Assembly: GCA_030692515.1 (NCBI GenBank)
Contig: JAUXZS010000020.1
Location: forward strand, 124,001-188,000
DNA length: 64,000 nucleotides
Direction of reading: 5' to 3'
Source: Bacteroidota bacterium
Lineage (GTDB): Bacteria; Bacteroidota; Bacteroidia; B-17B0; Aurantibacillaceae
Shown piece by piece: positions 1-64,000 of this stretch. A program made the position numbers and the translations under genes. Positions within the stretch are counted from its first letter, which is position 1. Every line of letters begins with the position of its first letter. The notes beneath the pieces are model-generated. The model was not told the DNA's origin and made no database searches. It saw nothing but the letters and a program-made list of their open reading frames with translations.

Positions 1-1099
1 TTACACTAGTTCCTAACCATTCGTAACCAATCATATATTTTTGAATAGCATAAGAAACTGAAGCTTCTTTTCCTGCTGCTCCAAACTCGCTCCAATGAGC
101 GACACCTGTTAATACGTATGAAAATAAAACATAAAGTATTGTACAAACAACTAAAGAGCCCAAAATACCTATTGGCATATCTCTCTTAGGATTTTTTGCC
201 TCTTGAGCAGCCGTAGAAACTGCATCAAAACCAATAAAAGCAAAAAACACAACTGCTGCTCCTCCTAATATTCCTCCATATCCCCAAGTAAAAAATCCTT
301 CATGACCTTTTGTTCCTTCAGGAATTAAATAAGGAGTGTGATTTTCAGGATTAATAAACTTCCAACCAATGGCAATAAATATTAATACTATAGCCAACTT
401 AACAAATACAATTATTCCGTTTACAAAGGCTGATTCTTTTGTACCCTTAATTAATAATAGTGATAGAACCAACAAAATACCTAATGCAGGTAAATTAACC
501 ATGCCTGAAAAAGTTGTTACTTGACTTTTTAAACCTTCTGATAATCCCGCAAATTGATCATCAGAAAGAATTAAAATTCCACTTTTTGCTGTTTTAGCAA
601 TTTCTTCAGGGAATTGTGATATAGCATCACCTATAACTTTATAAGTGTGCTCAAAAGGCGAATGGCACCATTCATATGGTATCTTCCCTCCTAAAAGATT
701 ATTTAAGTATTCACTCCACGCAATAGAAACTGTTGCCGCTCCTAAGGCATATTCCATAATTAATGACCAGCCAATTATCCAAGCAACAACTTCTCCCATT
801 GTTGTATAGGCATAAGTGTATGCACTACCTGCTATTGGAATCATGGCCGCAAATTCTGCATAACATAAGCCAGCAAAAGCACAACCAACGGCTGCAACAA
901 CAAACGACATTGTTACTGCAGAGCCCGCATTATCTGCTGCTGCTGCTGCTGTTCTTACGAATAAACCAGCGCCAATAATAGCACCAATTCCCAAGGCTAC
1001 TAATGACCAGGTTCCTAAGGTCTTCTTTAATCCTCCTTCACCCGAGGCCGCATCTGCCAACAATTTACTAAGTGATTTTGTTCTAAACAATTCTGACAT
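1..1099 (-). CDS. APC-superfamily amino acid permease, 3' end outside window
   Basis: An open frame runs on the minus strand from an ATG at 1099 to the window edge, giving 366 residues with no stop, so the C-terminus is missing. The protein is a polytopic membrane protein. After a cytoplasmic N-terminus it has the glycine-rich first helix of the APC/CAT family around residues 38-48 (GIGAIIGAGLFV), and further hydrophobic segments follow. Residues near 280-300 (FFAFIGFDAVSTAAQEAKNP) match the conserved helix 6 region of cationic amino acid transporter-type permeases. By family it imports or exchanges amino acids across the inner membrane; the substrate cannot be read from the sequence. A run of five alanines lies at about residues 51-55. 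It is divergently oriented from the metal cluster to its right. Confidence 0.88.
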   Translation of the reverse strand, partial: MSELFRTKSLSKLLADAASGEGGLKKTLGTWSLVALGIGAIIGAGLFVRTAAAAADNAGSAVTMSFVVAAVGCAFAGLCYAEFAAMIPIAGSAYTYAYTTMGEVVAWIIGWSLIMEYALGAATVSIAWSEYLNNLLGGKIPYEWCHSPFEHTYKVIGDAISQFPEEIAKTAKSGILILSDDQFAGLSEGLKSQVTTFSGMVNLPALGILLVLSLLLIKGTKESAFVNGIIVFVKLAIVLIFIAIGWKFINPENHTPYLIPEGTKGHEGFFTWGYGGILGGAAVVFFAFIGFDAVSTAAQEAKNPKRDMPIGILGSLVVCTILYVLFSYVLTGVAHWSEFGAAGKEASVSYAIQKYMIGYEWLGTSV

Positions 1100-1241
1100 A
1101 ATTCTTTTTTAGAGTTAAAATTTTAAGATTAATCAAATTAACTAATTCCGCTTTAAATATACAAAACATATATTGGCAAACAACTTAATATCATTTAACA
1201 AAAAACAATAGATTCTTAATTTATTTTCAAGAATTTCTTGC

Positions 1242-1249
1242 TACTTTTG
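1242..1249 (+). promoter_or_regulatory. Bacteroidota -7 promoter element
   Basis: TACTTTTG fits the Bacteroidota -7 consensus TAnnTTTG and lies just ahead of the HYC_CC_PP-type gene. No clear TTTG -33 box is seen 19-21 bases upstream. Transcription would begin near 1253-1254, almost at the start of the open frame, so the message may have little or no leader. Confidence 0.4.
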
Positions 1250-1274
1250 GTATATAGCAACTTTTAAAAAATAT

Positions 1275-1658
1275 TTGTTTGGATTAATTGTAACATCCTA
1301 TGTTATTTCATCGGTTGGCATTCCTATCTATTTACATTATTGTGGCGGCGAACTTGAAAACATTAATTATGTTATTAAGGGAAGCACTTGCTGCGGAGAA
1401 GAAGAAGATTCTGAAATGATGAATGACGATTGTTGCAAGGATGAAAACCTCATTGTAAAAAATAGCCCTGATTTTACTTTAAAACAACTTAATAATTATA
1501 CGCTTGTAAAATCATTTTGCCAAGTATTTTATACAGCAGCACCCTTTTTTGAGTATAATTTTAAATCAAACAGTGACTTCAATTTACAATCCATTGAAGC
1601 CCCTCCGCCAAAACTACAAGCTAGTTTAGTAATTTCTACTTCTGTTTTAAGAATTTAA
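1275..1658 (+). CDS. HYC_CC_PP family small exported protein
   Basis: The protein has 127 residues from the TTG at 1275. It carries the three signatures that name the HYC_CC_PP family of Bacteroidota: LHYCGGEL near residue 21, two CC pairs (STCCG and DCCKD) and a proline pair near the C-terminus (APPPK). The N-terminus is one hydrophobic segment, read as a signal peptide or anchor. The cysteine and histidine content suggests metal binding; the biochemical role is not established. It is followed by an HMA-domain protein and a TonB receptor on the same strand, which supports a copper or other soft-metal task. The start is uncertain: the frame continues upstream through residues reading IATFKKYL before the TTG, which look like the normal beginning of the signal peptide, but no ATG, GTG or other TTG is available there before a stop at 1209. 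Confidence 0.75.
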   Translation: MFGLIVTSYVISSVGIPIYLHYCGGELENINYVIKGSTCCGEEEDSEMMNDDCCKDENLIVKNSPDFTLKQLNNYTLVKSFCQVFYTAAPFFEYNFKSNSDFNLQSIEAPPPKLQASLVISTSVLRI

Positions 1659-1746
1659 TGGTTTTTTCGAATTTAAAAATTCGTTTATTCTTCTATTATT
1701 AAATGCTCGTTAAAGGGCTAATTAAAAACCATTAAAAAAATTAATT

Positions 1747-2097
1747 ATGAAAGCTATTATTTTATTTATATCACTATTTTTCGCCATAAATCTTAATGCA
1801 CAAGATAAAAGCGTAACAACAGCAACTATATCCGTAAGAGGAAATTGCGAGGAATGTAAAACCAGAATTGAAAATGCCGCAGATATTAAAGGCGTAAAAT
1901 TGGCTGTTTGGGACGAAACAACGCAAGCTTTAACTGTAACCTATAAAACCGATAAAATTACGCTTGAACAAATAGAAAAAGCTATTGCAGCTAGTGGACA
2001 CGACGTTGGAGCTATTAAGGGAAACGATGCCAAGTACAATAAACTGCCCTCTTGCTGCAAATACCGTGATAAAAAATGTGAACTTCCAAAAAAGTAA
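1747..2097 (+). CDS. periplasmic heavy-metal-associated (HMA) domain protein
   Basis: This is a 116-residue protein. A signal peptide covers about residues 1-19 (cleavage after NLNAQ). A single HMA fold follows (about 24-92) with the metal-binding pair C34 and C37 in RGNCEECKTR. The short tail carries three more cysteines (C103, C104, C111) and many lysines. HMA domains of this kind bind Cu(I) or similar soft metals and pass them between partners. The leader sequence puts it in the periplasm, unlike cytoplasmic CopZ chaperones. The TonB receptor gene begins 2 bases after its stop codon, so the two are almost certainly cotranscribed and probably act together. The extra tail cysteines are unusual for a simple HMA chaperone. 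Confidence 0.85.
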   Translation: MKAIILFISLFFAINLNAQDKSVTTATISVRGNCEECKTRIENAADIKGVKLAVWDETTQALTVTYKTDKITLEQIEKAIAASGHDVGAIKGNDAKYNKLPSCCKYRDKKCELPKK

Positions 2098-2099
2098 AC

Positions 2100-4346
2100 A
2101 TGAAAAATACACGATATTTATTTGCTTTACTAAGCATATTAAATATTTTATGCTTTAAAGCACAGATCAAAGGCAAGGTTGTTGAAGTTTCTAAAAAGAA
2201 CGATACTACTGTAGTTCCAGGCGTTATTATACTTTGGAATCAAACTTCAATTGCAACAACAACTGATAAAAATGGCGATTTTAAGATAAAACCAACGTCA
2301 GAAACAAATCGTTTAATTGTTAACGCTATCGGCTACAAAAACGATACAATTACAGTAACTGATAATGAAAAATTTTTACTGTTAGTTTTAAAAAGTGGTG
2401 TCGATTTGCAAGAAGTGCAAGTGGTTTATTATAGCACTGGGACTGAAATTTCGTATTTAAACCCAATTAAAACCGAAATTTTAAATGAGCGTTCGTTAAT
2501 GAAGGCCGCCTGTTGTAATCTCTCAGAAAGTTTTGAAACTAATCCAAGTATAGATGTAAATTTTGCAGACGCTGTCAGTGGTACTAAACAAATTCAAATG
2601 TTGGGATTATCTGGACAATACGCGCAAATTACAAAAGAAAATATGCCTTATATGCGGGGCCTTGCCGGAAATTATGGCTTAACATTTATTCCCGGCACAT
2701 GGATACAATCTATACAATTAAGTAAAGGAGCGGGTTCTGTAGTTAACGGTTACGAGAGTTTTACAGGTCAAATAAATACCGAACTCCAAAACCCCGAACA
2801 ATCTGACAAGCTAAATTTTAATGCTTATGCAAATGAAAATGGAAGAAATGAATATAATTTAAATTTATCTCATCGTCTTAACGAAAAATTTTCGGTTGGC
2901 TTATTAAATCATGTAAGTTTTAATCCTCTTGTGCAAGATTATAATACGGATGGCTTTGCAGATATACCAACCGGTAAACAGTACAACTTTATGAATAAGT
3001 ATGCCTATGATAGTGGCAAAGGATTTGAAGCGCAATTTGGTGGTTCGTATTTAAAAGACAGTCGCGATGGTGGACAGTTTAAGCAAATCATTAAAAATTA
3101 TAATGATACTACACCACTTTATAAAATTGGTATTGATAATGAAAAATGGGAATTGTTTAGTAAAACTGGTTTCGTATTTAGAAATAAACCAGGCACCAGC
3201 ATGGGTTTGCAGTTATCCTACTTAAATCATGACCAAACTAATTTTTATGGCAATAATAATTATGCTGGATTGCAAAAAACGTTTTATGCCAATTATATTT
3301 TTCAAGGAATAATAAATACTACCAACAACACTTATAAAATTGGTGCTAGTTTTTTAAATGATGATGTAAACGAAAAATATAATTTATTTAAATACAAACG
3401 TATTGAACAAGTTGCCGGTACCTTTTTAGAGTTTGCACATAACTCAAACGATAAGTTTAATGTTGTTGCAGGCATACGAGCAGATTATCATAATTATTAC
3501 GGATTATTTTTTACACCTCGCTTACATTTACGTTATGCTTTTACAAAAAATTCTGTTGCAAGAATAAGTGGTGGCAGGGCTTTACGCACCGCTAACGTGT
3601 TTGCCGACAATGCTTATTTAATGGCTTCGTCAAGAGATTGGATAATAGAAAGCTCTGATTTAAGTTTACCTTATGGTTTAAAGCCTGAAGTAGGGTATAA
3701 TTACGGATTAAATTTTACTCAAAAATTTAAAATTAATTATCGTGATGCTTATGTTACACTTGATGCTTACCGCACTGATTTTATAAACCAAGTAGTGGTA
3801 GATGTTGATAATAATACACAGCAGGTTTTAATTTATAATTTAAATGGCCCCTCCTACTCTAACACTTTGCAATTTGAATTTAATATGGAACCACGTAAAC
3901 GTTTCTTTATTAAAACTGCTTACCGTTATGTTGACACAAAAATGCAATTTAAACAAGGCATACTTCAAAAAGCAATGGTAGCAAAACACAGGGGCTTTAT
4001 TAATTTAAGTTACGAAACAAAAAACAATCACTGGATGTTTGATTTTACAACTCAATACAATGGTGTTAAACGTTTACCAACAACAAACAACAGTCCTTTA
4101 ATTTATCAACGAGAAGCTTTTTCGCCGGAATATTTAAATTTATTAGGACAAATAACTTATCTCACCAAAATTAATAAAGCAGATTTTAATATTTATTTAG
4201 GGGTAGAAAATGCTTTAAACTATAAACAAACTAACCCAATTGTATCAAGCGATTTACCTTTTAATAAATACTTTGATGCCAGCATGGTGTGGGGTCCAAT
4301 TTATGGAAGAATGTTGTATATAGGATTGAGATATAAGATTAAGTAA
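2100..4346 (+). CDS. TonB-dependent receptor with carboxypeptidase-like N-terminal domain, probably metal-related
   Basis: The protein has 748 residues, with a signal peptide to about residue 22 (CFKAQ). A carboxypeptidase D regulatory-like domain covers about 23-105 (QIKGKVVEV at its start), then a plug domain at about 110-240, then a 22-strand-type barrel that ends in an aromatic-rich C-terminal strand (YIGLRYKIK). The plug holds an unusual CC pair (MKAACCNLSESF). Receptors of this type use TonB/ExbBD energy to import a substrate across the outer membrane. Adjacency to the HMA and HYC_CC_PP-type proteins points to a metal or metal complex such as copper; this is inferred from context and the CC pair. 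No SusD partner gene follows, so it is not a polysaccharide utilisation system. Confidence 0.88.
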   Translation: MKNTRYLFALLSILNILCFKAQIKGKVVEVSKKNDTTVVPGVIILWNQTSIATTTDKNGDFKIKPTSETNRLIVNAIGYKNDTITVTDNEKFLLLVLKSGVDLQEVQVVYYSTGTEISYLNPIKTEILNERSLMKAACCNLSESFETNPSIDVNFADAVSGTKQIQMLGLSGQYAQITKENMPYMRGLAGNYGLTFIPGTWIQSIQLSKGAGSVVNGYESFTGQINTELQNPEQSDKLNFNAYANENGRNEYNLNLSHRLNEKFSVGLLNHVSFNPLVQDYNTDGFADIPTGKQYNFMNKYAYDSGKGFEAQFGGSYLKDSRDGGQFKQIIKNYNDTTPLYKIGIDNEKWELFSKTGFVFRNKPGTSMGLQLSYLNHDQTNFYGNNNYAGLQKTFYANYIFQGIINTTNNTYKIGASFLNDDVNEKYNLFKYKRIEQVAGTFLEFAHNSNDKFNVVAGIRADYHNYYGLFFTPRLHLRYAFTKNSVARISGGRALRTANVFADNAYLMASSRDWIIESSDLSLPYGLKPEVGYNYGLNFTQKFKINYRDAYVTLDAYRTDFINQVVVDVDNNTQQVLIYNLNGPSYSNTLQFEFNMEPRKRFFIKTAYRYVDTKMQFKQGILQKAMVAKHRGFINLSYETKNNHWMFDFTTQYNGVKRLPTTNNSPLIYQREAFSPEYLNLLGQITYLTKINKADFNIYLGVENALNYKQTNPIVSSDLPFNKYFDASMVWGPIYGRMLYIGLRYKIK

Positions 4347-4357
4347 AGCTCGTTTTT

Positions 4358-4412
4358 GTCATACTGACGAGGGAAGCAACTCCTCATTAGATCTCTCCTT
4401 CGTCGAGATGAC
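4358..4412. repeat. REP-like palindromic element, GTCAT...ATGAC type
   Basis: The element begins GTCATACTGACGAGGGAAGC and ends GAGATGAC, with complementary termini (GTCAT/ATGAC) and an inner GACGA/TCGTC-type pairing. A diverged copy lies at 42988-43044 and a related element follows at once at 4424-4482. Confidence 0.65.
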
Positions 4413-4423
4413 AATAAAAAAAA

Positions 4424-4482
4424 TGTCACGCTGAGCGGAGTCGAAGTGCATTACTCACCCTTCGACTCCTCTTAGGATGACA
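4424..4482. repeat. REP-like palindromic element, TGTCA...TGACA type
   Basis: The termini TGTCA and TGACA are complementary, and an inner arm GGAGTCGAAG pairs with CTTCGACTCC. It sits 11 bases from the element at 4358-4412 and shares the GTCA.GCTGA beginning with it. Confidence 0.65.
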
Positions 4483-4880
4483 ATAAAATCAACGTTAATA
4501 AACGTTTTGTTATAAACCGTTAGCACACAAAGATTGGTGGCCTTTTAAAATTTCATTTGAAAAATCCAATTCTTCAAAAGGGTTGGTTTGCGCGAAGAGG
4601 ACAAAACGCCAGTGGCTGTTTGAGCCAGCAAGTGTTGGCGGCTGGCAGTTCGCGAAGCGCTTAAATCATCAGCTTGAAGGATAGAGATTTTTAATGCAAT
4701 TTTAAGAAGCCTTGAATTTTTTGCTTACTTTTTTGTTCAAGCAAAAAAGTGAGATAAGAAGTTAAATGTTATTTATAATAAAAGAGGGAAATAAACTTTG
4801 CATTTCCTCTCCCGCCTTTCAGGCACCCTCTCAAAGAGAGGGATACTGGATGCATAAAAAAGGAAAAATTGAATTGCTTC

Positions 4881-4907
4881 AAGTCCCTCTTTTTTGGAGA
4901 GGGACTT
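4881..4907. terminator. bidirectional hairpin in convergent region
   Basis: Perfect 10-bp stem AAGTCCCTCT/AGAGGGACTT with a T-rich loop, 20 bases beyond the M50 protease stop codon on the minus strand. There is no long U-run after the stem, so terminator function is only likely. Confidence 0.4.
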
Positions 4908-4927
4908 AGGGTGAGGCCAAAACTCAC

Positions 4928-5878
4928 CTACATACTACTAAGTGTAACCAAAATAATTGGTCCAACAAAAACCAAAATATAAAACAGCATAATTAAAATG
5001 CGCTTAAAAACATTTAAATCTAATTTTAAATTAACTTGTAAAACAGAAGTAATGTGTTGTATGAATAAAGGTTCTGCAATTGAATATTCATATTTACCTG
5101 GCTCAACACTTCCATATTTTTTTGGGAAAGACATAATTAAACAATCACGAATTAACCAATAATCTTTTGCCGGCAAATTTTCATAATCTGTATGATAATT
5201 AATTTTTTCTTGACGTAAATAGTCTCTAATTTTTTGATGTTTAGTTTCATTATAAATTTCTAAACCAATTAACACCGGCACAATAATCATCACCAAACTA
5301 TTAAAATATAAAAACAAGGTTACTAAACATATTATTGAAATAATACCAAACACTAAACGGATAGTATGGTTTTCTTTAAAAAATAATGTTTCCACCAAAC
5401 GCCCACCATCTAATGGATAAAAGGGTAAACAATTTAAAAGATTAATTATTAAAAAAGCATTGGCCAACATTTTTACGGTGTCATTTTGCAAATCATTATT
5501 TAGCCAAAACAAAACAGTGCCAATAATAATGCCCGGCACTGGTCCCGCCAAAATAATTAAACTTAATTGGGCTTGAGATACTTGTTGTTTTTTACCACTA
5601 GTAAAAGCGCCTAAAAGTGGTACAATAAATATTTTTACATTACTATAATTAAATAATTTCATGAATAAAAAATGACCAGATTCATGAATAATTATTACCA
5701 CTAAAATTGCGGCGATGTATGCAATATTTTGACCAAACATAAAATAAAACAACAAGCCATAAATAAATAAACTAATTATTGAACGCACTAAAGCATTTTG
5801 ACTTTTTTGTGCTAATATAGGTTTTGGAGGATAAGCACTCGCATTTGTTTGTTGTTCTGTTTCAGGAAATTCGTTCAC
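4928..5878 (-). CDS. site-2 protease family M50 metalloprotease
   Basis: This 316-residue membrane protein has the zinc motif HESGH at residues 65-69 inside a transmembrane helix and the second conserved motif NCLPFYPLDGGR (about 149-160) supplying the third ligand, Asp157. These define the M50 intramembrane protease family, which cleaves peptide bonds within the membrane, for example in anti-sigma factors. There is no PDZ domain, so it belongs to the compact SpoIVFB-like group rather than RseP. A final hydrophobic segment follows a soluble loop (about residues 215-285). Its ATG overlaps the last base of the heme A synthase stop, so translation of the two is probably coupled. The substrate is unknown. 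Confidence 0.88.
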   Translation of the reverse strand: MNEFPETEQQTNASAYPPKPILAQKSQNALVRSIISLFIYGLLFYFMFGQNIAYIAAILVVIIIHESGHFLFMKLFNYSNVKIFIVPLLGAFTSGKKQQVSQAQLSLIILAGPVPGIIIGTVLFWLNNDLQNDTVKMLANAFLIINLLNCLPFYPLDGGRLVETLFFKENHTIRLVFGIISIICLVTLFLYFNSLVMIIVPVLIGLEIYNETKHQKIRDYLRQEKINYHTDYENLPAKDYWLIRDCLIMSFPKKYGSVEPGKYEYSIAEPLFIQHITSVLQVNLKLDLNVFKRILIMLFYILVFVGPIILVTLSSM

Positions 5879-6945
5879 TAGCTAATTGTTTTTTTATTAA
5901 ATAAATGAAAGAGTAAATATATACAACTTAAAAATAAAAAGAAGGCTCCTGTTTGATGTAAAGCTCCCATAATTACTGGAACTTGATATAATAATGTTAA
6001 AACTCCTAAAATAAACTGAACTGTAACGCCGTAAATTAATAAGGTAATCCCAAAATTTTGTTGCTTGCTTAATTTTAATTTATCCGACTTATACCAAATT
6101 AAACAAATTAAAGCAACAATAATAAAAGCAGTTGTTCTATGCACAAATTGAATGCCACTTGCATTCTCAAACATGTTTTCAAAAAAAGTATCTTTCATTG
6201 TAACTTGTTCTGGTATCCAACTATCCCCCATTTTTGGCCAGGTATTAAAAATATGTCCTGGTCTAATTTTAGAAGCATCGCCCTCAACGTAACCCGCAGT
6301 AAATGCCCCAAAAATAATTTGAAAAATTAAGATGCAAAAAAACAAGACACTTAAACCTTTTAATTTTCCACCATCATTCACCTCAACGTTTTCTTTTGGA
6401 TGAAGTAAACGCAATGCAAACCAAAATGTAAATGCAAATAAAGTAAAGGCACTCATTAAATGTGTTGCTAAACGGTAGTGACTAACAGCGGGCTTACTTT
6501 GCAAACCACTATAAACCATCCACCAACCAATTACAGCTTGCATTGCTCCCATTAAAAATAAAAGTGCAAATGCCGGCCACATTTCTTTTTTTATTTTCTT
6601 TTTAATTAAAAAATAAACAAATCCAATAGCAAAAACATACATCATGGTTCTACCAATCATACGATGAATATATTCCCATAAAAAAATGGGTTTAAATTCT
6701 TCTAATGTCATTGTTGAATTTATTTTTTGAAACTCAGGGCTTTGCTGGTATTTCACAAAACGCTCCAGCCACATATCATTATTTAAAGGCGGCACAGAGC
6801 CCATAAAATTCCAATCGGTAATTGATAAACCAGAATGTGTTAAGCGAGTTAAACAACCAACAACAACCATTATATAAATTAAAAAACAACCGGTTAAAAG
6901 CCAGTAAATAATTTGTTTGTTTGGTGAAGTTGAAATTGAGTTCAT
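5878..6945 (-). CDS. ctaA: heme A synthase (CtaA/COX15)
   Basis: The 355-residue protein has about eight transmembrane segments. It carries the histidines expected of the COX15/CtaA family: H94 in EYIHRMIGR, H156 and H162 in SHYRLATHL, H269 in FVHRTTAF and H330 in ALHQTGAFF. Family members oxidise the methyl group of heme O to make heme A for aa3-type cytochrome oxidase, so this organism respires oxygen. The long loop before H94 (about residues 40-90) is of the type seen in proteobacterial, mitochondrial and Bacteroidota enzymes. It is the first gene of a pair with the M50 protease and has a good Bacteroidota promoter directly ahead of its ATG. Confidence 0.95.
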   Translation of the reverse strand: MNSISTSPNKQIIYWLLTGCFLIYIMVVVGCLTRLTHSGLSITDWNFMGSVPPLNNDMWLERFVKYQQSPEFQKINSTMTLEEFKPIFLWEYIHRMIGRTMMYVFAIGFVYFLIKKKIKKEMWPAFALLFLMGAMQAVIGWWMVYSGLQSKPAVSHYRLATHLMSAFTLFAFTFWFALRLLHPKENVEVNDGGKLKGLSVLFFCILIFQIIFGAFTAGYVEGDASKIRPGHIFNTWPKMGDSWIPEQVTMKDTFFENMFENASGIQFVHRTTAFIIVALICLIWYKSDKLKLSKQQNFGITLLIYGVTVQFILGVLTLLYQVPVIMGALHQTGAFFLFLSCIYLLFHLFNKKTIS

Positions 6946-6955
6946 GAATTGCCTG

Positions 6956-6987
6956 CAAATTTAAGCCGAAAAGAGATAGACTGCAAA
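6956..6987 (-). promoter_or_regulatory. Bacteroidota promoter of ctaA
   Basis: Read on the minus strand, TTTG (6987-6984) is followed after 20 bases by TAAATTTG (6963-6956), matching TTTG-N19/20-TAnnTTTG. The -7 box ends 10 bases before the ctaA ATG, so the transcript should have only a few bases of leader. Confidence 0.7.
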
Positions 6988-7020
6988 CGTTATTTTGGTG
7001 ACATTAAAATGACAAATTAC

Positions 7021-8508
7021 TCAATTCTCATACGCCCCAATGGTAACACTTGAAGTATTGCGCGAGACAAGGTTCAGGTCAAAAGGGAATTTTAAAACAT
7101 CTGTTGTAGATTTTGGATGTGTGAATCCCTTTATCTGAGATTCGTTTGTAGCCTGAAAATTATAATTTTTATAATCATTAAAAGCTAAATTACCGGTGCC
7201 AATTTTATTATTTATAAAATGTGCGCCATCCGAAACATCAATGGTTGTTTTTAACCAACCATTACTAAAAATATGTTTTGGCTGAAAACCAACATCCGAA
7301 TAATCAAGGTCTAAATTTATTTCGTTACTTAATTTCCCATCAATAATACAATTCCCAAAATAGGCAGAATCAAGAGGCAATACTTGCTCGGCAGTATAAT
7401 TATTTATATTAATTGCGGGTTTAGTTCTAGCATTATCTTTTTCCCAAAAGTTAGCAAATGTGCAATGTAAAAAAGTATATTTACCACCCAACTGTATATT
7501 CACACAGTGTTCTTGACAATTACTAAACACATTATTACCGCCATAAACATTATAGCCTAAACCATAAAAACCCCATAAAGTCATATTTTGAATTTTTGTA
7601 TTAGTAATTTTTAGGCGCCGCGGTTCGGTAATAAAATTTACATTAGCACCACCAAAAAATTCGGCCTGCACACCAATGTATCCATTTTTAATAATGGCGT
7701 AATTTATTTCGTTATTAACACTTCCTTCGTTTATCCAAATTCTATCCCACTGCCCTGGCTCATCGGCATATTCTTTTTCGCGTCTGGCTCCTGTAAATGT
7801 GACTTCATTTCCTTTTTGTCCAAGCACTTTTAATTCGCCGTATCTATATACCCAAAGCCCTGCTTTATAATTTAAAAACACTCTTACCCCAGCATTAATA
7901 ATTAATTTTTGTGTTGAATCAACAACTAAATAACCATAAATAACGTGTGGCTTATCATTTGTCCAGGTTACAGTAGTATTATTTGAAGCGCTAACTAAAG
8001 AGTAAGCTAAATAACTTCCGTCTTTAAACTTAATCGCATCTGTTGGTCTGTGGTAATAAGCATCTTGACCCCACGCTTCCAAATATACTGTTTGCTCATT
8101 GCCGTTTACCGAAAATTTTATCGCGTCGTTAATTATTAAAGGTGAATTTGCATTATTTGGATTTACATTAACTTGAATAAAAATGTACAGACTATCATTA
8201 GCCGCAATTTCAACATCGTTAAAAGTAATTCCTTTAGCGCCATCAACATTTAAAATAAATGGAGATGCGCTACCGCCTTGCAATTGGATTGAAGAAATTT
8301 TAATGCGTTGATTGTTTTTGTTTCTAACCCTTATATTTCTTGTAGAAGAGCCGATGGTTGTAAATACGGTATCAAACAAAATAGAATCTTGAGAAAACTG
8401 AAGCTTTGCACCAGAATCTAAAGTTATTTTATCTTTTTTACAGGATGTAAAATCAAAAATCAAAATTGATAATGCAAAAAAAACAAGTATTTTAAAAATG
8501 ATTCTCAC
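7021..8508 (-). CDS. predicted lipoprotein with beta-helix-like repeats
   Basis: The 495-residue protein starts with GTG at 8508. A lipoprotein signal peptide ends in FTSC with C23 as the lipidated cysteine, followed by KKDK. Residues about 35-150 form a beta-rich domain with the pattern of Ig-like 'choice-of-anchor' modules (ISSIQLQGGSASPF). Residues about 180-430 repeat short strands and turns (VRVFLNYKAG, GYIGVQAEFFGG, NVYGGNNVFSNC), as in right-handed beta-helix proteins. It is likely anchored in the outer membrane. The function is unknown; homologues appear in Bacteroidota as uncharacterised lipoproteins. It is a single gene, divergent from enolase. Confidence 0.75.
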   Translation of the reverse strand: MRIIFKILVFFALSILIFDFTSCKKDKITLDSGAKLQFSQDSILFDTVFTTIGSSTRNIRVRNKNNQRIKISSIQLQGGSASPFILNVDGAKGITFNDVEIAANDSLYIFIQVNVNPNNANSPLIINDAIKFSVNGNEQTVYLEAWGQDAYYHRPTDAIKFKDGSYLAYSLVSASNNTTVTWTNDKPHVIYGYLVVDSTQKLIINAGVRVFLNYKAGLWVYRYGELKVLGQKGNEVTFTGARREKEYADEPGQWDRIWINEGSVNNEINYAIIKNGYIGVQAEFFGGANVNFITEPRRLKITNTKIQNMTLWGFYGLGYNVYGGNNVFSNCQEHCVNIQLGGKYTFLHCTFANFWEKDNARTKPAININNYTAEQVLPLDSAYFGNCIIDGKLSNEINLDLDYSDVGFQPKHIFSNGWLKTTIDVSDGAHFINNKIGTGNLAFNDYKNYNFQATNESQIKGFTHPKSTTDVLKFPFDLNLVSRNTSSVTIGAYEN

Positions 8509-8514
8509 CTATTG

Positions 8515-8522
8515 CAAATATA
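8515..8522 (-). promoter_or_regulatory. -7 promoter element of lipoprotein gene
   Basis: On the minus strand TATATTTG (8522-8515) matches TAnnTTTG and ends 6 bases before the GTG start, implying a nearly leaderless message. A TTTG box lies 14 bases upstream (8540-8537), a shorter spacing than usual. Confidence 0.5.
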
Positions 8523-8582
8523 AACGTATTAATTACCAAAATAGTGTGTATTTTTTTAAAATTTAAAAATAACCTTTGCTAA

Positions 8583-9908
<1,326 letters not shown>

Positions 9909-9947
9909 TTCAGCCAACAAATAAAATAAAAATAAAATAACACCAAA

Positions 9948-9955
9948 TAACTTTG
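9948..9955 (+). promoter_or_regulatory. -7 promoter element of citrate synthase gene
   Basis: TAACTTTG fits TAnnTTTG and stands 48 bases before the citrate synthase ATG. No TTTG box is seen at the expected distance upstream, where the sequence is A-rich. Confidence 0.5.
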
Positions 9956-10003
9956 TTTATATTACTTGAGATTGTAAATTTATAACCATAAAAGAATTAC
10001 TAC

Positions 10004-11332
10004 ATGGATCCGTTGAAAGAAAAATTTAAAGCTAAAGCTGATGTTTTAGCTGCTGATATTAAAGACATAATTAAAAATCATGGTGATTTAAAATTAGGTG
10101 AGATTACTGTTGCTCAAGTATATCAAGGTATGCGCGGCATGCCCGGAATGGTTACCGAAACTTCGCGTTTAGACCCAGAAGAAGGTATTCGCTTTAGAGG
10201 ATACACTATTCCTGAATTAAGAAAAGCATTACCTAGAGCGCCAGGCGGTACAGAGCCTTTACCGGAAGGAATATTTTATTTAATGTTAGTTGGTGAATTG
10301 CCAACTCAAGAAGATGTAACCTTTATTACTACCGAATGGACAAAACGAAATAACGTTCCAAAACATGTTTTTGATGTAATTGAAAAATTACCTGTTGATA
10401 CACATCCAATGACACAATTTGTAATTGGAGTTATGGCTATGCAAACAGAATCTGTTTTTGCTAAAGCCTATTCTAAAGGTATGAGTAAAAAAGATTATTG
10501 GGATTATGCCTATGAAGATAGCATGAACTTAATTGCGCGCTTACCTCGTATTGCAGCTTATATCTATCGTCGTAAATACAAAGGCGGAGCACATATTGAA
10601 CCAGATTCTAAATTAGATTGGGCGGCAAACTTTGCACATATGTTAGGTTACGAAGAGTTTGACATGAAGCGTTTAATGCGTTTATACTTAACGATACACG
10701 TTGATCATGAAGGTGGAAACGTTTCTGCACATACAACCCATTTAGTTGGTTCTGCTTTAAGCGATCCTTATTTAGCTTTTTCTGCTGGAATGAATGGTTT
10801 AGCCGGGCCTTTGCACGGTTTAGCAAATCAAGAAGTATTAAGTTGGATAATGGAATTAAAAGAAACTTTAGGCGGTGGTTTACCAACTAAAGAACAAATT
10901 GCTGAATACATTAAAAAAACTTTAACAGAAGGAAAAGTTGTTCCTGGTTATGGACATGCTGTGTTACGCAAAACAGATCCTCGTTTTACAGCTCAACAAG
11001 ATTTTTACAAAACATATATTAAGCACGACGACATTTGTGAAATAGTTCAAATGGTTTACGAAGTGGCTCCCCCAATTTTAGAAGGAACCGGTAAAATTAA
11101 AAACCCTTGGCCAAATGTAGATGCTCACTCTGGTGCTTTATTAGTGCACTATGGCATGCATGAATTTGATTTTTACACTGTATTATTTGGTGTTAGTCGT
11201 TCTTTAGGTGTATTAGCTAGTTTAATTTGGGATAGAGCTACAAACTCACCAATAGAAAGACCAGGTTCTCTTACTACTGATAACATTAAAGCTAAAATAA
11301 AAGCTGCTAAAGAAGCTGCTGCTAAAGGCTAA
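10004..11332 (+). CDS. gltA: citrate synthase, eukaryote-like type
   Basis: The 442-residue enzyme condenses acetyl-CoA and oxaloacetate into citrate at the entry to the TCA cycle. The catalytic histidines lie in [12 protein letters not shown] and [14 protein letters not shown], and the catalytic aspartate lies in [14 protein letters not shown]. The long N-terminus (about 90 residues before [13 protein letters not shown]) and the motif [19 protein letters not shown] resemble the mitochondrial/eukaryotic branch rather than the allosteric E. coli GltA, which has an N-terminal NADH-binding domain that is absent here. A clear terminator follows. Confidence 0.95.
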
Positions 11333-11349
11333 GCTTATTACTACATTTT

Positions 11350-11386
11350 AAAGCCGAATTAATTTTATTAGTTCGGCTTTTTTATT
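11350..11386 (+). terminator. intrinsic terminator after citrate synthase
   Basis: Stem AAAGCCGAA (11350-11358) pairs with TTCGGCTTT (11372-11380) and runs into TTTATTT, 18 bases past the stop codon. Confidence 0.85.
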
Positions 11387-11561
11387 TGTCTATATTTCAT
11401 TTTAAAGCAGGCATTCAACAATCAAGATTATAAATTAAGTTTGTGGCTGTACTAAACATACATATATAAGTAATATCCTCTTTAAACTAAAGAATTTCTT
11501 CACTAAAATTCAAAAATATAGTGTAAACTAAACTCAATTTGTTTTAAACCTTTTGGCAAAC

Positions 11562-11593
11562 AAAAAAGCCATCAATAAATTGATGGCTTTTTT
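11562..11593 (-). terminator. intrinsic terminator of OmpA/TSP3 gene
   Basis: Perfect stem AAAAAAGCCATCAA/TTGATGGCTTTTTT with a 4-base loop, 14 bases beyond the minus-strand stop at 11608. A and T runs on both sides make it usable in either direction. Confidence 0.85.
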
Positions 11594-11607
11594 ATTTTTA
11601 TAAATTA

Positions 11608-14076
11608 TTATTTTGGTTGAGCTGGTAAATCTTCTTTATAAAGAATCTTCATCTCTACTCTACGGTTTTTCTGACGACCAGCAGGCGTTGCATTATCTGC
11701 AATCGGAACTGTTTGTCCGAACCATTCAGTAATAATCTTATCTGCTTTAGCTCCTTTTTTAACAAGGTATCTCTTTACAGCATTTGCACGTTTCTCAGAT
11801 AATTCAAAATTCTTCTCAGCATCACCTTCATTATCCGTATGTCCAGATAATTTTAATGTCCAATCAGCCTCATGCTCTTTTAATATCTTAGCTAAATCAT
11901 TTAATGAAGGGAATGATTTTGGCTTGATAATATCTTTAGCAGAAGCAAACTCTAAGCTTGCAAATGCACGCTCAAGAATTTTTTGTTCTTTTGCTTTCAT
12001 TGGTGGCGGCGGTGGACAACCTTTGTACTGAGCTGTACCAGGAACTGTAGGACAAGCATCATCTTTATCCAAAATACCATCTTTATCGGTATCAGGCCAA
12101 GGACAACCTTTATTCTCTTTTGCACCTGCAACATCCGGACACTCATCCTCTTTATCTAAAGTACCATCACCGTCTCTATCAGGACAACCTTTATATTCTT
12201 TAGGACCAAATACATCCACACATTCATCATACTTATCTGGAGTTCCATCACCATCTTTATCAGGGCATCCCATAAATTCTGCTATACCAGCCTCATCAGG
12301 GCATTCATCATCCTTATCAATAATTTTATCTCCATCTCTATCAGGGCAACCTTTAAATTCTAACGGTCCTTTATCATCTGGGCAATCATCTTCAGCATCA
12401 GTGATACCATCACCATCTCTATCAGGACAACCTTGTAATTCTTTTACACCCGGTACATCCGGACATTTATCATCTTTATCAGGAATATGATCGCCATCTT
12501 TATCAGGACAACCCATAAATTCCCACACACCCGGTACATCTTTACAAACATCTTTTTTATCACTAATTTTATCTTTATCCCTATCTTTTGGATGACCATA
12601 AGGAATAGGCACTTTAAGTATAAAATATAAATTTGCTCCATACACATCAGAAGTAAAAAGACCCGGAACATTATTTGAACCAACAGCTAAAGGGCCAATA
12701 CGCACCATGGTGCCCACTAAAACATTTTCGCCACGAGAGGCTGCTAACGTATTATATGAAAAAGGTAATGTTAAACCAAACCATTTATGATCAAATCTTG
12801 GAGCAATACTAATATTCGTAAAATCGTGAACTTTTGAAACTCTGTTTTTTGTAAGGTTTGCAAAGTTAGCTGTGAAGTTCAAGAAAAAAGGTTTCCAAAT
12901 ATGATAATCTGCCTGAAGATTAATAGAAGTTGGTAAAGCCATTTTAAAAGTGGTTTCGCTACTTTTTGAACCGAATAAATTTGTCATTAACGAATCAAAA
13001 CCATTTACCGTTTTAATGTCAATTGAACTTAAATCCCATAACTTAATATCCGCAGTGAAATCATTTGATAAAGCACCCTTCTTAAATCTTATACCGCCAA
13101 TATCATTTACTGCGAAACTTGCTTTGAATTTATATTTATCACGATCTTTTCTCCACAAATCTTTTTTTCCATCCATTTCATATTTATGGCTTTCATAATC
13201 AGGACGGTATTCATAAACCATTCCAAAATCAAAACCAAAGCCCGGATATGACTCATACTTATAGCTTGATTTAATCTTATCAAAAGTTGGATTATCTTGT
13301 CCTAACTGATTAATTAAAGGGTCTAAGTTTGCACTATGACCATAGGACACATCAGATTTAAATAAACTTAAAGTATCAGAAGTAGTAAAGTTATAATCTA
13401 AATTATCAATATGTAAATAGGCTGCCTCTAGGCCTTGCAATAATTTAACAGTTGCGCCTGCCTTTAAAAAATGTTTTCCTTCCTCCTTTAAAACTCTAGC
13501 ATAAGTTAAGCCATACTCTGCCCATGTCATTTGCTGAAAACTGAATTTTTTATTATTTAAATTGGTAACCCATAAGCTTGGGTAAATAAATTCTTCATAA
13601 GCGAGTTTTGCAAGACTAGGCGAAATCCCATCAACATTAACGTATGTTCTTACTCCCCAATTAAAGGAAATTGCATTTTTTTTATTAAGTTGAATCATAA
13701 ACGATGGCAATACTATGCGATTAGAAACGTTTATAGATTTTGAATTACTATTATTGGCAACAACAAAATTATTTTTCCAATAATCAGGCGAACCTTTCCG
13801 TGTTGAATCCCAACTAGCTGGTAACTTAGCACTCCCATCAAATAACTTACCTGTATATTTTAAGGCAGAACGCTTAACTCCAACATAATTATTAGCAACA
13901 TCAAGATTAAACCCCACTAAAACTAAATCGAATTTTTGACGATTATCAACAATATTAGCTGGATTACTAAACACGCTTATAACACCAGCGTTATTACTAC
14001 TTTGTAAACCCAAAAAATCTTGTGATTTAACATTTAAAGCAGTAATTAAAATAAATAGAGATAAAAGTTTTTTCAT
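11608..14076 (-). CDS. OmpA-family outer membrane protein with DUF5723-like barrel and seven TSP3 repeats
   Basis: The protein has 822 residues. A signal peptide covers about 1-18 (LNVKSQ). A large beta-barrel-type region follows (about 19-500) with the N-terminal pattern of DUF5723 proteins (QSSNNAGVISVFSNPANIVD). Next come seven thrombospondin type 3 repeats (about 505-695), each built as DxDxDGxxDxxDxC followed by xGCP, which bind calcium and form a stiff stalk. After a PPPPP linker the OmpA C-terminal domain (about 710-815) carries the peptidoglycan-binding core LSGHTDNEGDAEKN and NRRVEMKILY. It should sit in the outer membrane and grip peptidoglycan through the calcium-stiffened arm. A -7 box lies 24 bases upstream and a strong terminator follows. 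What the barrel does is unknown. Confidence 0.9.
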   Translation of the reverse strand: MKKLLSLFILITALNVKSQDFLGLQSSNNAGVISVFSNPANIVDNRQKFDLVLVGFNLDVANNYVGVKRSALKYTGKLFDGSAKLPASWDSTRKGSPDYWKNNFVVANNSNSKSINVSNRIVLPSFMIQLNKKNAISFNWGVRTYVNVDGISPSLAKLAYEEFIYPSLWVTNLNNKKFSFQQMTWAEYGLTYARVLKEEGKHFLKAGATVKLLQGLEAAYLHIDNLDYNFTTSDTLSLFKSDVSYGHSANLDPLINQLGQDNPTFDKIKSSYKYESYPGFGFDFGMVYEYRPDYESHKYEMDGKKDLWRKDRDKYKFKASFAVNDIGGIRFKKGALSNDFTADIKLWDLSSIDIKTVNGFDSLMTNLFGSKSSETTFKMALPTSINLQADYHIWKPFFLNFTANFANLTKNRVSKVHDFTNISIAPRFDHKWFGLTLPFSYNTLAASRGENVLVGTMVRIGPLAVGSNNVPGLFTSDVYGANLYFILKVPIPYGHPKDRDKDKISDKKDVCKDVPGVWEFMGCPDKDGDHIPDKDDKCPDVPGVKELQGCPDRDGDGITDAEDDCPDDKGPLEFKGCPDRDGDKIIDKDDECPDEAGIAEFMGCPDKDGDGTPDKYDECVDVFGPKEYKGCPDRDGDGTLDKEDECPDVAGAKENKGCPWPDTDKDGILDKDDACPTVPGTAQYKGCPPPPPMKAKEQKILERAFASLEFASAKDIIKPKSFPSLNDLAKILKEHEADWTLKLSGHTDNEGDAEKNFELSEKRANAVKRYLVKKGAKADKIITEWFGQTVPIADNATPAGRQKNRRVEMKILYKEDLPAQPK

Positions 14077-14099
14077 GCGGACAGTTTTAAAATAGAAAC

Positions 14100-14107
14100 C
14101 AAATATA
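14100..14107 (-). promoter_or_regulatory. -7 promoter element of OmpA/TSP3 gene
   Basis: On the minus strand TATATTTG (14107-14100) matches TAnnTTTG, 23 bases before the ATG at 14076. The region upstream is T-rich, but no well-spaced TTTG was found. Confidence 0.5.
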
Positions 14108-14191
14108 AAAAAAATTCACCAAAAAAATGAAAAAAAATTTATAGAATCGTCCAATAACGAAAACAAAGTCATCAAAGGCTTCAGGAGAATT

Positions 14192-16042
14192 TTAATTAAA
14201 CTTTTTTATGCAAAATTTAATATCGTCAAAATAATTTTTTTCATCGTTAGGATTCCATACAAAAAAAGTTACATCAGAATTAGTGCAATTTTTTGTCATC
14301 GTAAATACAAACTTCATTTTACGCCAATCATTACTCTTAGGAGACTTATTATTTATGAAAAAGTCTTGGCAACCTTCTCCTTTACCCGCCACCACTAATT
14401 GGCCCGGCCCACCTTTTTTAAAAACTTCAATTTCCACCAAGTCGCCAAGGCTTAAATTTTTAAATTTATAAGTAAATCCATATTGATTACTTGGAGATAA
14501 TTGGATTGAATGATTTCCACTTACATGTTCTTCTAGTGTTTGAAGATTTCCATTTTCAAGTTTAATTTCTGCATTAGATGTATATAACAATCCATTTTCA
14601 TCTATTTTTTCAGCGTCACAATAAAATTCAATTTTAGACGAAAATGATTCTACAAAAAATCTTTCATAAATAACTTTAAATGAATAAAAATAAATAAGTA
14701 AAATAAAAGGCAAGATAAAAATGATTGGATGGTAATTTAATCGGAATTTACCATTACTAAACAAAATAAATAGTAACGGAAAAATTGGAATCAAATATCT
14801 GCCCTGTACTATATCTACCACCCCCTCTCCAACACAATCCCACATTAAATGTATGCTTAATAAAATAAGGCTAAACGCACTAAAAGCCACAAAAAATAAA
14901 ACTGCTTTTTGCTTAACTACCAATACTATTTTATTACTTTCTGAAATGGCTATGAATAAAATAGTTAGATAAGATAATACATATACCCAATTCGGTATAA
15001 ACACATCACTTTGACCAAATACACCAATATAACTTTTTAAAAATGTTTGTGGATGATTAAAAATAGAATGGTAAATAACTTTAAAAAAATAAAAGCCATG
15101 CGTTAAGATATATTCTTTCTGCGCGACATAATCTGCGCATGGAGATAAGCCAACATTATAAATATAATCTTGATTGTATTCTGATATTTTAATAGAATTA
15201 GCCATGTAAACCCTTGACCATCCTATAAAAACAAAAACTATTATACTAAAAATTATCAAAAAACTTCCGAATCTGTGTTTGTTACTTTTAAAATTATTAG
15301 CAGGAATTAGAATTAATAAAACAATATAAATGATATAAATAAACTTGGCCAATGCTAAGAAAGAAAGAATAATAAAAAAGGCAAACAAATCTTTTTTTGT
15401 TATTTTATTTTCGGAAAATATATGTTTTAAAACTAAAGCTAAAAATAAAAAAGTTAGGCAATTATTTACACCATCTGCACTAAAGGCACACGTTACATAT
15501 AAATTCATTGGTAATAGAATTATTAAAGTAAATAACCATTTATAAATTGGTAATAACCTTATTACAAAAAACATGGTTACAAGCCAAAAAATAAAACTAA
15601 ACAAACGCCCTGCATAATAAAGAGCGGCAACGTTACAAGTAAATTGTTTTACCAAAAACATTCCAATAACTTGTGGGAAATACGAAACAGGAGAATATGA
15701 GGCCGTACTCGGAAAATCCTTAAACTCGGTCAATTCACCATCAAATTGTACATCCAATGATTTTAAAATATCTTTTTTATCGAAAGTATACTTTAGATTA
15801 GTTGCCGCGTTATTAAACGGCTCAATGTACTCTTCAAAAGAAACAGGAATTTGCCCTCCTAACCTATCAACAGTTCTTTCTGGTAAAAAATATCCATCCG
15901 CAATTTGATAAGCTCTATAAAAATGATTGAGTTCGTCGGGAGCCTGCAACGGAGGTGTAACAATATTTAAAAGAAAAGCAAAAAAAAGTGCTGAATAAAT
16001 AAAAAACACTTCTGGTTTTATTTTAAACAGTTTAATTAGCAT
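14192..16042 (-). CDS. DUF2142 family polytopic membrane protein
   Basis: This 616-residue membrane protein has about 11-12 hydrophobic segments. Just after the first segment it carries the family hallmark PPLQAPDELNHFYRAYQI (about residues 31-48), typical of DUF2142 proteins, which are distantly like GT-C glycosyltransferases and are often found with surface-polysaccharide genes. The acidic DE pair in that loop is where GT-C enzymes place a catalytic aspartate. The last 130 residues form a soluble beta-rich module resembling carbohydrate-binding domains (NDWRKMKFVFTM, DVTFFVWNPNDEKNYF). The likely role is transfer or handling of a lipid-linked sugar in the periplasm. No glycan cluster lies around it, although another large GT-C-like protein, YfhO, is 3 kb away. 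Confidence 0.8.
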   Translation of the reverse strand: MLIKLFKIKPEVFFIYSALFFAFLLNIVTPPLQAPDELNHFYRAYQIADGYFLPERTVDRLGGQIPVSFEEYIEPFNNAATNLKYTFDKKDILKSLDVQFDGELTEFKDFPSTASYSPVSYFPQVIGMFLVKQFTCNVAALYYAGRLFSFIFWLVTMFFVIRLLPIYKWLFTLIILLPMNLYVTCAFSADGVNNCLTFLFLALVLKHIFSENKITKKDLFAFFIILSFLALAKFIYIIYIVLLILIPANNFKSNKHRFGSFLIIFSIIVFVFIGWSRVYMANSIKISEYNQDYIYNVGLSPCADYVAQKEYILTHGFYFFKVIYHSIFNHPQTFLKSYIGVFGQSDVFIPNWVYVLSYLTILFIAISESNKIVLVVKQKAVLFFVAFSAFSLILLSIHLMWDCVGEGVVDIVQGRYLIPIFPLLFILFSNGKFRLNYHPIIFILPFILLIYFYSFKVIYERFFVESFSSKIEFYCDAEKIDENGLLYTSNAEIKLENGNLQTLEEHVSGNHSIQLSPSNQYGFTYKFKNLSLGDLVEIEVFKKGGPGQLVVAGKGEGCQDFFINNKSPKSNDWRKMKFVFTMTKNCTNSDVTFFVWNPNDEKNYFDDIKFCIKKFN

Positions 16043-16131
16043 TTAAAACATTTTTGAACATAGGTTGATAAGTCAATTATACAGCAATTAGCCCAATTAT
16101 CAAAACCTGTATAAACTATTATGTAAATATG

Positions 16132-16163
16132 TTGAATAAGAATTAATCAAATTATTACCTTTA
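16132..16163 (+). promoter_or_regulatory. candidate promoter of prfA
   Basis: TTG (16132-16134), a 21-base gap and TACCTTTA (16156-16163) form a near match to the Bacteroidota consensus, 16 bases before the prfA ATG. Confidence 0.4.
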
Positions 16164-16179
16164 TGCCTCGAAATTAGAT

Positions 16180-17250
16180 ATGTTAGAGAAATTAGAAGAA
16201 ATAAAACGACGTTACGAAGATGTTGAAGCAAAATTAGCAGACCCAAAAGTAATTGCCGATATGAGATTATTTAAAAAATTAAATATTGAATATAAAGAAC
16301 TTGGAGAAGTAGTTTCTGTTATAAATGTTTATAAAAAAGTACTTACAGATATGGAGCAGGCTAAAGAAGTTTTAGCTACAGAAAAAGACAAGGACTTTTT
16401 AGACATGGCCAAAGCCGAACTAGAAGAAAATAGAGAAAAAGAGACCAAGTTAATTGAAGAGATTCGTTTTCTATTAATTCCTAAAGATCCAGAAGATAAT
16501 AAGAACTGCGTGATGGAACTTAGAGGTGGAACTGGTGGCGATGAGGCAGCAATTTTTGCAGGAAATTTATTTGAAATGTACAGCCGCTATTGCGAGAAAA
16601 AAGGTTTTCAATTAGAAGTGGTAGATTCTAGCCCGGGTACAATGGGCGGTTTTAAAGAAATTGTTTTTAACGTTAAAGGGCATGGTGCCTACGGCATTTT
16701 AAAGTTTGAAAGTGGTGTGCATCGTGTGCAACGTGTGCCAGCCACAGAAGCTCAAGGCAGAGTTCATACATCTGCTGCAAGTTTAGTGGTTCTGCCAGAA
16801 GCAGAAGAATTAGATGTTGATATTAAAGATTCTGATATCGAGATGGCAACCGCAAGAAGTGGAGGTGCCGGTGGACAAAACGTAAACAAAGTTGAAAGTA
16901 AAGTGATTTTAACCCACAAACCTACGGGACTTGTTGTAACATGCCAAACAGAAAGAAATCAGTTGGGAAATAGAGAAAAAGCAATGAATATGCTTCGCTC
17001 AAAGATATATGATATTGAATATCAAAAACGTTTAGCTGAAACAACCAAGCGAAGAAAAACAATGGTTAGTACCGGTGATAGAAGTGCGAAAATCAGGACT
17101 TATAATTATCCCCAAAATAGAATTACTGATCATAGAATTAATGAAACGCTTTATGACTTAACGGGCTTTATGAGCGGAGATATACAAGAAATGATTGATA
17201 AATTACAATTTGCAGAAAACGCTGAGAGATTGAAGGAAGGCGGATTATAA
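16180..17250 (+). CDS. prfA: peptide chain release factor 1
   Basis: The 356-residue class I release factor recognises UAA and UAG. The GGQ loop that triggers peptidyl-tRNA hydrolysis lies in [15 protein letters not shown]. The codon-reading tripeptide is PAT ([10 protein letters not shown]), which marks it as RF1 rather than RF2, where SPF is expected; no programmed frameshift is needed or seen. Its glutamine in the GGQ motif is the usual target of PrmC, which is not in this window. The gene leads a plus-strand run with the LOG and acyltransferase genes. Confidence 0.97.
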
Positions 17251-17289
17251 AAAGAGGCGGGATTCAAGACGCAAGACAAATGATAAAAA

Positions 17290-17324
17290 GACTGTTGACT
17301 AAAGACTATTAACTAACGACTATA
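17290..17324 (+). repeat. five imperfect 7-base repeats upstream of LOG gene
   Basis: Five successive heptamers, GACTGTT, GACTAAA, GACTATT, AACTAAC and GACTATA, end two bases before the ATG of the LOG-family gene. They resemble the short tandem heptamers common in Bacteroidota intergenic DNA and take up the position a ribosome-binding site would hold. Confidence 0.6.
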
Positions 17325-17326
17325 CA

Positions 17327-18040
17327 ATGACACCAGAAGGAGAAGATAAAATACGTAATGCGTTTGCACATAAAGATTGGAACGATATTAAAGCGCAAAA
17401 CAGTTGGCAAATTTTTAAAATAATGAGCGAGTTTGTTGAGGGTTTTGAAAAAATGAGTCGTATAGGCCCTTGCGTTTCAATTTTTGGAAGTGCAAGAACT
17501 AAACCAGATAATAAATACTATCAACTAGCAGAAGAAATTGCCTTTAAATTAGTAAAAGAAGGTTATGGTGTTATATCGGGCGGTGGTCCTGGTATTATGG
17601 AAGCTGCTAATAAAGGAGCTATGAAGGGAAAAGGAAAATCAGTTGGATTAAACATTGTTCTTCCTTTTGAACAAAAACATAATGATTATATTGATGCTGA
17701 TAAAAACATAACTTTTGATTACTTTTTTGTTCGTAAAACTATTTTCTTAAAATACTCACAAGGCTTTATTGGTATGCCTGGCGGATATGGAACAATAGAT
17801 GAATTATTTGAATCGTTAACTTTAGTTCAGACAAATAAAATTGCCAAATTTCCGGTAGTTTTAGTAGGCATAGATTATTGGACTGGTTTAATTGATTGGA
17901 TGAAAACAACCATGCTTGACGAGGAAAAAAACATTAATGCCATTGATCTTGAATTATTTAAATTGGTTGATACGGCCGATGAAGCTGTAAAACATATTGT
18001 AGATTTTTATTCGAAATATTTACTAAAACCAAACTTTTAA
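17327..18040 (+). CDS. LOG family protein (TIGR00730), nucleotide 5'-monophosphate phosphoribohydrolase-like
   Basis: The 237-residue Rossmann-fold protein has both signature motifs of the LOG family: GGGPGIMEA (85-93) and PGGYGTIDE (151-159). Characterised LOG proteins split cytokinin ribotides or plain nucleoside 5'-monophosphates into base and ribose 5-phosphate. In a non-plant-associated bacterium a nucleotide clean-up role (PpnN-like) is more likely than hormone synthesis. The stop codon is directly followed, with no spacer, by the TTG of the acyltransferase gene, so the two are translationally linked. Confidence 0.9.
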   Translation: MTPEGEDKIRNAFAHKDWNDIKAQNSWQIFKIMSEFVEGFEKMSRIGPCVSIFGSARTKPDNKYYQLAEEIAFKLVKEGYGVISGGGPGIMEAANKGAMKGKGKSVGLNIVLPFEQKHNDYIDADKNITFDYFFVRKTIFLKYSQGFIGMPGGYGTIDELFESLTLVQTNKIAKFPVVLVGIDYWTGLIDWMKTTMLDEEKNINAIDLELFKLVDTADEAVKHIVDFYSKYLLKPNF

Positions 18041-18931
18041 TTGGGCAAATGGTCATTTAAAATATTTGTTTTCCCTTTACTTTATTTTATTTCTATTTTG
18101 CCTTTTTGGATATTGTATCCCTTAAGTAATTTTTTTTACTTCATAATTTTTTATATTGTTGGCTATCGTAAAAAAGTAGTAATTCAAAATTTAAAAAATT
18201 CTTTTCCTGAAAAATCCGAAAAAGAAATTGATTTAATTACCAAACAATTTTATAGACATTTTTGTGATGTAATTTTTGAAACAATAAAATTATATACCAT
18301 TTCAAAAGAAAAATTAAACCAGCGTTGCACTTTTAGCGACGAAGCTGTAAAAACCCTTAATATTTTTTTCGATAAAGGGCAAAGCATTGTTGGTGTAATC
18401 GGGCACATGGGCAATTGGGAATGGGGAGCAATTTTACATCAAGTATATTTTAAGCAACTTATAACCGGCGTTTACCATCCATTATCAAATAAAAGTTTTG
18501 ATGCATTTATGCTTAAATTAAGGAGTCGTTTTGGTGGTAATATTGTTTCTATGAGTGCCTTATATAAAGAAATTTTAACTCTTCGGCAAAAAAAAATTCC
18601 TACAACCATTGGTTTAATTGCCGATCAAACGCCCCCCCCTGAAAACGCCTATTGGACAACCTTTTTAAATCAAGATACTCCCGTTTTTGTTGGTACAGAA
18701 AAGCTGGCTAAAAAATTTAATTACCCTGTTGTTTACCTTCCTATTATTAAACTAAAACGTGGCTATTACCAATTAGGAGCTATAGTAATTACAGAAAACC
18801 CTAAAGACCTTGCTGATGGAGAAATTTCAAGACTACATACTTTAGCACTTGAAAAAAATATTCAACAACAACCGGCATTTTGGCTTTGGAGCCACCGTCG
18901 CTGGAAGCATAAAAGACCAATTAAGGCTTAA
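18041..18931 (+). CDS. lysophospholipid/lipid A acyltransferase (LpxL/HtrB-like)
   Basis: The 296-residue protein has a hydrophobic N-terminal anchor and the acyltransferase box IGHMGNWEWG, with H122 and E127 forming the Hx4E pair of the LpxL/HtrB family. The second conserved block lies in LIADQTPPPENAYW. Family enzymes add a secondary acyl chain to lipid A at the inner membrane. The start is a TTG at 18041 immediately after the LOG stop; no in-frame ATG precedes the membrane anchor, and the only nearby ATG (18049) is out of frame. In Bacteroidota one such gene usually serves late lipid A acylation. Confidence 0.9.
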   Translation: MGKWSFKIFVFPLLYFISILPFWILYPLSNFFYFIIFYIVGYRKKVVIQNLKNSFPEKSEKEIDLITKQFYRHFCDVIFETIKLYTISKEKLNQRCTFSDEAVKTLNIFFDKGQSIVGVIGHMGNWEWGAILHQVYFKQLITGVYHPLSNKSFDAFMLKLRSRFGGNIVSMSALYKEILTLRQKKIPTTIGLIADQTPPPENAYWTTFLNQDTPVFVGTEKLAKKFNYPVVYLPIIKLKRGYYQLGAIVITENPKDLADGEISRLHTLALEKNIQQQPAFWLWSHRRWKHKRPIKA

Positions 18932-18997
18932 ATTAGTTCAAAAATTTAAATCGTTAATAGAGAAAAAATTCTCATTTTTATATTTTGTTTAAAAGCT

Positions 18998-21499
18998 ATG
19001 AATCAAACCAAACAAACATCAAATCAAACAAACATAAATAAGGTTACCGATTTTTTTGAAAGCCTTGGAAACAAAGCGTTTTTTGTTGCTTTATTTTTAA
19101 TTGCCTTAGTTGCTTTTTTTGCTTTTAAAGATTTTATTTTACTTAAAAATGTTTTCCTTTTTAAAGATATTGGCAGCGATACTTTAAATGGCGTGTATCC
19201 ATCCTATTATTTTGCCGCCGATTATTTTCAAAAAAATGGCTTGCCTGGTTGGTCTTTTCAAGAAGGTATGGGACAAAACATTTTAGGTCTGTATACACGC
19301 GACCCCTTTTTACTAATAGCTGTTTTTTTGGGGCCTCAAAGTATTCCGAAAATTTTAGTGTTTCTTGAACTGTTTAAAATTCTTATCGGAGGCAGTCTTT
19401 TTTATTTTTATTTAAAATCTTTAAAAATTTCTAACTACTCAGCAATTATCGGAAGCCTATTATTTTCTTTTTCCGGCTTCATGATTATTGGCGCTTGCTG
19501 GTACGTTTTTACGTTTGAGGCTTTAACTTTTGCATTACTATTACTTGGCTTTGAGCGCTTATATCAAAAAAATAAATGGATGCTATTTGCTTTCGGTATT
19601 TTCCTAACGGCCTTATCTATGCCTTTTAACATTTATATATTTGGCCTATTCATTGCTATATATGCTGCTTTTAGATTTTTACAAGAAAATACATTTGAAA
19701 TAAAAAAAATCTTTCAGCTATATTGGAAACTTATACTTGCAGGACTTGTAGGAATGCTTATAGCGGGTCCTTTTTTACTAGAAAATATTTTCCAGATAAT
19801 AGAATCACCACGTGGAAGCGGAGGAAACTCATACTTCGACAAGTTATCCGGATCTCCTTTGTTTGCACTTTCTAATAAGGTGGAGTTTGGCTCGTCAATA
19901 ATGAGGATGTTAAGCACCGATGCTATTGGAACCGGAAATAACTTTACCGGCGTTCAAAATTTCTTAGAAGCGCCCTTGAGTTATTGCGGACTTATTAGCT
20001 TACTTTTAATGGCGCAGGTATTTCCGTTAGTTGATAAAAAAATAAAACGTTATTATATTGCTTTATTTGTAATTTGGATAATTCCTACCATTTTCCCTTG
20101 GTTTCGTTATGCCTTTTGGCTTTTTACCGGCGATTATTTTAGAGCCTATTCCTTTTTTGTCTCGGTAGTTTTTATTCTTTTTTCTGTTTACGCGCTAGAC
20201 CTTATTCTTAAATATAAAAAGGTAAGTATTGTTGCTTTAGCGGTAGCGCTTGGTGTATGGATAATCTTAAGCTCTTTAAGTTATAAAGCCTTAATGACAT
20301 ATCCAGGAGGGCAACAAGGAGAACAAGCACTAAAGGTTAATGATTCGCTATCTTTATTTATAAAAGCATTTTTAATATTTTATGCAATTGCAATTTATTT
20401 TTTAGGTAGATCTAAAAACATTGCTAACGTTAAATATTTAATTCTTTTATTAGTAGTAATTGAGTTAGGTTATTTTTCATATACAACACTTAACACTCGC
20501 AGCGTATTAATGCAACAAGAAGGAAGACTTGTTCCTGCTGCGGTATCAAGTAAAGAACTAAAGGAAAAAACAGCCTACAACGATTATTCTGTTGAGGCTA
20601 TAAATTACATCAAAAATCAAGAGAAGGATGACAAATTTTACAGAGTAGACAAAATGTATTTTTCAAGTGGTGCTATGCATGGTAGTTTACAAGATCATAA
20701 ACGGCAAGGTTTTTATAGCACTAGTAGTTATAACTCTTTTGCCCAAATGAATTATATTAATTTTATGAGAGGGTTTAATGCAATTGATAAAAATAGTGAA
20801 TTTGCCAGCCGTTGGGTTGATGGATTAAAAAACAGACCTTTTTTAGAATCTTTAAATAATGTAAAATATGTTTTAACCAAAAACACTAATATAAATCCGG
20901 TTTGGTCTGCCACTCACGATTCTGTTGCTAAATTTGGAGATGTAATTGTTTTAAAAAATAAATATTCATTACCGTTTGGCTATACTTACGACAGATACGT
21001 TGATCAATCAGCCTTTGATAATCTTTCACCTACTCAAAAAGATTTAGTAAGCTTAAGAGCTTGTGTTATTGATGATAAAGAAATTTCAAAAACACCAGGC
21101 TTAATAAAATTCGAGCTCAAAGATACAATAAGCTTAAACTATTTTACCTGGGATTATTTTAAAAATAATGTTGATACATTAAAAAAAGAATCTATGACTA
21201 CTACTTTATTTTCTGAAAATAAAATTGAGGGAAACATCAAGGTTAGCGAAAATAAAATAATGTATTTGAGTTTCCCATACGACAAAGGTTGGCATTTAAA
21301 AATAGATGGAAAGGAAGCTGAAAAAATATTGGTTAATTATGGTATGACAGGAGTTTACCTAACAAAAGGAGAACATAAAATCAATCTTGAATACCATTTA
21401 AGGTTTTTTAAGAAGGGATTAATTTTAACCCTTATTGGGATAGTTCTTGCTGGAGGACTATGGTTTTTTACTAGAAAAAAACTTGCTATAACAAATTAA
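18998..21499 (+). CDS. YfhO family membrane protein
   Basis: The 833-residue protein has about 12-14 transmembrane segments in its first 500 residues, a soluble region (about 510-790) and a last helix near the C-terminus followed by a basic end (FTRKKLAITN). The YfhO signature region follows helix 1 (IGSDTLNGVYPSYYFAADYF), with acidic residues at the site where GT-C-type transferases bind a lipid-linked sugar. In Bacillus and Listeria, YfhO relatives attach sugars to lipoteichoic acid; in Bacteroidota the acceptor is unknown. The periplasmic C-terminal part ends in a beta-sandwich-like stretch (FPYDKGWHLKIDGKEAEK) that is typical of the family. Confidence 0.88.
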   Translation: MNQTKQTSNQTNINKVTDFFESLGNKAFFVALFLIALVAFFAFKDFILLKNVFLFKDIGSDTLNGVYPSYYFAADYFQKNGLPGWSFQEGMGQNILGLYTRDPFLLIAVFLGPQSIPKILVFLELFKILIGGSLFYFYLKSLKISNYSAIIGSLLFSFSGFMIIGACWYVFTFEALTFALLLLGFERLYQKNKWMLFAFGIFLTALSMPFNIYIFGLFIAIYAAFRFLQENTFEIKKIFQLYWKLILAGLVGMLIAGPFLLENIFQIIESPRGSGGNSYFDKLSGSPLFALSNKVEFGSSIMRMLSTDAIGTGNNFTGVQNFLEAPLSYCGLISLLLMAQVFPLVDKKIKRYYIALFVIWIIPTIFPWFRYAFWLFTGDYFRAYSFFVSVVFILFSVYALDLILKYKKVSIVALAVALGVWIILSSLSYKALMTYPGGQQGEQALKVNDSLSLFIKAFLIFYAIAIYFLGRSKNIANVKYLILLLVVIELGYFSYTTLNTRSVLMQQEGRLVPAAVSSKELKEKTAYNDYSVEAINYIKNQEKDDKFYRVDKMYFSSGAMHGSLQDHKRQGFYSTSSYNSFAQMNYINFMRGFNAIDKNSEFASRWVDGLKNRPFLESLNNVKYVLTKNTNINPVWSATHDSVAKFGDVIVLKNKYSLPFGYTYDRYVDQSAFDNLSPTQKDLVSLRACVIDDKEISKTPGLIKFELKDTISLNYFTWDYFKNNVDTLKKESMTTTLFSENKIEGNIKVSENKIMYLSFPYDKGWHLKIDGKEAEKILVNYGMTGVYLTKGEHKINLEYHLRFFKKGLILTLIGIVLAGGLWFFTRKKLAITN

Positions 21500-21525
21500 A
21501 AAAAATAGAACTAAAATAATAACAT

Positions 21526-22683
21526 ATGACAGATTTTTCAAAACACAAATTTGGCACAAAGGCAATACATGCAGGTGCAGAAGCTGATCCTTCAACAGGA
21601 GCTATTATGACTCCTATTTTCCAAACAAGTACTTATGTTCAAGAAGCTCCGGGAAAAAATAAAGGTTTTGGATACGCACGTGGAAAAAATCCAACTAGAG
21701 AAGCACTACAAAAAAATATTGCCGCACTTGAAAATGGCAAATATTGCATTTGTTTTAGTAGTGGTATGGGTGCAACCGATGCTGTTATGCGCATGTTACG
21801 TCCGGGCGACGAAGTAATTACCGGCGATGATTTATATGGTGGCTCATACCGTTTGTTTACCAAAATATATGAGAATTATGGGATTAAGTTTCATTTCATT
21901 AATTTAACTAATGCAGAAAACATTAAAAAACATGTTAATGCTAATACAAAATTAATTTGGGCTGAAACACCTACCAACCCAACCATGCAAATTATAGATA
22001 TTGCTGCTTGCTCTAAAATAGCAAAAGATAATAATTTATTGTTAGCTGTTGATAATACTTTCGCTTCTCCCTATTTACAAAATCCATTAGCATTAGGTGC
22101 TGATATTGTTATGCATTCTGTAACAAAATATTTAGGCGGACATAGCGATGTAGTAATGGGAGCATTAGTAGTGAATGACGAAAAGCTGCATGAGCAAATT
22201 TATTTTATTTTAAATAGCTGTGGCGCAAATCCCGGTCCGATGGATTGTTTTTTAGTTATGCGTGGGATAAAAACTTTGCATTTACGTATGGAAAGGCATT
22301 GTTTTAATGGAAGAAAAATTGCTGAATATTTAAAAACACATCCTAAAATTGAAAAGGTTTATTGGCCAGGTTTTACAGATCATCCAAATCATGAAATCGC
22401 AAAAAAGCAAATGCGTGATTTTGGAGGTATGATTTCGATCGTATTAAAAGATAAAACTATAGAGAATACGTTTAAAGTTGCTTCCTCGTTTAAGGTTTTT
22501 TCATTAGCAGAAAGTTTAGGGGGAGTTGAATCATTAATTAATCATCCAGCAACTATGACACATTCTGCTATTCCAAAAGAAGATAGAGAGAAATCTGGGG
22601 TGGTTGATAATTTATTGCGATTAAGTGTTGGTGTGGAAGATTTTGAAGATTTAATTGAAGATTTAAAACAAGCATTAGCTTAA
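21526..22683 (+). CDS. metB: cystathionine gamma-synthase/lyase, PLP-dependent
   Basis: The 385-residue Cys/Met-metabolism enzyme has its PLP-binding lysine at K201 in HSVTKYLGGHSDVVMG. The N-terminal substrate block (GFGYARGKNPTREALQ) and FSSGMGATDAV phosphate-binding loop are intact. The family includes cystathionine gamma-synthase, cystathionine gamma-lyase and methionine gamma-lyase, which are hard to separate by eye. The gene stands alone after YfhO, so there is no pathway context. Cystathionine gamma-synthase is the likeliest assignment. Confidence 0.85.
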   Translation: MTDFSKHKFGTKAIHAGAEADPSTGAIMTPIFQTSTYVQEAPGKNKGFGYARGKNPTREALQKNIAALENGKYCICFSSGMGATDAVMRMLRPGDEVITGDDLYGGSYRLFTKIYENYGIKFHFINLTNAENIKKHVNANTKLIWAETPTNPTMQIIDIAACSKIAKDNNLLLAVDNTFASPYLQNPLALGADIVMHSVTKYLGGHSDVVMGALVVNDEKLHEQIYFILNSCGANPGPMDCFLVMRGIKTLHLRMERHCFNGRKIAEYLKTHPKIEKVYWPGFTDHPNHEIAKKQMRDFGGMISIVLKDKTIENTFKVASSFKVFSLAESLGGVESLINHPATMTHSAIPKEDREKSGVVDNLLRLSVGVEDFEDLIEDLKQALA

Positions 22684-22716
22684 TTAAATCATTATTTTAT
22701 AGAGTTATGTATAATA

Positions 22717-22745
22717 AAAAAACGAGAGCCTAACTCTCGTTTTTT
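22717..22745. terminator. bidirectional terminator between metB and SPOR/TSP3 gene
   Basis: The stem ACGAGAG/CTCTCGT with loop CCTAA is extended on both sides by A and T runs into a 12-bp helix. It serves both the plus-strand metB and the converging minus-strand gene that ends at 22766. Confidence 0.85.
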
Positions 22746-22765
22746 GTTTTGTTTATTTAGTAGTT

Positions 22766-25162
22766 CTATTTCAATAACTCCATTGCTTCTTGAATCGAAA
22801 TAATTTCGCTTTTAAAAGTTGCTATAATAAATGCGTCATAAAATCCTTTTGCTTCAAGTTCTTTTCTGTATTTTTCGGCGGCATCGTAACCATTAAATGT
22901 ACCAGTAGAATAACGAATGGTTCCCGAAACGGTAGTTTGCTTTTCGATATCTTTAAGGTCTTTAAATTTCTCATCTGTCATTTTTTCAAGTACCGGTTTT
23001 TTAAGAGCTCCTAATTGAATTTTGAAAATAACTAACTTTTTATCTACCGAACTAAATATTTTTTCCTCATTTAAATCTTCTTTGTATGTTTTCTCTACTG
23101 TAGCTTTTGTTTGATTTAGTGGAATACGTTTTCCTTCTCTATATGCTGTAACAAAAGCATCGCTATAACCTTGCACAACTAAATCAGCTCGCACCGAAGC
23201 CGCTTCCTCAATAGTTTTGTAACCTTTTGTTACGTATCTAAAAACACTTTCGCCAGTTTTTAATTCTAAAACGCCTGCGCTTGTGTTAAATACACTGGTG
23301 GAAATTTTATTTTTAAATGCTCCTAATTGTACGCGATACACAATATCTGTTTTATTAAATGAATTTTCAACTTCTACTTCTGTATTATTTTCGGTTGCTG
23401 AAGTAGTATTGCTTGTTGCAGAATTTGTGTCTGTACTAACTGAATTGGTGTTAGTATTTAGAGCTAATTTTGCGAAATCATCATTTTCTTTTTTGATTAA
23501 TTCGGCTAATTCACTCTCTGTAAGTTTAGTTATATTTTTACCTTTAATTTTTGATACGCCGGCGTTTTTATTTCCATCTTTAATGAATTCATCTCTGCGC
23601 TTTATAGCAACACTTATTTTATCATAACTTCCTGATGTATAAACTACTGTTGTACCATCATCTAATGTTGTAGAATTTATATCTCCAATACTTAATAGAA
23701 ACGCTAGCTCATCAGTGGGAATTGAGCCTGAGTACCTTACTAATTCAACCGTGTAGGCTTCTTTATCCAATCCTAATTTTGTTTTTTTCTTTTTGAGGTC
23801 AAAAATATTTCCTACGTACTCTGTAGTTTTATCCATCCCTAAAGTATCATTTAAATATTGTGCATACCAGGCAGCCCAAAAATCATCTGTTTGACCAACT
23901 CCTTTTTCGTTTACCGGCACACCCAAGGGCGTTGCCAATTCGTCATCTCTATAATTAGGAATACCATCCTTATCGTCGTCCAATGGACAACCTTTTGCAT
24001 CCACTTTTACACCTTCAGGAGTGCCTTGACACTCGTCTAACATATCAATCACTCCGTCTTTATCTCTATCTTCTTGATCAAAAGCTAGCCAGAACGAATC
24101 GTTAAGCGTATCTCTATGCAATTTTTCTTTTTGACGAGGTTTTGCAATTAAATCATATTGCAAAGCAAATGAAGTATAAGTGAAATTATCTTTTTGTTTT
24201 GTACCTGCTCTATTACCTATACTTTTATTTGTTACTCCGTCTAAATAATCAGTTGTAGTAAAATAGTATTGAAAATTTAATTTAATATCAACTCTATCCG
24301 TTACCTTCATTATTGCTCCTGCTCCTATTGGAAAAGACCAAGCTCTCTCTTGATATTTACCAAAACCATCTAAATTTCTTTCACGAATATCTGTTTCATA
24401 ATAATAATCGCGCACAAGGTCTCTCGCATTTTGAGCCTCTGCAGAACCCTCAGCTTTATCTTTAATGCTGCCATCACTCCAATAGAAATAAGCGTTTCCA
24501 TCTTTATCTAAAAGATCGGTTTTACTTAAAAACTCAAAGCCGGTAACACCAAAACTTACGTATGGTCTTACTTTATACAAATCGGGTATAAAATTTCCAA
24601 AATCGTAAGTTAAATTTACCCCACCCGCTCTAATTTCTGATTGAAAATTCTCGTTCCTATTTAACGAATATTCGCTGGCGCCCAATTTACCAAACATTAC
24701 ATTAAAATTTAATTGCAAATAGCGTGATAATCGTTGAGAAATATTTAAGTCATATGCCATTCGGGCGGTAAGAGGTGATTGAAAATGTCGTTGATACAAA
24801 TCGCCATGATATCCCATGCGCCCCATTCCAAGAGATATTTTTGGTTTTAATTTTTGATCGGCATTATCGGTACTATCTAATAATTTATTTTTTTCTGACT
24901 CTAATTCTAAACCCTGCCTATGAAGAGCGTCTGCATAAACAGTTTCAGTGGGAATAGTAAGTGGATTTAAATTATTGTACAAAGAATCACCAATTTTTTC
25001 CGGTCCTTTATAAAGAGATTCTGGTTCTTTTTCATTGATGTAATGTTGCAATAATTCATCAGGAGATAATTTATCTAGAGGAGAATAACTAAGGGATGTA
25101 TCTGTTTGAGATTGAACAGTTACAGAAACTAAAAATATAATGAAAAGAATTAGTTTCTTCAT
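22766..25162 (-). CDS. outer-membrane barrel protein with TSP3-like segment and two C-terminal SPOR-like domains
   Basis: The protein has 798 residues. A signal peptide covers about 1-18 (TVQSQ). A beta-barrel-type region lies at about 100-360, with many alternating strands ending in aromatic pairs. A short calcium-binding TSP3-like segment follows (about 365-410: DRDKDGVIDMLDEC, DDDKDGIPNYRDD). Two domains with the SPOR pattern are at about 600-690 (YRVQLGAFKNK...AFVTAYREGKRI) and 715-798 (FKIQLGALKKP...AFIIATFKSEI). SPOR domains bind glycan strands lacking stem peptides and gather at division sites. The layout suggests an outer-membrane protein that touches peptidoglycan. The adjacent upstream gene shares the same C-terminal module. 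The exact function is unknown. Confidence 0.75.
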   Translation of the reverse strand: MKKLILFIIFLVSVTVQSQTDTSLSYSPLDKLSPDELLQHYINEKEPESLYKGPEKIGDSLYNNLNPLTIPTETVYADALHRQGLELESEKNKLLDSTDNADQKLKPKISLGMGRMGYHGDLYQRHFQSPLTARMAYDLNISQRLSRYLQLNFNVMFGKLGASEYSLNRNENFQSEIRAGGVNLTYDFGNFIPDLYKVRPYVSFGVTGFEFLSKTDLLDKDGNAYFYWSDGSIKDKAEGSAEAQNARDLVRDYYYETDIRERNLDGFGKYQERAWSFPIGAGAIMKVTDRVDIKLNFQYYFTTTDYLDGVTNKSIGNRAGTKQKDNFTYTSFALQYDLIAKPRQKEKLHRDTLNDSFWLAFDQEDRDKDGVIDMLDECQGTPEGVKVDAKGCPLDDDKDGIPNYRDDELATPLGVPVNEKGVGQTDDFWAAWYAQYLNDTLGMDKTTEYVGNIFDLKKKKTKLGLDKEAYTVELVRYSGSIPTDELAFLLSIGDINSTTLDDGTTVVYTSGSYDKISVAIKRRDEFIKDGNKNAGVSKIKGKNITKLTESELAELIKKENDDFAKLALNTNTNSVSTDTNSATSNTTSATENNTEVEVENSFNKTDIVYRVQLGAFKNKISTSVFNTSAGVLELKTGESVFRYVTKGYKTIEEAASVRADLVVQGYSDAFVTAYREGKRIPLNQTKATVEKTYKEDLNEEKIFSSVDKKLVIFKIQLGALKKPVLEKMTDEKFKDLKDIEKQTTVSGTIRYSTGTFNGYDAAEKYRKELEAKGFYDAFIIATFKSEIISIQEAMELLK

Positions 25163-25197
25163 AAAGAATTAATTAATGTAAAAATAGAGAAAAAAAA

Positions 25198-26586
25198 CTA
25201 TTTATACCACTTTTGATTACTAATCATTAACGCTTCTTGAACTGTAATACGTTTACTTTGATTGTAGGCAACAACAAAAGCACCTTTAACTCCATTATTG
25301 TTTCTTACAACTTCTCTTTGATCGCGAGCACCTTTGTATTGATTATGAGAACCAACCATGAATTTTGAATATCCACCTTGAAATTCGCTTTTAACATTTT
25401 CTGAAATTCTAAATTTTTGTTTTAAAAGAGAAGAAGTAACATTGCTGCTAGTAAAAGCACCAATTTGCACCATGTAATTTACGTTACCGTCTGTTTTCGC
25501 AACTGTTTCAATTACTTTAGTAGTTGTTGGAGTTTCAGTTGGTGTTACAACGGCAACCGTTTCAGTTGGAGTTTCAACTGCTACAATTTCAGTTGGTGTT
25601 ACAACCGCCAAAGTTTCTGTAGGAGCAACAACTGCTAATGTTTCCGTAGGGGTAACTACCTCAACAGTTTGAGTATTTACCGGTTCAGTAATATTATTTA
25701 CAATTGCCTCAGTTACTGTAATAGCTAAAACTTCTGGTTTTAATAAGTGCTTTTTACTTTGATTATCTTCTAAGTATGAATATTCTCCATTAAGCGTCAT
25801 TGAAATAGAAACTGTACTTGTTAAAGAATAACTAAGTTCTAATTCATCTTTCATTAAAACACTAACCCAGACAAATTTAACTTTCCCATCAGCTACAGAA
25901 AATGAACTTCCATCTGTACTTAACGCTTTTGCAATTACACCTGAAGGCAAATCATCACTATATCTAGCAAAACCTCTTGTAGCTCCTTTTTTTACTTTTA
26001 AGTTAACAATATACTCTCCATCACTAGCGCCTTTTGAAATTGTTCTATCTACAGTAACATTTCCAGCGGGTTCTTTATTTGAACTAGAAGTATTAGTTTC
26101 AGTTGTGGTTACTGTATTTGTTTCTGGAGGTGTTTCATTAGAAGCAACCGCCCCAGCTGCTTCCACGGTAACTTCAATAGGCACCATTTCAACAACTTGC
26201 TTTGCATTATTTTCTACAAAAGAATATTTTGCACCTATTGTTTTAACACCAGATGCCGATGAACCCGCCACTAAAGTTGCTTTAATAATTATATCATTAT
26301 CACTTGGCAGGCTGGCCCATACCCACTTAGCAATACCATCGCTATAACTATAATTAGCGCCTTTATTGTCTATTTCTTTTAAACTTAAACCTTCAGGAAG
26401 TTCTAATTGTAGTTTAGCAAAACCACTCATACTTCCTTTAGTAACCTTAAGTTCAATTGCTACTTCCTGACCCGCAGTCATTGTTTTTGGAATATTTCCT
26501 GAGACAGTAATTCCATTATCCCCACCGAATAAACTATAAATAAAAACGGTGAATGCATTTACCAGAATAAATAAGTATTTTATCAT
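25198..26586 (-). CDS. exported protein with two Ig-like repeats, a Pro-Thr linker and a C-terminal SPOR domain
   Basis: The ATG at 26586 gives 462 residues and a clean hydrophobic leader (MIKYLFILVNAFTVFIYSLF); an in-frame GTG at 26610 would only add eight residues. Two homologous beta-rich repeats of about 110 residues follow, sharing the patterns KG...GFA and DLP/ELPEG and ending in W-V or FVWVS blocks. Next is a linker of five nine-residue units of the type VVTPTETLA, then a C-terminal SPOR-like domain (YMVQIGAFTSSN...GAFVVAYNQSKRITVQEAL). It lies 35 bases ahead of the TSP3/SPOR gene on the same strand and shares its C-terminal module, so both probably act at the same peptidoglycan site. 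No characterised family was recognised for the Ig-like part. Confidence 0.75.
   Translation of the reverse strand: MIKYLFILVNAFTVFIYSLFGGDNGITVSGNIPKTMTAGQEVAIELKVTKGSMSGFAKLQLELPEGLSLKEIDNKGANYSYSDGIAKWVWASLPSDNDIIIKATLVAGSSASGVKTIGAKYSFVENNAKQVVEMVPIEVTVEAAGAVASNETPPETNTVTTTETNTSSSNKEPAGNVTVDRTISKGASDGEYIVNLKVKKGATRGFARYSDDLPSGVIAKALSTDGSSFSVADGKVKFVWVSVLMKDELELSYSLTSTVSISMTLNGEYSYLEDNQSKKHLLKPEVLAITVTEAIVNNITEPVNTQTVEVVTPTETLAVVAPTETLAVVTPTEIVAVETPTETVAVVTPTETPTTTKVIETVAKTDGNVNYMVQIGAFTSSNVTSSLLKQKFRISENVKSEFQGGYSKFMVGSHNQYKGARDQREVVRNNNGVKGAFVVAYNQSKRITVQEALMISNQKWYK
25525..25660 (-). repeat. five tandem 27-base units encoding the Pro-Thr linker
   Basis: Within the SPOR gene about 135 bases code for five successive nine-residue units (VVTPTETLA, VVAPTETLA, VVTPTEIVA, VETPTETVA, VVTPTETPT). 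The units are similar but not identical at the DNA level, consistent with slippage or unequal crossing-over followed by drift. Confidence 0.75.
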
Positions 26587-26685
26587 GGCACTAAAATACC
26601 TCTTGTACACACAGAGTTTTTTATGCGCCTAAACGTTTTAGTAACACCAAACCGTTAACTACAATAAACAATCAATTGTTAATTT

Positions 26686-27474
26686 CTATAAAGATGAAGT
26701 TCTTCCGCCATCAACAGGTAAGTTTATACCATTGATATAAGCAGCTGCCGGTGAAGCTAAGAATGCCACGGCACTAGCAACTTCAGATGCGTCGGCAAAT
26801 CTTCCAAGTGGTATCTCATGAAGCATTTCTTTTTTAACCTCTTCATTATTTGAGTTGGTTTTTAGAGCTTTATTCTCGATAATATTAGTTAAACGTTGAG
26901 TTGAGGTTGCGCCTGGTAAAACATTATTTACAGTAATTCCAAACTTTCCTAACTCATTTGCCATAGTTTTAGCCCAATTACCAACTGCTGCTCTTATAGT
27001 ATTACTTACTCCTAAATTAGGTAACGCTTGTTTAACAGATGTAGATATTATATTAATAACTCTACCATAACCACTTTGTTTCATGCCTTCCATACATGCC
27101 TGAGTTAACAAATGATTGCATACTAAATGATTATTAAACGCCGATATAAATTCTTCTGCCTTTGCATTAATGATTGGTCCGGCCGGTGGACCACCAGTAT
27201 TGTTTACTAAAATATTAACAAAACCGCTTCTTTGAATAAAATTCTCAACCAGTTCTTTTAATTTATGTGGTTCATTAAAATCAGCACATATATAAGAGTG
27301 CAACTGGGAGCCGTTATTACTTAATTCTAATTTAACTTGTTTTAGAGCTAATTCATTTCTGGCAATTAAGGTTACGTTAGCTCCAAGAGCAGCTAGTTCA
27401 ATTGCCACTGCTTTTCCAATCCCTTGTGTACTTCCGCAAACAATTGCGCGCTTATTTTTTAAATCTAAATTCAT
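26686..27474 (-). CDS. SDR family oxidoreductase, atypical active site
   Basis: The 262-residue short-chain dehydrogenase fold has the cofactor loop GSTQGIG at about 14-20 and the structural NNTGG motif at 91-95. Ser144 or Ser146 is present in IISTS. The usual YxxxK is replaced: in PNLGVSNTIRAAVGNWAK the tyrosine position aligns with Ser157 and the lysine with Arg161. Such SNxxR-type SDRs form a known subgroup often called 3-oxoacyl-ACP reductase-like, but the activity is not predictable. The end VDGGRTSSL is typical. It follows recX by 5 bases, so the two are cotranscribed. Confidence 0.85.
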   Translation of the reverse strand: MNLDLKNKRAIVCGSTQGIGKAVAIELAALGANVTLIARNELALKQVKLELSNNGSQLHSYICADFNEPHKLKELVENFIQRSGFVNILVNNTGGPPAGPIINAKAEEFISAFNNHLVCNHLLTQACMEGMKQSGYGRVINIISTSVKQALPNLGVSNTIRAAVGNWAKTMANELGKFGITVNNVLPGATSTQRLTNIIENKALKTNSNNEEVKKEMLHEIPLGRFADASEVASAVAFLASPAAAYINGINLPVDGGRTSSL

Positions 27475-27479
27475 TTTTT

Positions 27480-27977
27480 TTATTTTAATAATTTATTTAA
27501 TTCTTCAATAACTAAATCACGCTCAAATCCACGAGAAACTAAATAATTTAATGTCGAATAAAATAGTTTTTGTTTATCGTTTAATTTTACTTGTTTTATT
27601 TTTTTCTCCGAGACCAGATTTATAACATTTAAATAATCTTCATCACTGATTGCAGTTAAAGCCTTATTTATTAAATAATCAGATATCTTATGTTTACGTA
27701 ATTCTATTTTAATCTTAATCTTACCCCAATGTTTTATTCTAAATTTACCACCTGCTAAAGCTATTGCAAAACGTTCCTCATTCAAATAATTTTCGCTTAT
27801 TAATTTTGAAATTATTTGTTCAACATCTGCATCAAACAGTCCGTATTCTTTCAGTTTATAGCGCGTTTCATTTTGCGAACGCTCTTGGTAAGCACACCAT
27901 GATTTTATTTTCTGCTCAGCAATTTCTGGCGAAAGCAATAATTTCTTTACTTTGTGTTCTTTAAAATCCACAAACAA
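27480..27977 (-). CDS. recX: RecX family regulatory protein
   Basis: The 165-residue all-helical protein has the RecX core YLNEERFAIALAGGKFRIKHWGKIKI in its middle third and three repeats of three-helix type. RecX binds RecA filaments and limits their growth. The start is taken as TTG at 27977 because no in-frame ATG exists before the conserved region; a GTG at 27971 is an alternative. It is divergent from the rRNA methyltransferase with only 22 bases between start codons, so promoters overlap coding DNA. recA is not in the window. Confidence 0.85.
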   Translation of the reverse strand: MFVDFKEHKVKKLLLSPEIAEQKIKSWCAYQERSQNETRYKLKEYGLFDADVEQIISKLISENYLNEERFAIALAGGKFRIKHWGKIKIKIELRKHKISDYLINKALTAISDEDYLNVINLVSEKKIKQVKLNDKQKLFYSTLNYLVSRGFERDLVIEELNKLLK

Positions 27978-27999
27978 AGAAACTGTTTAAAAATTAAAT

Positions 28000-29337
28000 A
28001 TGCCAAACCTCCCTCAACAACTTTTAAACAGCCTGTCGGAATTAAAGCATTTTAACGAAACGCTGTTTGTAGAAGCGCATGAGGAGGATAAAAAAATTAC
28101 TTCAATCAGACTTAATCCATTCAAAAAAGAGGAACTTGATTTTGAATTAAACGACTCTGTTTTATGGAGCGACAGCGGATATTATTTAGACAACAGACCA
28201 TCCTTTACACTTGACCCCTTATTTCAGGCCGGTTGTTATTATGTTCAAGAAGCAGGAAGCATGTTTTTAGAATTTGTATTAAAACAAACATTAGATTTTA
28301 CTGCTCAATTAAAAATATTAGATGCGTGTGCCTCGCCTGGAGGAAAAAGCACTTTAATTAACTCTTTATTAAATAGCGAAAGTTTATTGGTTGCAAACGA
28401 ATTTATTAAATCTAGAGCCGGTGTTTTATGTCAAAACCTTGCTAAATGGGGAACTTGTAATACAGTTGTGACTAATAACGAAACCAATAAATTTTCTGAT
28501 TTAACTTCTTTTTTTGACGCAATAGTTATTGATGCTCCTTGCAGTGGTAGTGGTTTGTTCAGAAAACAAGTAGATGCAATTGAGCAATGGAGTGAAGATA
28601 ATGTAAACGCTTGTTATGAACGTCAAAAAAAAATACTAGAAGATCTTATTCCTTCTTTAAAAGAAAATGGCACTTTAATTTATAGTACTTGTTCTTACTC
28701 GGTAAAAGAAAACGAAGATATTGTTGAATGGATGGTAAATAACTTTGATTTGGAATATGTTCCAATGCCCATTAAAAAGGAATGGGGCATTATTGATACT
28801 CATTTAGGGTATAGGTTTTACCCATATTTAACCAAAAGCGAAGGCTTTTTTTGCGCAGTTTTAAAAAAAGTAAAAGCTTCGCCAAATCCATTTCCTCAAA
28901 AAAAGAAAGCTAAAACTGAGGTTTCACCTCTCGAATCATCAATACTAATTCCCTTTTTGACTTTATCGGATAATTTAATTATTAAAAAAAATAATCTGTT
29001 TCATGTATTGAATTCGGAAGCATATAATTTTTTAACATCATTCGAAAAACAGTTTTATTTCAAGAAGGCCGGGGCTGTAATTGGCGAAATAAAAGGAAAA
29101 GACATGGTGCCTAACCACGAACTTTCTTTATTTAGTGGGATTAATGAAGATTTACCCAAATTAAATTTAAGAAAAGAAGAAGCGGTAAAATTTTTGAAAA
29201 AAGAAAATTTCGAATACCAATCAACATTAAAAGGCTTAGTGCTTGTTACTTACAAAAATAAAGGTCTTGGATGGGCTAAAGTATTGCCTAATCGAGTAAA
29301 CAATTATTTCCCTAACGAATTGCGGATTTTAAAATAA
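28000..29337 (+). CDS. RsmB/RsmF-type RNA (cytosine-5) methyltransferase
   Basis: The 445-residue enzyme belongs to the NOL1/NOP2/Sun family. The SAM-binding motif DACASPGGKS lies at 108-117. The two catalytic cysteines are in DAPCSGSG (C181) and YSTCSYS (C231), the pair used for covalent catalysis at C5 of cytosine. The C-terminal part (about 300-445) contains a PUA/FAU-like RNA-binding region of the kind seen in RsmF, so 16S rRNA C1407 is the probable target. No NusB-like N-terminal domain is present, which argues against RsmB. Confidence 0.9.
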   Translation: MPNLPQQLLNSLSELKHFNETLFVEAHEEDKKITSIRLNPFKKEELDFELNDSVLWSDSGYYLDNRPSFTLDPLFQAGCYYVQEAGSMFLEFVLKQTLDFTAQLKILDACASPGGKSTLINSLLNSESLLVANEFIKSRAGVLCQNLAKWGTCNTVVTNNETNKFSDLTSFFDAIVIDAPCSGSGLFRKQVDAIEQWSEDNVNACYERQKKILEDLIPSLKENGTLIYSTCSYSVKENEDIVEWMVNNFDLEYVPMPIKKEWGIIDTHLGYRFYPYLTKSEGFFCAVLKKVKASPNPFPQKKKAKTEVSPLESSILIPFLTLSDNLIIKKNNLFHVLNSEAYNFLTSFEKQFYFKKAGAVIGEIKGKDMVPNHELSLFSGINEDLPKLNLRKEEAVKFLKKENFEYQSTLKGLVLVTYKNKGLGWAKVLPNRVNNYFPNELRILK

Positions 29338-29414
29338 CCCTTACTGTCCTTCAAAAACTAAGTTTACGAGGTTGAAAAAAAATCAATTATTTTTGAAAAT
29401 AATTTAATAATTAT

Positions 29415-29445
29415 TTTGTTCAGTTCAAAAGTATTATTACCTTTG
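29415..29445 (+). promoter_or_regulatory. Bacteroidota promoter of the tRNA-tuf-secE-nusG-rpl-rpo chain
   Basis: TTTG (29415-29418), exactly 19 bases, then TACCTTTG (29438-29445): a perfect fit to TTTG-N19-TAnnTTTG. Transcription should begin near 29450, ahead of the BoxA-like motif and the first tRNA. Confidence 0.8.
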
Positions 29446-29463
29446 CGCTCCCTTTTTGGGGCA

Positions 29464-29478
29464 GTTCTTTAAAAAAAA
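29464..29478 (+). promoter_or_regulatory. BoxA-like antitermination motif, copy 1
   Basis: GTTCTTTAAAAAAA resembles the BoxA core (GCTCTTTAACA in E. coli) that loads NusB/NusE on stable-RNA transcripts. It lies between the promoter and the first tRNA. An identical 14-base core recurs at 29907. Function is inferred from position and similarity. Confidence 0.45.
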
Positions 29479-29485
29479 CAAAAAA

Positions 29486-29558
29486 GCCGAAGTAGCTCAG
29501 CTGGTAGAGCCACTGATTTGTAATCAGTAGGTCGGGGGTTCGAGTCCCTTCTTCGGCT
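29486..29558 (+). tRNA. tRNA-Thr (anticodon TGT)
   Basis: 73 bases fold into a full cloverleaf: acceptor GCCGAAG/CTTCGGC, D arm GCTC/GAGC, anticodon arm ACTGA/TCAGT with loop TTTGTAA (anticodon TGT), and T loop TTCGAGT. CCA is not encoded. Confidence 0.96.
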
Positions 29559-29572
29559 CTTTTTTTGTGAAA

Positions 29573-29653
29573 GGGGATATACCAGAGTGGCCAAATGGGA
29601 CAGACTGTAAATCTGTTGTTTCGACTTCGGAGGTTCGAATCCTCCTGTCCCCA
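29573..29653 (+). tRNA. tRNA-Tyr (anticodon GTA)
   Basis: 81 bases with a long variable arm, as expected for bacterial tRNA-Tyr. The acceptor is GGGGATA/TGTCCCC, the anticodon arm ACAGA/TCTGT with loop CTGTAAA (GTA), and the T loop TTCGAAT. It lies 14 bases after tRNA-Thr. Confidence 0.96.
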
Positions 29654-29691
29654 CTGAGTAACTTTTGGTAGTTGCAAAGTAATAATACCAA

Positions 29692-29764
29692 GCGAAAGTA
29701 GCTCAATTGGTAGAGCTCCAGCCTTCCAAGCTGGAGGTTGCGGGTTCGAGACCCGTCTTTCGCT
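29692..29764 (+). tRNA. tRNA-Gly (anticodon TCC)
   Basis: 73 bases with acceptor GCGAAAG/CTTTCGC, anticodon arm CCAGC/GCTGG, loop CTTCCAA (TCC), and T arm CGGGT with TTCGAGA and ACCCG. It is third in the tRNA series. Confidence 0.96.
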
Positions 29765-29865
29765 CTTTAAAAGAAGAGGAATAGTGAAGTTGAATATATA
29801 CGCCTGAAATTAAGAAGAGGCGACAAAACAGTAAAAAACTTGGCTCACGGTTTTTTATTTTTTTG

Positions 29866-29888
29866 AAAGTCCCAAAAAGAGGGACTTT
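29866..29888 (+). other. hairpin between tRNA-Gly and tRNA-Thr
   Basis: Stem AAAGTCCC/GGGACTTT with loop AAAAAGA sits in the 198-base spacer of the tRNA series and is followed by TTGG and a second BoxA-like motif. It may be a processing site or a weak terminator that the BoxA signal would help transcription pass. Confidence 0.45.
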
Positions 29889-29905
29889 TGGCATGTGAGG
29901 CATAC

Positions 29906-29921
29906 TGTTCTTTAAAAAAAT
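29906..29921 (+). promoter_or_regulatory. BoxA-like antitermination motif, copy 2
   Basis: TGTTCTTTAAAAAAAT repeats the 14-base core found at 29464 and again comes shortly before a tRNA gene. Two copies in one leader would allow NusB/NusE to reload. Confidence 0.45.
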
Positions 29922-29962
29922 GAATTACAAATGGCTTTTAAACTTAAAAGTTAAAAAGATAA

Positions 29963-30034
29963 GCTGTTGTAGCTCAGTGGTAGAGCACCTCCTTGGTAAG
30001 GAGGAGGTCGGCAGTTCAATCCTGCTCAACAGCT
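29963..30034 (+). tRNA. tRNA-Thr (anticodon GGT)
   Basis: 72 bases with acceptor GCTGTTG/CAACAGC, anticodon arm CCTCC/GGAGG, loop TTGGTAA (GGT), and T loop TTCAATC. It lies 61 bases ahead of tuf, as thrT does ahead of tufB in E. coli. Confidence 0.96.
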
Positions 30035-30095
30035 CAAAAAGGTGAAGATTTTAAATAATAAATATATAAAAACAACAAAGTAAAAATAAACAACT

Positions 30096-31283
30096 ATGGC
30101 AAAAGAAAAATTCGACCGTTCCAAACCACACGTAAATATTGGAACAATTGGTCACGTAGATCACGGCAAAACTACATTAACAGCAGCTATTACTACAGTA
30201 TTAGCTTCTAAAGGATTATGCGAACTTCGTGATTTCGCTTCAATTGATAACGCTCCTGAAGAAAAAGAGCGTGGTATTACAATTAACACTTCTCACGTAG
30301 AGTATGCGACAGCTAATCGTCACTATGCTCACGTTGATTGTCCTGGTCACGCCGATTATGTGAAGAACATGGTTACTGGTGCTGCTCAAATGGACGGTGC
30401 AATTTTAGTTGTTGCTGCTACAGATGGTCCAATGCCTCAAACTCGTGAACATATCCTTTTAGCTCGCCAAGTTGGTGTTCCTAAATTGGTTGTTTTCATG
30501 AATAAAGTTGACATGGTTGAAGATGCTGAGTTATTAGAATTAGTTGAAATGGAAATTCGTGAACTATTAACTTTTTATAAGTTTGATGGTGATACAACTC
30601 CAATTATTCAAGGTTCTGCTTTAGGTGGTTTAAATAACGATCCAAAATGGGTTGATAAAATTATGGATTTAATGGAAGCTGTAGATACTTACATTCCAAT
30701 TCCTCCTCGCGAAAAAGATAAGCCATTTTTGATGCCGGTTGAAGACGTTTTCACAATCACTGGTCGTGGAACTGTTGCTACAGGACGTATCGAAACTGGA
30801 GTTATTAACTCAAATGATCCTGTTGAGATTATCGGAATGGGTGCTGAAAAATTAACTTCAACTGTTACAGGTGTTGAGATGTTCCGTAAAATTTTAGATT
30901 ACGGTGAGGCTGGAGATAACGTAGGTTTATTATTACGTGGTGTTGAGAAAAAAGACATCAAACGTGGAATGGTTATTATTAAGCCAGGAACTGTTAAACC
31001 ACACGCTAAATTTAAAGCTGAAGTTTACATCTTGAAAAAAGAAGAAGGTGGACGTCACACTCCATTTCAAAATAAATATCGTCCGCAATTTTATTTCCGT
31101 ACAACTGACGTAACTGGAGAAATCGAGTTAGAAGCTGGACGTGAAATGGTATTACCTGGAGATAACGTTACTATTACTGTTAATTTGATTAACCCAATTG
31201 CAATGGACAAAGGTTTACGTTTCGCTATACGTGAAGGTGGACGTACTGTTGGAGCTGGTCAAGTTACTGAAATATTAGACTAA
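30096..31283 (+). CDS. tuf: elongation factor Tu
   Basis: The 395-residue GTPase brings aminoacyl-tRNA to the ribosome. The G1 loop GHVDHGKT is at 19-26, the G3 motif DCPGH near residue 81-85, and the G4 motif NKVD near 136. Domains 2 and 3 are complete to [11 protein letters not shown]. The tRNA genes ahead and tRNA-Trp behind are on the same strand and probably on the same transcript. Codon choice is strongly biased to T- and A-ending codons, including many CGT arginines, as expected for a highly expressed gene. Confidence 0.98.
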
Positions 31284-31301
31284 GCCATAGTCAATATATA
31301 A

Positions 31302-31339
31302 GGCAAAATGGCTCCTTTAATAAGGGTAGCCATTTTGCC
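31302..31339 (+). terminator. 12-bp hairpin between tuf and tRNA-Trp
   Basis: Perfect stem GGCAAAATGGCT/AGCCATTTTGCC with a loop that can pair further (CCTT/AAGG). It is followed by ATTTATAAA rather than a pure T run, so it may be a partial terminator or an RNase site that trims tuf mRNA from the downstream genes. Confidence 0.55.
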
Positions 31340-31371
31340 ATTTATAAACGGGCTTAAAATAAATACAGCTT

Positions 31372-31442
31372 ACGGGCGTAGTGCAATGGTAGAATATCGG
31401 TCTCCAAAACCGCTGATGGGGGTTCGAATCCCTCCGCCCGTG
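31372..31442 (+). tRNA. tRNA-Trp (anticodon CCA)
   Basis: 71 bases with acceptor ACGGGCG/CGCCCGT, D arm reduced as usual, anticodon loop CTCCAAA (CCA) and T loop TTCGAAT. tRNA-Trp directly before secE is a common bacterial arrangement. Confidence 0.95.
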
Positions 31443-31474
31443 CACAACTAAGTTAGTTAATTAAAAAAAAGATT

Positions 31475-31669
31475 ATGAGCAAAATAGGAGTATATATATC
31501 AGAAACTAAAAATGAGTTAGTTAATAAAGTAAGTTGGCCAACTTGGCCTGAACTACAAAGCAGCGCTGTTGTAGTTCTAATTTCCTCTATTATTATTGCA
31601 TTAATAGTTTTTGGGATGGATTTTGTGTTTGAGTTGTTAATGAAACAAGCTTACGACATTATTAAGTAA
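31475..31669 (+). CDS. secE: preprotein translocase subunit SecE
   Basis: The 64-residue protein is of the short, single-helix type. The amphipathic stretch ending VSWPTWPELQSS is the SecE signature (the WP pair contacts SecY), followed by one transmembrane helix (VVVLISSIIIALIVFG). SecE clamps SecY in the Sec channel. It is encoded directly ahead of nusG with a 16-base gap. Confidence 0.95.
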   Translation: MSKIGVYISETKNELVNKVSWPTWPELQSSAVVVLISSIIIALIVFGMDFVFELLMKQAYDIIK

Positions 31670-31685
31670 TTTTTTAATTTTAAAA

Positions 31686-32252
31686 ATGGCCGATATAGTA
31701 AAAACCGACACCTCAACCAAAAAATGGTACGTAGTACGTGCAATTAGTGGGCAAGAGAAAAAGATAAAACAATACATTGAAGTTGAGATTACACGTTTAA
31801 AATTAAACGATTTCGTTTCTCAAGTTTTGATTCCTACAGAGAAGGTAATTCAAATTCGTAATGGTAAAAAAACTACTAAAGAGCGTTCGTTTTATCCTGG
31901 TTATGTTTTAATTGAAGCTAATCTTTCAGGAGAAATTCCTCATATCATTAAGAACATTACTGGTGTAATTGGCTTTTTAGGTGAAACTAAAGGAGGAACA
32001 CCTGTACCAATGAGGATTAGTGAGGTTAACCGTATTTTAGGGAAAGTTGATGAATTAACTGAAAGTGAAGGTACTGTTGCTTCTAATTATATGGTTGGAG
32101 AATCAGTTAAAGTAATTAACGGGCCTTTCAATGGCTTTAATGGCGTAATTGAAGAGGTTATGGAAGACAAAAAGAAAATTAAAGTTACCGTTAAGATTTT
32201 TGGCCGTAAAACACCGGTTGAATTAAATTTCGGTGAAGTAGAAAGAGAATAA
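31686..32252 (+). CDS. nusG: transcription termination/antitermination factor NusG
   Basis: The 188-residue protein has the NGN domain at the N-terminus (KWYVVRAISGQEKKIKQYIE) and a KOW domain (GESVKVINGPFNGFNGVIEEV) at about 138-165. NusG binds RNA polymerase to speed elongation and links it to Rho or ribosomal S10. There is no long insert between the domains as in some Bacteroidota paralogues of the UpxY type, so this is the housekeeping copy. Confidence 0.97.
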   Translation: MADIVKTDTSTKKWYVVRAISGQEKKIKQYIEVEITRLKLNDFVSQVLIPTEKVIQIRNGKKTTKERSFYPGYVLIEANLSGEIPHIIKNITGVIGFLGETKGGTPVPMRISEVNRILGKVDELTESEGTVASNYMVGESVKVINGPFNGFNGVIEEVMEDKKKIKVTVKIFGRKTPVELNFGEVERE

Positions 32253-32326
32253 ATTTAAATTAATAATAAACGAATTGAAGGTTAATTAGTTTGAAAGAGG
32301 TGCTTTGCTGCTTCCAACTCAAAGTA

Positions 32327-32344
32327 CCCCGATAGTTATCGGGG
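32327..32344 (+). repeat. palindrome CCCCGATAGTTATCGGGG ahead of rplK
   Basis: Near-perfect palindrome in the 137-base nusG-rplK spacer. Its 16-base core is repeated exactly at 32829-32844 in the rplK-rplA spacer. In mRNA it forms a GC-capped hairpin. It could be part of the L1-type autoregulatory leader or a dispersed REP-like element. Confidence 0.6.
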
Positions 32345-32389
32345 CTCAAACGAAAAACCAACAATAAACTAACAAATAAATAAAACAAA

Positions 32390-32827
32390 ATGGCAAAAGA
32401 GTTATCGGCAATTGTAAAGTTGCAAATTAAAGGTGGCGCTGCTAATCCTTCTCCTCCAATTGGTCCTGCTTTAGGTGCTAAAGGGGTAAACATTATGGAG
32501 TTTTGTAAGCAATTTAATGCTAGAACTCAACAACAACCAGGTAAAGTATTACCGGTTATGATTAATGTTTACACTGATAAGTCGTTCGATTTCGTAATCA
32601 AACGTCCACCAGTAGCTATTCAAATTATGGAGATTGCTAACATCAAAGCTGGTTCAGCTACAAGTAATCGTAAGAAAGTAGGCTCATTAACTTGGGCTCA
32701 AGTTCGTACAATTGCTGAAGATAAAATTGTTGATATGAATTGTTTTACAATTGAATCAGCAATGAACATGGTTGTAGGTACTGCTCGCAGTATGGGTGTT
32801 ACAGTAGCAGGCGAAAAACCTTACTAA
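32390..32827 (+). CDS. rplK: 50S ribosomal protein L11
   Basis: The 145-residue protein has the L11 N-terminal domain with the proline-rich element [20 protein letters not shown] and the C-terminal 23S-binding domain ending [15 protein letters not shown]11 shapes the GTPase-associated centre, where EF-Tu and EF-G act, and is needed for stringent-response sensing by RelA. It precedes rplA as in most bacteria. Hairpins stand on both sides of the gene. Confidence 0.98.
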
Positions 32828-32846
32828 TCCCGATAGTTATCGGGAT
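32827..32846 (+). repeat. palindrome ATCCCGATAGTTATCGGGAT between rplK and rplA
   Basis: Second copy of the core CCCGATAGTTATCGGG, beginning at the last base of the rplK stop codon. The flanking bases differ from the copy ahead of rplK but remain complementary to each other, so pairing is preserved. Confidence 0.6.
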
Positions 32847-32880
32847 AATTAATTATTAACAAACAAAAAAGCTTAACAAA

Positions 32881-33573
32881 ATGGCAACATTGACTAAAAA
32901 AAGAAAAGCTGCTGACGCAAAATTTGACGCTAGCAAGTCTTATTCAGTGGCTGAAGCATCAAAAATCGTAAAAGAAATTACGACTACTAAATTTGATGCG
33001 TCGGTGGATCTAGCGGTCCGTTTAGGAGTTGATCCTCGTAAAGCTAATCAAATGGTTCGTGGTACTGTTACCTTACCTCACGGTACTGGTAAAACTTTGC
33101 GCGTATTAGCAATTGTAACTCCTGATAAGGAAGCAGAGGCTATCGCAGCAGGCGCGGATTTCGTAGGATTAGATGAATACATCGAGAAAATCAAAGGTGG
33201 TTGGACAGATGTAGATGTAATTATCACTATGCCTTCGGTAATGGGTAAAGTTGGTGCTTTAGGACGTGTATTAGGCCCTCGCGGTTTAATGCCTAATCCT
33301 AAAACCGGAACTGTAACTATGGACGTTGGTAAAGCGGTAACAGACTCTAAAGGTGGTAAAATCGACTTTAAAGTAGATAAAGCAGGAATTATTCATGCAG
33401 GAATTGGAAAAGCATCTTTTGATGCTGAAAAAATTGCTGAAAACGCGAATGAATTATTGCAAACTATTGTAAAGTTAAAGCCATCTTCTGCAAAAGGAAC
33501 TTATGTAAAATCAGTAACTTTAAGCAGCACAATGAGCGCTGGCATAATCATCGATACTAAAATACTCAACTAA
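32881..33573 (+). CDS. rplA: 50S ribosomal protein L1
   Basis: The 230-residue protein has the L1 signature [20 protein letters not shown] in the second half. L1 forms the mobile stalk at the E site and, in many bacteria, represses its own rplK-rplA message by binding a 23S-like hairpin. Candidates for such hairpins lie ahead of rplK and rplA. The rplJ ATG follows after 13 bases. Confidence 0.98.
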
Positions 33574-33586
33574 AAACACTGCTAAA

Positions 33587-34087
33587 ATGAATAAAACTGA
33601 AAAAACAGAAGTAATAGAGCAGTTGGTAGAAAAATTAAACTCCAACGATAAAATCTATTTAGCAGATTGTTCAACATTAACAGTTGAAAAAGTAAATGCA
33701 TTTCGTAAACAATGTTTTGAGAAACAAATCTCAGTAACGGTTGTAAAAAATACTTTACTTAAAAAAGCAATTGAAAGAGCTAACGACAGTAAATTAGCCG
33801 AGTTAATACCTGCTTTAAAAGGCGAAACAGCTTTAATCTTTACCGATGTTTCAAACGCACCGGCTAAAATTATTAAAGAATTTCGCAAAGGAAACACTAA
33901 GCCTGCTTTAAAAGCTGCTTATGTTGAGCAAATGGTATTTATTGGCGATAACCAGTTAGATGCTTTAGTTGGTCTAAAATCGAAAAACGAATTAATTGCA
34001 GACGTAATTATGTTATTACAATCTCCAATAAAACGCGTTTTAGGTGCCTTAGAAAACAAAACTAACAGTGAAGATACCGCTGCTTAA
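33587..34087 (+). CDS. rplJ: 50S ribosomal protein L10
   Basis: The 166-residue protein begins MNKTEKTEVIEQLVEKLNSNDK and has the conserved VVKNTLLKKAIERA block; the C-terminal helix carries the L7/L12 dimers. The L10 leader that usually controls rplJ has no room here, since only 13 bases separate it from rplA. Any L10 autoregulation must therefore act elsewhere. Confidence 0.97.
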   Translation: MNKTEKTEVIEQLVEKLNSNDKIYLADCSTLTVEKVNAFRKQCFEKQISVTVVKNTLLKKAIERANDSKLAELIPALKGETALIFTDVSNAPAKIIKEFRKGNTKPALKAAYVEQMVFIGDNQLDALVGLKSKNELIADVIMLLQSPIKRVLGALENKTNSEDTAA

Positions 34088-34155
34088 AATGTTGAAATAC
34101 AATCAAATAAATAATTTTAATTAAACAATTTAATAACAAATAAAAAACCATAAAA

Positions 34156-34527
34156 ATGGCAGATATAAAAACAATAGCTGAACAATTAGTAAGCTTAACA
34201 GTTAAAGAAGTACAAGAATTAGCTACAGTATTAAAAGATCAATACGGAATCGAACCAGCTGCTGCTGCAGTTATCGTTTCTGGTGGTGGTGGTGGCGCTG
34301 ATGCTGCTGCTGCAAAAACATCTTTTGACGTAATGTTATTAGAAGCAGGTGCTGCTAAATTAGGTGTTGTTAAAGTTGTAAAAGACTTAACTGGACTAGG
34401 CTTAAAAGAAGCTAAAGATTTAGTTGATGGTGCTCCAAAAGCAATTAAAGAAGGTATTGGTAAAGAAGAAGCTGAAGCAATTAAGAAAGCTTTAGAAGAA
34501 GCTGGTGCTAAAGCAGAAATTAAGTAA
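34156..34527 (+). CDS. rplL: 50S ribosomal protein L7/L12
   Basis: The 123-residue protein has an N-terminal dimerisation domain, an Ala/Gly-rich hinge (residues about 35-52, including five consecutive glycines) and the factor-binding C-terminal domain ([20 protein letters not shown]). Several copies of L7/L12 sit on L10, so it is needed in excess over the other subunits. A strong hairpin just after the stop codon can provide that excess relative to rpoB. Confidence 0.98.
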
Positions 34528-34543
34528 TTCTGTATATTTACTA

Positions 34544-34586
34544 GTAAGTGGTTCTTTTTATTAAAGAACCACTTACCTGTTTTTTT
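34544..34586 (+). terminator. attenuator-type hairpin between rplL and rpoB
   Basis: A perfect 14-bp stem, GTAAGTGGTTCTTT (34544-34557) with AAAGAACCACTTAC (34563-34576), loop TTATT, is followed after CTG by seven T residues. It has every feature of an intrinsic terminator, yet rpoB and rpoC lie beyond it with no evident promoter. Partial termination here would match the attenuator known between rplL and rpoB in E. coli. Confidence 0.8.
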
Positions 34587-34648
34587 AAGTGTAAAAAAAC
34601 AGAGAACTTTGGAAAGACATAATTGTATTATTTAAACCTCACATAACC

Positions 34649-37600
34649 TTGGCTGCAAGTACAAAAATTCAAAAACGAGTTAATTTCTCGTCCAACAAAT
34701 TTCCAATCGAATACCCTGATTTTTTAGATATTCAGGTAAAATCTTTTCAAGATTTTTTTCAATTAGAAACTACACCTGAAAACCGAAAAAAAGAAGGTTT
34801 ATTTAGAGTGTTTGCCGAAAATTTTCCTATTTCTGATGCACGAAACAACTTCGTACTAGAATTTAAGGATTATTATATCGACCCACCTCGTTACGCTCTT
34901 GAAGAGTGTATTGAACGTGGACTAACCTACTCTGTTCCTTTAAAGGCAAAATTATACCTTTATTGCACAGATCCTGAACATGAAGATTTTGAACCTATTA
35001 TGCAAGATGTGTATTTGGGAACTATCCCTTACATGACTCCTAAAGGTTCGTTTATTATAAATGGCGCTGAACGTGTAATCGTTTCGCAATTACACCGTTC
35101 ACCCGGTGTTTTCTTCGGACAAAGCCGTCACGCTAACGGAACTAAATTATATAGTGCCCGTGTTATCCCTTTTAAAGGTTCTTGGATTGAATTTGCAACA
35201 GACATTAATAATGTGATGTATGCCTATATCGATCGTAAGAAAAAATTACCAGTAACTACATTATTACGTGCTATTGGTTTTGAAAGTGATAAACAAATTT
35301 TAGAAATATTTGGTCTTGCTGATGAAATTAAAGTTACTAAAGCAGGATTAAAACGTGAAGTTGGTCGTAAACTAGCCGCTCGTGTTCTTAAAACATGGAT
35401 TGAAGATTTCGTGGATGAGGATACCGGAGAAGTTGTTTCTATCGAACGTAACGAAGTTATTTTAGATCGTGAAACGGTTTTAGAAGACGAGCACATCGAC
35501 TTTATTGCGGATGCTGGTGTTAAATCTATCATCCTTCACAAGCAAGATGTAAATACCGCTGATTTTGCCATTATTTATAACACTTTACAAAAAGATTCAA
35601 CAAATTCTGAAAAAGAAGCTATTGAATTTATTTATCGTTTATTACGTAATGCCGAACCACCTGATGAGGAAACAGCTCGCGGAGTAATTGATAAATTATT
35701 CTTTTCTGATAAACGTTATGATTTAGGAGAAGTTGGTCGTTACAGAATCAATAAGAAGTTGGGATTAAATATTCCAATGGAAATTCGTGTATTGACGAAA
35801 GAAGATATGATCTTAATTATTAAATATTTGATAGAGTTAATTAACTCTAAAACAAATGTTGATGATATTGATCACTTATCTAACCGTCGTGTTCGTACTG
35901 TTGGAGAACAATTATTTTCTCAATTCGGTGTAGGTTTAGCTCGTATGGCTCGTACTATTCGTGAAAGAATGAATGTGCGTGATAATGAGGTATTTACACC
36001 AACTGACTTAATCAATGCAAAGACTCTAAGTTCAGTAATTAATTCGTTTTTCGGAACAAATCAATTATCTCAGTTCATGGATCAAACCAACCCTCTGTCC
36101 GAAATTACGCATAAGCGTCGTTTATCGGCACTAGGGCCAGGAGGTTTATCTCGTGAGCGTGCAGGTTTTGAGGTTCGTGACGTTCACTATACCCATTACG
36201 GTCGTCTTTGTACTATCGAAACGCCAGAGGGACCAAACATTGGTTTGATTTCATCTTTATGTGTTTTCGCTAAAGTTAATAAATTAGGATTTATTGAAAC
36301 TCCATTCCGTACAGTTACTAATGGTAAATTGGACTTTAATAAACCTGTAATTTATTTAACTGCAGAAGAAGAAGATCAAAAAAATATTGCTCAGGCAAAT
36401 ATGGATTTGGATGATAAAGGAAATATCCTAACCAAAAAAGTGACTGCTCGTCACGAAGGAGATTTCCCTATTCTAGATCCTGAAAAAGTTGATTTAATGG
36501 ACGTTGCTCCTAACCAAATTGCATCTATTGCAGCATCATTAATTCCATTTTTGGAGCATGATGACGCTAACCGTGCATTAATGGGTTCAAACATGCAGCG
36601 TCAAGCAGTTCCTTTATTACGCCCACAAGCGCCAATAGTTGGTACTGGTATTGAAGCGCGTGTTGCCGAAGATTCAAGAGTTTTAATAAATGCTGATGGT
36701 GATGGAATTGTTGAATATGTAGATTCTCAATCAATTACTATTAGATATAACCGCAACGAAGAAGAAAAATTAATTTCTTTTGAAGGCGATGTTAAAACTT
36801 ATAAATTAACTAAATTCCAAAAAACTAATCAAAGTACTTGTATTAACCTTAAACCTATTGTTAAAAAAGGTGATAAAGTTTCAAAAGGACAAGTATTATG
36901 CGAAGGTTACGCTACACAAGATGGCGAATTAGCATTAGGTCGTAACTTAAAAGTTGCGTTCATGCCATGGAAAGGTTATAATTTTGAGGATGCTATCGTT
37001 ATTAACGAAAAAATTGTTCGCGAAGATATTTTTACTTCTATCCATATTGACGAATACTCTTTAGAAGTTCGTGATACAAAACGTGGAATGGAAGAATTAA
37101 CTCCGGATATTCCTAACGTTAGTGAAGAAGCTACAAAAGATTTAGATGAAAAAGGTGTTATTCGTATTGGTGCAGATGTAAAAGAAGGAGATATTTTAAT
37201 TGGAAAAATTACACCAAAAGGTGAAACAGATCCATCTCCTGAAGAAAAATTATTACGTGCTATCTTTGGTGATAAAGCAGGCGATGTGAAAGATGCTTCT
37301 TTACGTGTTTCTCCTTCAATTAAAGGAGTTATCGTTGAGAAAAAATTATTCTCTCGTGCCATTAAAGATAAAAAAGCCAAAGCAGAAGAAAAACCTTTAA
37401 TTGAGAAGTTAGATTCAGATCATGAGAAGAACGTTTACAACTTAAAATTAAAATTAGTTGATAAATTATTTGTTCTTGTAAATGGTCGTACATCGCAAGG
37501 CGTTAGTAATATTTTAGGTGAAGAAGTTATCCCTCGTGGTACTAAATTCACTCAAAAATTATTAGAGCGTGTTGATTATTCTGAGGTTAACCCAGGTAAC

Positions 37601-38461
37601 TGGACAACTGACAAGGATAAAAACGAACAAATTGAGCGTTTGTTACATAACTTCTTAATTCAATTCAACGATTATTTAGGAAAATACAAGCGTGAGAAAT
37701 TCCAAATTACAGTAGGTGATGAATTACCAAATGGTATTGTTCAATTAGCTAAAGTTTACATCGCTCAAAAACGTAAGTTAAAAGTTGGTGATAAAATGGC
37801 TGGTCGTCACGGTAACAAAGGTATCGTTGCTCGTATTGTAAAAGAGGAAGATATGCCATTCTTAGAAGATGGAACAACTGTGGATATTGTTTTAAATCCT
37901 TTAGGTGTACCTTCTCGTATGAACCTTGGTCAAATTTATGAAACAGTTTTAGCTTGGGCCGGTGATAAATTAGGATTGAAATTTTCTACTCCTATTTTTG
38001 ACGGTGCAACTCTAGATCAAATAGATGAATACACTAAAAAAGCAAATTTACCGCAATTTGGTCGTACTTACTTATATGATGGTGGAACTGGTGAACGTTT
38101 TGACCAACCTGCAACTGTAGGTATCATTTATATGTTAAAATTAGGACACATGGTAGATGATAAAATGCACGCTCGTTCAATAGGGCCATATTCATTAATT
38201 ACACAACAACCTTTAGGTGGTAAAGCACAATTTGGTGGTCAGCGTTTTGGTGAAATGGAAGTTTGGGCGTTAGAAGCATACGGTGCTGCAAATGTGTTAC
38301 AAGAATTATTAACCGTTAAATCTGATGATGTAATGGGTCGTGCAAAAGCTTATGAAGCTATTGTAAAAGGAGACAACATCCCTACTCCAGGCATTCCAGA
38401 ATCATTTAATGTATTGTTACACGAATTAAGAGGTTTAGCTTTAGATATTACAATGGATTAG
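34649..38461 (+). CDS. rpoB: RNA polymerase beta subunit
   Basis: The 1270-residue subunit starts with TTG at 34649; the N-terminus [21 protein letters not shown] agrees with Bacteroidota RpoB and no in-frame ATG is nearby. The rifampicin-pocket region reads [26 protein letters not shown] (with the sensitive-type Q, D, H, R and S residues). The C-terminal clamp motif [27 protein letters not shown] is intact. RpoB forms the catalytic site jointly with RpoC. A non-ATG start for such a heavily used gene is notable and may limit its translation. Confidence 0.98.
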
Positions 38462-38479
38462 GCATTAAGTCTTAAACTT

Positions 38480-38505
38480 AACCCCTCTCTTTTTAGAGAG
38501 GGGTT
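38480..38505 (+). terminator. terminator-like hairpin between rpoB and rpoC
   Basis: A perfect 11-bp stem, AACCCCTCTCT/AGAGAGGGGTT, with a TTTT loop, begins 19 bases after the rpoB stop. It is followed by TTAAAACC, a short T run. It is unusual because beta and beta-prime are needed in equal amounts. Confidence 0.65.
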
Positions 38506-38559
38506 TTAAAACCAAAGTAAAATCAAAAGATTCATTAATGTAAAAGAAAAAAAACAAAC

Positions 38560-41500
38560 ATGGCATTAAGAAGAGATAATAAACAAAAATCAAATTTCTC
38601 AAGAATTACCATCAGCTTGGCTTCTCCGGAAACCATTCTTCGCAGATCAAGCGGTGAAGTTTTAAAACCAGAAACGATTAACTATCGTACTTACAAACCT
38701 GAAAGAGATGGTTTGTTTTGCGAGCGTATTTTTGGTCCAATAAAAGATTATGAATGTCATTGTGGTAAGTACAAACGTATTCGTTACAAAGGCATTGTTT
38801 GCGACCGTTGTGGTGTTGAAGTTACAGAGAAGAAAGTACGTCGTGAGCGTATGGGACACATTAATTTAGTTGTACCTGTTGCGCATATCTGGTATTTCCG
38901 TTCATTACCAAATAAAATTGGTTATTTATTAGGTTTACCAACAAAAAAATTAGACATGATTATTTACTACGAACGTTATGTAGTAATTAATGCAGGTTTA
39001 GGTATTGAAAAAGGTGTAAGTTATTTAGACTTCTTAACTGAAGAAGAATACTTAAACGTTGTTGATTCTCTTCCAAAAGAAAATGCTTTATTAGATGATG
39101 CAGATCCTAATAAATTTATTGCGAAAATGGGAGCTGAAGCTGTTCAAGATTTATTAGCTCGTTTAAATTTAGATGAAATGTCTTACGATTTGCGTCATAA
39201 AGCAAATACAGAAACATCTCAACAACGTAAAAACGAAGCTTTAAAGCGTTTACAAGTTATTGAAGCATTCCGTCAGGCAAACCAAAATGTGGTTAATCGT
39301 CCTGAGTGGATGATTGTTAAAGTTGTTCCGGTTATTCCACCAGAGTTACGTCCTTTAGTTCCATTAGATGGCGGTCGTTTTGCTACTTCAGATTTAAATG
39401 ATTTATACCGTCGTGTTATTATTCGTAACAACCGTTTAAAGCGTTTAATTGAAATTAAAGCTCCAGATGTAATTTTACGTAATGAAAAACGTATGTTACA
39501 AGAATCTGTAGATTCATTGTTTGATAACTCTCGTAAATCTAATGCAGTTAAAACTGATAGTAATCGTCCTTTAAAATCATTATCCGATTCATTAAAGGGT
39601 AAACAAGGCCGTTTCCGTCAAAACTTATTAGGAAAACGTGTTGATTATTCTGCTCGTTCGGTAATTGTTGTTGGGCCAGAGTTAAAACTACACGAGTGTG
39701 GTTTACCAAAAGATATGGCTGCCGAATTATTTAAACCATTTATCATTCGTAAAATGATTGAGCGTGGTATTGTAAAAACGGTTAAATCAGCTAAAAAAAT
39801 TGTAGATAAAAAAGAACCAATTGTTTGGGATATTTTAGAAAATGCTTTAAAAGGTCACCCGGTTATGTTAAACCGTGCCCCAACATTGCACAGATTAGGT
39901 ATTCAAGCTTTTCAACCAAAATTAATTGAAGGTAAAGCTATTCAATTACACCCTTTGGTTTGTACAGCCTTTAATGCCGATTTTGATGGTGATCAAATGG
40001 CAGTGCACGTACCGTTAGGACATGCTGCTATTTTGGAAGCGCAAATTCTAATGCTTGCATCTCATAATATTTTAAATCCATCTAATGGTGCGCCGGTTTC
40101 GGTTCCATCACAAGACATGGTTTTAGGATTATATTATTTAACTAAGACTAAAAATAATTTACCTAACGACGTTGTTAAAGGAGAAGGTAAAATATTTTAT
40201 AGTGCTGAAGAAGTAATTATCGCTTTAAATGAAAAAAGTGTTGACTTACATGCGAAAATAAAAATCAGAATTACTAACGCTCTAGAAGGAGAAAACTTAG
40301 TTACCAAACTAATCGAAACTTCTGTTGGACGTGTTATTTTTAATGCTGTTGTGCCCCATGAAGTTGGTTACATTAACGAATTATTAACCAAAAAATCATT
40401 ACGTGATATTATTGGTATGATTGTTAAGAAAACCGGTATGGCTAAAACAGCTAAATTCTTAGACGAAATTAAAGAATTAGGTTTTAAGACAGCATTCAGA
40501 GGTGGTTTATCATTTAACTTAGGAGATATTCAAATTCCTGAAGAAAAATTAAAAATCATTGCTCAATCTCAAAGTGAAGTTGACGAAGTTATTAGTAACT
40601 ATAACATGGGTTTTATTACTAACAACGAACGTTACAACCAAATTATTGATATTTGGACACATGCTAACTCTAAAGTAACTAAACAAGTATTAGATAAATT
40701 AAGTACAGATCGTCAAGGATTTAATCCTGTGTATATGATGCTTGATTCGGGAGCTCGTGGTAGTAAGGAACAAATTAAACAATTAAGTGGAATGCGTGGT
40801 TTAATGGCTAAGCCTCAAAAGGCTGGTGATACAACTGCTTCCATTATTGAAAATCCTGTATTATCAAACTTCCGCGAAGGTTTATCTATCTTAGAATATT
40901 TTATTTCAACTCACGGTGCGCGTAAAGGATTAGCCGATACAGCGTTAAAAACTGCCGATGCAGGTTATTTAACACGTAGGTTGGTTGACGTGGCTCAAGA
41001 TGTTATTATTACTCAATCTGATTGCGGAACTCTTCGTGGGTTAAGCATGACTGCGTTAAAAAATAATGATGATATTATTGAGTCTCTATACGATCGTTTA
41101 TTAGGACGTACAGCTGTTAATGATGTTTTTCATCCAACAACTGGAAATCTTATTATTGAAGGTGGAGAAATTATTACTGAAGATATTGGTGCTATAATTG
41201 ATCAATCACCAATTGAAACTGTTGATATTCGCTCTGTATTAACTTGCGAAAGTCGTGTAGGTGTTTGTGCTAAATGTTATGGACGTAACTTAGCTAATGG
41301 ACGTATCGTTCAATTAGGTGAGGCTGTTGGTGTAATTGCTGCTCAATCTATTGGTGAGCCAGGTACACAATTAACATTACGTACTTTCCACGTTGGAGGT
41401 ACTGCATCAAATACTGCTGCATCTTCTAAATTAGAAGCAAAATATGATGGTATAATTGAAATTGATGAGTTACGCACTGTTGAACGTGTAAATGCAGATG

Positions 41501-42861
41501 GCAAAAAAGCTAATGTAGTTATTGGTCGTTCTACTGAAATGCGTATTGTTGATTCAAATACCGGAATTACTTTAACTACAGGTAATATTCCTTACGGTTC
41601 GCAGCTTTACATAAAGCCGAGTACTAAAATCGAAAAAGGTAAATTAATTTGTGATTGGGATCCTTATAACGCAGTAATTGTTTCTGAATTTGGTGGTACT
41701 TTAGAGTACGAACAAATTAAAGAAAATGTTACTTACCGTGAAGAATCTGATGAGCAAACTGGTTTCCGTGAGAAAGTAATTATCGAAAGTAAAGATAAAA
41801 CTATGAGTCCTTTAATGAGAATCGTTGATAAAAAAGGCGAAGCTCTTAAATCATATAACATTCCTATTAGCGCGCACATTATTGTTAATGAAGGTGCTAA
41901 AATTGAACCGGGACAAATCTTAGTTAAGATTCCTCGTGTTACTGGTAAAACAGGTGATATCACCGGTGGTTTACCTCGTGTAACTGAGTTATTCGAAGCT
42001 CGTAATCCAAGTAATCCTGCGGTTGTTTCTGAAATTGACGGTATTGTTACTTTTGGTAAAATCAAACGTGGTAATCGTGAAGTTTTAGTGGAAGCTAAAA
42101 CTGGAGAACAACGCAGATATTTAGTGAATTTAAGTAAACATATATTAGCTCAAGAAAATGATTTTATTAGAGCTGGTAATCCATTATCTGATGGAGCTAT
42201 TAGTCCTGGTGATATTTTATCTATTAAAGGGCCTACTGCTGTTCAAGAATACTTAGTTAACGAAATTCAAGAGGTTTACCGTTTACAAGGTCAAAAATTA
42301 AATGACAAACACTTTGAAACGATTGTTCGTCAAATGATGCGTAAAGTTGAAATTGCTGACCCAGGAGATACAATGTTCCTAGAGCAACAATTAATTAACA
42401 AAGGCGACTTCATGACTGAGAACGATAATATCTTTGGTAAAAAAGTTATTTTAGATCCAGGTGATAGCACTGAATTAAAACGTGGTCAAATTATTACTGC
42501 TCGTAAATTACGTGATGAGAATTCGTTATTGAAACGTAGAGATAAAAAAACTGTAGAATCTAGAGATGCTGTTCCTGCAACTGCAAATCCAATTTTACAA
42601 GGTATTACACGTGCTTCATTACAAACAAATAGCTGGATTAGTGCTGCATCTTTCCAAGAAACTACAAAAGTATTAAACGAAGCAGCTGTTAACGGTAAGG
42701 TTGATACCTTATTAGGATTAAAAGAAAACGTAATTGTTGGACATTTAATTCCTGCGGGAACAGGTTTACGTCAATACGAAAAATTAGTTGTTGGAAGCAA
42801 AGAAGAGTATGAGCGCTTAATGGCAACTAAAGAAGAAGTAGAAGCTGAAGAAGAAGCCTAA
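38560..42861 (+). CDS. rpoC: RNA polymerase beta' subunit
   Basis: The 1433-residue subunit is complete. The N-terminal zinc site is [20 protein letters not shown], the catalytic magnesium loop NADFDGDQ is at about residue 471, the trigger loop region is around 925-960 ([20 protein letters not shown]), and the second zinc site is [13 protein letters not shown]. The acidic tail (EEVEAEEEA) is usual for the phylum. It lies 98 bases after rpoB and is followed by an intrinsic terminator that ends the long chain begun at 29450. Confidence 0.98.
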
Positions 42862-42888
42862 TATATTAAGAATAATAAATTCAAAATT

Positions 42889-42917
42889 AAAAACCCTGAT
42901 AGAAATATCGGGGTTTT
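42889..42917 (+). terminator. intrinsic terminator after rpoC
   Basis: Stem AAACCCTGATA with TATCGGGGTTT (one G-T pair), loop GAAA, then TTTTTTG. It ends 28-56 bases after the rpoC stop. Confidence 0.85.
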
Positions 42918-42987
42918 TTGTTAAAGCATACTTAAAAAAAAGCAAATTCTATATTATACCTAAAGAAAATAAAACAACAAATGTATT

Positions 42988-43044
42988 GTCATGCTGACGA
43001 AGGAAGCATCTCTCCTAGCATAATTCCTCCTTCATCGGAATGAC
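42988..43044. repeat. REP-like palindromic element, GTCAT...ATGAC type
   Basis: Begins GTCATGCTGACGAAGGAAGC and ends GGAATGAC. It matches the element at 4358-4412 in both termini and most of the left arm, differing mainly in the centre. It lies between rpoC and the converging T9SS gene. Confidence 0.65.
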
Positions 43045-43081
43045 TTTGGATTAAACAATAATTCAATTGATATCACAAAAA

Positions 43082-43111
43082 AAGGAGCATGTTTAACTAA
43101 ACACGCTCCTT
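43082..43111 (-). terminator. intrinsic terminator of T9SS cargo gene
   Basis: Stem AAGGAGCATGTTT with AAACACGCTCCTT (one mismatch); on the minus strand it is followed by a run of eight T residues. It starts 22 bases after the stop codon at 43133. Confidence 0.8.
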
Positions 43112-43132
43112 CTAAAATTTAAGAATCTATTA

Positions 43133-44050
43133 TTATTTTGAAACTGTAAATTTAGAGTTGTAGCGATTGTTTTGAGTTAAAACCTCTATAGTATAAATAC
43201 CGTTGGAGAAATTTTCAACCGAAACTACATTATTATTTTCTTTAGAACTAAAAACAACCTTCCCTAAAACATCGGTAATAATTGTTGATGAAACAACTTC
43301 GTTAGCTAACACTTTAAAATTAATTTGATTAAAAGCGGGATTTGGATAAACCGATAAATTAAATGATTTAATTGAGTTCTCACTTAATCCAACTAATGTA
43401 GGATTGATGTCAGCTAAATCTCTTGGCAATAATTGATATCCAACTGTGCAACCTGATGCAGGAGAGGAACAAAATTGTGAACCAACTCCAACAATATCAA
43501 CTGCTCCTGTTGGAATTGCAGTTCCAACTAAATTCGAAACTGATGAAGTAATACGAGCAACTATTTGCCCACCACTACCAACGTTTAATGTATAATTTGT
43601 TCCAGTTGCAAAACTACCACCACTGGTAAATGTACAATTTACAAATTTTAATAATTCACCTTCTACTGATTCGTTAAATTGTGCAGCTGTTAAAGATTGT
43701 GGCGTTGGAATAACTCCAGTACCTAAGGCAGTAAATGATACTGGAGCAGGGTTACCAGCCGTAGTGGTAGAAATTTCTAATAAATTTTTAAACTCAATTA
43801 ATGGCCCTGATACTTGAATGGAATCACCTCGGTTAACCCCCGACAACACAGAACTGCTATAAGCAGAAATACCAGCAGTATTATCTTGTATATAGCGAAT
43901 AATTCCTAACTCTGGACCATTTAAAACAACTCCTTTAATAATTACTGTTGATAATAAAGGCGCTGTTCTTGCTGCGGCAATATTAGATTGCGCATTTACT
44001 GTTGTTACAGTAAAAAAAGCAATTACAATTTTTAGTAGATTTTTTTTCAT
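43133..44050 (-). CDS. secreted protein with T9SS type A C-terminal sorting domain
   Basis: The 305-residue protein has a signal peptide to about residue 20 (TTVNAQ). The middle part (about 30-215) holds beta-rich sequence like the OB-fold/DUF5689-type modules of surface nuclease-associated proteins (YIQDNTAGISAYSS, GDSIQVSGPLIEF, LLEIS). The C-terminal 75 residues are a type A sorting domain, SVYPNPAFNQINFKV through GIYTIEV to KFTVSK, which directs export across the outer membrane by the type IX secretion system, where it is normally cleaved. No catalytic motif was seen. Its presence shows that the organism has a T9SS, whose parts are not in this window. Confidence 0.88.
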   Translation of the reverse strand: MKKNLLKIVIAFFTVTTVNAQSNIAAARTAPLLSTVIIKGVVLNGPELGIIRYIQDNTAGISAYSSSVLSGVNRGDSIQVSGPLIEFKNLLEISTTTAGNPAPVSFTALGTGVIPTPQSLTAAQFNESVEGELLKFVNCTFTSGGSFATGTNYTLNVGSGGQIVARITSSVSNLVGTAIPTGAVDIVGVGSQFCSSPASGCTVGYQLLPRDLADINPTLVGLSENSIKSFNLSVYPNPAFNQINFKVLANEVVSSTIITDVLGKVVFSSKENNNVVSVENFSNGIYTIEVLTQNNRYNSKFTVSK

Positions 44051-44303
44051 TTTTATTTGATTATTATATTTTACAAATTAAGAAATTAAAGCTATTTATA
44101 ATAATAAAAATAAGTTATTTTTTTGTTATTATTTTAATATCTCATTTTATTTATGCGCTTTTATAAACTAAAATTTATTTTCTTGTAATAAATTGTTAAA
44201 ATTTGAAAGTAAAAAGACAAATAAAAACATCTTGATTAAAAAAAAATTATTTTCATAATTAAACAATTCTATTCTGTAACTTAGTTACTATTCTTTCACT
44301 AAT

Positions 44304-45071
44304 ATGAAAAAACTTATCTACATTTTATTGTTTTCTTGTATACTTCTACCCTCCTCTATTTATGCATGGGGTGCAAAAGGACATAAAATAATTGCCGCAA
44401 TTGCCAAACAAAGTTTAAATAAACAAATTGTAGATTCTGTTCAAAAATATTTAGGAGTAATGAGTTTTGAAGAAGCCTCTGTTTGGATGGATGAGGTGCG
44501 TTCAAAAAAAGAGTTCGATTATCTAAAGACATGGCATTATGTAAATGTAGAAAAAGATAAAACTTACGTTAAAACTAAAGACCCTGAAGTTGTAAACGAA
44601 ATAGAAATTGCAATTGCCACATTAAAAGAAAAAGGAATTCGTGATAAAGAGAAAATTAATTTTGCACTTAAAATAATTTTTCATCTTATTGGTGATATCC
44701 ACCAGCCGCTACATTGCGGTTATGCCGATGATAAAGGCGGCAATACAATTAAAGTAACCTATATTAATAAAGAAACTAATTTACATAAAGTTTGGGATTC
44801 TGAAATAATTGAAGATGCCGGGATAACTTTAAACGATTGTTTAAAATTAGCAAACGAAATGTCGGCTAATGAAAAAAATAAAATTCAAACCAACAATGTA
44901 GAAGTTTGGATGAATGAATCGAGAGCTTTACTCCCCGAAGTTTATAATTTTGATGCAAAAATAAAGCAAGATTATATTGATAAAAACAAACTCGTAATTG
45001 AAAAACAACTCGTAAAAGCTGGCTTCAGATTAGCAACAGTACTATACCAAAGTTTTAAAAACAACAATTAA
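44304..45071 (+). CDS. S1/P1-type zinc nuclease
   Basis: The 255-residue protein has a signal peptide ending before W22. The mature N-terminal tryptophan is itself a zinc ligand in this family, and the others are all visible: H27 (WGAKGHK), D63, H78 (KTWHYVN), H127 and D131 (FHLIGDIHQPLH), H137, H161 and D165 (NLHKVWD). S1/P1 nucleases use three zinc ions to cut single-stranded DNA and RNA and remove 3' phosphates. It acts in the periplasm or outside and probably scavenges phosphate and nucleosides. It lacks the T9SS tail seen in the neighbouring divergent gene. Confidence 0.93.
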   Translation: MKKLIYILLFSCILLPSSIYAWGAKGHKIIAAIAKQSLNKQIVDSVQKYLGVMSFEEASVWMDEVRSKKEFDYLKTWHYVNVEKDKTYVKTKDPEVVNEIEIAIATLKEKGIRDKEKINFALKIIFHLIGDIHQPLHCGYADDKGGNTIKVTYINKETNLHKVWDSEIIEDAGITLNDCLKLANEMSANEKNKIQTNNVEVWMNESRALLPEVYNFDAKIKQDYIDKNKLVIEKQLVKAGFRLATVLYQSFKNNN

Positions 45072-45124
45072 AATGTAATTAATAATCCATAAAAATATTT
45101 ATCATTATTAATAAAAAATGGCTA

Positions 45125-46354
45125 CTACTTAATTTTTATTTTTGCAAGGAAAAATAAACTCAAAACAGATACTAAACACATTACTAAAAAAGCAATGCCA
45201 TAGCCATGGGATGCAGAAAGAACACCTGCTGTTAAAACAACCCATGATTCGCAACCATTAGTAGCTGCCATAAAAGTACTAAACTGAGTTGCGCCAAGTT
45301 TCGGATCACTAACATCCATAAATAAAGCGTAAGAAGCGGTTGTAAACATTCCAGTGAAAAAATACATAACTACAAATAGACTGATCCAGATAAAATGAGA
45401 AACAGAAGGATAAACAAATCCAATTACTGAAATTGAACTTACCGTTAAAACAAAACCAAACAGAAAAAGCAAAACAGATGTTTTTCTACTCATTCTATCA
45501 GATAAAAATCCTCCTATAAATCCTCCTATTAACATTGAAATTGCGACAGGAACTCCAAAGAAAAACCCAATAGTTTCTGAGCTAATTTTTTTATCCGTTA
45601 AAAATGGGCCCGACATAGCGCCTGCTGCCTCAAATGCCGAGGCGGCAGTAAGCGCAAAAGCAATTGTAAACCAAGTTTTTTTTGCTACCAAAGTTTTTTT
45701 CAGATTTTTCTTAAAATTCTCGAGTCGCTTTTCATTACTAATAACAATAGCTGGCTCTTTTATAAAAAGAAGTAAAATCATTGTTAAAAAAATAGCTATT
45801 ACCATTAATGAAACAGTAAGTGGAATACCAAATTTTGAAATTAAGATTAGAGCCCCTCCTCCAAAAATGCTTCGTCCTAATAACATTCCCGCTTGCATAT
45901 ATCCATTTAACATACCAGTTTCTTGATTGGAAAAACTATTAATAATCATAGCGTCAACCGATACATCTTGAGTTGCTGCGCAGAGTGAATGAATAAATAA
46001 AAATGTACACCAACACAAAATATTCCCAGATAAGGGAATAAAAATTAATGGTATTAAAGTTAAACACATTAATCCTTGCGATACACCAATCCATTTTATA
46101 AATCCAAAACGAGGAGATCTTAAAACATCAACTAAAGGCGCCCATAAAAACTTAAATACCCACGGAAGAATAAGTATTGCGGTAAAAGTTCCAACTAAAT
46201 CTATGCCTGCACCATTTTGCCGAAGTAGTGTTGGCATGGTCCACCAAATAAAACCGATAGGAGCGCCCTCAGCAAAATAAAAGGCAAAAGCAATAAGACC
46301 CCGTCCGGATTTATTATTTAATAAATTAATAGGATTAGATTTTACACTTGACAT
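45125..46354 (-). CDS. MFS transporter, AmpG/PAT-like
   Basis: The 409-residue protein has 12 predicted membrane helices. The N-terminal half has the AmpG-type pattern: YFAEGAPIGFIWWTMPTLLRQ in helix 1 and AATQDVSVDAMII at helix 4-5, followed by the loop NQETGMLNGYMQAG. AmpG carries anhydro-muropeptides into the cytoplasm for peptidoglycan recycling; PAT relatives carry acetyl-CoA. The muropeptide role is the better guess but is not proven by motif. It converges with the nuclease gene, with 53 bases between the stops. Confidence 0.82.
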   Translation of the reverse strand: MSSVKSNPINLLNNKSGRGLIAFAFYFAEGAPIGFIWWTMPTLLRQNGAGIDLVGTFTAILILPWVFKFLWAPLVDVLRSPRFGFIKWIGVSQGLMCLTLIPLIFIPLSGNILCWCTFLFIHSLCAATQDVSVDAMIINSFSNQETGMLNGYMQAGMLLGRSIFGGGALILISKFGIPLTVSLMVIAIFLTMILLLFIKEPAIVISNEKRLENFKKNLKKTLVAKKTWFTIAFALTAASAFEAAGAMSGPFLTDKKISSETIGFFFGVPVAISMLIGGFIGGFLSDRMSRKTSVLLFLFGFVLTVSSISVIGFVYPSVSHFIWISLFVVMYFFTGMFTTASYALFMDVSDPKLGATQFSTFMAATNGCESWVVLTAGVLSASHGYGIAFLVMCLVSVLSLFFLAKIKIK

Positions 46355-46465
46355 AAGAAGTTAATGTACAAATATTTCATGAAAAATAAAACATGAAACT
46401 TTAATTCACATTTAAATTTTAAAAAATAAGAAAAAAATTATACTTCTAAAAACACTTGAAAATAA

Positions 46466-46891
46466 TTAGTCTTTAGATGTTTTTCTTCTAAGGACAATTT
46501 TCCCAGCCAAATAAGCCATTGGAATATAAGCAACTCCAATATCTAAAATTGTGAACCAAATTGGAGAAGGAAGAATAACAACATTAGTAATTCCTCCAGC
46601 AAGAAAAACTACACCAATAACAATAGCAAATTTCATTTTATTATTTGCTGCAATTAATGCAGCTAACAAGGCTCCTACAAATGTTCCTATAGCATGAGCT
46701 AAAAATGGTAAAATAAAATTTTTTGGTTGAAATAAATGCATCGACGCTTTTAGCCCTTCCATTGTAGTAACATCGGCTCCCTCAGGCGGTGGAATTATAG
46801 AACCACTAATTGTAATTATTGCCATGTTAACAATACTTCCAATAACTGCTCCTGCAATAATTGCTAATATATTTCTAATTATTGATTTCAT
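46466..46891 (-). CDS. small four-helix membrane protein
   Basis: The 141-residue protein has four hydrophobic segments (about 5-30, 58-80, 86-105 and 112-132), glycine-rich helices (IIAGAVIGSIVN, IGTFVGALLAALIA) and a basic C-terminus (RRKTSKD). The loop after helix 1 contains PPPEGAD. It resembles uncharacterised membrane proteins found widely in Bacteroidota. No function can be assigned. It stands alone, divergent from the thioredoxin-like gene. Confidence 0.75.
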   Translation of the reverse strand: MKSIIRNILAIIAGAVIGSIVNMAIITISGSIIPPPEGADVTTMEGLKASMHLFQPKNFILPFLAHAIGTFVGALLAALIAANNKMKFAIVIGVVFLAGGITNVVILPSPIWFTILDIGVAYIPMAYLAGKIVLRRKTSKD

Positions 46892-47079
46892 ATTTTTACA
46901 AAGTTTATTTCTTACTAAGCTATAATAATTAATATCAAATATAAACTAAATTATTTTAAGCATAAAAGAAAGAAAGATTTTAGACAGATTATTTAGGTTT
47001 TGTAATTTAACTTTATTCAGATTGCTTTCAGATAAATTTCTTTCTTAAAACCTTTTAATCAACTTTAACGTATATACAT

Positions 47080-47087
47080 TAAATTTG
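47080..47087 (+). promoter_or_regulatory. -7 promoter element of thioredoxin-like gene
   Basis: TAAATTTG fits TAnnTTTG exactly and ends 6 bases before the ATG at 47094, so the message is expected to be nearly leaderless. No TTTG box at the normal distance was found. Confidence 0.5.
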
Positions 47088-47093
47088 TTTTAT

Positions 47094-48845
47094 ATGAAAA
47101 AAGCTAACGCATCCCTTTACTTATTCTTTTTATTAATTTCTATAAATATCAAAGCTTTAGATCATCCTAAATGGTCGCGTTTTGATTCAGAAATATTTGC
47201 AAAAGCAAAAAAAGAAAATAAACTAGTGTTACTACATTTACGCGCAAATTGGTGTCATTGGTGCCATGTAATGGAAGAAAAAACATATGCGTTGCCGAAA
47301 ATTATTTCATATCTCAATAAAAATTATATTGCTTGCATGGAAGATCATGACGAGCGACAAGACCTAACAAGTTTATATAGCGACTATGGTTGGCCCGCTA
47401 CTATTGTATTTGACGGTAATGGTAACGAACTAATGAAAGAACCAGGATACATTCCTGCCGATGAACTTTTAGAAAAACTACAAGCTTTAAAAAAGAAACC
47501 AGTGCCTTTAAGCAAAGGTCGTGTTGAAGCTGATTATAAAACAACAACAGAAAGCTCAATTAAAAATTCACTGAACGAATTAAAAAAAATGTTTAATAAT
47601 TCATTAGATCGCGAAACAGGTGGTTTTAATTTCGGGCAAAAGTATATTGAGTTTGATACATTTGAATACGCCTTCACACATTTTAAAACAGATACCTCAT
47701 TAAAAAAATGGTTAAAAATTACGGTAGATAATTCAACTGGTATATACGATAACGCTTGGGGAGGTGTATATCAATATTCTACCAATAATGATTGGAATCA
47801 TGTACATTTTGAAAAATTATTATTTATACAGGCGCGTTACATAAAAATGTATTGTTGGTACTACAAATTATTTGGTGATGTTGAAGCTTTAAAGAAAGCA
47901 GAGGGTATTGTAAAATATGTAAACCGCTTTTTAAAATCACCAACGGGTGGTTATTATAACGCTCAGGATGCTGATCTTATTCCTGGAGAAAAAGCACAAG
48001 ATTATTTTGAGTTAAACGACGTTGAAAGAATAAAAAAAGGAATTCCTGCAATAGATAAAAGCGTTTATACTAGCGATAATGCTCAATATGCGGAAGCCTT
48101 AACAATTTTGTGGGCAACAAGTGGAAACGACGTTTATTTAAAAGATGCCACAACAACAGTTGATTTCATAAAAACAAAACGTAAACAAAATAACACCTAC
48201 ATGCATGGCGAAAACTATTCAGCCACCACTTCTTTAAAAGACAATAGTGCTATGTTAAAAACATTAATGTTATTATACCGTGCCACTCAAAATGAGCTGT
48301 ATCATAAAGAAGCAAAGCAACTAATAAAAGAAATAGCTAGCAATTTTAATTCGGGTAAAGGTTATTTTTATACATATATTGGGAATAGCGCCATTAAAAG
48401 CACATACAACGTTTCTGAAAATATTGATATTGCACGATTATTAAATTACGCTTCACACTTTTTTTATGAACCAGAATATAAAAAACCCGGACAAGAAATT
48501 ATTAATTTTTTAACTACTGAAACTGTCTTAAATACTTTATCAACTGAACCAGGCATTTTAAGCGCTGCCGAAGAACTAAGCTACGAACCTATTAATGCAG
48601 CATTGATGCTAAAAAAAGATGAATCCTTAACGCCCGATTATTTAAGAGAGACAATTGCTTTTCCACGCTTTTATTTTAACAGCGTTATTTATAATAAAGA
48701 AACTGTTATAGAAGACAAGAAAGATTTGTTTGACTCTTTTGAAGACAATTTTATGGTACTTTGCACATCTTCTTATTGCAGCTCACCGCTATTTAATATA
48801 AAAGATTTTACTGAGTTTATGTATAAAAGAGTTTTAGAAAAGTAA
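47094..48845 (+). CDS. exported thioredoxin-fold protein fused to a six-hairpin-like domain (DUF255/YyaL-like)
   Basis: The ATG at 47094 gives 583 residues with a signal peptide (to about residue 21, NIKA); an in-frame TTG at 47085 falls inside the -7 box and is rejected. The thioredoxin-like part (about 25-145) has the motif ANWCHWCHVMEEKTY with C54 and C57, which is characteristic of the DUF255/SSP411 family, and the cis-proline site GWPAT. The remaining 430 residues are helical repeats like those of (alpha/alpha)6 glycosidase barrels (GGFNFGQKYIEFDTFEYA, GGYYNAQDADL). Most relatives are cytoplasmic; the leader sequence here puts the redox centre in the periplasm. The substrate is unknown. 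Confidence 0.85.
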   Translation: MKKANASLYLFFLLISINIKALDHPKWSRFDSEIFAKAKKENKLVLLHLRANWCHWCHVMEEKTYALPKIISYLNKNYIACMEDHDERQDLTSLYSDYGWPATIVFDGNGNELMKEPGYIPADELLEKLQALKKKPVPLSKGRVEADYKTTTESSIKNSLNELKKMFNNSLDRETGGFNFGQKYIEFDTFEYAFTHFKTDTSLKKWLKITVDNSTGIYDNAWGGVYQYSTNNDWNHVHFEKLLFIQARYIKMYCWYYKLFGDVEALKKAEGIVKYVNRFLKSPTGGYYNAQDADLIPGEKAQDYFELNDVERIKKGIPAIDKSVYTSDNAQYAEALTILWATSGNDVYLKDATTTVDFIKTKRKQNNTYMHGENYSATTSLKDNSAMLKTLMLLYRATQNELYHKEAKQLIKEIASNFNSGKGYFYTYIGNSAIKSTYNVSENIDIARLLNYASHFFYEPEYKKPGQEIINFLTTETVLNTLSTEPGILSAAEELSYEPINAALMLKKDESLTPDYLRETIAFPRFYFNSVIYNKETVIEDKKDLFDSFEDNFMVLCTSSYCSSPLFNIKDFTEFMYKRVLEK

Positions 48846-48966
48846 TTTAGCATTAAATCATATTCTTAAGTCCCTGTTAAAACAGTCCTTTCATTTGGAA
48901 AAGAATTTGGGCTGCGACTAACATTCCTTAACAAAAGTCCAAACCAAAAAACTTTATCTTTACAAG

Positions 48967-49305
48967 ATGAAATGGAATCATATTACCGATATAAAACAAC
49001 TTGATGTTATTAATCAAGAATCTACTACTCAAAAAATATTACTATTTAAACATAGTACCCGTTGTAGTATTAGTGATGCAGCTTTAGGAAGAATGGAAAG
49101 AAAATGGAAGGATGAAAATTCGGAAATTTTAAAACCATATTATTTAGATCTAATAGCGCATCGTGATATTTCAAATCAAATTGCAGAAAACTACAATGTA
49201 ATGCATGAATCGCCACAAGCTTTAATTATTTCAAATGGTAAATGCATTTTTTCACAAACCCATATGAATATTAATTTAGATGAAATCTTGGAAATTACAA
49301 AGTAA
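48967..49305 (+). CDS. ytxJ: YtxJ-type monothiol bacilliredoxin
   Basis: The 112-residue thioredoxin-fold protein has a single active cysteine in FKHSTRCSISDAAL, the hallmark of YtxJ (DUF2847), and the cis-Pro motif HESPQALII. YtxJ proteins remove bacillithiol from proteins, so the gene suggests that this organism makes bacillithiol, as many Bacteroidota do. It follows the DUF255-type gene by 121 bases. A weak -7 match (TATCTTTA at 48955) lies 4 bases before the ATG. Confidence 0.88.
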   Translation: MKWNHITDIKQLDVINQESTTQKILLFKHSTRCSISDAALGRMERKWKDENSEILKPYYLDLIAHRDISNQIAENYNVMHESPQALIISNGKCIFSQTHMNINLDEILEITK

Positions 49306-49389
49306 AAACAAACATTATAATTTTAAGATAAGGAGATTTAATAATGCGAATTCTTATGTACTGAAGGAAATAATTTAAAATAAAAGGAT

Positions 49390-50115
<726 letters not shown>

Positions 50116-50122
50116 TTAAATA

Positions 50123-50155
50123 GTAAAAAAAAATCCCGACTAAAGGGTCGGGATT
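50123..50155 (-). terminator. intrinsic terminator after tsf
   Basis: On the minus strand the stem AATCCCGAC/GTCGGGATT with loop CCTTTA is followed by a T run (A run at 50124-50133 on plus). It lies between the tsf stop and the pyrH start, so pyrH depends on readthrough or an unseen promoter. Confidence 0.85.
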
Positions 50156-50164
50156 CTAAAATTA

Positions 50165-50989
50165 TTAAGATAATGAATAACGCTTTAAGGCGGAAACCGT
50201 TAGGTCTTTTTCTACGCTTTGTAAAAACTGACGAACGGTCATTTTATTATCGATAAAGTATTCTTGATTTAATAACGTAGAATCTTTATAGAATTTATTT
50301 AATTTACCTTGAGCAATTTTCTCAACCATGTCTTCTGGTTTACCTTCAGCTCGCGTAGTTTCGCGTGCAATCTCTAACTCACGATTAATCACCGTAGAAT
50401 CCACATCATCTTTATCAATAGCAACCGGTGCCATTGCTGCTGCTTGCATTGCAATATTTTTAGCAACCTCGGTTGAAACTTGTTTATTAAAACCAATTGC
50501 AACCGCTAAACGATTTCCTGGATGAATATACCCCACAACTTGTTCAGCTTTAATAACGTTATAAAAACCAATATCGATTTTCTCTCCAATTTTACCAATT
50601 TGCTCCATAAATTTATCACCAATAGAAAGCGAACCTTCGTAAGGCAATGCTTTTAATTCGTCAATTGAAGTTGGTTGTTTTGCTAAAGCAACTCCAGCCA
50701 CAGTATCTGCGAATTTAATAAAGTCGGCATTTTGAGCCACGAAATCAGTTTCGCAATTAACACTTATTACAACTGCAGTTTTATTATCCGAGGAAGTTTT
50801 AGCTAATACTACGCCTTCTTTTGCATCTCTATCTGCACGGTTAGCAGCAACTTTTGCTCCTTTTTTACGCAAAAAATCCACAGCGGCTTCAAAATCGCCA
50901 TTGCTTTCTTCTAATGCTTTTTTACAATCCATCATACCAGCACCTGTTTGCTGACGTAACTTATTAACTTCTGCTGCTGTAATAGCCAT
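50165..50989 (-). CDS. tsf: elongation factor Ts
   Basis: The 274-residue protein exchanges GDP for GTP on EF-Tu. The N-terminal UBA-like domain (VNKLRQQTGAGMMDCKKALEE), the core NCETDFVAQN and the C-terminal helices are intact. It lies downstream of rpsB in the minus-strand operon and is followed by a strong terminator. Confidence 0.98.
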   Translation of the reverse strand: MAITAAEVNKLRQQTGAGMMDCKKALEESNGDFEAAVDFLRKKGAKVAANRADRDAKEGVVLAKTSSDNKTAVVISVNCETDFVAQNADFIKFADTVAGVALAKQPTSIDELKALPYEGSLSIGDKFMEQIGKIGEKIDIGFYNVIKAEQVVGYIHPGNRLAVAIGFNKQVSTEVAKNIAMQAAAMAPVAIDKDDVDSTVINRELEIARETTRAEGKPEDMVEKIAQGKLNKFYKDSTLLNQEYFIDNKMTVRQFLQSVEKDLTVSALKRYSLS

Positions 50990-51026
50990 GTTTGATAATT
51001 TTTAGTTGTTATTTATACTATTTTAC

Positions 51027-51060
51027 AAAAAAAACGGTCAGCCTGATTACAGAATGACCG
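51027..51060 (-). terminator. terminator-like hairpin between rpsB and tsf
   Basis: On the minus strand CGGTCA pairs with TGACCG around a 14-base loop, followed by TTTTTTTT. As rpsB and tsf are normally cotranscribed, this is likely an attenuator giving more S2 than EF-Ts. Confidence 0.65.
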
Positions 51061-51082
51061 CTTTTAAATATTATTAGATTAA

Positions 51083-51937
51083 TTATTTTTTTGCAGTCGT
51101 AACTCTACGACGTGGTTTTTTTGCTCCACCTTTTTCTTCTTCTTCAGCCGCACCTTTAATTACAGCGCCATCAGCTAATTCCTCAGCCTCATGTGCACTA
51201 AACTCTTTAGTATCTGATTCTTCAGTATTCCCAGCTTCTTTATCCATTTTACGATCAGATAAACCTTCTTTAATTGCAGCTGCCATTAAATCAATAATGT
51301 ATGCAATAGAAGTTGAGGCATCATCATTTGCAGGAATAACGTAATCCACTAAATTTGGATTAGAGTTAGTATCTACAATTGCAAAAGTTGGAATATTTAA
51401 ACGTTTTGCTTCTGCAACAGCGATATGTTCTTTTGTAATATCAACAATAAATAATGCCGCTGGTAAACGAGACAAGTCAGAGATTGAACCAAAGTTAATT
51501 TCTAATTTTGCACGCTCACGAGAAAATTGCAAACGCTCTCTCTTTGAAATATTCACGAAAGTACCATCAGACGTCATTTTATCAATTTGACTCATACGAC
51601 GAACAGACTTACGAATTGTTGCAAAGTTAGTTAACATACCACCTGGCCAACGCTCAGTAACATAAGGCATGTTAATTGCTTTAACTCTTTCTGCAACGAT
51701 ATCCTTTGCTTGCTTTTTTGTAGCAACAAATAATATTTTGCGACCAGAACGCACAATTTGTTTTAAAGCTTCAGCAGCTTCGTCGATTTTTACAATGGTT
51801 TTGTTTAAGTCAATAATATGTATACCATTTTTTTCGGCATAAATATAAGGAGCCATTGCTGGATTCCATTTGCTTTTAAGGTGACCAAAATGTGCACCTG
51901 TTTCAAGTAATTCGTTAAATGTTGTTCTTGCTGACAT
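51083..51937 (-). CDS. rpsB: 30S ribosomal protein S2
   Basis: The ATG at 51937 (MSARTTFNELLETGAHFGH) gives 284 residues and is the family's usual start; a longer frame to 52030 would run into rpsI and is rejected. The S2 signatures GGMLTNFATIRKSV and HIAVAEAKRLNIPTFAIVDTN are present. The last 55 residues form an extension, first acidic (about 230-270) and then basic (KKPRRRVTTAKK), which is longer than in E. coli S2. In Bacteroidota, S2 and its partners bS21/bS18 help hide or free the anti-Shine-Dalgarno end of 16S rRNA. Confidence 0.96.
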   Translation of the reverse strand: MSARTTFNELLETGAHFGHLKSKWNPAMAPYIYAEKNGIHIIDLNKTIVKIDEAAEALKQIVRSGRKILFVATKKQAKDIVAERVKAINMPYVTERWPGGMLTNFATIRKSVRRMSQIDKMTSDGTFVNISKRERLQFSRERAKLEINFGSISDLSRLPAALFIVDITKEHIAVAEAKRLNIPTFAIVDTNSNPNLVDYVIPANDDASTSIAYIIDLMAAAIKEGLSDRKMDKEAGNTEESDTKEFSAHEAEELADGAVIKGAAEEEEKGGAKKPRRRVTTAKK

Positions 51938-51968
51938 TTGTATATTCTCTTCTTTTTTAAATCTAATA

Positions 51969-52355
51969 TTAACGTTTGCTGAATTGGAAACGAGCACGAG
52001 CTTTTTTCTGACCGAATTTCTTACGTTCAACCATACGTGGATCGCGAGTAATTAAACCTGCAGCACGTAAATCCTTTTTTAATTCTGCATTCATTTCAAC
52101 TAATGCTTTTGCAATTGCCAAACGAATTGCTTGTGATTGACCAGTTACTCCACCACCTGCAACGTTTACTTTTACATCATAACCCTCTAAAGCGTTTGAA
52201 ACTTTTAAAGATTGTGTTACATAAAAGTGTAATGTTGGAGTTTTAAAGTATTCTTTATAATCTCTTCCGTTTACTTCAATTTTACCGCTTCCTGGTGTTA
52301 CGTAAGCGCGAGCTACTGAAGTTTTTCTGCGACCAGATGTGTTTATTACTTCCAT
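51969..52355 (-). CDS. rpsI: 30S ribosomal protein S9
   Basis: The 128-residue protein begins MEVINTSGRRKTSVARAYV and ends in the conserved basic tail KKFGQKKARARFQFSKR, whose last arginine contacts the P-site tRNA. It follows rplM by 13 bases, the invariant rplM-rpsI pairing. Confidence 0.98.
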   Translation of the reverse strand: MEVINTSGRRKTSVARAYVTPGSGKIEVNGRDYKEYFKTPTLHFYVTQSLKVSNALEGYDVKVNVAGGGVTGQSQAIRLAIAKALVEMNAELKKDLRAAGLITRDPRMVERKKFGQKKARARFQFSKR

Positions 52356-52368
52356 TTAATTATATAAA

Positions 52369-52824
52369 TTACTTAATTTTACTTAAATCTACTTTTTTAG
52401 GCTGTTGCGCATCATGACCATGGTCAGTTCCAGCAAAAATACGCACGTTCGTGTTTAATTCACGACCTAATGGACCTTTTGGCAACATACCATGAATAGC
52501 ATGTGTTAAAATCTCAGTAGGCTTTTTAGCCATTAATTCCTTTGGAGAAGTAAAACGCTGACCACCTTGGTACCCAGTGTAGCGAACGTATTCTTTATCA
52601 GTAAATTTTTTACCGGTAAAGCGAACTTTCTCAGCATTAATAATGATAACATTACTTCCTGCATCTGCATGCGGGGTATAGCTGGTTTTATGCTTCCCAC
52701 GTAATAACATGGCTACTTTAGAAGCTAGTCTTCCAACCACTTCATTTTCAGCGTCAACCAACAACCACTCCTTCTCTGCAGAAGCTTTATTGGCAAATTT
52801 TGTTTTATAACTTAATGCGTCCAC
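52369..52824 (-). CDS. rplM: 50S ribosomal protein L13
   Basis: The 151-residue protein contains the L13 signature HAIHGMLPKGPLGRELNTNVRIFAG. It is an early-assembly protein. It is the first gene of the minus-strand operon rplM-rpsI-rpsB-tsf-pyrH and has a well-formed promoter 40-70 bases upstream. Confidence 0.98.
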   Translation of the reverse strand: MDALSYKTKFANKASAEKEWLLVDAENEVVGRLASKVAMLLRGKHKTSYTPHADAGSNVIIINAEKVRFTGKKFTDKEYVRYTGYQGGQRFTSPKELMAKKPTEILTHAIHGMLPKGPLGRELNTNVRIFAGTDHGHDAQQPKKVDLSKIK

Positions 52825-52863
52825 TTTATAATTTTTTTAGTCTTTTCCTTAAATTAAGGGGTG

Positions 52864-52894
52864 CAAATGTATGAAGTTTTTTGGAAACAACAAA
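52864..52894 (-). promoter_or_regulatory. Bacteroidota promoter of rplM operon
   Basis: On the minus strand TTTG (52894-52891), a 19-base gap and TACATTTG (52871-52864) match the consensus exactly. The expected start of transcription (about 52860) falls at the edge of the small palindrome CCTTAAATTAAGG (52847-52859). Confidence 0.8.
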
Positions 52895-52987
52895 TTATTT
52901 CTAAAAATAAATGAGCAATTATACTATGTTTTTAACAATTAACTAACTCCAATCTATTTTAAGGATATAAATTTAATACTTTTAACC

Positions 52988-54343
52988 GTGCTAAAACAGA
53001 TAAACTTACTTTTTTTGTTGTTACCATTTGTGGGTTTTGGGCAAGACAACACTCTTGATTCCCTTAAGTTTGCTCTAAAAGAGGCCAAACACGACTCTAC
53101 TCGCTGCAGAATTTTAAGTGCGCTTGTTGAAAATGAATATAATGAAAAAATTTGGCCCCTGTATAATGAACAGTTATTTGTTTTAAGCAAAAAAAACATT
53201 GAAAAATCAGTTTCGGATAGGGAGAAAAAAATCTTTTTAGTCTTTTTTGCAAATGCCAATAATAATAAAGGATTTCTTGCTCAAGAGCATGGCGATATTA
53301 ATCTTGCCCTAGAATGTTATTTTACATCACTAAAAATATTAGACCAAACTAAAAACAAAAAAGAAAAGGCTGTTACAATAAACAATATCGCCTATATCTA
53401 CTCGCATCAAGGTGAAACTAATAAAGCGCTCGAGTTCGTTAACAGAGCTTTAAAAATACAAAAAGAGATTAATGATAGTGCCGGCATAGCTTTTTCCTAT
53501 AATAATTTAGGGAATTTGTATAAAAACAAAAAAGAAATTGAAAGGTGCTTAAATTACTTCTCACTTTCATTAGAGTTACAAAAAAAAATAAATAATAAAG
53601 AAGGAATCTCTGTTGCGCTTTCAAACATAGGCGAAATTTATGTTCTGCAAGGAAATTCACAAAAGGGCTTAGATTATGTTAAACAAGCATTAAAAATAAG
53701 GGAGGAAATGAAAGACCTTGATGGGGTAGCTTATAATTTAAACTCATTGGCAAATATTATGTACGACTTAGGGCAATATAAAGAGGCTCTAAATTATAGC
53801 TCGCGGAGTTTTAAAATTGCAAACGAAATTAGATATATTGAGAATATTAGAAACTCATCAAAAATTCTCTACAAAATTTATAAAAATCAAAATAATAGCC
53901 AAAAAGCTTTAAAAATGTTTGAACTCTATATAAAAATGCACGACAGTATAAATAATGAAACAATTAGAAAATCTTCTATAAAAACACAAATGCTATACGA
54001 ATATCAAAAAAAATCTTTTGCAGATAGCGTTAAAATAGCTGAAGAAAAAAAAATAACTACTCTGCAATTAAAACAAGAAGCTAGTCAACGCTATTTTTTA
54101 TATGGTGGGCTCAGTGTAACTGCTTTACTTGGATTATTTATGGTTAATAGATTTAGAATAACCAACAAACAAAAAAAATTAATTACAGAACAAAAGAAAC
54201 TAGTTGAACAACAAAAACAGGTTGTAGAAGAAAAACAGAAAGAAATTTTGGATAGTATTAGGTATGCAAAAAGGATACAAATAAGTTTATTACCTAGCGA
54301 GAAATATTTAGATCGAATCTTTAATAAAAAAATTGATGAATAA
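52988..54343 (+). CDS. TPR membrane protein ending at the SpoIIE linker (first of tandem pair)
   Basis: The protein has 451 residues from a GTG at 52988. A signal peptide to about 19 (LPFVGFGQ) is followed by about six TPR units (about 95-330; repeated patterns NNIAYIYSHQGETNKALEF, NNLGNLYKNKKE). A transmembrane helix lies near 372-390, then a cytoplasmic coiled coil rich in Lys/Gln/Glu that ends KEILDSIRYAKRIQISLLPSE plus about 14 residues. In the common Bacteroidota sensor architecture this linker leads into a SpoIIE/PP2C phosphatase domain, but here the protein simply stops. It overlaps the next gene by 8 bases. It is likely a periplasmic TPR sensor that lacks its output domain; it is not obviously a pseudogene. 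Confidence 0.8.
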   Translation: MLKQINLLFLLLPFVGFGQDNTLDSLKFALKEAKHDSTRCRILSALVENEYNEKIWPLYNEQLFVLSKKNIEKSVSDREKKIFLVFFANANNNKGFLAQEHGDINLALECYFTSLKILDQTKNKKEKAVTINNIAYIYSHQGETNKALEFVNRALKIQKEINDSAGIAFSYNNLGNLYKNKKEIERCLNYFSLSLELQKKINNKEGISVALSNIGEIYVLQGNSQKGLDYVKQALKIREEMKDLDGVAYNLNSLANIMYDLGQYKEALNYSSRSFKIANEIRYIENIRNSSKILYKIYKNQNNSQKALKMFELYIKMHDSINNETIRKSSIKTQMLYEYQKKSFADSVKIAEEKKITTLQLKQEASQRYFLYGGLSVTALLGLFMVNRFRITNKQKKLITEQKKLVEQQKQVVEEKQKEILDSIRYAKRIQISLLPSEKYLDRIFNKKIDE

Positions 54344-55820
54344 ATTTTCAATATATTTATTTCTTCTTTTGCTTTCTTTAAATTGCGAACGATTATTAGG
54401 ACAAAGTAAAAGAATCGATTCCCTTATTCAGGCAATAAAAACTGCAAAACATGATACCACTCGATGTTATATTCTGAACACAATTGTTGAATCTTATGCT
54501 GAAGAAAGTATTTGGGTGAAATACAATTTGCAAATGAAAGATCTTGCAGAGAAAAATTTAAAAAACCTTGACACCAAAGACTCATTAATCAAAAAAAAAT
54601 TTTTCAAATATCTGTCTTTGGCATTAAATAATTCTGGCTATCATAGTGACTCAAAAGGCAATATACCTGAAGCGATTGAGTATTATCACCGAAGTTTAGA
54701 TATTATGACGCAAATTGATAATAAGGAAGGTATTGCTGTTTGCTTAAATAATATTGGTTTTGTTTATGATAGCCAAGGTAGCATTGCGCAGGCATTAGAT
54801 TACTATAGTAAAAGCCTTAAAATACAGGAGCAGTTAGGCAATAAAAGGGGTATTGCCCAATCTTATAACAACATTGCTAGTATTTATGAGCACCAGAACG
54901 ACATCGAAAAAGCGCTTGATTATTATAACCAAAGTTTGAAACTCAAAATAACTGTTAATGATAAACTAGGAACCGCAACTACCCTTAACAATATTGGACA
55001 TATTTATATTTTAAAAAAAGACATTAATAAGGCCATACTATACTTTCAAAAAAGTTTAAATATACATACGCAGTTAAAGAACTATAGTGGTATCTCAATA
55101 ACCTTATCCAACATTGCCGAAACATATCAGATTGTTGGTAATTACGAGAAGGCGCTAAATCTCTATTCTGAAAGTTTACTTAATGCCCGGCAAGCTGATG
55201 ATAAAGAATCAATTTTAACGGCATTATATGCCATAGGCAATGTTTATTACCTTAAAGGAGATTATAGAAAAGCATTACAATTTGTATTACCAAGTGTTGA
55301 GGAAAACAAAAAAATTGGTTATGCAGAAAACGCAAAAGGTTCCGCACTACTCTTATACTTTATATATAGTTCCTTAAAAGATTATAAAAATGCTTTATTG
55401 AATTACGAGCAATATATTCTCATGCGCGACAGCATAACAAATCATGAAACACGCAAAGCAAGTATAAAATCGCAACTTAAATATGAGTACGAGAAAAAAG
55501 CTGCGGCAGATAGCATTAAAGTTGTAGAAGAAAAAAAACTTGTGGCAGTTAAACTAAACCAAGAAAAAAATCAACGCTACGCATTATATGGTGGCATTGG
55601 CTTAGTTGCAATATTTGCAATTTTTATGGCAAACAGATTTAGAGTAACAAGCAAACAAAAAAACATTATTGAAAGCCAGAAAAAAATTGTAGAAAATCAA
55701 AAATACTTAGTGGAAGAAAAACAAAAAGAAATTTTAGACAGTATTAGGTATGCAAAAAGGATACAAACAAGTTTATTACCAAGCGAGAAATATTTAGAAA
55801 AGCATATTCCAAAAGGCTAA
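54336..55820 (+). CDS. TPR membrane protein ending at the SpoIIE linker (second of tandem pair)
   Basis: Starting at the ATG at 54336, the protein has 494 residues and is a paralogue of the preceding one. It has a signal peptide (SLNCERLLGQ), about seven to eight TPR units (about 100-375; LNNIGFVYDSQGSIAQALDY and repeats), one transmembrane helix near 420-437 and a coiled coil ending KEILDSIRYAKRIQTSLLPSE with a 10-residue tail. It too ends where a SpoIIE domain would start. The last 80 bases of linker DNA closely match those of the upstream gene. Its stop overlaps that of the converging TatD gene by 4 bases. The overlap of start and stop codons with the first gene indicates coupled translation, so the two may form a heteromeric sensor. 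Confidence 0.8.
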   Translation: MNKFSIYLFLLLLSLNCERLLGQSKRIDSLIQAIKTAKHDTTRCYILNTIVESYAEESIWVKYNLQMKDLAEKNLKNLDTKDSLIKKKFFKYLSLALNNSGYHSDSKGNIPEAIEYYHRSLDIMTQIDNKEGIAVCLNNIGFVYDSQGSIAQALDYYSKSLKIQEQLGNKRGIAQSYNNIASIYEHQNDIEKALDYYNQSLKLKITVNDKLGTATTLNNIGHIYILKKDINKAILYFQKSLNIHTQLKNYSGISITLSNIAETYQIVGNYEKALNLYSESLLNARQADDKESILTALYAIGNVYYLKGDYRKALQFVLPSVEENKKIGYAENAKGSALLLYFIYSSLKDYKNALLNYEQYILMRDSITNHETRKASIKSQLKYEYEKKAAADSIKVVEEKKLVAVKLNQEKNQRYALYGGIGLVAIFAIFMANRFRVTSKQKNIIESQKKIVENQKYLVEEKQKEILDSIRYAKRIQTSLLPSEKYLEKHIPKG

Positions 55821-56581
55821 TCCATAAAAATAAATTGTGCGTTTTTACTTGTTATTGTTGCAACGTCATTTATAGAAACATTTTTAATCTCTGATAACTT
55901 CTTAGCTACTTCTAATAAGTGCGTTGGCTCGTTTCTTTTTCCTCTAAAGGGAACGGGAGCTAAATAGGGGGCATCTGTTTCTAAAACCAAATGCTTCAAG
56001 TCAATTTGCTCAACAACTTTATCTAAACCAGAGTTCTTAAAAGTAAGCACCCCTCCTATTCCTAATTTAAAATTATCTAATGCAATAATTTTATTGGCCT
56101 GCTCTAAATTTCCTGAAAAACAATGGAAAATAGCTTTCGGTAATTTTTTAAAAGAAATAAGAATCTCATAAATTTCATCAAAAGCATCCCTACAATGAAT
56201 AACAATTGGATAATTATATTCTAATGCCCATTTTATTTGCAACTCAAAAGCATGTAGCTGTTCTTTTAAAAAAGTTTTATCCCAATATAAATCAATTCCT
56301 ATTTCTCCAATAGCAGAATATTTTCTCTTTTCAAGCCAGCTCCTTACAATAGCTAACTCTTCTTTTACAGTTGCATTTACACTGCACGGATGTAATCCCA
56401 TCATAGCAAAACAATTCTCTGGAAACTCTTTTTCTAACTTATGCAAACCATCAATAGAGGTAGAATCTATATTTGGTAAATAAAATTTAGAAATTCCGTT
56501 ATTGATTGCTTTTTGAATTAATGCAGTTCTATCTCCATCAAATTCTGAAGCGTAAAGATGGGTATGTGTGTCTGTTATCAA
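55817..56581 (-). CDS. tatD: TatD family metal-dependent hydrolase
   Basis: The 254-residue TIM-barrel enzyme has metal ligands in the N-terminal HTH (H6 and H8), GEIGIDLYWD, IVIHCRDAF, FHCFSG and ETDAPYLAP. TatD proteins are 3'-5' DNases active on damaged DNA; some relatives also act as D-aminoacyl-tRNA deacylases or on RNA. It lies 16 bases after the TetR gene on the same strand. Confidence 0.93.
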   Translation of the reverse strand: MITDTHTHLYASEFDGDRTALIQKAINNGISKFYLPNIDSTSIDGLHKLEKEFPENCFAMMGLHPCSVNATVKEELAIVRSWLEKRKYSAIGEIGIDLYWDKTFLKEQLHAFELQIKWALEYNYPIVIHCRDAFDEIYEILISFKKLPKAIFHCFSGNLEQANKIIALDNFKLGIGGVLTFKNSGLDKVVEQIDLKHLVLETDAPYLAPVPFRGKRNEPTHLLEVAKKLSEIKNVSINDVATITSKNAQFIFMD

Positions 56582-56597
56582 ATTAATTCCTAAATAA

Positions 56598-57179
56598 TTA
56601 TATTAAAGATTCTATAGTAGTTTTTACCACATTGTTAAGTTCTACTTTTGTTGCACCACTTTGACTCATTACCCGTAATCCCAATAAAGTATTGTATAAA
56701 TACTGGCTATATACTTTTGCAGGTTTGGAAAGTTTTAGTGCTTTTTTAGTTTGAGCATCTGTTAACCAACTAGTAATTAACTCTTGTACTTCATCTTTGT
56801 TATTACAAATAACCTGAGATGTTTTAAAGCACTGCTTACTCATTTCTGCAGCCGCATTAACCAATAAACATCCATTATCGTTTGGATTATTAATTAAATG
56901 CTTTACAACCTCAGTAAACATTATTTCAATTTTCTGCAGGCCATTTAAATCTTTTTTATTTAAAGTATCTAAACTATTAGAACGAGAGTTTTTATAAAAC
57001 TCTAAGGATTCTAAATATAAATTATGTTTGTCTTTAAATGAGTCGTATAAACTACTTCTACTTAATCCTGTTGCAGTTAAAATGTCATCTATAGAAGAAC
57101 CGTTATAACCATTCTTTTGAAAAACATCAGAGGCTGCCTGTAGCACTTTATCTTTATCAAATTGTTTTAATTTTGGCAT
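56598..57179 (-). CDS. TetR/AcrR family transcriptional regulator
   Basis: The ATG at 57179 (MPKLKQFDKDKVLQAA) gives 193 residues; the in-frame extension to 57200 would cross the -7 box. The helix-turn-helix is at about 25-50 (GSSIDDILTATGLSRSSLYDSFKDK). The C-terminal ligand domain is of the TetR_C type with a NGCLLVNAAAEMS block, as in regulators of efflux or lipid genes. There is no divergent transporter; the only downstream gene is tatD. A palindrome in its own promoter suggests autorepression. Confidence 0.88.
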   Translation of the reverse strand: MPKLKQFDKDKVLQAASDVFQKNGYNGSSIDDILTATGLSRSSLYDSFKDKHNLYLESLEFYKNSRSNSLDTLNKKDLNGLQKIEIMFTEVVKHLINNPNDNGCLLVNAAAEMSKQCFKTSQVICNNKDEVQELITSWLTDAQTKKALKLSKPAKVYSQYLYNTLLGLRVMSQSGATKVELNNVVKTTIESLI

Positions 57180-57197
57180 AAAATTTACTTTAAAAAA

Positions 57198-57229
57198 CAA
57201 AGATAATATACCGGAACGAATATTCCAAA
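57198..57229 (-). promoter_or_regulatory. TetR gene promoter with embedded operator candidate
   Basis: On the minus strand TTTG (57229-57226), 20 bases, TATCTTTG (57205-57198) form a consensus promoter. Between the boxes lies GGAATATTCGTTCC (57226-57213), an inverted repeat with 4-bp arms resembling TetR-family operators of the GGAACG type. A regulator bound there would block RNA polymerase. Confidence 0.6.
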
Positions 57230-59218
57230 TTAAATTTTAATTCCTATAATTAAAACATCATCAACTTGCTCATTATCGCCAGTCCAATCTGTAAAATTAT
57301 TTTCAAGCAGAGTTTGTTGTTCAATAGAAGGCAAATTAGAAATAGAAACTAAAACCTCTTTTAATTTTTTTGTCATCATTTTCTTTCCAACAGGACCACC
57401 AAACTGATCAGCATATCCATCGGTTGAAATAAACAAACAATCATTTTTTTGAAGGGCTATTTCTTGATTAACAAATTCCTGGTTGTTTGGCGTAAAACCC
57501 GCAATTGCAGTTTTATCAGCTTTATACTCAAGCAAAATTCCATCCCTTACTAAATATAAAGGTCTATTAGCCGCAGAATATTCTACTATACTTAAATCCT
57601 TATTAAACTTTAGTAATGCAATATCCATTCCATCTTTTTGTATAGATGCATCAGAATGCTGTTTTAAAACATTTTTTATTTGAATATTTAAAAACGATAA
57701 AATTTTATTTGGAGCTGTAATCCCTTTCTCATAAATTGCTTGTACAATTTTATCCATGCCAATAATACTCATTAATGCACCCGGCACACCATGTCCGGTA
57801 CAGTCTGCGGCCAAACAATAAAAATCATCATTTAGTTTTCCGAACCAGTAAAAATCGCCGCTAACCACATCTTTTGGTTTATAAAAAACAAAGCTTTCCG
57901 GAAACTTATTTTTCAAGTCAGCTAATTCTGGTAACACCGCTAACTGAATTCCTTTTGCATATTGTATACTATGATCGATTTCCTGCTTTTTTTCAAAAAT
58001 AATTTGATTTTGTTCTTTTAATTGAAGATTTGTTATTTGCTTTTGTTTATTTTGACGGAAAAGAAGAAACGCAATAATAATTACAACTAAACCAATAACT
58101 ACTAACACAAGAATAAAATAGCTTTTTTTCTTGTTTTTTAATTCTTCAATTTCATTAGCCTGTTTAAGTTGTGAAACATTGGTTTCAGACTTTTCAAGAG
58201 AGTAACTATTTTCCAAACTAGCTAGATTATTGGAATATGACTTTTTATCTATTTCTAATTTTTTGTTTACATAATCTTTATAAAAATCAAAGCCATCTTT
58301 ATATTTACCAATCTTATAATAAGCATTTGCTAATGGCAGTAAAATTTCAACTTCCATATCTTTAATATCATATGCTCTTGTATAATTTAATACTTTATTA
58401 AGAGTATCAATAGCATCTTTATAATTCCCAAATTCTATTTCTGTTTTAGCTAATTCGCATTTAGCAAACATCAAATTAAACGAATCCGCTTTAGTTTTGT
58501 AAATATCTATTGCGTTAGATTGATAAAATTTTGCTGATTTAAAATCTTTTGATCCATAAAACAATCCTCCTAAATTCATATAAAAAATCGCCATTGCCCT
58601 AACACTTTTATGCTTTTTACTTAAATCGATGCCTGCTTTTGAATAATAAACCGCTGAGTCAAAATCATTTTTATGTTTAAGACTACTGTATTTATCAGAA
58701 TAATAACTTCCCAAGGCATTATATATCCTTAATAAACCATTAGTATCATTTAATCGTTTAAATATCGCTAATGATTTATATAAATAAATATCGTCTTTAT
58801 AGTTATGTTGAAGTATGCAGGAAACCCAACCAAGATTATATAATGCTGTGGCAACTTGCACTTCATCATGAATAGAATCGCTAGTTCTGTAGGCCTTAAA
58901 ATAATATTTAAAAGCATTGTCGTAATTTGTTTGATTCCAATTTTCATCGGCAATGCCGGTATAGGCTATAATCTGACCTTTTGGATATTTTATTTTTATA
59001 GAAATATCTAAAGCCTCCTTAAAATATTTTAAAGCTGTAATATAATCGGTTTTTGAGTAAAAACTCCCAAGTCTATTTAGCTTCTTTACTTTAGTTGAAT
59101 CATCTTTTAATTGAGAAATTTCACTCTTTAATTCCTCAATCTCATTGTCTTTTTGAGAAAAGGAAAAAAGAAAATTCAACGAAAAAAAAAGAAAAAATAT
59201 AAATTTTAGTTTAAGCAT
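57230..59218 (-). CDS. TPR-SpoIIE (PP2C-type) serine phosphatase, membrane sensor
   Basis: The 662-residue protein has the complete architecture: a signal peptide (to about 22, FSFSQ), five to six TPR-like units (about 30-310), a coiled coil, a transmembrane helix near 370-388, a linker (KQEIDHSIQYAKGIQLAVLPE) and a SpoIIE phosphatase domain (about 430-662). The phosphatase carries the metal-binding motifs VSGDFYW, AADCTGHGVPGALMS, FISTDGYADQFGG and the final DDVLIIG. Such proteins dephosphorylate serine in anti-sigma antagonists or other partners in response to a periplasmic signal. Two phosphatase-less relatives lie 1.4 kb away. It is a single gene with a -7 element almost touching its ATG. 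Confidence 0.9.
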   Translation of the reverse strand: MLKLKFIFFLFFSLNFLFSFSQKDNEIEELKSEISQLKDDSTKVKKLNRLGSFYSKTDYITALKYFKEALDISIKIKYPKGQIIAYTGIADENWNQTNYDNAFKYYFKAYRTSDSIHDEVQVATALYNLGWVSCILQHNYKDDIYLYKSLAIFKRLNDTNGLLRIYNALGSYYSDKYSSLKHKNDFDSAVYYSKAGIDLSKKHKSVRAMAIFYMNLGGLFYGSKDFKSAKFYQSNAIDIYKTKADSFNLMFAKCELAKTEIEFGNYKDAIDTLNKVLNYTRAYDIKDMEVEILLPLANAYYKIGKYKDGFDFYKDYVNKKLEIDKKSYSNNLASLENSYSLEKSETNVSQLKQANEIEELKNKKKSYFILVLVVIGLVVIIIAFLLFRQNKQKQITNLQLKEQNQIIFEKKQEIDHSIQYAKGIQLAVLPELADLKNKFPESFVFYKPKDVVSGDFYWFGKLNDDFYCLAADCTGHGVPGALMSIIGMDKIVQAIYEKGITAPNKILSFLNIQIKNVLKQHSDASIQKDGMDIALLKFNKDLSIVEYSAANRPLYLVRDGILLEYKADKTAIAGFTPNNQEFVNQEIALQKNDCLFISTDGYADQFGGPVGKKMMTKKLKEVLVSISNLPSIEQQTLLENNFTDWTGDNEQVDDVLIIGIKI

Positions 59219-59221
59219 TTA

Positions 59222-59229
59222 CAAAATTA
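59222..59229 (-). promoter_or_regulatory. -7 promoter element of TPR-SpoIIE gene
   Basis: On the minus strand TAATTTTG (59229-59222) fits TAnnTTTG and ends only three bases before the ATG at 59218. Transcription would begin at or within the first codon, so either the mRNA is leaderless or this is a chance match. Confidence 0.4.
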
Positions 59230-59251
59230 AAGATATAAAAAAACAGAGAAA

Positions 59252-60052
59252 TTACTTCATCTTTAATCTTATCTGGGTTATAATTTTTTTTGTATAAAGC
59301 GGAAAATCACCTTGCATCATCCAATTGTAATAGGATGGCTCTTTGGTAAACACCTCTTTTACTGATTTATCTTTATGTTTTCCAAAAGCAAACACTTCAA
59401 TTCCATTTTCATTAAAAATAATTCTGCCTGCTAAATCGGCATTTTTTGATTTGGAAGTTAGTTCGCTTAATTTAGGAATATCATTAACAATAGGAATAGA
59501 TTTATTTCCTTTAGCATCTTCAACTTCAACGCCCTCATATTTTTTAACCTGCGCTTTAAAAATCTCAAAGGTTGCTATTACATCAGCCTCTGCACTATGC
59601 GCGTTTACTAAAGGCTTATCGCAATAAAATTTATAGGCCGCGCTTAAATTACGAGGCTCCATAAAATGAAAAATATTTTGCACATCCACTAACTTTCTAC
59701 CTTCAAGATCAAAATCTACTTCTGCACGTAAAAATTCTTCTGCCAATAAAGGAATATCGTACTTATTTGAATTATAACCAGCAAAATCCGCTTTACCAAT
59801 AAACTTTAATAATTCAGGTGCTGCTTCTTTAAATGTTTTACAATCCACAATATCCTTATCATAAATACCATGTATTTGCGAAACAACATCAGGTATTGGT
59901 ATTTGCGGATTAATGCGTTGAGTTTTAATCTCGGTGCTATTATCCACATTTAATTTTAAAAGACAAATTTCAACAATTCTGTCGGAACCAATATTAAGCC
60001 CCGTTGCTTCCAGATCTAAAAAAATAATTGGTTTATTTAATTTAATATTCAT
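59252..60052 (-). CDS. DEDDh 3'-5' exonuclease (DnaQ/ExoX-like)
   Basis: The 266-residue protein has the exonuclease core in the first 175 residues: D13 and E15 in FLDLEATGL, the Asp of GYNSNKYDIPLL, and the His and Asp of NAHSAEADV. The C-terminal part (about 205-266: EVFAFGKHKDKSV...YYNWMMQGDFP) is the exodeoxyribonuclease X-type C-terminal domain that binds DNA ends. It could be a repair nuclease or a separate proofreading subunit. Confidence 0.9.
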   Translation of the reverse strand: MNIKLNKPIIFLDLEATGLNIGSDRIVEICLLKLNVDNSTEIKTQRINPQIPIPDVVSQIHGIYDKDIVDCKTFKEAAPELLKFIGKADFAGYNSNKYDIPLLAEEFLRAEVDFDLEGRKLVDVQNIFHFMEPRNLSAAYKFYCDKPLVNAHSAEADVIATFEIFKAQVKKYEGVEVEDAKGNKSIPIVNDIPKLSELTSKSKNADLAGRIIFNENGIEVFAFGKHKDKSVKEVFTKEPSYYNWMMQGDFPLYTKKIITQIRLKMK

Positions 60053-60090
60053 TTTAATTTTATAAAGATTTAAATATTCACTAAGAATTT

Positions 60091-61347
60091 TTACTCGTAA
60101 GTTTTTAAGTTCTTAATCACCTCTTCGCTATTTTTTGTGTTTCCTAAAAATACATTTAATTTATTTATAACAGCGTCTAATAAAGAATCCGGACAAGAAG
60201 CGCCACTTGTAATCACAATTTTTAAAGGATTATCTAAACTTAAAGAATCATTTTTCCTTTTAGATAAAAAATTAGAAGTAGTAATTTTCTTTTTATTTGG
60301 ATAATCGTAGTGATGAATACTATTTTCGTTTTCAATTTCTTTTTCGGATGAAATAAAATAAGTCGGAAATTTTTGCTCACATAACTCTACTAAATGAGAA
60401 GTATTGCTACTGTTATAACCACCAACAACAATTGCTAAATCTGCGTCGGTTTCCATTAAACCATAAGTGGCGTCCTGGTTTTCATTTGTAGCATAACATA
60501 AAGTATCATGCGTTTCTGAAAAATGATTTTTAATTTCGTTTTCTCCAAACTTTTTAATCAAAACGGTTTTTAAATACTCCGCTATTTCAGAAGTCTCTGT
60601 AGCAAGCATAGTAGTTTGGTTTATTACCCCAAGTTTATCAAAATGTTTATCTATTTTAAACCCCTCAGTAAATTTTCCCTTAAATTCTTCTTCAAATTCC
60701 TTCTGCGTTTTATTTCCTAAAATATATTCTGATAAACGCATAGTCTCATCCATATCTCTCACAACTACAACTGCTTTACTATCTATTGCACTTCTAGAAA
60801 AAGTAGAGCGGGTTTCTTCATGATTATATTTTCCATGAATAATTATACTGTGTTCTGTTTTACCAATTTGCTCAGATTTTTTCCAAACACGCTCCACAAA
60901 AGGGCACGTAGTATTATAGGCTTCTGTTTTAATCCCTTTATCGTTTAATAATTTTAGAAGTTGAAGTGGCGCTCCAAATGCGGGAATCATCACTATATCA
61001 TCTGTTGTTAAAACATCAAATGAAATAAGTTGTTCGCCCATAGTATCTTGTAAAAAACGTACACCTCTCTCAGTAAGATCTTTATTAACCGAAGGATTAT
61101 GAATCATTTCGCTTAACAAATAAATATTTTTTCCCGGATTTTCATCTATTGCCTTAAAAGCAATTTCTATTGCATTTTCAACTCCAAAACAAAAACCAAA
61201 ATGACGAGCAATATAATATTTTACTGGTCCAAAATCCAAAACAGTAGGATTATTATCCTTTTTACGAGGGTCTTGCAACTTACGAAATTGCTTAACCTTT
61301 GCGATTATAGGACTACGATAAAACTCTGGAACGTTAAAGGTTTTCAT
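60091..61347 (-). CDS. ispH: 4-hydroxy-3-methylbut-2-enyl diphosphate reductase, long type
   Basis: The 418-residue enzyme performs the last step of the MEP isoprenoid pathway. The three cysteines that hold the [4Fe-4S] cluster are C53 (GFCFGVENA), C148 (NTTCPFVERVW) and the one in SGASCPDSLLD near residue 388. Substrate histidines lie in MIHNPSVN and IIHGKYNHEETRST. At over 400 residues it belongs to the long form found in Bacteroidota, cyanobacteria and plastids, rather than the 316-residue E. coli form. A -7 box, TAGCTTTG, lies 20 bases ahead of the ATG. Confidence 0.95.
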   Translation of the reverse strand: MKTFNVPEFYRSPIIAKVKQFRKLQDPRKKDNNPTVLDFGPVKYYIARHFGFCFGVENAIEIAFKAIDENPGKNIYLLSEMIHNPSVNKDLTERGVRFLQDTMGEQLISFDVLTTDDIVMIPAFGAPLQLLKLLNDKGIKTEAYNTTCPFVERVWKKSEQIGKTEHSIIIHGKYNHEETRSTFSRSAIDSKAVVVVRDMDETMRLSEYILGNKTQKEFEEEFKGKFTEGFKIDKHFDKLGVINQTTMLATETSEIAEYLKTVLIKKFGENEIKNHFSETHDTLCYATNENQDATYGLMETDADLAIVVGGYNSSNTSHLVELCEQKFPTYFISSEKEIENENSIHHYDYPNKKKITTSNFLSKRKNDSLSLDNPLKIVITSGASCPDSLLDAVINKLNVFLGNTKNSEEVIKNLKTYE

Positions 61348-61367
61348 TTATTTAATTTAATAGATAA

Positions 61368-61375
61368 CAAAGCTA
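61368..61375 (-). promoter_or_regulatory. -7 promoter element of ispH
   Basis: On the minus strand TAGCTTTG (61375-61368) fits TAnnTTTG in the 29-base gap after xerD. The -33 position would lie inside xerD and no TTTG was found there. Confidence 0.45.
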
Positions 61376-61376
61376 A

Positions 61377-62288
61377 TTAATTTTTGTTTCTTGGATGATA
61401 ACTTAAAACATTATCACGCAAAAACTGTCTATCTAAATGTGTATATATTTCGGTTGTTGTAATACTTTCATGACCTAGCATTTCCTGAACAGCCCTTAAA
61501 TCTGCCCCACCCTCAACTAAATGTGTAGCAAAAGAATGTCTAAAACAATGCGGACTAAGCACTTTTTTTATGCCCGCCTTTTGAGCAAGATCTTTAATAA
61601 TATAAAATACCATTACTCTCGAAAGTCCCGCGCCTCTTCTATTTAAATAGACAATATCCTCTGCCCCTTTTTTTGGATGAAGCTGTGACCTAGTTGCAGA
61701 AATATAATTCTTAATCAATTTTGCAGCACCTTTACCAATTGGAACTAAACGTTCTTTATTACCCTTGCCAACTACTTTTAAATAATTATCATTTAAATGA
61801 AGATCGGTTATTTTTAAACCTGTTAACTCGCTAACTCTTAAACCACAACTGTAAAGCGTTTCGAGCATGCTAAAATTTCTTTCTCCTTCCGAAGTACTTC
61901 TATCAATACAACTAAGCATTTTATCAATTTCTTCAACACTTAAAAAAACAGGTAGTTTTCTTGCAATTTTTGGAGTTTCTAAAAGCTCTGCAGGACTTTG
62001 TTCTATATCATTCTCCAACAATAAAAATTTATAAAACGTTTTTATTCCGGAAATTATACGAGCTTGTGTAGAAGCCGAAAAACCAATGGTAGCAACCCAT
62101 TCAATAAAACTCTGAAGTTGTTTAAAGGAATATTTATCTGGCGTTTGATTCTCTAAAAATAGCTGCGAATAATTTTCTAGTTTTTTAAGATCATCTGCAT
62201 ATGCTTCGATAGAATTTTTTGATAGCGAGCGTTCTAACTGCAAATACTGCTTAAATCTGATATAATAAACATTCCAATTATTACTCAT
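61377..62288 (-). CDS. xerD: tyrosine recombinase XerD
   Basis: The 303-residue recombinase has all catalytic residues: R151 (SCGLRVSEL), K175 (GKGNKERL), H247 and R250 (SPHCFRHSFATH), H273 (MLGHESITTTEIYTH) and Y282. The N-terminal SAM-like DNA-binding domain fits XerD/XerC, which resolve chromosome dimers at dif near the terminus. The absence of integrase-type flanks and the neighbouring housekeeping genes argue for XerD rather than a mobile element. Its start overlaps the end of the small exported protein gene by 8 bases. Confidence 0.93.
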   Translation of the reverse strand: MSNNWNVYYIRFKQYLQLERSLSKNSIEAYADDLKKLENYSQLFLENQTPDKYSFKQLQSFIEWVATIGFSASTQARIISGIKTFYKFLLLENDIEQSPAELLETPKIARKLPVFLSVEEIDKMLSCIDRSTSEGERNFSMLETLYSCGLRVSELTGLKITDLHLNDNYLKVVGKGNKERLVPIGKGAAKLIKNYISATRSQLHPKKGAEDIVYLNRRGAGLSRVMVFYIIKDLAQKAGIKKVLSPHCFRHSFATHLVEGGADLRAVQEMLGHESITTTEIYTHLDRQFLRDNVLSYHPRNKN

Positions 62289-62688
62289 AAAAGACCATTA
62301 ATGTATCTTTCTTATTAAAAAAATAAAGTTTATTATTTATAACCTGATAATAATTTACTTTAGAAAAATTTTCTTTTAAATCCGATTCTAACCCTATTAA
62401 ATGGTCAGGACAAGGAACAGAGCCAGGAAGTATTTTTGTAAACTTAAATTTATTTTTTTTGTAGCAATATTTTAAATCAATAAAATTACAGGAAGTAATA
62501 CATTTTGCGGTTTTATTAGTGGGACTAAATGTAATTACCGCTTTATCCTTTGCCATTACATTTTTTTGACCACCAATAAAAATAGATTCTAGATTGTATG
62601 GAACTTCCGGTTTGAGTTTTTGTTTTTGAGCATATGCCGAAACAGAACAAAAAAACAAATTAATTAATACTAAAAAACTAAGTCTCAT
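62281..62688 (-). CDS. small exported protein with META/HslJ-like pattern
   Basis: The 135-residue protein has a signal peptide to about residue 21 (VSAYAQ). The rest matches the outline of META/HslJ domains: a beta-strand with CITSCNFIDLKY where META has GCN, then KFKFTKI, a cysteine in VPCPDHLIGLESDL, and a final NKLYFFNKKDTLMVFYE. Four cysteines (C68, C72, C80, C93 by approximate count) could form two disulfides. The similarity is weak, so the assignment is tentative. It sits upstream of and overlaps xerD, so it is cotranscribed with it. Confidence 0.65.
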   Translation of the reverse strand: MRLSFLVLINLFFCSVSAYAQKQKLKPEVPYNLESIFIGGQKNVMAKDKAVITFSPTNKTAKCITSCNFIDLKYCYKKNKFKFTKILPGSVPCPDHLIGLESDLKENFSKVNYYQVINNKLYFFNKKDTLMVFYE

Positions 62689-62728
62689 TTATAATTGAAT
62701 TAAGAAATAAGTTTATTAATTTCATACC

Positions 62729-63148
62729 ATGAAGATAGCAATTATTAACGGACCAAATTTAAATTTATTAGGTAAAAGAGAGCCAAACGTTTACGGTAAC
62801 TTAAGCTTTGAAGAATTTTTAAAAGAGTTAATGCTTAAGTATCCAAAAATTGAATTTAATTATTTTCAAAGTAATGTAGAGGGCGAATTAATAAATAAAT
62901 TACATGAAGTTGGTTTTACATTTGATGGAATTATTTTAAATGCAGGTGGATACACACATACTTCAGTTGCAATTGCCGATGCGATTGCTGCCATCAAAAC
63001 GCCTGTAGTTGAAGTGCATATTAGTAATATATTTGCTCGCGAAGATTTTAGACATGTTTCATTTTTAGGTTCAAAATGTGTTGGAAGCATTAGTGGTTTG
63101 GGATTAAAAGGCTATGAATTAGCGTTGGATTATTTTATAAGTAAATAA
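62729..63148 (+). CDS. aroQ: 3-dehydroquinate dehydratase, type II
   Basis: The 139-residue enzyme of the shikimate pathway has the type II signature INGPNLNLLGKREPNVYG with catalytic Y22 in the flexible loop, NAGGYTHTSVAIADAI, and HISNIFAREDFRHVSF with the catalytic histidine. Type II enzymes are dodecamers that work by an enolate mechanism. The gene is divergent from the small exported protein gene with a 40-base gap. Confidence 0.97.
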   Translation: MKIAIINGPNLNLLGKREPNVYGNLSFEEFLKELMLKYPKIEFNYFQSNVEGELINKLHEVGFTFDGIILNAGGYTHTSVAIADAIAAIKTPVVEVHISNIFAREDFRHVSFLGSKCVGSISGLGLKGYELALDYFISK

Positions 63149-63153
63149 TTACA

Positions 63154-63219
63154 TAAGCCACGAATTACACTAATTTCACAAAGAAATTAGCTAGATTAAT
63201 CCAAAAAAATTAGTGGCTT
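63154..63219. terminator. hairpin region between aroQ and tsaC
   Basis: AAGCCAC (63155-63161) pairs with GTGGCTT (63213-63219), and inside it CACTAATTT (63168-63176) can pair with AAATTAGTG (63207-63215) as an alternative. It lies between two converging genes and is followed by TTTAATT on the plus strand. Confidence 0.5.
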
Positions 63220-63843
63220 TTAATTCAACACATCCAAACTACCTAAACCTTCTCTTAAAACAATAATTTCGTTACCGCTACAATCTATAACTGTAGAAGG
63301 ATAAATATTACCAAATCCACCATCCACAACAATATCTACTTTTTTTTCGTATTCGTTATGAATCACTTCGGGGTCAGAAAAATATTCAAGAATATCATCA
63401 CTTGTATCATGTAAGCTTGTTGATATTATTGGGTTACCAAGCTGTTCCACAATTTCTTTGCATATTAAATTATTGGGAACTCTTATTCCAATAGTTTCTT
63501 TATTTTGCTTTAAAAGTTTAGGTACGTTTTTATTTGCTTCTAAAATAAATGTGTACGGACCAGGCAATGCCTTTTTCATAATTCTAAAAACATGATTAGG
63601 AATTGCTTTTGTAAATTCAGATAGATGACTTAAATCAGAACACACAAAAGAAAAATTAGATTTCTCTGGTTTAATACCTTTTAATTTACAAATTTTTTCT
63701 ACCGCCTTTTGTTGGGTAATATCGCAGCCCAAAGCATAAACAGAATCTGTTGGGTAAATGATGATACCACCATTTTTTAAGCAATTAACAATTTGATCAA
63801 TGCTTGCTCGAGGGATGTTTTTATCGTTTATTCTAATTAACAC
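63220..63843 (-). CDS. tsaC: L-threonylcarbamoyladenylate synthase (TsaC/Sua5 family)
   Basis: The 207-residue protein starts with GTG at 63843. The YrdC fold is clear: GGIIIYPTDSVYALGCDI, KICKLKGIKPEKSNFSFVC, LPGPYTFILEA and IGIRVPNN. It makes threonylcarbamoyl-AMP for t6A37 modification of ANN-reading tRNAs. The length fits TsaC alone; the Sua5 C-terminal domain is absent. Confidence 0.93.
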   Translation of the reverse strand: MLIRINDKNIPRASIDQIVNCLKNGGIIIYPTDSVYALGCDITQQKAVEKICKLKGIKPEKSNFSFVCSDLSHLSEFTKAIPNHVFRIMKKALPGPYTFILEANKNVPKLLKQNKETIGIRVPNNLICKEIVEQLGNPIISTSLHDTSDDILEYFSDPEVIHNEYEKKVDIVVDGGFGNIYPSTVIDCSGNEIIVLREGLGSLDVLN

Positions 63844-63974
63844 AGCTTAAAGTTACTAAATATAGTTGAAGCCTTGAGAGTTGAAGGAAACCTAAAAAAG
63901 GTTAATATTTTAAATAATTAGCTAAAGTGTTGTAACCTTTTATAATATTTGCATTACAGCCACAGTGCTTATAC

Positions 63975-64000
63975 ATGATTAAAAAAAATCTCATTATACT
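63975..64000 (+). CDS. start of a gene cut by the window edge
   Basis: ATG at 63975 opens a frame reading MIKKNLII before the window ends. A lysine pair followed by hydrophobic residues looks like a signal peptide start. Nothing more can be said. Confidence 0.35.

Follow-up and report, generated by a model that had tools for sequence, protein, structure and literature searches.

Two adjacent genes of a Bacteroidota genome, W1 (52988..54343, + strand) and W2 (54336..55820, + strand), lie in the 64,000-nucleotide stretch of DNA that we analysed (the window) and encode short TPR sensors without a phosphatase domain. We consider it probable that W1 and W2 are the sensing partners in a split TPR-SpoIIE receptor, whose shared phosphatase would be switched by a dimerisation helix supplied in trans; the missing output domain is probably explained by an arrangement in which one phosphatase, encoded separately, serves many sensors. 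On balance we also favour a many-to-one network, in which the diverged TPR sensors of a genome, numbering at least a dozen (this genome has 16, and probably more), would share one docking helix and a single soluble PPM phosphatase. What we observed is the anatomy of the proteins, the coincidence of the split point in the two halves, co-occurrence, conservation and, in part of the genomes, linkage in an operon; comparison gives good support to the coupling of sensor and phosphatase.

As listed, W1 starts with GTG and encodes 451 amino acids, and W2 starts with ATG and encodes 494. The W2 start lies inside the W1 end, giving the 8-base overlap described in the initial annotation (ATGAATAA, 54336..54343, + strand). 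Pfam returned TPR matches only for both proteins (the scan of W2 started at its second codon), with no PF07228/SpoIIE match in either at E ≤ 1, and the SpoIIE-type linker was recognised by alignment. The sensor layout up to this linker, followed by a stop 10–14 residues further on, was borne out, with 13 residues past SLLPSE in W1 and 10 in W2; in W1, signal peptide and membrane helix were assigned by eye and by homology. A hydropathy scan (19-residue window, >1.6) gave one segment in W2, at 415, and zero in W1, and neither signal peptide passed this threshold. In the AlphaFold2 model of W2, TPR helices at 25–367 are followed by a single unbroken helix at 370–480, which comprises the membrane segment, the coiled coil and the linker, and then by a break at LLP and a short low-confidence helix at 484–490 (pLDDT 62 and 54 for the final blocks). 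The last 42 codons, encoding the linker helix and short tail, are the proposed docking segment, which was delimited in W1 (54215..54340, + strand) by alignments and conservation, and in W2 (55692..55817, + strand) by these together with the helix, break and short helix of the model. The sole SpoIIE domain near W1 and W2 on contig C66 (C66:181233-181814, window 57233-57814) is that of a complete TPR-SpoIIE protein, and thus no phosphatase remnant follows W1 or W2. Stop-codon readthrough was rejected, as there is no phosphatase downstream of either gene to read into.

The C-terminal end of the short sensors is fixed far beyond chance. In the 4.33-Mb genome that contains the window, 15 short proteins found by the motif stop 27–33 residues from the motif start; the corresponding distance is 18 in one stub and 242–263 in 24 full-length proteins, and one match is cut by the locus end. 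One more was found by eye, bringing the short proteins whose tail is intact to 16, many of them in tandem, in addition to the dead stub; the count is probably a lower bound because several arrays run into contig ends. The arrays at the ends of contigs C25, C39, C50 and C67 (L061, L062, L066 and L070) consist of tandem units that resemble each other at the ends and have diverged in the TPR middles; this may have interrupted the assembly, and the number of sensors is therefore probably underestimated. We further counted the distance from linker to stop in 99 related loci (L111-L209, leaving out L081-L110 and the loci of the genome itself). Among 215 closed matches, 119 ended at 25–37 residues, of which 118 were genuine short proteins (25–35) and one, in L158, was a chance match; 84 ended at 220–299 and formed the full-length class. 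Two matches at 60–99 were explained by masked bases (L140) and an apparent frameshift (L168), 10 matches beyond 400 were short units fused in frame, and 4 further matches ran off the locus. In such fusions, as in L143 (7646-14881; likewise L191, L192, L193 and L194), up to five short units share one open frame of 2412 codons, and the tail of one unit continues into the signal peptide of the next, the junction having neither a stop codon nor an ATG but an in-frame TTG; these are natural multi-sensor proteins, or have separate starts.

Such a sharp class of tail lengths is hard to reconcile with decay, that is, with short sensors as recent truncations of full-length receptors or as a reservoir of sensor modules for recombination. 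The window locus, in the order UMP kinase, tsf, rplM, array and, on the opposite strand, the fused SpoIIE gene (names by sequence motif), recurs in L111, L112, L114 and L115 with 5, 6, 5 and 6 short genes, respectively; in the window, a TatD-like and a TetR-like gene, likewise named by motif, lie between array and fused gene. The best matches at the syntenic locus were short both for W1 (60% identity, L114 and L115) and for W2 (74–77% identity, L112 and L115). The initial annotation had taken the cut as design rather than decay, unless orthologues in close relatives carried the phosphatase domain; the same-locus orthologues were all short and, together with the two tail-length classes, these data supported both that reading and the proposed family of output-less receptors. 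The TPR part of W2 is also constrained relative to its orthologues (pN 0.115–0.132, pS 0.757–0.775), and synonymous sites of the linker have mostly diverged, indicating that the protein itself is kept. One dead remnant is known (G000:C41:86738-86923, L071), which retains the linker alone, with two TAA codons inside the match, and lies 3.3 kb away from the gene of a full-length SpoIIE protein; array paralogues can share near-identical ends around diverged TPR middles. Weighing these observations, we regard decay or a module reservoir as very improbable. For a family of output-less receptors with a conserved linker, action in trans on a SpoIIE phosphatase is our best guess. In a phylum sample of 198 genomes, in which the first pass scored part of the candidates, no row beyond this genome reached the last positions of the profile, suggesting that the family is restricted to some lineages.

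A search for SpoIIE domains near short arrays revealed open reading frames of approximately 240 codons, at most 30 bp away from short genes. They encode a stand-alone SpoIIE phosphatase of approximately 236 residues, which lacks the linker helix and begins where the short sensors end. Most of these proteins begin with MET, followed by some residues and then by FFILYKPKDIVSGDFY, which is strand 1 of the PPM fold and lies just past the stop point of the short sensors. The split point of the sensor and phosphatase genes was the same by sequence, by alignment and in the model of the fused window protein, which shows a helix at 2–52, a break, a short helix at 56–62 and strand 1 at 66–71. All four stand-alone proteins scanned passed the curated cut-off of PF07228 (67.7–77.9 bits), and the metal-binding motifs DxTGHG, DGMD and QxDD were found in all 45 proteins compared; 38 of the 45 have the longer pattern DG[YF]ADQFGG, and the GDF motif, which falls outside the slices used for this count, was present in individual sequences. 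The copy in the genome of the window (G000:C41:207187-207894, - strand, outside the window) was the single one seen and stands alone, with no short sensor adjoining. Between this genome and G006, the stand-alone gene had a pN of 0.034 and a pS of 0.67, as compared with 0.181 and 0.721 for the SpoIIE part of a fused orthologue; the low pN of the stand-alone gene would be explained by one shared output. A different 298-codon SpoIIE protein without TPR (L072 9664-10557, G000:C25) keeps its own linker-like helix, DGLYYASHVQQGLMP, and in this differs from the stand-alone phosphatase. A first tree of the stand-alone gene, in which the broken gene of L168 was included, needed 3 changes; L168 was then dropped from the set, and one clade of stand-alone genes was not rejected (p-AU 0.228), a non-rejection that does not demonstrate a single origin.

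The stand-alone phosphatase tracks the short sensors across genomes. In the order, stand-alone genes were counted if the open frame was 232–254 and the identity at least 62%, together with G261 (179, cut by the contig end, 87%); G281 (272, at a contig start, with a linker in front), G268 (252, at a contig start, 59%), G285 (273, 57%) and G012:C63 (265, near a contig start, 54%) were not counted. Among the matches listed, 31 of the 87 genomes carry the gene, at most one each, and all 31 are scored positive for short sensors. Ranked by short-tail score, the top 27 genomes (E ≤ 1.2e-21) all carry it, again among the matches listed, the calls for G233 and G265 in this group being by tail score alone; in the remaining four of the 31 (G230, G232, G266 and G271) short sensors were recognised by rows, in G230 also by sequence. 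Only 2 of the 56 genomes without the gene score with short sensors, 47 of the 56 being judged by tail score alone. These two are G267 (58% complete) and G270 (720 contigs), in which the stand-alone gene was not seen among the matches listed. Rows were viewed for nine of the 56, and the other seven showed full-length or contig-cut proteins alone and no short sensor, with five sequence checks made in 4 of the seven and frames in G277:C452, G011:C156 and G235:C11 judged by length alone. No short sensor was found among the tail hits viewed in G252, G008 and G235, which have many SpoIIE candidates and no stand-alone gene. In a class sample of 395 genomes (open frame 236–277, identity at least 64%), 24 carry the gene, all 24 being among the 32 genomes with tail hits (G538 on one tail hit), and 17 of the 24 lie outside the order, in seven families; both counts are among the matches listed. 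Of the eight tail-hit genomes without the gene, the listed rows of G370, G472 and G592 are of full-length size. Fisher tests of the stand-alone gene against short sensors gave p values of 1.5e-21 (order) and 7e-34 (class); these overstate the association, as the tests take no account of relatedness and some genomes occur in both samples. G218 (4.9 Mb, 78% complete) had 84 short-tail profile hits at E ≤ 1e-14, which may include full-length proteins, and a single stand-alone phosphatase among the matches listed.

Gene order links the two components in part of the genomes. A short sensor lies directly upstream of the stand-alone gene, on the same strand and within 130 bp, at 11 of the 31 loci in the order and at 8 of the 17 class loci outside it, one of the eight being a 49-codon piece; G345, where a tail hit lies 44 bp from the stand-alone gene, is outside this count. 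In G006 (L147, L325) the short sensor ends 3 bp before the stand-alone frame, and the neighbourhood resembles that of the C41 locus in the genome of the window, with a 555-codon ORF and a DinB-like gene, the latter recognised by eye. In G587 the stand-alone gene is preceded by an ORF for a full-length linker protein, which counts against the split receptor. No directly upstream short sensor was found at the other 20 loci of the order, including that of the genome of the window, or at the other 9 class loci, so that sensors in these genomes would have to act in trans. The absence of adjacency from more than half of the loci, and the fact that co-occurrence is no proof of contact, leave room for short sensors that act on another cytosolic partner, with the stand-alone phosphatase as a co-inherited neighbour; we consider this improbable, given that the split points match and the co-occurrence spans several families.

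The initial annotation had proposed full-length TPR-SpoIIE phosphatases as the partners, which the short sensors could bind through the coiled coil and modulate. The complete protein of the window (57230..59218, - strand) does run on into SpoIIE, as annotated (PF07228, 48.7 bits; also by model and by alignment with stand-alone forms), and the linker is common to both. At the window locus and in L111, L112, L114 and L115 a fused gene lies 1.4–2.5 kb from the array, but the genes on the other side of the array are equally conserved in position. A full-length SpoIIE ORF also lies within approximately 110 bp of a short gene in L161, L165 and L201. The suggested check, for SpoIIE genes in the neighbourhood, found none within 6 kb on the contig at the other 10 short-sensor loci of the genome, where C67, C39 and C25 end inside arrays. 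Moreover, the occurrence of short sensors goes with the stand-alone gene rather than with how many fused SpoIIE proteins a genome has, the tail residues distinguish short from full-length forms, and pairing with full-length proteins would leave unexplained the helix-less phosphatase encoded beside short sensors. Full-length proteins as the partners were not supported, a reading that we hold to be unlikely, and the protein at 57230..59218, a fused relative used for comparison, is probably not the specific partner of W1 and W2. Short sensors may also use both partners, stand-alone and fused.

Conservation of the linker and tail was compared between short and full forms. Across 132 short and 114 full rows, linker conservation was higher in the short forms at most positions, although the loci had been found with short-form patterns, which biases the set toward similar linkers. 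After LLP, the residues E, Y, I and K/R, which lie outside the pattern, were conserved in short forms and not in full ones; tail-profile scores of the two groups overlap (58–89 bits for short proteins, up to 68 for full ones). Among array paralogues, pN was mostly 0.3–0.5 in the TPR part and 0.01–0.34 in the linker and tail, with synonymous sites mostly diverged. A function of the 3′ DNA or recent copying was unsupported as the cause of this conservation, since the synonymous sites of the linker are mostly diverged, with one pair in L143 (pS 0.127) as an exception. W2 showed the reverse trend against its orthologues, pN in the last 42 codons (0.183 and 0.232) exceeding that in the TPR part (0.115 and 0.132), which speaks against the split receptor.

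The closest solved structure to the fused and stand-alone forms was SiaA of Pseudomonas aeruginosa (PDB 6K4E). The fused window protein superposed on SiaA-PP2C 409–662 with a Z of 29.8, its helix matching the start of SiaA-PP2C, and accordingly the helix kept by the short sensors and missing in the stand-alone phosphatases should correspond to the first helix of SiaA. The SiaA-PP2C crystal dimer is made through helices 1, 2 and 3 (PMC7647112). SiaA carries a HAMP domain, two membrane segments and the helix, all in one chain, and differs in this from the helix-less stand-alone form. For RsbU and related PPM phosphatases, PMC12143880 describes a helix between sensor and PPM domain, as in the proteins studied here, which dimerises and activates the phosphatase, and a truncated form that is able to pair with a full-length one. 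RsbU-type proteins, as presented there, are sensor and phosphatase in one chain, whereas here the two are separate genes, divided where the linker ends, and many sensors correspond to one phosphatase. The fused TPR-SpoIIE receptors encoded in these genomes, for example that at 57230..59218, are alike in sensor layout, linker and phosphatase fold, but are encoded by one gene, with a less conserved linker and no conserved tail sequence after it.

From these comparisons we infer the topology, docking, binding, sign of control and target of the split receptor. The TPR solenoid, probably periplasmic, would sense a signal and pass it through the membrane helix to a cytoplasmic coiled coil ending in the linker helix and short tail, which would be equivalent to the segment leading into the phosphatase in fused proteins. 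The phosphatase half would be the separate protein of approximately 236 residues, which starts at the first PPM strand without a linker helix. As a hypothesis for docking, many sensors would share one phosphatase and switch it by giving the missing dimerisation helix in trans. The target may be a STAS-type protein in its phosphorylated form, with an RsbW-like kinase as the opposing enzyme. In the genome of the window, one clear RsbW-like kinase was found among 11 PF13581 matches (140 codons, 94 bits, C18:20136), as against 45 SpoIIE phosphatase domains, and no STAS protein was recognised by eye in the ORFs surrounding the kinase.

We found no description of a split TPR sensor and stand-alone phosphatase in the open PMC literature. 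Chemoreceptors around CheA/CheW likewise combine many diverged sensors, all with a strongly conserved cytoplasmic region, with a single output enzyme; in the present case the output would be a phosphatase, and ordered membrane arrays are not claimed. If our interpretation is correct, the split receptor would be the phosphatase counterpart of chemoreceptors around CheA and would provide an output for a large set of apparently output-less Bacteroidota TPR proteins. It would also mean that the linker helix of a PPM receptor phosphatase is able to act in trans, which would test the dimerisation model of this family directly, and would show how a lineage gains sensors without gaining enzymes.
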